Shown one piece after another: positions 1 through 26,251 of a DNA stretch of 26,251 bases. The notes beneath the pieces were generated by a model. It saw only the letters and a program-made list of their open reading frames with translations, was not told the origin of the DNA and searched no databases. The stretch is from a virus. The position numbers and the translations under genes were made by a program. Position 1 is the first letter of the stretch; every line of letters begins with the position of its first letter. The DNA lies in the IMG/VR virus record IMGVR_UViG_3300009428_000061, positions 1-26,251 of that record. One strand, given 5' to 3'.

Positions 1-78
1 TCTAACTTCTTGTATCTTCTGTGCAGACTCTCCATTAGCCTCCATCAATGCGATAATTTCTTCTGTAGTTTTACTCAT
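1..78 (-). CDS. Unidentified protein, N-terminal 26 residues only
   Basis: The first 26 codons of a leftward gene that runs off the left edge. It begins MSKTTEEIIALMEANGE and is still open at base 1. The ATG is only 4 nt past the stop of the preceding gene, so the two are probably translated together. There is no Shine-Dalgarno motif; the leader reads AACTAAAAAC before the ATG. The visible part looks helical and acidic. It lies downstream of two probable internal virion proteins, so another virion or ejection protein is plausible, but no family can be assigned from 26 residues. Confidence 0.6.
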   Translation of the reverse strand, partial: MSKTTEEIIALMEANGESAQKIQEVR

Positions 79-82
79 GTTT

Positions 83-1315
83 TTAGTTTGCCATGTTTAA
101 GTAATCATCAACACTTTTTGTTTTCTGCTCTTCCTGGAAAGGTAATTTAAGACCTCCAGGGTTTTTAGTTGCTAACCTTTTCTCGTATCTTCTCTGCGCG
201 TGCTCAGTGAAATAATCAGCTAGATCAGACTTTAAATTATCTGGATCTTCTTTTAGCTTTATATCTATATAATTTCTAGCAATCTTTAATCTTAATTCTT
301 CTGAAATATTTTCATTACCGTCAAATTGACCGTCATCATCTCCTACGTCTTCTTTCGTTAAACCTATATCAGAGTATCTTAAACCCGTTAAGTCGTCACC
401 ATTAGCTAAGTCTTTCAAGTAAGAGCTCTGCCCAAAGTTTGGGTCATTTATTAAAGAGTTTACCTTACCTTTATTAACTATTTTAAGCATCTGGTTTTTT
501 GTACCATCTGTATCAAACGGTTGGTTTAAGTTAAAGCCAGATTCTACTTGCTCCTCTATGTAGCTTCCAATTTCATTAAAACTATCGTTGTCAACTCTAA
601 AGTTATCTATGTAGTCGTCAAATGCTTGTAGTGACATGTCCTTACCATCAGGACCTACTACCACAGTGTTAATACCTACAACCTCTCCTTTATCGTTTTT
701 TATTTCTCTCTTTTGTGTTTTAGTATCTGAGTTTATGAAATTAGTTATAAATTCATTTGCATCTGCGTTTGCTTGCAAACCTAAACCAAAGCCCATACTT
801 GTAGTATCGTTACCACTACTTCTATTTGACCAGTCCTCAGATAGGTCTTCTAGTGTTACTTTAAAACCTTCTTGAGCATTACGATCTTTCTCGTAGTTAT
901 TATTCACCTCTATGCTATTAGGTGAACCATCATCGTAAGTAGCTAAAAGATCAGAGTAAGTACTTAAAGATGCAACTGTCTCAGCGTTATCTTTTGGTGT
1001 AGTAGTAACTCCTTCTTTCGCTGCTTCATTAGCCATATTCTCAGCTTGAACATTAAGATCATTTATTTGCTTAGCTTGTCTAGTTTGAAGATCTTGGTCT
1101 TGCTTATCTTTTATCTTAGCTTGTTCAGCTTCTGCCTTAGCTTTGTCTTTAGCTTCTTTATTATCTTTTTCTTTTTTAGCACTAATGCTACTGTCTATAG
1201 ACTTACCAGTCTTACCAAGGTTATCATACAAGCCTTTCATAGCTGCATCACTCTTACCAGAGTAATCTCTACTAGCTCTATAAGCTCCTGATACTAATGT
1301 ACTATCTGCTGCCAT
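83..1315 (-). CDS. Probable internal virion protein, 410 aa
   Basis: I do not recognise the family. The N-terminal third (about residues 40-100) is a highly charged, Lys/Glu/Ala-rich stretch that should form a long helix or coiled coil. The rest is acidic and mixed alpha/beta. Around residues 325-337 there is an Asp/Gly-rich segment (DDDGQFDGNENISEE) that resembles a calcium-binding EF-hand loop, although no second hand is evident. No signal peptide or membrane segment is seen. It follows the glycine-rich 200-aa protein in the same operon at the distal end of the tail genes, where podoviruses usually encode internal or DNA-ejection proteins; that role is inferred from position only. The start is the first ATG, after an A/T-only leader. 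Confidence 0.65.
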   Translation of the reverse strand: MAADSTLVSGAYRASRDYSGKSDAAMKGLYDNLGKTGKSIDSSISAKKEKDNKEAKDKAKAEAEQAKIKDKQDQDLQTRQAKQINDLNVQAENMANEAAKEGVTTTPKDNAETVASLSTYSDLLATYDDGSPNSIEVNNNYEKDRNAQEGFKVTLEDLSEDWSNRSSGNDTTSMGFGLGLQANADANEFITNFINSDTKTQKREIKNDKGEVVGINTVVVGPDGKDMSLQAFDDYIDNFRVDNDSFNEIGSYIEEQVESGFNLNQPFDTDGTKNQMLKIVNKGKVNSLINDPNFGQSSYLKDLANGDDLTGLRYSDIGLTKEDVGDDDGQFDGNENISEELRLKIARNYIDIKLKEDPDNLKSDLADYFTEHAQRRYEKRLATKNPGGLKLPFQEEQKTKSVDDYLNMAN

Positions 1316-1346
1316 TTTTTAATATATTTTAATTATATTTTAATTA

Positions 1347-1949
1347 CTACATTAATCCACCAGTCAAGGCAGATCCAATACCTCCTATAGCAGAACTTAT
1401 ACCTTCTGTTTTAGCAGCTCTAGCAGCATCAATTCTTTCGCTAGCACCAGCATACTCTCCTTGAGCCATACCTAGTAATGTAGAAGCTTTGTCTCTTTCC
1501 ATATTCCTAGACAATATCTCACCTTGTCTTTCCATACCTTGCAACCTAGAAGCTTCAGAAGCCATTAGCTTTTGATTAGCAGATTCTTGTTGGCCTATAC
1601 TTGCTGCTGATTTTTGAGAGGCTAACTGACCTTGTTGTGCCATGGCTTGAGCTAAAGCTGCAACGCCACTACCTCCGGCAGCACCTTTCATTTGCCCCAT
1701 TATATTTGCTCTTTGTTGTTGACCTTGTTGGTTTATCATTTGTGACTCTTGCTGATTAATAGTAAGATCCTCCATAGTATTCTCCATATTTGTATACGGG
1801 TTACTAGTATCCAAACCTTCGAAGGTAGACTTTCTACTATTTAAATCTGCTTGAGCTGCTGCTTGAGCTCTCTCAGCAGTACGTTGTCGCTTACCAGCTC
1901 CAATCGCTCCTATTATACCAGCACCGGCTTGTAAAATTCCTCCAATCAT
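1347..1949 (-). CDS. Glycine/alanine/glutamine-rich internal virion (DNA-ejection-like) protein, 200 aa
   Basis: Both ends are hydrophobic and glycine-rich: the N-terminus reads MIGGILQAGAGIIGAIGAG and the C-terminus SAIGGIGSALTGGLM. The middle (about residues 20-185) is a long Ala/Gln/Glu/Arg-rich helical region with many QQG and QSA turns. This pattern of glycine-rich, membrane-active-looking ends around a helical core is typical of small podovirus internal or ejection proteins (compare P22 gp7 and T7 gp14 in general character, not by alignment). The position at the end of the tail genes fits. A role in forming a channel through the host envelope is inferred. The start is the only sensible ATG, after an AT-rich gap without a Shine-Dalgarno motif. 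Confidence 0.7.
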   Translation of the reverse strand: MIGGILQAGAGIIGAIGAGKRQRTAERAQAAAQADLNSRKSTFEGLDTSNPYTNMENTMEDLTINQQESQMINQQGQQQRANIMGQMKGAAGGSGVAALAQAMAQQGQLASQKSAASIGQQESANQKLMASEASRLQGMERQGEILSRNMERDKASTLLGMAQGEYAGASERIDAARAAKTEGISSAIGGIGSALTGGLM

Positions 1950-1992
1950 CTCTTTATTTTATTTATATTATTATAATCACAGTTTTAGTTTT

Positions 1993-2355
1993 TTATTTAC
2001 TACTTTCAAATACATCACAAGCTGTCGCAAACATCTCACTTTTAAGTGTGTCATTATTTACGAACTCAACTTCAGCAAAGTATCCTAAAGGTGAACTCAT
2101 GTTAACAGCATTGTCTTTACTAAACAATACAAAGCTACCTACAGTGGGTGGGTCACTCATCACAATACCACTATCATTAGATGAGCAAGTTACCGAGCTA
2201 GCACCTATAGCTGTTACTGTACCTATTAATATAAGTGAATTACTGTTTATATTAAAACCATCGAGAGTAGAGACGTCGCAGTAGTATGCTAGGTCACCTA
2301 TCTGTAACGATGTGTTTATTTCTTGATTTGCGAATTGTATTACTATTTCTGCCAT
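1993..2355 (-). CDS. Conserved virion-associated protein, 120 aa
   Basis: A small beta-rich protein without signal peptide or membrane segments. Its C-terminal part (about residues 80-118: FSKDNAVN, then SPLGYFAEVEFVNN, then DVFESSK) resembles a short protein found among tail genes of uncultured marine Bacteroidota phages, recalled from memory. No enzymatic motif is visible. It starts 2 nt after the stop of the 639-aa gene in the recurring TAA-TT-ATG-G junction, so it is probably translationally coupled to it. Likely a small structural or tail-associated protein; the exact role is unknown. Confidence 0.75.
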   Translation of the reverse strand: MAEIVIQFANQEINTSLQIGDLAYYCDVSTLDGFNINSNSLILIGTVTAIGASSVTCSSNDSGIVMSDPPTVGSFVLFSKDNAVNMSSPLGYFAEVEFVNNDTLKSEMFATACDVFESSK

Positions 2356-2357
2356 AA

Positions 2358-4277
2358 TTAACTATCTGCTGTCCAACTAAATATTTTTTCTAAATCTATG
2401 GTATATACCTGGTCTTGCTTACCGAATTTACTATAAGTTATATTACCAGTAAGTGTTGCGAAATCATTTGCATCACCACTAGTATCACTTGCACCTTCTC
2501 CGATAAAAGGCTGTAAGTTAGCTATAACCGTATTGTCCTGGTTACCATCGACTAAAGTAGTGAGTACTACTGAAGAATCCTCTAAGTCTTCTTCTTTTAA
2601 CTTTAAACTAAAAACTCCACTGGTTCTAGTTACTCTAATTTCAAAGTCAACAATCTTATCGGTTTCTGGTATCCAGTGCATATCATTTATATTACCTAAA
2701 GCAATACCAGTTTTATTACTACCAGTCCCACCTATAACACTTACTGGAGAGTCGTAATCAACGTGAGTAAAAGCCCAGTTACTATCTTTAGCAGCTAACA
2801 ACTGTGTGTTAACCTCGTCGTATTGATAAAACTTATTTGTTAGTATAGATCCTATGGCTAAACCATTCTGAAATCTAGTCTCTACAAAAGAGTTCATAAC
2901 ACTCTTTCTCATTGAGGTACTACCCTCAGCTGTTATAATCATATCAAACTCTTTATAGCTACCTGAAGATAAGGCTGTGACTTCTGGGAAGAAGAAACTA
3001 AAAGATCCTTTACTACTTATTTTTACTATACCATCTGGCATATCTTGAACTAGGTTACCAAAAGTATCTAAAACCCCTGTACCTAATGACCTACCGGTAA
3101 CAACTTCAACAACTTTAGTTTCTTTAAATTGTATAGAGAACTCAGCGCCTGGATCTCCTAGTACAGAAACGAAAGGACCTTTACCACTTATACCTGAGCT
3201 AGGTATTATATTATTACCGTTAGAGCCAGGCAATCTATCAAAATTAGTTATAACGTTATTAATGTAACCAGTTGGTTTACCACCACCAGGAACGCTTGGG
3301 TTTATAGTACCCGTGACAATAATTCCATCACCAGCTTCAAATTCTTCTTGGGTTCCGCCTTCTTCATCAACAATAACAGGGTAGAGAGCGTCAGAGGCAC
3401 TTCTAATGTCTATAGTGATTGCATAGTTTTCATCAATCGCACTCCCAGCATTGCCACCGTCATAATCGAAATAAGGGTCTTCTGGTATCCTGTACATTAT
3501 GTCACCGCTAAATCTATTATGTTTTATTGTACCAGCACTAGATACTTCAATTTCTTGAGGGTTTGGATTTGTAACCTCATTGTAAACCCACGAAACAAAT
3601 GCATCTCCATTTCCTTGCCCTGAAAAGCTTACGTCAGGTGTTGGTGGTGTGTTATTAAGACTCATAAATGGAAACCCAACTGCCTCGTTTATATCTGACT
3701 CTGACTGTACAACTACTTTAGCTAAGCTTACCATTGATCCTGGTAAACCTTCTACATCAACGTAGTATATATAAAGTGGAGCGCTGGCTACACTTAAGTT
3801 AGAAACACTAGTCGTTACTGCTTCACCAGAGGGTGTTAAACTAATACCCGTGAAAAAAGTATCACCACCACCTAGTGACCATGTTGCATTAACATGATCG
3901 GGGTTATTGAATTTAACTCTATCCCAAATAGCTAACGTAAACTTTTTTAATCCTAGTATCTGAGCGCTTCCTGATATATCAATATCAACTTCGTAATCAC
4001 TACTAGGCATCACCCAATTATCCTCAAAGTCTACATTTATTTTAACTTTGTTAGCTGGGTGATGTGGTGATATTGTGTCAGTGAGCGTTATAGGTAGAAC
4101 TATAATACCTATAGATTCTGGGAATGTTATCTCCGTGTTATCTGAAAAATCAGCAGCACTTACAGTAAATCCTTCATCAGGTATTATATATAATTCGTAA
4201 TTATTAATATTACTACCACCTGCCGTTTGAGTGGCTTCTACATCTGATACTATTTGACAATTTAAAAGAGCGCCCAT
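2358..4277 (-). CDS. Beta-rich virion/tail protein, 639 aa
   Basis: A large protein of repeated beta-strand and loop segments, rich in Ser, Thr, Gly, Asp and Asn, with almost no cysteine and no membrane segment. This composition suggests several Ig-like or jelly-roll modules, as in tail fibres, appendages or head decorations. The N-terminal 200 residues look like two such modules. The middle contains Pro/Gly linkers (near SVPGGGKP) that could join domains. It follows the giant stabilisation protein after a 2-nt gap and precedes the 120-aa protein, all in one operon. A receptor-binding or tail-appendage function is inferred from position and composition. No lyase or hydrolase motif is visible. 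Confidence 0.7.
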   Translation of the reverse strand: MGALLNCQIVSDVEATQTAGGSNINNYELYIIPDEGFTVSAADFSDNTEITFPESIGIIVLPITLTDTISPHHPANKVKINVDFEDNWVMPSSDYEVDIDISGSAQILGLKKFTLAIWDRVKFNNPDHVNATWSLGGGDTFFTGISLTPSGEAVTTSVSNLSVASAPLYIYYVDVEGLPGSMVSLAKVVVQSESDINEAVGFPFMSLNNTPPTPDVSFSGQGNGDAFVSWVYNEVTNPNPQEIEVSSAGTIKHNRFSGDIMYRIPEDPYFDYDGGNAGSAIDENYAITIDIRSASDALYPVIVDEEGGTQEEFEAGDGIIVTGTINPSVPGGGKPTGYINNVITNFDRLPGSNGNNIIPSSGISGKGPFVSVLGDPGAEFSIQFKETKVVEVVTGRSLGTGVLDTFGNLVQDMPDGIVKISSKGSFSFFFPEVTALSSGSYKEFDMIITAEGSTSMRKSVMNSFVETRFQNGLAIGSILTNKFYQYDEVNTQLLAAKDSNWAFTHVDYDSPVSVIGGTGSNKTGIALGNINDMHWIPETDKIVDFEIRVTRTSGVFSLKLKEEDLEDSSVVLTTLVDGNQDNTVIANLQPFIGEGASDTSGDANDFATLTGNITYSKFGKQDQVYTIDLEKIFSWTADS

Positions 4278-4279
4278 AA

Positions 4280-7200
4280 TTAATCGTTATTTTCTTTTAC
4301 AGTTAGATTGAATGTAGTTGGTTGTATATTACTTATACTTGTTACAACACCTATACCTTGAACAGTGAATTCAGACTCATCTAAATTAGCTAGAGAAGTA
4401 GTTATACCATCTATGTAACTAAACCACTTACCTTCTTTATCTTTAAAGTTGTTTACCTTAGCTTCTTGCATGTCAGTATTAAACGAGCTAACGTACCAGC
4501 CGGTAGTGCTACTTAAGTTGTAGTACTCATTATCATTTGTTGATATTGCATTACCAACTGCATCGGTAACGGTAGAGTCTGGATCATATTTACTTATGTT
4601 AGATTTCGTACCTTCGTAGTTAATAGAAGAGAAACCTTTAACAGAGCCTGGTATATCATTAAATAGTACTTTTACTTTTGAATCATATTTACTACCGTAG
4701 AAAGTATTAGCATTAACACTTTCATTATGGTGAGACCATATACCACCGCTAACAGCAGTCAGATATTCTTCATTCAATGAAACACCAGTTTCAGGTATGA
4801 ATGACTTGAAGCTAGACCAACCTTTAGATCCTTCGTTATATGATACTGTATAAGGTGTCTTAGAAGTATCAGCGTAACTTATAGTAACATTGTACTCTCC
4901 CTTTACTTCGTCAAAAGTACCTAGTATTTTGTTAGATCCTTTTAAGTTATCTCTAAACCAAGACTTCATACCAATATCTGAAACAGCAGTTAAACCGTCT
5001 TGAGAAAGTCTAAGTACTTTGTTTCTTTGTTTATCAGTAAAGTACATTCTATAACCATCAACCGCTAGAGACTCTGGATTTGTTGATATACCATAATCAC
5101 CAGAGAAACCAGAAGCATCACCTAACACAGCGTTAGATGCCGTCACGTTGACGTTACCATCAGCATTAAATAATGCATCTTTATTAGCTAGTATTTTTAA
5201 TACCTTATCTTCACAGAAAGCTACTAAGTTAGTATCTCTACTTTTTAACGCTTGTATAGAACCATAACTAGGATTTAAATCTTTAGTTATACTCTCAGCC
5301 ATGTTAAATTCGTTCAAGTCATTAACACCACTAGTAGAGTTATAAATACCAGAGAATATCAAACCACTAGATCTAAGCTCTTGACCATAATTATCTAGTG
5401 TTGTAGATACTTTGCAGCCATTGTCAATAGTAGGTGAGTTGAAATCATCTCTAATTCTATCAGACTCTAGACCATTACCGAAAGAGTAACAGTTAAACCA
5501 ACTAAGATCTGTTTTTTGTTTATGAACGCTATCTTCTAATCTGTAGTAACCAGTTACTTTTTGTATAGTCCAAGCCAAGTTAGCACCCAGAATTAAATCT
5601 ACAGGTATATCACTTGAACCTAGGTAAGACACTATATCTAAAACTTGACTATTACCTTTAAGGAATAAACCCATAGGGGTTTCACCTCGGTAAGCCTGCC
5701 AGTCGCATATTTCATTAGCATCGTGGTGATTCGCTATAGCATTATTTACAGCTGTAGTGAATGTTGCATCCGTTACAGTCATAGTTTGCGATGTAGGTGA
5801 GTTGTTGGTATGAGTTAAGTTAACACTAAGAGTTTCCGACCTTTTATATGGCTCAGTAATGGAAGTGAAATCAGTGTTAAGCTCCCAGTGATCTATAACT
5901 TTACCGCGTGTTTTAACACCGTCTCCATGTGTGAAAACTAGATTAGTACGAGCAGAGTGCTGACCAGACGAAGCACCACCTATATCAGCAAAGCTTCTTA
6001 TGGTGGTAGAACCTTCAGTTGTGACTCTTCTCATGCTAACTATATCATTAACAATAGATACAACTTCAGTTGCTATATCTGTACTTAATTGAGGATAGAA
6101 TAAATCTTTAGTAGTTGTTACAAACTCGTATGTAAATTCGCCTTTAACTGTAGAGCCTTTTGGTGCGTAAGCTTCGTTGTTATTTTGTTTTAAGTTTATA
6201 GGTAGAGCCTGGCTAGCTTCGTAGTACAAGTCTAGGCCAACATCTTCTCTAGGCTCCGTCTCCCATATTGCGTTACCTACACTAAACTCTTCACTTTTAC
6301 CTAAATCGTAAAATGGTAAAACAACTTCTAATACTGAGTGGCTTTTACCATCATGCTTTAAAGCTGATCTAACATCCCATACATCAGTACTCATAGAGCT
6401 ATTAGTATCAATATCTTTAATGCTTATTGAAAAATGTCTTCTATAACAGTAGTTTTCAGTACCTGCACTACCATCATAGTCGCATTTCTTGCAATCAATT
6501 AAAGTTTGTCTGTGGAAGTTGTGGAAATTAGTTGTGTCAGCTCTTTCAGTTATTTGATAAACTCTACCGAAAGGATCGGCTGAAAACCTGATTAAGGTAC
6601 CCGCATCTAGACTTTGATAAAACTGTTCAGCTTCAGTAGGTATGCTAGCGCTTGAGTAAGTCGTACCTATGTAACTAAAATCTATTTTTGTAGTATTACT
6701 ATTAGTTGCGATACCGTTCTTTTGAGCACGAGTGTCATTGCCCGAGATTGATCTAGCATCGTGAGCGTTATCTATAAACCATCTTTTACCTATTTGATTG
6801 TTACTTGCATAGTTTCTCCAGAATTTGGCGGTTTTTTCTTTATTATTCCCACACCCATTTGCAAACTGTGAATTAACTTGTGATGACGAGAACGTGCCAT
6901 CACTCCAAGCATAAGCAGAGTAGTTAGTGCCAGATGTAAGACCTGGTGTAGCATCTGAAAGTAGGTTAGTGTAATCACCTTTATACGTAGAACCACTACC
7001 ATAATTACTTGCTTGAGCACTAACAGAGTTAAACTCAAATAACTTTACTGCTGCATGCTTTATACCTGGGTTAGTCTCCTCTAAAACGTTTGATGATAAT
7101 ATAGCATCCTTATATATCTTAACAAAAAACCTACCATCAAATTCTGCTCGGTTTTCTACTACAGCGTCTTTAACTTCTATTTCAGCTGTGAAAGCACTAC

Positions 7201-9862
7201 CTGCGAACATAGCGCTTACATCAGCACTATCTCCAAAAGGTTCTATAGTTGTTATTGTTTGCTGCTCATCATTAAGCCTAGATACTCTAACCCAGTCAGA
7301 GTACTTTAATGTTGTACCAGATATAAATCTTATTCTAGCCCAGCCAACCCCTTTAAAGTCTATACCCTTATAATTAGCGTCGTACACTGGTTCATCAAGT
7401 GTAACGACCATAGTTTCGTATAGGTTATTTATGGCATTGAATTCACTAGTTATTAAAGCTTGACCTAATATTTTATTCGTAGTTTTTATAAAGTCAGGTG
7501 CTTCATTTTCTATTGCTAGTATCTTATACCTAGCATCTTCTAGTACTGGATCCTGCGAACCGTGCTTATTCTTTAATAGTAAATATGTTTCTATATCTAC
7601 TTTGTTTCTGTCAGCTGACTGGAAGGATAACCAAACATTACCATCCTCAGCATTGTACCACCTGTCCATTACTAAATTGTAGTACTCATTTGTAGTTTCT
7701 TTAACGTAGTACTTATAGTACTCCATCCATGCATCTGGATTTACAGCCCAACTTAAAGAAGCTTGAAGTTGATTTACATTAGCACATTTATCTTTAGGTA
7801 CTTTGACGCTATCTGGTTTAGCACTACCTTTATCAGTAAAACCACCGATACCTAGTACTGGTGTTTCTCTACCGTACTTATCACCGAATACAACCCCAAG
7901 CTTATAAGTCCTAACTGACTTCAGAGATTTTTTAGGTTTTAAAAATTGTGTCTCATCATCCGCTAGTGAATGTATTTCAGATAGTAAAGATTGGTTAACA
8001 GTGACTTTAGCATTGACATTATAATTCTGAAGATAATTAGCATAGACAACTCTATTGCCAGTAACCTCTTGTGCTCTAGCTAATCTCGGTACGTTATCCC
8101 ACGCCCTTAGTGATTGGTTGCTAGGTAAAGCAACGTGTATCATTTCAGACGTAATATTAAGTACACCTGAAGGATTGTTAGAAGTAGCATTATCATTCCA
8201 CTCTGGATCTCTACCTCTTTCTATACTTTTAACTATGTATACGTTAGGTGATACAGTGTCTTTATATAATACGTCTACAGCCACTATATCATCAGGGCGT
8301 TGGAAATCTTGTACTATAAAATCAGTTATCTTTAAGTTTCTTAAAGTATTAACCATACCTAAGTTGAAACCTTTTTTAGGTACATAATCAAAGTCACTAG
8401 GTAAGAATGCTAACTCAGACCAAGGTGCAAAAGAAGAATACTCTCCGTCTTGGTATTTATATCTATAAGAAAATCTACCCATCTTAAGTTCGAACATTGC
8501 TTTATTCTGTTCTAGCTTAATATCCCAAGTTATATGCTCAGCACTTATATCATCATCTATAGATTGTATCTCCACAGTGTGTGTAGTATCTTCAACACTG
8601 ATTACTTTAACATTAACAGATGACGAATTAGAACCTGTGATTAAACAAGACAATATCAATGTCTGGTTAGGCTCGTAAACACCACCTATTATATCGATCA
8701 CCACTTCAGTGCCTATATCAAGAGGTACACTAGTGGTAGCTCCAAAAGGATCTGGTTCTGAGGTTTGTGTAAAAGCAAAAACAGTTGTAGCTTCAAACTC
8801 AAACTCATTATCAATACCACCTTCAAAAGCTGACATAGTTATTTTAGGGGCAGTTCTAGGAGCTCTTCTTATAACCGTTATATGTTCTTCCTTTAAAGAA
8901 CTACTAGCATCTCCATCTATGAAGTTTGCACCAAATGAAGTGAATTGACCGGGTTGGTTTGGGTTATCTATGTATAAGTCAGAGTGTTGATTAAAGTTAG
9001 CTAAACCTAAACATCTATCTAAGTTAACTTTTCTAGGTTCATTATGGTTATCCGTCCATAGCAATAAGTTGTTTATAATGTTTATACCAGATATAAACCT
9101 TCTTTTTCCAGATATACCTCTACCTATTGAAGTGTGGAAATTTAATAATGGACTAGCTTCAAACTCCCAAACTACACCAGTTGTACTAAAATTACCCGTG
9201 AAATATCTATCAAACGTAACCTTACCTGTAGTATAATCTACGTGTTTAACTTTTATATATCTACCTATAGACCCTGTATCACTATTTATATAGCTATCAT
9301 CTTCTTGAATAAGATTGTTAGTATCAGGGTTTGATGCGGTAACTCTCATACCAGGTCTTATATACTCGGCGTAAGTAGTATTGAACGTAATGTTATCTAT
9401 AGATGTGGTTACATTGGTAATGAAACCTAGTTCTGCTGCTGTGAATTGAACTTTAAAAATATCAGTAACAACAGGAGATATAGTCTTATCATCACTATTA
9501 TACTTTATTATCATGTCCTTATAAATCTTCATGCTAGTGACTAAAGTCTTCACATCATTCAAAGGGCGTACATCTGGGCAGGCTAAGAAGAAGTAAGAGT
9601 TGTTTACTTTTTCGTCAGATATAGAGCCAACGAAATAACTTTCATCCCCATACCAACTTGTTGTAGGATCTATTTCTTTACCGAACAGAGCTGAAGGTCT
9701 CTCCAGGTTACCTGATAAAGATTGCACAGCACCTACGTCACTACCATCAGAAGTTCTAACCTGTATGTTTAGAGCATCTCTATATTCTCCTTGAGGAACT
9801 AAACGCTCATCAAGGTCTTTATTCATCTTACCCGACTGAAAAGAATGTTTTATTTCTGGCAT
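4280..9862 (-). CDS. Giant tail stabilisation / tail-hub protein, 1860 aa
   Basis: The largest gene of the window. The N-terminus (SGKMNKDLDERLVPQGEYRDALNI within residues 10-33, then SDVGAVQSLSGN) matches, from memory, the start of the tail 'stabilisation' proteins of crAss-like and related marine phages, which are thought to sit below the neck like P22 gp10. Residues about 1540-1740 have repeated blades such as VLRLSQDGLTAVSD and IGTNPESLAVDGYRMYF-type strands, consistent with a beta-propeller. Around residues 1120-1140 there is a CKKC...C cluster that could bind a metal. At 1860 aa it is longer than I expect for the family, so the middle may hold extra domains such as fibre-like modules. 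It lies between the 300-aa neck protein and the 639-aa tail protein. Confidence 0.75.
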   Translation of the reverse strand: MPEIKHSFQSGKMNKDLDERLVPQGEYRDALNIQVRTSDGSDVGAVQSLSGNLERPSALFGKEIDPTTSWYGDESYFVGSISDEKVNNSYFFLACPDVRPLNDVKTLVTSMKIYKDMIIKYNSDDKTISPVVTDIFKVQFTAAELGFITNVTTSIDNITFNTTYAEYIRPGMRVTASNPDTNNLIQEDDSYINSDTGSIGRYIKVKHVDYTTGKVTFDRYFTGNFSTTGVVWEFEASPLLNFHTSIGRGISGKRRFISGINIINNLLLWTDNHNEPRKVNLDRCLGLANFNQHSDLYIDNPNQPGQFTSFGANFIDGDASSSLKEEHITVIRRAPRTAPKITMSAFEGGIDNEFEFEATTVFAFTQTSEPDPFGATTSVPLDIGTEVVIDIIGGVYEPNQTLILSCLITGSNSSSVNVKVISVEDTTHTVEIQSIDDDISAEHITWDIKLEQNKAMFELKMGRFSYRYKYQDGEYSSFAPWSELAFLPSDFDYVPKKGFNLGMVNTLRNLKITDFIVQDFQRPDDIVAVDVLYKDTVSPNVYIVKSIERGRDPEWNDNATSNNPSGVLNITSEMIHVALPSNQSLRAWDNVPRLARAQEVTGNRVVYANYLQNYNVNAKVTVNQSLLSEIHSLADDETQFLKPKKSLKSVRTYKLGVVFGDKYGRETPVLGIGGFTDKGSAKPDSVKVPKDKCANVNQLQASLSWAVNPDAWMEYYKYYVKETTNEYYNLVMDRWYNAEDGNVWLSFQSADRNKVDIETYLLLKNKHGSQDPVLEDARYKILAIENEAPDFIKTTNKILGQALITSEFNAINNLYETMVVTLDEPVYDANYKGIDFKGVGWARIRFISGTTLKYSDWVRVSRLNDEQQTITTIEPFGDSADVSAMFAGSAFTAEIEVKDAVVENRAEFDGRFFVKIYKDAILSSNVLEETNPGIKHAAVKLFEFNSVSAQASNYGSGSTYKGDYTNLLSDATPGLTSGTNYSAYAWSDGTFSSSQVNSQFANGCGNNKEKTAKFWRNYASNNQIGKRWFIDNAHDARSISGNDTRAQKNGIATNSNTTKIDFSYIGTTYSSASIPTEAEQFYQSLDAGTLIRFSADPFGRVYQITERADTTNFHNFHRQTLIDCKKCDYDGSAGTENYCYRRHFSISIKDIDTNSSMSTDVWDVRSALKHDGKSHSVLEVVLPFYDLGKSEEFSVGNAIWETEPREDVGLDLYYEASQALPINLKQNNNEAYAPKGSTVKGEFTYEFVTTTKDLFYPQLSTDIATEVVSIVNDIVSMRRVTTEGSTTIRSFADIGGASSGQHSARTNLVFTHGDGVKTRGKVIDHWELNTDFTSITEPYKRSETLSVNLTHTNNSPTSQTMTVTDATFTTAVNNAIANHHDANEICDWQAYRGETPMGLFLKGNSQVLDIVSYLGSSDIPVDLILGANLAWTIQKVTGYYRLEDSVHKQKTDLSWFNCYSFGNGLESDRIRDDFNSPTIDNGCKVSTTLDNYGQELRSSGLIFSGIYNSTSGVNDLNEFNMAESITKDLNPSYGSIQALKSRDTNLVAFCEDKVLKILANKDALFNADGNVNVTASNAVLGDASGFSGDYGISTNPESLAVDGYRMYFTDKQRNKVLRLSQDGLTAVSDIGMKSWFRDNLKGSNKILGTFDEVKGEYNVTISYADTSKTPYTVSYNEGSKGWSSFKSFIPETGVSLNEEYLTAVSGGIWSHHNESVNANTFYGSKYDSKVKVLFNDIPGSVKGFSSINYEGTKSNISKYDPDSTVTDAVGNAISTNDNEYYNLSSTTGWYVSSFNTDMQEAKVNNFKDKEGKWFSYIDGITTSLANLDESEFTVQGIGVVTSISNIQPTTFNLTVKENND

Positions 9863-9868
9863 AAACTA

Positions 9869-10771
9869 TTACTTAATTGGTTTACTAATACCTCTTAGTA
9901 CTTGAGTGAACTCTTCCATCTTTATATTAGAGAGTCTAATCTTTGCTTTTCTAGATTCTGCGAACCTTTCTTTCTTATATCTTTGAACTATATACTCTGG
10001 TATACCTGTTCTACCGGAAATAAGCCCATACATTATATGTTTGTATATAGCTTCTTCAGCGAACTTATGTACAACCATTTCGCTGTCAGTACCTAAACCA
10101 TCACTAATATATTTCAATGTTATAGTCTTACCAGCTAGATCTGAACTGAAGTGTATAAACCCAGTACTGTTATCAATATAAAAAGTACCATTGGATTGAG
10201 CATGTTGAGGATCTAACCCATATCTTCTACCTCTTTGATCAAGACCAAAATGATCCGTGTTATTGTAATCATAGTCTTGACCTGAAGATTCTATAGTATT
10301 GAATTTAGTTCTAGTATCAGAAGTATGCGGATTTATATTAGTCTCAGCGCTTCCCTGTATACTTATAGCGCCACCACTGAAGTTGTATGCACCAGTTTCT
10401 GCGTTTTGTGATATTGGAAATGGATTAGATGTTTTACCTGTAGGATACAAAGGCTTTTCAACACCACTAGAATCTACTCTAACTATCTTAGTGTAGTTAA
10501 CGTAGTCTTGAGGTAAATACATAACTAAAGTGTTAGGTACTTCTATCTCGTAAGCTTTGTGCGATCTTAATATATCGTAAGATAATTCTTGTATAGCTCT
10601 CATGCCGTGAAACTGGACATCGGTTCTACTAGCTTTACTAAGTATCTTACCCTCGCCAACGTATACAACCATGAATGAACTTATTATCTCATCTAAAGAT
10701 ACGAATTGATAGTTACCCTTATCTGTGCTGGTATTATAGGCTTCTTGTGTTGTGCCATTTAATAGTCCCAT
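9869..10771 (-). CDS. Neck / head-tail connector protein, 300 aa
   Basis: Probably a ring or adaptor protein between portal and tail. From memory it resembles the conserved structural protein that precedes the stabilisation gene in crAss-like and marine relatives: an N-terminal helical segment (SLDEIISSFMVVYVGEGK, then FHGMRAIQELSYDILR, about residues 24-70), then a beta domain (VPNTLVMYLPQDYVNYTKIVRV), then a C-terminal helical part (about residues 230-290) with HKFAEEAIYKHIMYGLISGR. No enzymatic motif, signal or membrane span. It starts 2 nt after the stop of the 243-aa neck gene in a TAA-TT-ATG-G junction, and the stabilisation gene follows 6 nt after its own stop. Assignment to one specific ring protein is not possible from sequence alone. 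Confidence 0.75.
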   Translation of the reverse strand: MGLLNGTTQEAYNTSTDKGNYQFVSLDEIISSFMVVYVGEGKILSKASRTDVQFHGMRAIQELSYDILRSHKAYEIEVPNTLVMYLPQDYVNYTKIVRVDSSGVEKPLYPTGKTSNPFPISQNAETGAYNFSGGAISIQGSAETNINPHTSDTRTKFNTIESSGQDYDYNNTDHFGLDQRGRRYGLDPQHAQSNGTFYIDNSTGFIHFSSDLAGKTITLKYISDGLGTDSEMVVHKFAEEAIYKHIMYGLISGRTGIPEYIVQRYKKERFAESRKAKIRLSNIKMEEFTQVLRGISKPIK

Positions 10772-10773
10772 AA

Positions 10774-11505
10774 TTAATTATTTTTTTTAGCCTCGTTCAT
10801 AGATTCGTTACGAAGAGCTACTTCTGCTAACGCTGGCTTTTTCATAGATATTCCTGCAAGCTCTAATATTTTATTAACTAAAGAACCTTCCTCAGATGCA
10901 TGCAATTCAAAGTTAACTGCTGAGTTAGCATTGTATAATGCTTTATTATTAACAACAACATAAGCCCATTTAGGATCTGAAGGTTTAGCTATAAAATTGC
11001 ATTTAAGATTAGATGTGCTATACACAGGGTCTGGTGCTGCAGGGGATAAGCTTATAGTTGTCTCAGATACTCTAACGTAAGCAGGTCTGCTTTTCATAGG
11101 CTTAACCTTTACGTTTAACTGCATGTTTAACATGTCTTCACTGTTAACTCTTTGAACTACTACACTTGCATCACTTGCACCACCTTCATATATTACATGA
11201 CCTAGTTTATGCACAGACGATGAAGTAGGTAGAGTACCAACAGCACTTGAAACATTTGACATAGCAACTGCGTACTTCTTAAAAGGAGACAACTGTTCTT
11301 CAAGCATATCAAGGTTATCACCATACTCATTATTAATACCAGGTATGAAATGATTCTTCTTAACATCGTTGAAGTAAGATTCAAATATGTCTAGTTGAGC
11401 TTTCCTAGAGAATAGGTTAAACTCCTGAGGTGTTATATAACCTCTCTGTTCTTTGTTTGCTATAGCTAGAACTTGCTGGTAAACGTTATCTATACCTACT
11501 GCCAT
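10774..11505 (-). CDS. Neck / head-completion protein, 243 aa
   Basis: The N-terminal helical part (VYQQVLAIANKEQRGYITPQ, then EFNLFSRKAQLDIFESYF, residues 8-42) is a pattern I associate with a conserved virion protein of marine Bacteroidota phages that lies between capsid and tail genes, where it probably forms part of the head-tail adaptor. The remainder is beta-rich with a basic C-terminus. The gene directly follows the 50-aa cysteine-motif gene (1-nt gap) and is followed after 2 nt by the 300-aa connector protein, so the three probably form one translational unit. No catalytic motif. The start ATG sits in the AATATGGC context without a Shine-Dalgarno motif. Confidence 0.75.
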   Translation of the reverse strand: MAVGIDNVYQQVLAIANKEQRGYITPQEFNLFSRKAQLDIFESYFNDVKKNHFIPGINNEYGDNLDMLEEQLSPFKKYAVAMSNVSSAVGTLPTSSSVHKLGHVIYEGGASDASVVVQRVNSEDMLNMQLNVKVKPMKSRPAYVRVSETTISLSPAAPDPVYSTSNLKCNFIAKPSDPKWAYVVVNNKALYNANSAVNFELHASEEGSLVNKILELAGISMKKPALAEVALRNESMNEAKKNN

Positions 11506-11506
11506 A

Positions 11507-11659
11507 TTATTTTATTTTGTAAGGGAACTGTTTATTCAACCAAACCCTTCTCTTGTTACATCCACAGTCTTCTTCTTTAGCCAAAAGCTTTACTAGGCTT
11601 TTTATACCAGTTAACCTGGTAAACTTCTCAACTGTGTCTCCTAATCCTTTTTCTTTCAT
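11507..11659 (-). CDS. Small conserved protein with Cys-Gly-Cys motif, 50 aa
   Basis: A 50-codon gene below the usual length cut-off. It starts with MKEKGLGDTVEKFTRLTGIK and contains EEDCGCNKRRVWLNKQFPYK near the end. The combination of GLGD, T..TGIKSLV and CGCxxR..LN..FPY recurs, from memory, in short proteins next to neck genes of Bacteroidota phages. The CxC pair could bind a metal or be structural. It is read in the same direction as its neighbours, and its TAA ends 1 nt before the ATG of the 243-aa neck gene. Its start lies about 45 bases past a strong terminator, so its transcript may begin at the TATAAT-like sequence (minus strand) just upstream of the ATG. Function unknown. Confidence 0.75.
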   Translation of the reverse strand: MKEKGLGDTVEKFTRLTGIKSLVKLLAKEEDCGCNKRRVWLNKQFPYKIK

Positions 11660-11703
11660 ATCAATATTATAGTTACATAGTAAGGAAAGTAGTTACTATT
11701 AGG

Positions 11704-11736
11704 CAAAAAAAATAGCCACCCGCAAGGATGGCTATT
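11704..11736 (-). terminator. Rho-independent terminator after the 109-aa gene
   Basis: On the minus strand, AATAGCCATCC, a TTGC loop and GGGTGGCTATT form an 11-bp stem with one G-T wobble, followed by an unbroken run of T. It begins about 20 bases after the stop of the 109-aa gene. It is the strongest terminator seen in the window and should separate head genes from the neck and tail genes, at least partly. Confidence 0.88.
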
Positions 11737-11756
11737 AATATTAGGTAAGTTAACTA

Positions 11757-12086
11757 CTATGTATCTAATGTAGTTACTATTGAAGCTATTGTACTAGAGC
11801 AGAACGTACCAGTAACGTCATCTGCTATTTCAATGAAACCATCAGAATGAGTTCCATTGATAGTCGATAAAATATCGTGCATACAAGCTTTTTCAGTATC
11901 AGCGGTAACTAACGTTATAGTAACGATATCCTTAAGACCACCAGCGGTAGCATTAAGTTCGTTGTTACCAGGTAAGAATGTCATAACAACAGTAGTACCG
12001 TTCACTGTTTCCATTTTAGTCATACGAGATACTGGTACACAAAGAGTTGTGTCAGCAGCGTCTCTAAAGTAAAGCATTTTTTCCAT
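11757..12086 (-). CDS. Small head-associated protein, 109 aa
   Basis: A compact, acidic, Thr/Val-rich, beta-strand-dominated protein (for example TTVVMTFLP, then DIVTITLVT). It has three cysteines, one near residue 16 and two in the C-terminal half. No membrane span or catalytic motif is seen. It is the only gene between two terminators, so it has its own transcript boundaries, which suits a protein needed in many copies such as a head-decoration or capsid-stabilising protein. That role is inferred only. The start is the first ATG (MEKMLYF); a second ATG three codons later is also possible. The leader contains a run of seven-base repeats and no Shine-Dalgarno motif. Confidence 0.7.
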   Translation of the reverse strand: MEKMLYFRDAADTTLCVPVSRMTKMETVNGTTVVMTFLPGNNELNATAGGLKDIVTITLVTADTEKACMHDILSTINGTHSDGFIEIADDVTGTFCSSTIASIVTTLDT

Positions 12087-12129
12087 TTCTTTTGTTTTTA
12101 ATGGATTAATAAATAATTGTTTGTGAATT

Positions 12130-12157
12130 AAGGTTTAAAGTTTAAGGTTTGAGGTTT
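12130..12157. repeat. Four tandem 7-bp repeats (RARGTTT)
   Basis: Plus-strand units AAGGTTT, AAAGTTT, AAGGTTT and GAGGTTT follow each other without gaps. They lie in the 96-bp space between the terminator that ends the 281-aa gene and the start of the 109-aa gene. They could be a binding site in the 109-aa leader or simple replication slippage. Confidence 0.7.
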
Positions 12158-12170
12158 GTGATATTAATTG

Positions 12171-12194
12171 GAAAGAAAACGGTTAAGATAACCG
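12171..12194 (-). terminator. Rho-independent terminator overlapping the stop codon of the 281-aa gene
   Basis: On the minus strand, CGGTTA, TCT and TAACCG form a perfect 6-bp stem followed by TTTTCTTT. The TAA stop codon of the 281-aa gene is the first part of the descending arm, so a ribosome finishing the gene would cover the hairpin. The stem is short, so termination may be partial. Confidence 0.65.
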
Positions 12195-13028
12195 CTTCTC
12201 AATATTAGTGTATACTTCCATACCTTCATCAGTTTTAAACCACTGTGCAAGTGCAGAGTACGGGTGTTCGTCAAACGGAACTGTCATAAGTTTTCTATCA
12301 GTTGATCCCCACATAAAGTGACGTTGATCTTGTGATAACTTTATAATGTTTAGTTCAGTTGCTTTAATACCAAAGTTTCTTAATACAACGTTGTCATCAT
12401 TGACTAGTTCTAAGAATAGCTCTGGGTTTCTTTTAGCGTATAATAGTAAATCTCTTTTAAGTTCCTTAGAACTCATCTTAGATACTTTAGACCCAATCTC
12501 AACACGCATAACAGCTTCAGCCATATCAATGTCTAATCCCATTGCTGCGTTTAATGCTTCAATCTCCATTTCTAACCAATCGATTTCTCTTTCAGCTATC
12601 TTCTGAGGTTGTAGTTCTTTAAATACCTTATCTCTATGTGGGTGATACAGAGATAATAGTTTTTGTAATGTTACTTTATTTTTAGGTACAAATAAAACTC
12701 CTTGTCTAAATATAATATGAGATAACCTTTGGTCACCTTGCATTTCATCTACAAATACAGTTCTTTGATTTTCACAGTACTTTAACTCTCTTTCGAAACC
12801 TAATTCCTCATCGAAGTAATAAATACCAGCGCTTCTTACAGATTTACTTAAAGGCTTTTTACCACCTGCTATAAGGTATGTTCTATCTTTAATTTCCCAC
12901 TTATCTTTTACAACCGGGACACTGATTACTTTTTTACTGACAGCCACAGGTTCTACTGCTACTTCTACTGCTTGTTCTACTTGAGACTGTTCTTTAGCCT
13001 CAGTTTTCTTTGTTTGCTTTTTAGCCAT
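12183..13028 (-). CDS. Virion-associated protein downstream of capsid, 281 aa
   Basis: The first 45 residues are low-complexity and charged (KKQTKKTEAKEQ, then Val/Glu/Ala-rich), which looks like a flexible tail. A folded part then begins at about KWEIKDRTYLIAGGKKPLS. From memory, the segment IIFRQGVLFVPKNKVTLQKL followed by LYHPH (about residues 104-130) recurs in proteins next to the capsid gene in marine Bacteroidota phages. The C-terminal half is helical (WLEMEIEALNAAMG, then KELKRDLLLYAKRNPELF). No enzyme motif is visible. It lies between terminators at 13048-13083 and 12171-12194, so it can be expressed apart from the capsid. It is likely a head-associated protein of unknown function. 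Confidence 0.7.
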   Translation of the reverse strand: MAKKQTKKTEAKEQSQVEQAVEVAVEPVAVSKKVISVPVVKDKWEIKDRTYLIAGGKKPLSKSVRSAGIYYFDEELGFERELKYCENQRTVFVDEMQGDQRLSHIIFRQGVLFVPKNKVTLQKLLSLYHPHRDKVFKELQPQKIAEREIDWLEMEIEALNAAMGLDIDMAEAVMRVEIGSKVSKMSSKELKRDLLLYAKRNPELFLELVNDDNVVLRNFGIKATELNIIKLSQDQRHFMWGSTDRKLMTVPFDEHPYSALAQWFKTDEGMEVYTNIEKRLS

Positions 13029-13047
13029 AATATAATATAATAGAATT

Positions 13048-13083
13048 AAAAAAAATAAAAGACCAGAGCCGAAGCTCCGATCT
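13048..13083 (-). terminator. Rho-independent terminator after the major capsid gene
   Basis: On the minus strand, AGATCGGAGC, a TTCG tetraloop and GCTCTGGTCT form a 10-bp stem with two G-T wobbles, followed by a T-rich tract of about 13 bases. It begins about 15 bases after the capsid stop at 13098. The stable TTCG loop and T tract make this a convincing terminator that limits read-through from the abundant capsid message. Confidence 0.88.
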
Positions 13084-13097
13084 ATTTAATATATATA

Positions 13098-13331
13098 CTA
13101 GTTCAACAACATGAAGTTGTTAGCACCTTGAGTAACTAAACATCTTTCTGATAAGAAGTTCATAGTCATTGCATCTAAATCTGAAGTAGTAGCTCCAACC
13201 GAACCAGTGGTCCAAGTTTTAAGTTTTCTAGATTCAGTTTGAGAAGCTCTATAACGAACGTGTAAGAAAGGACGTTTAAGGTTTTTACCTAAGTTCTCAT
13301 CATAAACAGAAGATACACCAGCTGGGATCAT
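13098..13331 (-). CDS. Major capsid protein, C-terminal part, in a shifted frame
   Basis: From its first ATG this frame encodes 77 residues (MIPAGVSSVYDENLG to SERCLVTQGANNFMLLN). The frame stays open upstream to 13391 and gives 20 more capsid-like residues (LATRGGINENATAG and on to GEDIRGV). Those residues abut the last codon of the 377-residue capsid ORF, so this is the missing C-terminus of the same HK97-fold protein, not an independent gene. One extra base near 13388-13391 would join the two into a 474-aa protein, close to the size I expect for crAss-like capsids. An AGAGGTG sequence lies just before the ATG and could allow separate initiation, but it also encodes the continuous capsid sequence. 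The SERCLVTQGANNFML ending is typical of these capsids from memory. Confidence 0.8.
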   Translation of the reverse strand: MIPAGVSSVYDENLGKNLKRPFLHVRYRASQTESRKLKTWTTGSVGATTSDLDAMTMNFLSERCLVTQGANNFMLLN

Positions 13332-13387
13332 AACACCTCTAATGTCTTCTCCAGCAGTAGCATTTTCATTGATACCACCACGAGTAG

Positions 13388-14521
13388 CTAGTCATTTAAG
13401 TATTTCCAGTCAGACTTGTAGAAGTCATAAGAACCTCTTCTGAAACCAGAGAAACCTAAGTTTAAAGCCATATCCTCGTCGTTGTCGAATACACCGTAAG
13501 AAGTACCACCAGCACCATAAGAATTCATAGAAGCTAACATGTCGTCAATAGCAAGAGCTGAAGCTCTATTTACAAACATCATATTTTCTTCAATAGCACC
13601 ATTCTTATCGAACTCAGCTAGGATAGCGTCGAATTCAGCTAAATCAGTAGCAGCGTTAACACCAGTAACGCCAGAAGATTGGTGACCTCTAGATTTGATT
13701 GCAGCGAATAAACCTTCAGTACCAACTAAACCGTTTGCACCACCTAAGATAGTAGAAGCATCTGCAGCTTTTTCTGATTCAATCATACTCATCTCTAAGT
13801 AATCAGAGAAACGTGAACGAGTATCACCAGCAGCTTTTAAGTACCACAAGTAACCATTTTGTCCGTCCTCACCTGAAACTTCAACCCAACCAATTTGAGA
13901 AGCATCAGAACCTGAAACCTCATACTGATCTTTAAGTATAATCGGCTTGTTAGTGAAAGTAGTAAAAGAAGGCTTGTTAGAGCGAGCTCCACTGTAAGCA
14001 GTTCCTTTAGAGTTTTCAGAACCAAACACTAATACTCTAAGGTCGTTATCACCATCAGCGAAATTCATGTCCGATAAATGAGCACCACCGTAAGGTAAAG
14101 CAGTTATAGTTTGATTACCCGCAGCAGCTACAGTTACTAAAGCAGTAACAGTTTGTCCACCGCCTGAAATTAATACTTGGTCACCAACACGGACACCATG
14201 AGTAGTAGTTTGTTCTACACCGTCAATATCATGAGTAATGTTGATAGTACTAGCAGCGGCAGATAAGCAGTCCGCTCTATAAGAAAGGTGTAATCTACCT
14301 TGCTCTGACCAAACAACTTGATCAGCAGACATAGCTTCTTCTGCACCTACTTGATCTAAGAATCCTGCGATAGTACGCTTACCGTATACCTCAGCTTCTT
14401 TCTCCATTAAGTCTGGAAGGTACTGTTGTGCCCAACCATTGTCTTGGATGTCTAAATAATTGTCCGACGTAACTGCTTGCACTGATGCAGCTTGGAACGA
14501 CGATCTTGCTGTAATTGCCAT
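13388..14521 (-). CDS. Major capsid protein, N-terminal 377 residues (frame broken)
   Basis: The main shell protein, expected to have the HK97 fold. Evidence is position directly after the acidic scaffold gene and resemblance, from memory, to capsids of marine relatives of crAss-like phages, notably the segment NGYLWYLKAAGDTRSRFSDY (about residues 223-242) followed by LEMSMIESEKAAD. A beta-rich insertion at about residues 90-170 may be a surface domain. The ORF stops at TAG (13388-13390) straight after SDWKYLND, while capsid sequence continues in the -1 frame. As written, the product lacks about the last 97 residues. The -1 frame has a TGA overlapping the last sense codons, so a normal slippery heptamer shift is not possible. 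An assembly indel or a true mutation is most likely. The leader is Bacteroidota-like (ACAAATTATGG). Confidence 0.9.
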   Translation of the reverse strand: MAITARSSFQAASVQAVTSDNYLDIQDNGWAQQYLPDLMEKEAEVYGKRTIAGFLDQVGAEEAMSADQVVWSEQGRLHLSYRADCLSAAASTINITHDIDGVEQTTTHGVRVGDQVLISGGGQTVTALVTVAAAGNQTITALPYGGAHLSDMNFADGDNDLRVLVFGSENSKGTAYSGARSNKPSFTTFTNKPIILKDQYEVSGSDASQIGWVEVSGEDGQNGYLWYLKAAGDTRSRFSDYLEMSMIESEKAADASTILGGANGLVGTEGLFAAIKSRGHQSSGVTGVNAATDLAEFDAILAEFDKNGAIEENMMFVNRASALAIDDMLASMNSYGAGGTSYGVFDNDEDMALNLGFSGFRRGSYDFYKSDWKYLND

Positions 14522-14542
14522 AATTTGTAATTTAAAGTTTAA

Positions 14543-15679
14543 TTATTTCTTTTTTCTAATCTTGAATTTAAAGTCATTCGAGTCATCACCCAATACTCTA
14601 ACTTTCATACCACCTACGTTTGTTTCACCGTTTACATTGTGAGTACTTCTAGGACTCGCATTAATGTTTTTACTCTTTGCTACGGTATCTTTTATAGCAT
14701 CTGTCTTTCCTTGCTCGTAAAAATGTTGAGCTACAGCATCAGCGTTCATAGCCGTAAACAAAGACTTGTGATAACCTTTAGCATCTGCCATTTGATTGTT
14801 CTTGTCTAAAAACTTTTTAGCAAAATTATCAAGGCTACTTTGGTTGTTCTTAACATCTTCTACATTCTTAACATTAAACCTAAACTTTTTATCCCCGATC
14901 TCGTATTCAAAACCTTTGAATTTATCGTTGAATAGGTTGTTAGTTTTCTTGTTAAAAATATCCTTGTTAGTGTTTATTAAGTTATCAGTCTCTTCAGACT
15001 CCTTATTGTAACGATTGAAGAAACTTATTGCTTCCTGCTGCTCACTTGTAAGCTTGCTTCCTGCTTTAATTTCTTCATAATATTTGGACTTTTGCCCGTC
15101 CAGGTAGGCTCTCGCTTCAGCAACTTGCTCTTTCAAAGCGATTTTCTTTGATCTTATTGTTCTGTCATCGTCTACGTCTTCATCGAATCCGTATTTATCT
15201 TCTAGTAAGAAATCTCTTTCTTCAGATGAAAGATGTGATTTTGTCTTTTTATAATACTCATCCAGTACTTCTGAATTATCCATGTTAGCTACATCTCTAT
15301 TTAGACTAACATAATCCTCTACGCTACCACCAGTATCCTCCATGAAGTCAACTAATCTTTGTATGTTCTCAGGCAATGGATTCCCGTTAACTTTAGACTG
15401 CTCGACTATATCCTCTATAGCCTCTATAGTTTCTGATACTTCTTCTTCCGTATCAGTTATCTCCTCTAATGTTAATGCCTCTGGTTCTTTAGATTCTTCA
15501 CGATGTACTTCATCTGTAGAAGCTTCTTCATCAGTAATCTCTTCAGTTTCGGTTTCACTAACCGGTGGTTTACTTAAATCTACTTTGATAACACTATCAT
15601 CTCCAGCGCTTTCAAATTTAGACTCGTCAACCTGGTCTTCTGTAGTTTCTTCGACTACTTCGTTTTGTTCTTCTACCAT
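14543..15679 (-). CDS. Capsid scaffolding protein, 378 aa
   Basis: It lies between portal and major capsid genes, where the scaffold is normally encoded. The first 95 residues are strikingly acidic (EEQNEVVEETTEDQVDES, later EEITDTEEEVSETIEAIEDI). A long helical, coiled-coil-like middle follows (about residues 165-300). The C-terminus is short and basic (FKFKIRKKK), the type of end that binds the inner face of the capsid protein in many scaffolds. There is no membrane segment and no serine-protease motif, so removal during maturation would need another factor or exit of intact scaffold. The start ATG is the first in frame, 25 bases after the portal stop. The scaffold function is inferred from position and charge pattern. 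Confidence 0.78.
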   Translation of the reverse strand: MVEEQNEVVEETTEDQVDESKFESAGDDSVIKVDLSKPPVSETETEEITDEEASTDEVHREESKEPEALTLEEITDTEEEVSETIEAIEDIVEQSKVNGNPLPENIQRLVDFMEDTGGSVEDYVSLNRDVANMDNSEVLDEYYKKTKSHLSSEERDFLLEDKYGFDEDVDDDRTIRSKKIALKEQVAEARAYLDGQKSKYYEEIKAGSKLTSEQQEAISFFNRYNKESEETDNLINTNKDIFNKKTNNLFNDKFKGFEYEIGDKKFRFNVKNVEDVKNNQSSLDNFAKKFLDKNNQMADAKGYHKSLFTAMNADAVAQHFYEQGKTDAIKDTVAKSKNINASPRSTHNVNGETNVGGMKVRVLGDDSNDFKFKIRKKK

Positions 15680-15704
15680 AATAAAATACTATAAAATTAA
15701 AAAA

Positions 15705-18035
15705 TTACTTAGGTCCGAATGATTCTAATCCCATTCCGCCTCCAACTATATCATTACCTGATGATTCAAACTTTTTAACTGAATCACCACTTTTTATAAC
15801 TTCTCTGTTATCTTTCCTATCTTCCTCGATACCTTTTAGCTTCATGTTTATTTCAAACTCATGATCCATTAGTTCTTTCTTAACGGCAGCTTCTTGTATT
15901 AAGTATTGTATTCTGTACTCGTTTTTAGTTTTTTCAAATTGAGAATCTATCTGAGCTTTAGACTCGTTCTTTTGCATCTCCGCTTGAGCAGCTGATTGCT
16001 GTGCCTCTTGATTAGCTTTAGATTGAGCTTGAATGTTTTGCTGTTGCATAGCTTGATCTCTCTCTGACTTACGTTGTCTTTTTATTTTAAGCAACTGATT
16101 AGCCATTTTAACATTCCTAATATCTCTAAGATCTATGGCATCGTCTAAATCTATCAACTTATTACCTAGCGCCATCTGTATATTATTCTCAAGCATCTGT
16201 CTTTCCTCATCATCAGGCATAAGCTCTATAAATATACCAAAATCATATAGATGTAAATTAGACATCTCTTCTAACGTAGCAACATTGTGTGCACCTATAG
16301 CCTGTATGAATGCTTCCTTAGTAGGAGAGTATTCTATGATGTCAGATATTCTAAGTGATAATGCCTCTGCATTTTCAGCAGTTAATAACAAGACAGATTG
16401 AAGTATATGTCTAGTAGCTGTATTAGAATTAGCGGCAGCTATTTTCTGTATTCCTACTAACGCATTTTTATCTGGAGTAGAAGCGTCTCTAGCTTCATTT
16501 AAACCAGTTACATCACGTATCATTTGTAAGTAGTAATTATAAGTCTGAATTAGACTTTGTATTTTACCACCGCCAGAACCATTCTGTATTTGCTGTATAG
16601 GTATTTTACCCGGGTTTTGATCTCCCTCTGAAGTGAATGATCTACCAATAACGGAGCCTGTTTGGAAGAACATATTCAAGGCTTCTTGTGGATTGTAATT
16701 CGTACCATTACCTAAATCAACTTCAGCTAATCCATCAGCATCTAAATACACACCATCTGGAACCATACGAGAAAGAACTTGCTGTAGCTTTAAATGAGTT
16801 AACTGTATCATATCAGCGAAACCAGTAACTCTACTTACTATAGATTCTATCTTACCCTTATACATTCTAGGCGCGACTATACTGTAGTTCATCCTAACCT
16901 TATCGAAGTTAGACTTACTTCTAAGCATGTTCTTAGCCATCTCCCACTTAAGTAACTTGTTGGTACCAAGTATTAAAACACCTTCGTACACACACTCCAT
17001 AACTCTTTCAAGCTTAGAGAATTCACCTTCTAAACCTTCAGGTGGATTAAACGTATCATCTTTTTGTATAACCTTATCAGCACCTGTACCAGTTTGTTTT
17101 ACTTTATAAGTATCGTTCTTATGTGTCTTGTAATTAAAATATAGTACATCTACTTTATTGTAGTCTTTAGTACTGTGATTGTCGTAGTGTCTTATTGAAC
17201 TCTTAGGACCTTCTACTATACCTTTAATATCTTGCTCTGATAATTCAGGAAACTCTTTAACTAATTCGTTTATTGGTACCTGCTTTACTTCGCCTACATA
17301 GTATATATCATCGAAGTATGGAGACTCAGTATAAGAGTATACTAAGTTGGCTGGATCTACGTACTCAACTTTAGCTCCATCACTCCAATTGAAAGTTGTT
17401 TTTGTAGCACCTATACCTATAGTTGTTAAGTCATATAAAGCTCTACGTTTAATTAAATCATACTTACTGCCATCCATTAAAACATTTATAGCCTGCTCTT
17501 CAGCTAACTCCACTGCTTGCTTGTAATCAAGTTGCATGTGTAATTTTAATTCTTCTTCTGTATCTGGCAGTTTACCTTTGTCTGTTCTAAATACATCAAC
17601 ACCAAAGTCTTGCTGTACCTTATTATTAAAGTCCCTGGTCTTCATGTCTTTAATAACATCCTCCATGTACTTGGTTCTCTTGCTAACTCCGTACGAATCT
17701 TGAGAGTAAGCTTTTACTTCATAAGATCGTTGAGCCATACCGTTTACAACTATGTCTACAAACTTAGGCACTATAGGTACTGGCTTCCAGTCTAGGTTTA
17801 AGTAGCTAAGGTCACCATTTATAGATAGCTCATTCTTGTACTTCTGTATAGGTTGTTCACCTCTAGCGTAGAGCCTAAGTCTATGGAAGTCGTTTAAAGT
17901 ATTATGATACTTATCAGTTTTATCATTGAACCACTCTTGCTCAATAGCTCTAGCTACACGTAGACCGTATTCGCTTGTCATTTTTTCTAAATCACTAACC
18001 GCTTGAGACGGAAAGTTTATCGCAGACTCTGCCAT
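15705..18035 (-). CDS. Portal protein, 776 aa
   Basis: Forms the twelve-fold ring at one capsid vertex through which DNA is packaged and ejected. It follows TerL directly (3-nt gap) and precedes the scaffold. The size of 776 aa is close to that of crAss-like portals. The N-terminal part has the characteristic segment LYARGEQPIQKYKN (about residues 54-67), then LNLDWKPVPIVPKFVDIVVN (about residues 79-98), both recalled as typical of this portal group. The central part is a mixed stem/wing region. Residues about 670-750 are a long Gln/Ala/Lys/Glu-rich helix (QQQNIQAQSKANQEAQQSAA and on), consistent with the C-terminal barrel or crown. It ends in a glycine-rich tail. The start context is AATTATGG without a Shine-Dalgarno motif. 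Confidence 0.9.
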   Translation of the reverse strand: MAESAINFPSQAVSDLEKMTSEYGLRVARAIEQEWFNDKTDKYHNTLNDFHRLRLYARGEQPIQKYKNELSINGDLSYLNLDWKPVPIVPKFVDIVVNGMAQRSYEVKAYSQDSYGVSKRTKYMEDVIKDMKTRDFNNKVQQDFGVDVFRTDKGKLPDTEEELKLHMQLDYKQAVELAEEQAINVLMDGSKYDLIKRRALYDLTTIGIGATKTTFNWSDGAKVEYVDPANLVYSYTESPYFDDIYYVGEVKQVPINELVKEFPELSEQDIKGIVEGPKSSIRHYDNHSTKDYNKVDVLYFNYKTHKNDTYKVKQTGTGADKVIQKDDTFNPPEGLEGEFSKLERVMECVYEGVLILGTNKLLKWEMAKNMLRSKSNFDKVRMNYSIVAPRMYKGKIESIVSRVTGFADMIQLTHLKLQQVLSRMVPDGVYLDADGLAEVDLGNGTNYNPQEALNMFFQTGSVIGRSFTSEGDQNPGKIPIQQIQNGSGGGKIQSLIQTYNYYLQMIRDVTGLNEARDASTPDKNALVGIQKIAAANSNTATRHILQSVLLLTAENAEALSLRISDIIEYSPTKEAFIQAIGAHNVATLEEMSNLHLYDFGIFIELMPDDEERQMLENNIQMALGNKLIDLDDAIDLRDIRNVKMANQLLKIKRQRKSERDQAMQQQNIQAQSKANQEAQQSAAQAEMQKNESKAQIDSQFEKTKNEYRIQYLIQEAAVKKELMDHEFEINMKLKGIEEDRKDNREVIKSGDSVKKFESSGNDIVGGGMGLESFGPK

Positions 18036-18038
18036 AAT

Positions 18039-20267
18039 TTATTTTTTTATTATAGTTGAATTAAACCCATTGTTACTATATGTTGAAATGGTTATGTTTA
18101 GAGGCTCTCTTTTAACCTCTGGGTTTGGTCTATATAAATGTCTGTTACAAGCCATAACAGCTAATCCTGAGCTTATAGAAGCATCGTGCTTCGTTCTCTT
18201 GTTTATATTGAATTTACTCCAATCATTTAAAGTATCATTAAAGTAAACTGTACCGTAAGTGCCATCTTCCTGTAATCCGACATGATCTGCTATATACATT
18301 TCTAGAGCAGCTGCATGCGCTTGCTTTATATCTTCACTAGAGTTTGGCATACCACCTACCTCTCTTTCGGCTACAGATAATTTATTCCAAACCTTATCAG
18401 GTCTGTTCATGCTAAAACCTCTATAACCTCTTCTACGTATATAGTACAATAGACGGGGTTTATTATTCTCAGCGAGTATTGGCATCCCGTAGAATATTAA
18501 AGCCATTAGAACGTCTTCAAAGAATATCTCAGCGGTCTGAGGTCTCGCTAAGTACTCTAAGAAGAAAGTATTAGCTGGAGCATCTTCCATGCTGAACTTA
18601 GTAAGTCCATGTAAAGCACCTTTAGATCCTCTACCATCTACTGTTCCACTTATGTCATAACTATCACATCCAAACGCTCCCATGTGTTCATTGCCTGGGT
18701 ATTTGACACCGTTTTTTATTACAACATTATTCTGCATGTTACCATTAGGTATCCAACTAACTTTAAACCTACCATTAGGGTCTGGATTAAAAGTTACTTT
18801 AGAATCTTTGATACCACCTTGCCATTGAAAATTACCAGTGGTTAGTACCGAAGAGTTTCTATTACCTTCATTATAATCTATTTGCTCGTATATCTTAACT
18901 AAGTTAAATAAACTATTCTTAGTCTCATCTCTAAAAGCATGTTCTTCTGATCTAGGGAATTGTCTGTAGAATTCATTTAAAGCATCTTGATCTTCTTTAA
19001 GACCATCAACCTCGTTCTCCCAGTAATCTACTACCCCTATATCTATTAATTCACCATGAGGTCCTCTCCTATCATTGCGTGGTGTATCAAATACTGGAAT
19101 TCCGAACTCGTCAATAAATCCTTCATAGTTCCACTCCATTGGGATAAACAAAGAATATAAACCAGACTTAGTCTGGCCATTTCTATTTCTTTTTGTAACA
19201 TCTGAGTCTCCATAAAGTCTTTTAAAGTTATCACCACCTTTGTCAAGTGAGTTAGATGTTGAACCCATCATACACTTACCTACTATTCTACCACCCAACC
19301 TTAGGCACGTTTTAGTTACACGCCAATTGTTTAATATATTATCTGGCCTCTCCCATTTACCACTTTCATCGTGAACTAGTAAAGCAAGCTTTTCACCATC
19401 ATAACTATTATCACCTGTGTTCTTCCAGTCAATAGTAGTATCAAGACCTTCCATATCGTCCTGCTCTTCATGCACACCCATCTTTTTTCTAGTAAACTTT
19501 TTAGCAGGTATACGGTAAGCTAGCTCTGACTTAGGTCTATCCATACCATCCTGTATAGGTTTAAAAAAGAACGGGTAGTTTAAACTTATAGGTACTATCT
19601 TGTCGGTGAACATTTTCTTAGCATCACCACCACTCTTGGATAATACTCCAAATCTACTATCACCTGCTAGAGTAGCTAAGTTAACGGTTTCAGCTGAGCT
19701 CATGAAAGAAAAACCAGAACGTCTATTCTTTAAATAGCACATACCATAACTTCTCTTGTCGGCTTTACACGCTTCCCAGAATAAGAAAAATAGTCTATTA
19801 GCTTCTCTAAAGTCAGGCGCTCCTACATCTATCTTACTCCATTGTAAGTACATGTAATAACTACCAGTTATATAAGTTGGTTTACCGTTGTTCATAAACC
19901 AAAAGCCATTATCTCTTCTTTGAAATTCTTGGTCTATATACTTGTAGTGTAGTTCTTTAAATTCTTTAGAGTAACCATCCCAATCGAATCTAGTTTTTAT
20001 TTTACTAAAAGCCTCGTTAGGCTCAAACCTTCCCCACTTTTGTTTAGCCAAATCACTAGACGCTTTGAATATATTAGCAGGTGTTTTAGGTAAAGCTATA
20101 ACTAAGCCTTGCATCTCTATTATTTCACCTATCTCTCCAGTCTTAGATAATACGACTAAGTCATTTTCTTTATTATAACCATACTCCCATTTCTTGCCTT
20201 TGTTAAGTCTTTTTATAGTGGTTAGCTTAACTGGTTCTACTATTTTATATAGATCTTGCTTGTACAT
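18039..20267 (-). CDS. terL: Terminase large subunit (packaging ATPase-nuclease), 742 aa
   Basis: The motor that pumps DNA into the prohead and cuts concatemers. The ATPase domain shows an arginine-rich, non-canonical Walker A region (KNRRSGFSF, about residues 180-188), a Walker B (LALLVHDES, 294-302, with the DE pair) and a coupling motif (GSTSN, 335-339). The C-terminal nuclease domain has GCDSYDISGT (533-542) with a candidate metal-binding Asp535, and KHDASISSGLA (694-704) with Asp695. The length of 742 aa is on the long side but normal for crAss-like terminases. The start overlaps the previous stop as TAATG; a GGGAGGAG sequence 7-14 bases upstream is one of the few Shine-Dalgarno-like sites in the window. 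The portal follows 3 nt after its stop. Confidence 0.95.
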   Translation of the reverse strand: MYKQDLYKIVEPVKLTTIKRLNKGKKWEYGYNKENDLVVLSKTGEIGEIIEMQGLVIALPKTPANIFKASSDLAKQKWGRFEPNEAFSKIKTRFDWDGYSKEFKELHYKYIDQEFQRRDNGFWFMNNGKPTYITGSYYMYLQWSKIDVGAPDFREANRLFFLFWEACKADKRSYGMCYLKNRRSGFSFMSSAETVNLATLAGDSRFGVLSKSGGDAKKMFTDKIVPISLNYPFFFKPIQDGMDRPKSELAYRIPAKKFTRKKMGVHEEQDDMEGLDTTIDWKNTGDNSYDGEKLALLVHDESGKWERPDNILNNWRVTKTCLRLGGRIVGKCMMGSTSNSLDKGGDNFKRLYGDSDVTKRNRNGQTKSGLYSLFIPMEWNYEGFIDEFGIPVFDTPRNDRRGPHGELIDIGVVDYWENEVDGLKEDQDALNEFYRQFPRSEEHAFRDETKNSLFNLVKIYEQIDYNEGNRNSSVLTTGNFQWQGGIKDSKVTFNPDPNGRFKVSWIPNGNMQNNVVIKNGVKYPGNEHMGAFGCDSYDISGTVDGRGSKGALHGLTKFSMEDAPANTFFLEYLARPQTAEIFFEDVLMALIFYGMPILAENNKPRLLYYIRRRGYRGFSMNRPDKVWNKLSVAEREVGGMPNSSEDIKQAHAAALEMYIADHVGLQEDGTYGTVYFNDTLNDWSKFNINKRTKHDASISSGLAVMACNRHLYRPNPEVKREPLNITISTYSNNGFNSTIIKK

Positions 20268-20554
20268 TACTTACTCCTCCCTTCAGCAAACCCTTTAAAC
20301 TTAGGTTTGTCAGACGCTAATTTAGATTCCTCTATTTCTGTTAACACTCTTTCCTCTTCCTGGATTCTGTTAAGTATTTCGAACGCATCAAATATCGCGA
20401 GTTTCTTCGTTGCTGCAGCGTTTTTAAGCCTATCAGCTGTGATGTCATCACCACCATCAACAATAGCTTCTTTAGCAATCTTAATAAGTTCTTCAACGGC
20501 TTTATGCCCAGCTTGGATTATACTCTTTTTCGTTTCCTCTATATTCATATTCAA
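20267..20554 (-). CDS. Putative small terminase subunit, 95 aa
   Basis: A short, helical, charged protein (for example DRLKNAAATKKLAIFDAFEI, about residues 41-60). It lies immediately upstream of terL and its stop overlaps the terL start (TAATG). Position and helical character suggest a TerS that recognises phage DNA, but 95 aa is short for TerS and no clear helix-turn-helix is visible, so it could be another conserved protein. The first ATG (20554) gives a 53-nt overlap with the preceding gene; a second ATG two codons later shortens it only slightly. Overlaps of this size occur elsewhere in this gene block. Confidence 0.6.
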   Translation of the reverse strand: MNMNIEETKKSIIQAGHKAVEELIKIAKEAIVDGGDDITADRLKNAAATKKLAIFDAFEILNRIQEEERVLTEIEESKLASDKPKFKGFAEGRSK

Positions 20555-21083
20555 TTGTAATAAATTTATTCATAACTCTATACAACCTCTCTCCATCTAC
20601 TACAAACTCGTAAGTACTTACTGGATCAAAACCTATAAGCTTATCCTTAGAGTGAGTTCCGTCCGAATACTTTACAACACCTATTAGCTCTTTTTCTTTA
20701 CTCAAACTAAACTTGTCTGTAGATTCTATAGGCTTAACGAAAGTGTAACCAGGCATACACACCCATTTAGACTCTTTACCATACATAAATATTTGATCAG
20801 ATCCAACTAGATACTGACCTTCCTTTATAAATGACCTACTATTCTTCTCTATACCTTTAACGTTGTGCCAGCGTCTGAATACGTTATGATGCAGTACAAC
20901 TTCATCACCTACCTCTAATTTGTTAGGATTATAAAAAGGAGTTGCGACTACAACCCCTTTTCTATTAACATATTCATGGTTGAACATCTCAGTATTCAAT
21001 ATTAACTCTTTGTCACCTACCTTATGTATGTTGTTATATCTATCACCTACAGGCTCTATTATAAAATCAACTACAGGCTTCAT
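20502..21083 (-). CDS. GroES-like protein, probably two cpn10 barrels in tandem, 193 aa
   Basis: The first half (about residues 5-105) follows the order of a GroES barrel: a first strand (DFIIEPVGD), a loop region, NRKGVVVATP, then LEVGDEVVLHHNVFR, which matches the VGD-x-V core of cpn10, and YLVGSDQIFMY, matching the final strand before the C-terminus. The second half repeats the order in reduced form: YTFVKPIE (113-120), KELIGVVKYS (131-140), and YEFVVDGERLYRVMNKFITI (158-177). A glycine-hydrophobic mobile loop like GGLLL is not obvious, so it may not dock on GroEL in the standard way. It lies three genes below the holin-like gene and just before the TerS-like gene. It could assist capsid folding together with the phage GroEL and GroES, or use the fold for another purpose. 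Confidence 0.6.
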   Translation of the reverse strand: MKPVVDFIIEPVGDRYNNIHKVGDKELILNTEMFNHEYVNRKGVVVATPFYNPNKLEVGDEVVLHHNVFRRWHNVKGIEKNSRSFIKEGQYLVGSDQIFMYGKESKWVCMPGYTFVKPIESTDKFSLSKEKELIGVVKYSDGTHSKDKLIGFDPVSTYEFVVDGERLYRVMNKFITIEYEYRGNEKEYNPSWA

Positions 21084-21307
21084 TAGTAACTCAAGTTATA
21101 TTCAACAGATACAGCCATGTTTTTATTAAAATCCTTCCAAGGTATAACCACGTCACCTTTCCTTATGTATATAGAATACTTATCCACTTCTTCTATTATA
21201 TTACATATAGTATGACCACCGTAGACCTCTTGTCCTACAGCATAGTGCATAGAGTCGTTTTTGTAATCTTTACCTATAGTGATCTTTCTAATTATGTGAC
21301 TCTCCAT
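21083..21307 (-). CDS. Conserved small phage protein, 74 aa
   Basis: Sequence MESHIIRKITIGKDYKN, then MHYAVGQEVYGGHTICNI and a C-terminal KDFNKNMAVSVEYNLSY. From memory this is a widespread small protein of unknown function in marine Bacteroidota phages, located near the packaging genes. It is beta-rich, soluble and has a single cysteine. It overlaps the end of the 93-aa gene by 20 nt and its stop shares bases with the ATG of the 193-aa gene (TAATG), so translation of the three is probably coupled. No catalytic motif is visible. Confidence 0.75.
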   Translation of the reverse strand: MESHIIRKITIGKDYKNDSMHYAVGQEVYGGHTICNIIEEVDKYSIYIRKGDVVIPWKDFNKNMAVSVEYNLSY

Positions 21308-21569
21308 CTTCCCCGTAGTTTATTGTACCATCATTTAAATCAACATCGAATGTCCCATACTGCTTACTGAACTCTTCCTGTAAGTCCACTATAATTGACT
21401 GCACTTCCTGTTGTCTAGTTATTAAAGAGTACTTCTGAGCCTCTATAGCTCCTACCTTAAACTGTAAAGCGTTGTTGTCGTTAACTACACTCTGAAGGGT
21501 ACGTAACTGATCTTCAGTTATTCTCTCTGCTTTAGTTGTAAGCTCTACTACTTTGTTTTTCTTTGACAT
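21288..21569 (-). CDS. Coiled-coil small phage protein, 93 aa
   Basis: Mostly one long predicted helix: residues about 12-72 have heptad-like spacing of hydrophobic residues (ITEDQLRTLQSVVNDNNALQ, then QEVQSIIVDLQEEFSKQYG). A short acidic beta tail ends it (TFDVDLNDGTINYGED). From memory, proteins of this form, with a tail ending in a DGTIN-like strand, recur beside holin and packaging genes of Bacteroidota phages. No function is known to me. It follows the holin-like gene after an 18-nt A/T gap (TTTAATTTAATTT type) and overlaps the 74-aa gene. There is no membrane segment or signal peptide, so it is cytoplasmic or virion-associated. Confidence 0.72.
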   Translation of the reverse strand: MSKKNKVVELTTKAERITEDQLRTLQSVVNDNNALQFKVGAIEAQKYSLITRQQEVQSIIVDLQEEFSKQYGTFDVDLNDGTINYGEDGESHN

Positions 21570-21587
21570 TTTAATTTAATTTAATTG

Positions 21588-21980
21588 TTACTTTTTTGTT
21601 TTTTCTAATGACCTACCACCGAAGTAAGCGCCTATGACTGTTATTAATACTAACTGCAATAAGTCAGTCCACTTAGGTTCTACTACGAAGTTTATAGTTC
21701 CAGCATCAATAAATATAATTAACACTGTGGATACAACTAAGAATATTAAAACTAGTGGTCTAACGTTTTTAGATAACCATGAATCAGAATTCATATCAGC
21801 CTCCCATCTATTACTCACCTGCTTTTGTAGCTCTAGTTCGTGGTTAGATATTAGCTCTTTGATCTTGAACTGTGCTTGCAGCTTCTCCTCCTTAGATGTA
21901 GTTAAGTTATCTAAAACTCCACCTACATCCTTGATTAGTTTACCTGCACCTGAAGATAGTATCTTTTGAAGCAATCCCAT
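21588..21980 (-). CDS. Holin-like membrane protein (GTA holin 3TM type), 130 aa
   Basis: The C-terminal half has two membrane segments: RPLVLIFLVVSTVLIIFID (about residues 69-87) and LLQLVLITVIGAYFGGRSLE (about residues 107-126), ending in the basic tail EKTKK. The N-terminal part is an amphipathic or charged helix with LLQKILSSGAGKLIKDVGG and ELISNHELELQKQ. This arrangement, with the WLSKNVRP entry to the first span and the YFGGRSLEK end, fits the family of holins first described in gene-transfer agents, which permeabilise the inner membrane at lysis. Recognition is from memory of that family. No endolysin is visible in this window, so the lysis set is completed elsewhere or differs. The start shares bases with the stop of the 25-residue ORF (TAATG). 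Confidence 0.78.
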   Translation of the reverse strand: MGLLQKILSSGAGKLIKDVGGVLDNLTTSKEEKLQAQFKIKELISNHELELQKQVSNRWEADMNSDSWLSKNVRPLVLIFLVVSTVLIIFIDAGTINFVVEPKWTDLLQLVLITVIGAYFGGRSLEKTKK

Positions 21981-22057
21981 TAATACTTTGTCTTTGGCTT
22001 TGTCTTTGGCTTTGTCTTCGGTTTTACTTTACTGTAATTCTTTTTTACATTTGGCAT
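21980..22057 (-). CDS. Lysine-rich micro-ORF with KPKT repeats, 25 aa
   Basis: Encodes MPNVKKNYSKVKPKTKPK followed by more TKPK units and KY, 25 residues in total with 10 or more lysines. It starts 1 nt after the stop of the 145-aa gene and ends in a TAATG overlap with the holin-like start, so it exactly fills the space between them. That fit supports a translated gene, but the region is also a 12-bp tandem repeat, so it may be chance. If made, the product is a very basic peptide that might bind nucleic acid or act as a translational coupler for the holin gene. Confidence 0.5.
   Translation of the reverse strand: MPNVKKNYSKVKPKTKPKTKPKTKY
21989..22024. repeat. Three tandem 12-bp repeats encoding KPKT
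   Basis: Three 12-bp units on the minus strand (AAACCGAAGACA once, then AAGCCAAAGACA twice) lie inside the 25-codon ORF. Units 2 and 3 are identical and unit 1 differs at two positions, which suggests recent expansion by slippage. Confidence 0.85.
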
Positions 22058-22058
22058 A

Positions 22059-22496
22059 TTATCTGTCTTTATCTTTAATCATATCGTCTATAGCTTTGTT
22101 CATCACTTTATCCGTATATGATTCGTTATTATAGTATACACATTTCATAGAGGTGGGTATATCTTCTTCACCTAGTAAAATCCTATATATTCTACTTATA
22201 AGATGGTTACACTTAAATGAGGTTTTATAAACACTGTACTTTATAGTAGTCCTGTTCCTATGTCTCCATGTATCTATCCAACCTTCTTTTCTAAGCCTGT
22301 CCCATCTTTGCTTATCCCAGGAGTATGCATATACACCATTAATAAAATCATCTCTAGTGAATCTATTTAAACAGTTTAAGTATATTAACAACTCTAGGTC
22401 AGCATCTTTTATGTCGTTCTGTTTACAAGCCCATTTCCTAACTAGTCTATAGTACTTTAAAAACCCTGCATCTTTAAGATCCTGCGCTCGGTTCAT
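22059..22496 (-). CDS. Putative winged-helix DNA-binding protein, 145 aa
   Basis: A basic, aromatic-rich protein. The segment DADLELLIYLNCLNRFTRDD (about residues 32-51), followed by AYSWDKQRWDRLRKEGWIDT (57-76) and HRNRTTIKYSVYKTSF (79-94), reads as helix, turn, recognition helix and beta wing, as in MarR-like winged-helix proteins. The C-terminal part is helical (NHLISRIYRILLGEEDIP). From memory, similar proteins lie near the packaging genes of marine Bacteroidota phages, where they are usually unnamed. It could be a transcriptional regulator of late genes or a packaging-site binder (small-terminase role). It overlaps groES by 23 nt and is followed 1 nt later by the 25-codon ORF. The start is the only in-frame ATG near the operon spacing. 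Confidence 0.6.
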   Translation of the reverse strand: MNRAQDLKDAGFLKYYRLVRKWACKQNDIKDADLELLIYLNCLNRFTRDDFINGVYAYSWDKQRWDRLRKEGWIDTWRHRNRTTIKYSVYKTSFKCNHLISRIYRILLGEEDIPTSMKCVYYNNESYTDKVMNKAIDDMIKDKDR

Positions 22497-22749
22497 CTAC
22501 TAAAACTACATCTCTTAGCTTTATAACTCTATACATAGAATCTTCGTACGCTATATCATGACCAGCATGCTTGTCGTACATAACTATTGTACCAGATTTT
22601 ATTACTTCAGCTAAGTGACCTACGGATATTACCTTAGCTTTCTTATATCTATTATCAGAGTCTGTTGCATCAGTCAGTAGTAAACCACCTGAAGTTTTCT
22701 TTTGCTCTTTTATTTCTTCTACTACAACGTAGTCATTAATTGCTTTCAT
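22474..22749 (-). CDS. groES: Phage GroES co-chaperonin, 91 aa
   Basis: The seven-membered lid of a GroEL ring. The full cpn10 pattern is visible: AINDYVVVEEI as the first strand, the mobile loop KKTSGGLLLTD (about residues 17-27) with a hydrophobic tripeptide LLL where E. coli GroES has IVL, then KAKVISVG, SGTIVMYDKHAGHDI and the final strand YRVIKLRDVVLVDE. The length is normal. It overlaps the end of groEL by 14 nt and the 145-aa gene by 23 nt. The frame also has a GTG one codon upstream (22752); I chose the ATG because MKAIND fits the family start, and an AGAGG sequence lies just before it. The order groEL-groES is reversed relative to most bacterial operons. Confidence 0.9.
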   Translation of the reverse strand: MKAINDYVVVEEIKEQKKTSGGLLLTDATDSDNRYKKAKVISVGHLAEVIKSGTIVMYDKHAGHDIAYEDSMYRVIKLRDVVLVDEPSAGS

Positions 22750-24301
22750 CACCTCTCATATTTGAAATTACACAATCAGCGGACATTATAGTAAGTGCTA
22801 CACTCACGGCATTTTTCAGCGCCGATTTTGTAACCAAAACCGGATCTACTATCCCAGCATTAATCATATCTACAGACTCTCCGGAGATAACATCAATACC
22901 CAAGCCTTCACCTACCGAAGTCTGAGGATCAAGTCCTGCATTAGCCAGTATAGTAATGAAAGGTGCTCTCAATGCTTCTAAGAGTACGTCAGCACCCACG
23001 TAAGTGGGAGAAATTTTTTCGGAAGCATCAACGAGCGCTACGCCTCCTCCAGAAACTATACCTTCTTGTAGAGCAGCTTTAGTAGCATATATAGCATCTT
23101 CCACTCTATCTCTCTTTTCTTTTAATTCTACTTTAGATACAGCACCAACTTTTACTATACCAACGCTACCAGATAATGTAGCTAACCTTTGTTCTAGTTT
23201 TTTCTTTATAAAACCGTTCTGCTCTTTGCTGATCTTACTCTCTAGTTCTTTAACTCGTTCTTCAACTGCATCTGTAACTTCATTTAAAGTTATAACAGTA
23301 GTCTTATCATTAGTTACCGCAAACTCAGCTTCACCTAGACTGTCAATAGTGATTAAATCTAAGTCATCACCTAGCTCTTCGTTTATAACAGTGGCACCAG
23401 TTAATATAGCTAAGTCTTCCATAGCATCAGCCTTAGTAGGTCCGAAACCAGGTGGGTCAATTATATTTATCTTAATGTTACCCTTAACTTTATTCATTAG
23501 TAGAGCGGACTTAACTTGCTGTGCTACGGGAGCGACAATAAGTAACGAACGGTTATTCTTTATAACATGTTCTAATATGCTCTGGATCTTACGTATGTTA
23601 GGGATCTCTGAGGACACTGTAAGAATATAAGGATTGTCTAGCTCAGCTAAGTGCTTCTCTGTGTTTGTAACAAAGTGTGGCGACGTTATCCCACAATCTA
23701 TTTGTGCTCCATCAACTACTTCTACATAAGTATCTTCAGAATCACTGTTCTCCATTAGTACTACTCCATGTTTACCAACTTTGTTATAAGCCTCTGCGAT
23801 TATAGCACCTAGTTCCTTATCATTATTACATGATATAGCTGCGACAGATTTTAACATGTCTCCTTCTACTTCTACAGCACTGTTAGTTAAGTAATCTAAT
23901 ACTTCATCTAAACAAGTTGTAACTCCATCTTTTACTTCTCTGATTGATGATCCTGCAGCGACGGCACGATCGATAGATTTAATTAAAGCTTCACCAAGAA
24001 CAGTGGCAGTGGTTGTACCATCACCAGCTTCTTTCACTGTGTTCCTAGCAGCTTCCTTCATAAGTGTTGCACCCATATTCTCAACCGGATCAAATAAGAC
24101 TACGCTTTCTGCAACGGTTACTCCGTCTTTTGTTATGACCGGTTTGCCTCTTCCATCTTCATATATCACGCATTTTCCTGATGCGCCCAGTGTGGATTTA
24201 ACGGCTTGTGCTAACTTATTAACTCCGGTGATAACTCTGTTTTTAGCTTCATCACCGAAGTCTAAGTTTTTAACCAATTCGCTTGGTAAGTTGTATTCCA
24301 T
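22736..24301 (-). CDS. groEL: Phage GroEL chaperonin, 521 aa
   Basis: An ATP-dependent folding ring. Key features are intact: KPVITKDGVTVAES (53-66, with Asp59 equivalent to E. coli D52), GDGTTTAT (93-100, nucleotide-binding, Asp94 equivalent to D87), VKVGAVSKVELKEKRDRVED (383-402, with Asp402 equivalent to the catalytic D398) and SGGGVAL (417-423). The apical domain is complete. At 521 residues it is slightly shorter than E. coli GroEL, because the flexible Gly-Gly-Met tail is absent; the protein ends MRGDESN. The starting region is also different from host GroEL. It is followed immediately by phage groES and lies in the arm that also carries the capsid genes, so its likely clients are virion proteins, perhaps the major capsid protein. 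The start is the first ATG after a TTTAATTTAATTTAATT leader. No CIRCE element is visible. Confidence 0.95.
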   Translation of the reverse strand: MEYNLPSELVKNLDFGDEAKNRVITGVNKLAQAVKSTLGASGKCVIYEDGRGKPVITKDGVTVAESVVLFDPVENMGATLMKEAARNTVKEAGDGTTTATVLGEALIKSIDRAVAAGSSIREVKDGVTTCLDEVLDYLTNSAVEVEGDMLKSVAAISCNNDKELGAIIAEAYNKVGKHGVVLMENSDSEDTYVEVVDGAQIDCGITSPHFVTNTEKHLAELDNPYILTVSSEIPNIRKIQSILEHVIKNNRSLLIVAPVAQQVKSALLMNKVKGNIKINIIDPPGFGPTKADAMEDLAILTGATVINEELGDDLDLITIDSLGEAEFAVTNDKTTVITLNEVTDAVEERVKELESKISKEQNGFIKKKLEQRLATLSGSVGIVKVGAVSKVELKEKRDRVEDAIYATKAALQEGIVSGGGVALVDASEKISPTYVGADVLLEALRAPFITILANAGLDPQTSVGEGLGIDVISGESVDMINAGIVDPVLVTKSALKNAVSVALTIMSADCVISNMRGDESN

Positions 24302-24340
24302 AATGTTGTATTGAATTAAATTAAATTAAATTATCGATGT

Positions 24341-24637
24341 TTATTTAAAGGTCTTCACGACCTTGGGTCCATCAATGAACTCCAGTTTTTTACTAAAGTG
24401 TTCGACACTGCCATTGATAGCAGTCTCAGCCCCATCAAGTGTTTCTCTTCTTGTAACATCAACCCACTTTTCTTCGTCGGTGGGGTTGTTGACTTCTGTT
24501 TGGTAGTATCCATTTGGTAGTTGTGTTATTCGCCAGTTACCTTTATCGGCTAGATGTTTCCATTCCTCTAGTTTTTGGTCAGATACAGTAGGTTGTCCAG
24601 TGTTTAGTGTACTGGTTTTGTAGTAGTAATAGGTCAT
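24341..24637 (-). CDS. Conserved phage protein, 98 aa
   Basis: Sequence features: MTYYYYKTSTLNTG, then a central KGNWRITQLPNGYYQTE and WVDVTRRETLDGAETAIN, ending in GPKVVKTFK. I recall close relatives as short conserved proteins of unknown function in marine Bacteroidota phages. It is soluble, mixed alpha/beta and has no cysteine. The middle WVDVTRRE...AE.AI..S segment looks like a helix after a strand. It lies between the small basic-protein genes and groEL, with a 39-nt A/T-rich gap before groEL. No catalytic motif or DNA-binding motif is evident, so no role is proposed. Confidence 0.72.
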   Translation of the reverse strand: MTYYYYKTSTLNTGQPTVSDQKLEEWKHLADKGNWRITQLPNGYYQTEVNNPTDEEKWVDVTRRETLDGAETAINGSVEHFSKKLEFIDGPKVVKTFK

Positions 24638-24693
24638 GTGTTTTAATTTTGGTTTATATAGGAATTATTACTTATTATGTAATCAATTTACTT

Positions 24694-25059
24694 TTATTTA
24701 CTTCTTTTAATTGTTTTCTTTGTGCCATCAGCACTTGTGTAAGTATATGTCTCACCTACTTTTACGCTTGCCTTAGCTTTTCTGTTAGCCGTGGCTCTTT
24801 TATTACCAGAAGCAACCTCTGCTTTAGGTCTAGGATCTTTTTTCATAGGTACTTTATCTGCAACCGGCTTTTTAGCCGTACCAAGTTTTTCACCTTTATT
24901 ATAAGTGTTGGCAGCAGCACGGTCTTTCTGTGCTTTTTTAGCAGCTTCAAATTCAGCTTTCTTCTTAGCTCTAAACTCTGCAGCTTGTTCTGATCTAACA
25001 CCGGCATCAAATTCTTTTTGCTTGAACTTTCTACCTATTTTTCTACCAAATAGTTTCAT
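24694..25059 (-). CDS. Lysine/alanine-rich basic protein, 121 aa
   Basis: Very basic and low in complexity: residues 1-60 alternate Lys, Arg, Ala and Glu as one long charged helix (FDAGVRSEQAAEFRAKKKAE, then AAKKAQKDRAAA). The second half has further basic segments with Pro (KKPVADKVPMKKDPRPKA) and ends in TYTYTSADGTKKTIKRSK. It has no cysteine, no signal peptide and no membrane span. This composition suggests nucleic-acid binding, possibly DNA condensation or internal virion packaging. It follows the 126-aa protein after 8 nt and is the third of three consecutive basic proteins that open the leftward operon. No family is recognised. Confidence 0.68.
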   Translation of the reverse strand: MKLFGRKIGRKFKQKEFDAGVRSEQAAEFRAKKKAEFEAAKKAQKDRAAANTYNKGEKLGTAKKPVADKVPMKKDPRPKAEVASGNKRATANRKAKASVKVGETYTYTSADGTKKTIKRSK

Positions 25060-25067
25060 TTTGCTTT

Positions 25068-25448
25068 TTATTTATTAAATAATCGTTGAAAGAAGTTCCC
25101 ACTTTGAGCTCTACGTCTTGCTCTATTAGCTCTTCTTATTTCGCGTTTAGATTTACCAGTACCTCTGTCTGTTTTACGTTGCTCATCATCAAGATGGCGT
25201 TGCACTGAAACTTCACTACGGTTCTTTATTTTATCTTGTCTATATTGACTCATTTTAGACATGCGTTCTCCACCTACTCTATCCTCTAATGTAGTGTAAT
25301 CACTACCATAAGCATCTAAAGTCTTTAGGTTGTCGTAATCAGGCTCTGCCCATGTTTCATTATATTTGCTACCAGGGTTTTCCATACCTAGTTCAGCCCC
25401 CATTCCGGTTCCATCACCAGGATTATACCCTTTTCGCTTGAATGCCAT
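25068..25448 (-). CDS. Small basic protein, 126 aa
   Basis: The N-terminus is glycine-rich (YNPGDGTGMGAELGMENPGS), the middle acidic and aromatic (DYDNLKTLDAYGSDYTTLED), and the C-terminal third strongly basic (KSKREIRRANRARRRAQSGN), ending in FFQRLFNK. The last part is typical of nucleic-acid or membrane contact. The start shares bases with the stop of the 59-aa gene (TAATG), and the 121-aa gene follows 8 nt later. No catalytic residues or known family can be named. The C-terminal FFQRLFNK motif and the GGKNKSKN-type end of its upstream partner suggest a set of related small proteins. Confidence 0.68.
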   Translation of the reverse strand: MAFKRKGYNPGDGTGMGAELGMENPGSKYNETWAEPDYDNLKTLDAYGSDYTTLEDRVGGERMSKMSQYRQDKIKNRSEVSVQRHLDDEQRKTDRGTGKSKREIRRANRARRRAQSGNFFQRLFNK

Positions 25449-25627
25449 TAGTTTTTAGATTTATTTTTTCCACCAAAGAACTTCATTTTCAATCTACCGA
25501 ATACACTAGGGTGATCTTCTCTAAAGGCTTTTCTAGCAGATTTATCATGAGCTCTAGACTCTTTTCTAGCAGATTTATCACGAGCTCTAGACTCTTTACG
25601 TTTATCTTTTTTTGTAGGCTGTATCAT
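25448..25627 (-). CDS. Short basic protein with an 11-residue tandem repeat, 59 aa
   Basis: A 59-codon gene under the usual cut-off. It begins MIQPTKKDKRKESRARDKSA, repeats KESRA-H-DKSARK and ends FGRLKMKFFGGKNKSKN. It is the first gene of the leftward operon, nearest the divergent control region. The stop TAA shares bases with the ATG of the 126-aa gene, supporting translation as a unit. The repeated KESRA[R/H]DKSAR segment would form a very basic helix, so nucleic-acid binding is plausible. The leader is A-rich (TAAAACAAAAGAT) without a Shine-Dalgarno motif. No family is recognised. Confidence 0.72.
   Translation of the reverse strand: MIQPTKKDKRKESRARDKSARKESRAHDKSARKAFREDHPSVFGRLKMKFFGGKNKSKN
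25532..25597. repeat. Two tandem 33-bp repeats inside the 59-aa gene
   Basis: Two 33-bp units in a row (25565-25597 and 25532-25564) encode KESRARDKSAR and KESRAHDKSAR. They differ at a single base (CGT versus CAT), which indicates a recent in-frame duplication. Confidence 0.9.
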
Positions 25628-25688
25628 ATCTTTTGTTTTATAGTTTTATAGTATTATAATTACACCATTATACCGTTATTTAATAGTG

Positions 25689-25731
25689 TGACACTAGCCT
25701 GTTACTTTCTAGTATTACTAGGCTAATGTCA
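25689..25731. promoter_or_regulatory. Nested inverted repeats, candidate operator
   Basis: Outer arms TGACACTAGCCT (25689-25700) and AGGCTAATGTCA (25720-25731) pair in 11 of 12 positions, the remaining pair being a G-T wobble. The loop and part of the right arm hold a second, exact palindrome CTAGTA-T-TACTAG (25709-25721). The two structures exclude one another in single-stranded form. It lies about 17 bp above the minus-strand TATAAT-like hexamer. A T-run follows only on the plus side, so a terminator for the leftward arm is unlikely. Confidence 0.7.
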
Positions 25732-25764
25732 TAGTTTTTCATATTGTAAATATTTAAGGATTGT

Positions 25765-25833
25765 GCTGCCCCCCTCCCGAGTACCTGGGCCCGCCTCGAC
25801 CAAAGTCAAACCATTTAACCCACCCCCACCTCC
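25765..25833. other. C-rich (plus) / G-rich (minus) block in AT-rich DNA
   Basis: The 37-bp core 25765-25801 has 29 G or C of 37 (78%), against an AT-rich background. It contains a run of six C, a GGGCCC palindrome and, further right, CCCACCCCCACCTCC (25819-25833). The minus strand of that part has closely spaced G runs (GG-A-GG-T-GGGGG-T-GGG), able in principle to form a two-layer G-quadruplex. It encodes nothing. Confidence 0.75.
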
Positions 25834-25879
25834 AATATATCAACATATATAGTTTCCCATATATATATAATATAATTTA

Positions 25880-25921
25880 TACAAACTTAATACGACTTAT
25901 ATTAGATAATATATACGTAAT
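25880..25921 (+). promoter_or_regulatory. Promoter-like element, copy 1, before the 73-aa gene
   Basis: TACAAACTTAATACGACTTA (start) runs into AGATAATATATACGTAA. It aligns without gaps to a second copy at 26182-26223: 30 of 42 bases match, with conserved blocks TACAAACT, TACGA, AGATAATATA and GTAA. GATAAT resembles a -10 hexamer. It ends 36 bp before the ATG of the 73-aa gene. Confidence 0.65.
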
Positions 25922-25957
25922 CAAAATTAATACTTAACTAAACTAAATTAAACTACT

Positions 25958-26179
25958 ATGCAAATTACTACTAAAAGATTCGTTATCAGAAAATCACTAA
26001 TAGGTAAGAACAATATTATTTCCTTCACGAATAAGAAGAATGAAGTCGTATCTTATAATCACGACGAAGTATATACTGTTCACAAAGATAGATTCGAGAG
26101 TATGAATTGCTTCACGAAGTACAAGTCATATACTAACTCAGGAAATATTCCTGCATTCTGTAGAGATATGAAGTTATAA
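25958..26179 (+). CDS. Small protein of the rightward arm, 73 aa
   Basis: First gene on the opposite strand. It is basic and mixed alpha/beta: MQITTKRFVIRKSLIGKNN, then IISFTNKKNEVVSYNHDEVY, and a C-terminal part with two cysteines (MNCFTKYKSY and FCRDMKL). It is preceded by a promoter-like element and by a leader containing TTAACTAAACTAAATTAAAC, and lacks a Shine-Dalgarno motif. A short, separately promoted gene next to the control region is typical of early phage genes that act on the host, but that is inference. The next gene starts 56 bases later with its own promoter copy. No family is recognised. Confidence 0.75.
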   Translation: MQITTKRFVIRKSLIGKNNIISFTNKKNEVVSYNHDEVYTVHKDRFESMNCFTKYKSYTNSGNIPAFCRDMKL

Positions 26180-26181
26180 TC

Positions 26182-26223
26182 TACAAACTAAGTACGATCA
26201 ACTCGAGATAATATACATGTAAC
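26182..26223 (+). promoter_or_regulatory. Promoter-like element, copy 2
   Basis: TACAAACTAAGTACGATCAA (start) runs into CGAGATAATATACATGTAA. It is aligned at a constant offset of 302 bp to the copy at 25880-25921. It is followed by the leader ACTAAACTAAAACT and the ATG of the next rightward gene. Its repeated use before successive short genes supports a shared early promoter. Confidence 0.65.
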
Positions 26224-26235
26224 TAAACTAAAACT

Positions 26236-26251
26236 ATGAAAAGACTACTAA
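26236..26251 (+). CDS. Start of next rightward gene (MKRLL...), cut by the window edge
   Basis: Only five codons (MKRLL) are visible. The ATG follows the second promoter-like element by 12 bp and shares the leader motif TAACTAAACTAAA with the 73-aa gene. The gene runs off the right edge and cannot be identified. Confidence 0.5.

Follow-up and report, generated by a model that had tools for sequence, protein, structure and literature searches.

Phages that encode both a chaperonin and a co-chaperonin raise the question of whether the two genes were taken recently from a host operon and, if they were not, what kind of folding machine they specify and for which proteins. We addressed this for a groEL–groES pair in a stretch of 26,251 bases from an IMG/VR virus record (hereafter the window, meaning the whole stretch that was analysed). 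Because near relatives span 61–71 kb, the window is probably a fragment of a larger phage genome. Our analysis favors, as the probable explanation, that a podovirus-like phage of Bacteroidota type has long carried its own group I chaperonin system, specific to its lineage. Three genes would make up this system, encoding a GroEL ring, a GroES without a roof and a further GroES-like protein, ES2.

Gene layout of the chaperonin locus

An earlier sequence-only reading of this DNA had placed the chaperonin genes in the same leftward arm as the virion genes, and the annotation agrees: the terminase, portal, capsid-like and large tail-like open reading frames (ORFs) all lie on one strand with them. 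The features considered here are as follows:

22736..24301, minus strand: groEL, a 521-aa group I chaperonin with an ATG start (Pfam PF00118)
22474..22749, minus strand: groES, a 91-aa Cpn10 (Pfam PF00166)
20502..21083, minus strand: ES2, a 193-aa predicted tandem Cpn10-like protein (phrog_13932)
18039..20267, minus strand: terminase large subunit (phrog_6681), the context of ES2
15705..18035, minus strand: portal protein (phrog_6547), context
13388..14521, minus strand: N-terminal 377 aa of a major-capsid-like virion protein (phrog_13704), a candidate client
13098..13331, minus strand: the C-terminal 77 aa of this capsid-like protein, encoded in a different frame
22059..22496, minus strand: 145-aa conserved protein after groES (phrog_17028), function unknown
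24341..24637, minus strand: 98-aa conserved protein before groEL in most relatives, with no PHROG match

The groES ORF extends from a GTG codon (22474–22752, minus strand), and the next codon, an ATG at 22749, matches the start in relatives; from this ATG, groES overlaps the end of groEL by 14 nt. Scans of the groEL–groES junction for promoters and terminators found nothing, and promoter-like sites were fewer than in shuffled sequences. In most of 80 relatives the pair is flanked by the 98-aa protein upstream and the 145-aa protein downstream. The spacing from groES to the 145-aa gene or to ES2 differs by up to several kb (loci L018, L028, L055 and others), and small genes therefore appear to come and go around fixed chaperonin genes. 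The capsid-like gene (13098–14521, minus strand) is frameshifted in the window, through either a sequencing error or a true frameshift, and is a single ORF in MW202828, Panino, elemo and phi38:1.

A full-length GroEL with an intact ATP site

The window GroEL matched the Cpn60 profile PF00118 at 190.6 bits (cut-off, 34.3) over positions 1–488 of 490, which bears out the description of its 521 residues as a full-length chaperonin, and was 40% identical to E. coli GroEL. A chance or decayed ORF was ruled out by profile scores and conservation. In E. coli numbering, the protein keeps T30, L31, G32, K51, D52, G86–T91, I150 and S151, as well as D398, G414, G415 and D495. The statement that all key ATPase residues are present thus holds for the site as a whole, with two exceptions: P33A, which is conserved among viral GroELs, and an N479/D alternation, which is also seen in bacteria. 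Across 81 viral GroELs the ATP/Mg site (D52, D87, T89–T91, D398, G415 and D495) is kept and the entropy of the ATP loop is 0.00.

The apical groove has been altered in part. While L237, F204 and hydrophobic residues at 230, 233, 263 and 264 are kept, the window GroEL carries the substitutions Y199I, Y203H, L234Q and L259K, and L234Q and L259K occur in nearly all members of the window clade but not in elemo, Panino or bacteria. E. coli GroEL needs L234 and L259 for binding both substrate and GroES, and groove and lid have therefore presumably co-adapted. One could speculate that the acidic stretch conserved behind the mobile-loop tripeptide in the viral GroES proteins (LTDxTDxDNRY) faces K259. 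Elsewhere in the protein, the R197–E386 pair is lost in 81 of 81 viral GroELs, where it is replaced by C/S–K. A clean charge swap of the D83–K327 pair was considered and rejected, since in a larger alignment position 83 was basic in all sequences and position 327 acidic in only ~60%. The Gly-Gly-Met C-terminal tail is absent (the window GroEL ends ...VISNMRGDESN); this tail is typical but not universal and hence not defining.

A roofless GroES and a predicted tandem co-chaperonin

GroES was assigned by its match to PF00166 (47.3 bits, above the Pfam cut-off) and by profile alignment to bacterial GroES (hhalign, E = 5e-16), and its structural model forms a Cpn10 barrel (pLDDT 84; fold Z about 10) in which the mobile loop is modeled at low confidence. 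The mobile loop, which had been reported as intact, is present in the sequence (KTSGGLLLTDATDSDNRY) with a hydrophobic tripeptide in GGLLLT; in relatives this tripeptide is mostly LIL or LLL. The protein lacks the roof hairpin: where E. coli GroES has 19 residues between the barrel strands, it has 9, and the model shows no strands there. The hairpin is usual in GroES and absent in gp31, so it is not a defining feature. In all 80 viral loci, groES adjoins groEL or lies near it.

ES2, overlooked in the sequence-only reading, is a third chaperonin-related gene (20502–21083, minus strand) whose product matches the PHROG family phrog_13932, 'co-chaperonin GroES'. It was found in every relative whose contig spans its position and has homologs in Elemovirus, Panino, MW202828 and phi38:1 and a positional homolog in phi18:3; in the related genomes examined it adjoins the terminase gene or lies near it. 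A Pfam search of the window ES2 returned no match, and comparing the ES2 and GroES alignments as profiles gave, taken alone, no convincing match. An AlphaFold2 model built from 56 locus sequences (pLDDT 80, pTM 0.73) contains two successive sets of barrel strands, and the sole Foldseek match in the PDB at E ≤ 0.001 was chloroplast Cpn20 (7ekq_R; E = 2e-4, full length), with which it superposes at Z 9.3 and an rmsd of 3.8 Å over 150 aligned residues. Single GroES chains fit the second barrel at Z 7–9, and this barrel also aligns with bacterial GroES (hhalign, E = 1.6e-4); for the first barrel, the sequence signal is weak. Among homologs, the C-terminal domains of the phi18:3 and phi38:1 proteins score above the Pfam cut-off for Cpn10, and residues 14–64 of the elemo protein (N-terminal domain) match the Cpn10/GroES-type profile phrog_3188 weakly (3e-4), which supports the first barrel in part. 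A mobile-loop-like segment, KELILNTE, is restricted to the first domain. Sequence and model together thus predict ES2 to be two Cpn10 barrels in tandem. Matches of the barrels to quinone oxidoreductases (Foldseek and VIA-align; Z 4–6) were discounted as reflecting a shared GroES-like fold.

Gene order, prevalence and origin of the pair

The order of the two genes is indeed opposite to that of bacteria, as had been noticed: groEL precedes groES in all 80 IMG/VR relatives that were counted, out of at least 600 matching stretches, whereas groES precedes groEL in all 88 bacterial loci with groES inside the fetched flank. The viral order is common to Elemovirus, Panino and MW202828, from which both the pair and its order were already known, and 68 Flavobacterium (elemo) records carry the pair in the same order. 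The bacterial order is found in phi38:1, Calle_1 and an immuto phage. The claim that GroEL and the complete pair are rare in phages stood for phages at large, with GroEL-like proteins in just 260 of 50,697 phage records, but not within the window lineage, where every locus that we examined contained the pair. Several of the GroEL-like 'phage' records (for example OR848861, CAKLQH020000021 and AFYI01000007) resemble pieces of bacterial chromosomes, and counts of GroEL-bearing phages may therefore be inflated.

The sequence-only reading had taken the gene order as an argument against recent capture of a host operon and had proposed a phylogeny as a check. For GroEL we inferred a tree of 58 sequences under an LG+C20 mixture model, leaving out the long branches of phiEL, AR9, MaF61 and Dulem41. 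In this tree the window clade falls with other phages: together with the remaining groEL-first phages and phi38:1/Calle_1, it is split from all sampled bacterial GroELs by a branch supported at 100/97. Placement of the window clade with Bacteroidota was rejected (AU test, p = 1.4e-5). A moderately supported branch (91/82) has the groEL-first phages all on one side, and the deeper branching order is unsure because of long branches. Proteins from Bacteroides phage DAC19, a huge-phage record and Vibrio phages were nested within bacterial phyla.

In 395 Bacteroidota genomes, no listed match exceeded 45% identity. Together with the 80/80 and 88/88 split in gene order, the tree and the AU rejection indicate an old phage chaperonin lineage of which the order is a mark; the argument from gene order stands, and the data support a GroEL–GroES system that evolved inside an aquatic phage lineage, with no fresh copy of a host operon. 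The host itself is likely a member of the Bacteroidota, probably Flavobacteriia, since cultured phages with related terminases all infect Flavobacterium, Maribacter, Cellulophaga or Tenacibaculum.

Relaxed conservation of the ring–ring face

Residues 105, 109, 452, 461, 463 and 464 were taken as the established inter-ring contacts of E. coli GroEL. Mean entropy at these six residues was 2.87 bits in the 81 viral GroELs versus 0.70 in 93 bacterial GroELs, and all six ranked in the top 10 of 513 positions by viral–bacterial entropy difference (within the top 19 and the top 27 after dereplication). By comparison, entropy was lower in viral than in bacterial GroELs at the intra-ring stem loop (0.19 versus 0.83) and the C-terminal strand (0.12 versus 1.12). 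Contact-loop residues 434 and 467 (E. coli numbering) are gaps in nearly all viral GroELs, and two loops of the ring–ring face are shortened in the window GroEL. Hypervariable inter-ring residues alongside tight intra-ring and ATP sites therefore predict either a single ring or a free ring–ring face. On this sequence evidence, the phage GroEL may form a single ring, or rings that do not pair in the E. coli way; loss of conservation at a contact face would also fit an interface that has moved or is evolving fast. Precedents exist on both sides: in the presence of ATP, the chaperonin of phage EL comes apart into single rings, and it also retains a double ring through different contacts (PMC7185714); those of OBP and AR9 occur as single rings (PMC9598537).

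Virion genes and candidate clients

The suggestion that the capsid protein depends on a folding ring of its own was not borne out by comparison with Cellulophaga phage phi18:3, which encodes homologous terminase, portal and capsid-like proteins and two GroES-type genes, and in whose 71-kb genome we found no GroEL. This phage probably relies on the host ring. A capsid of this type therefore has no strict need for a phage ring, and host GroEL presumably suffices. The position of the chaperonin genes among late genes nevertheless suggests virion proteins as candidate clients, and the capsid protein is a plausible one. In phi38:1 and Calle_1, genes for DNA polymerase and exonuclease surround the groES–groEL pair, which is away from the virion genes. 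Phage phi18:3 belongs to the Pachyviridae, and its two GroES-type genes are separate (locus L086, 1109–1363 and 11459–12061).

Proposed mechanism and alternative explanations

In the mechanism that we propose, the phage GroEL would act mainly as a single seven-subunit ring with a ring–ring face free of selection. Its altered apical groove would bind phage and possibly host polypeptides, late virion proteins being the likeliest candidates, and its own GroES would close the ring in an ATP cycle. The open roof of this GroES could leave the cage larger or unclosed, as in T4 gp31, and ES2 may serve as a second or mixed lid, either forming hetero-rings with GroES (as Cpn10 and Cpn20 do in chloroplasts) or redirecting host GroEL. 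A stronger version, in which these parts make up a new architecture (a single ring with a partly polar groove and two lids, one a roofless GroES and the other Cpn20-like with one mobile loop and two barrels, mixed or shared between phage and host GroEL), is conceivable, and we put it forward only tentatively.

One competing explanation is an ordinary double-ring GroEL–GroES that the phage uses as its host does, with ring–ring contacts that drift or co-vary and yet form. The catalytic residues are all kept, a GroES partner is encoded and the phiEL chaperonin retains double rings although their contacts are altered (PMC7185714). We nonetheless hold this rather unlikely: few positions in the protein are as relaxed as the six inter-ring residues, while every other tested interface is tight, and the gaps at 434 and 467 affect nearly all viral GroELs. 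That GroEL has instead lost its folding cage and become a moonlighting or structural protein would fit the changed groove (L234Q, L259K and Y203H), the lost R197–E386 pair and a position among late genes. This is very improbable, however, given an ATP site invariant in 81 GroELs and a GroES with a mobile loop in 80 of 80 loci, a combination expected only under selection for an ATP-driven lid cycle.

Recent capture of a host groESL operon, followed by rearrangement that swapped the genes, has in its favor that the top-scoring bacterial GroELs come mostly from Flavobacteriia, the host group of related isolates. With the low identity to Bacteroidota proteins, the AU rejection and an order and divergence common to relatives, it is barely credible. 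A further alternative concerns only the clients and is otherwise compatible with the long-resident, three-gene system that we prefer: replication or host proteins, under low temperature or infection stress, would be the main substrates in place of virion proteins. The setting of the pair in phi38:1 and Calle_1 points that way, as does the homologous virion set without GroEL in phi18:3, but in the window clade all three genes sit in the virion arm and in the related genomes that we examined ES2 stays next to the terminase or close to it. We regard this alternative as possible though doubtful.

Comparison with known systems

The closest counterparts are Elemovirus (Flavobacterium phage elemo) and Maribacter phage Panino, which share with the window the groEL-then-groES order on one strand, an ES2 homolog beside the terminase and homologous terminase, portal and capsid-like proteins. 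Elemovirus records annotate both genes and the Panino record annotates GroEL; the GroEL and GroES homologs of Panino have also been mentioned in print (PMC11590407). Their GroELs are, however, only about 38% identical to that of the window. The pair and the virion genes of elemo are on opposite strands, and in Panino a small ORF separates groEL from groES. Apical position 259 is K in the window, M in elemo and L in Panino, and Q234 occurs in neither elemo nor Panino. Viral GroELs from virioplankton are reportedly also divergent, with the order of the large- and small-subunit genes linked to GroEL phylogeny (Marine et al. 2017, ISME J, cited in PMC7185714 and PMC5934643), which resembles the situation here; we know of no record of a tandem Cpn10 or a relaxed ring–ring face among them.

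Phage chaperonins characterized so far are either lidless (EL, OBP and AR9) or lid-only (gp31 and CocO). The EL, OBP and AR9 proteins are, like the window GroEL, phage-encoded GroEL relatives, and all three have single-ring states; they are reported to work without a co-chaperonin, whereas the window GroEL comes with GroES, and those of EL and AR9 are about 25% identical to it. T4 gp31, like the window GroES, is a roofless phage co-chaperonin; it serves in capsid folding, and its lack of roof loops is believed to help with the large capsid protein gp23 (PMC6318259). T4 gp31 and RB49 CocO use host GroEL, whereas the window phage also encodes its own. To these systems the locus adds a predicted tandem co-chaperonin, a lid modeled as roofless and an apparently relaxed ring–ring face. 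If the proposed mechanism is correct, a lidded ring without ring–ring selection would be a natural test of the need for a second ring, a long-standing question for chaperonins. The genes are common in aquatic phages, and cultivated relatives (Flavobacterium, Maribacter and Cellulophaga phages) make tests of clients and ring number feasible.

Chloroplast Cpn20 is the best full-length fold match of ES2 and, like its predicted structure, has tandem Cpn10 barrels; the two differ in sequence (about 10–15% identity) and in that only the first domain of ES2 carries a mobile-loop-like segment. To our knowledge, Cpn20-type lids are otherwise known from plastids alone, and a phage tandem Cpn10 would, if confirmed, be a second setting for them. 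In apicomplexan cpn20, a mobile loop and roof have been reported in both domains (PMC3542282). A separate case was observed in Flavobacterium phage MaF61 (L191:948–3213), where a 187-aa protein with two Pfam Cpn10 matches is encoded directly upstream of a divergent GroEL-like gene whose product is 28% identical to the window GroEL; tandem Cpn10 proteins therefore exist in phages.
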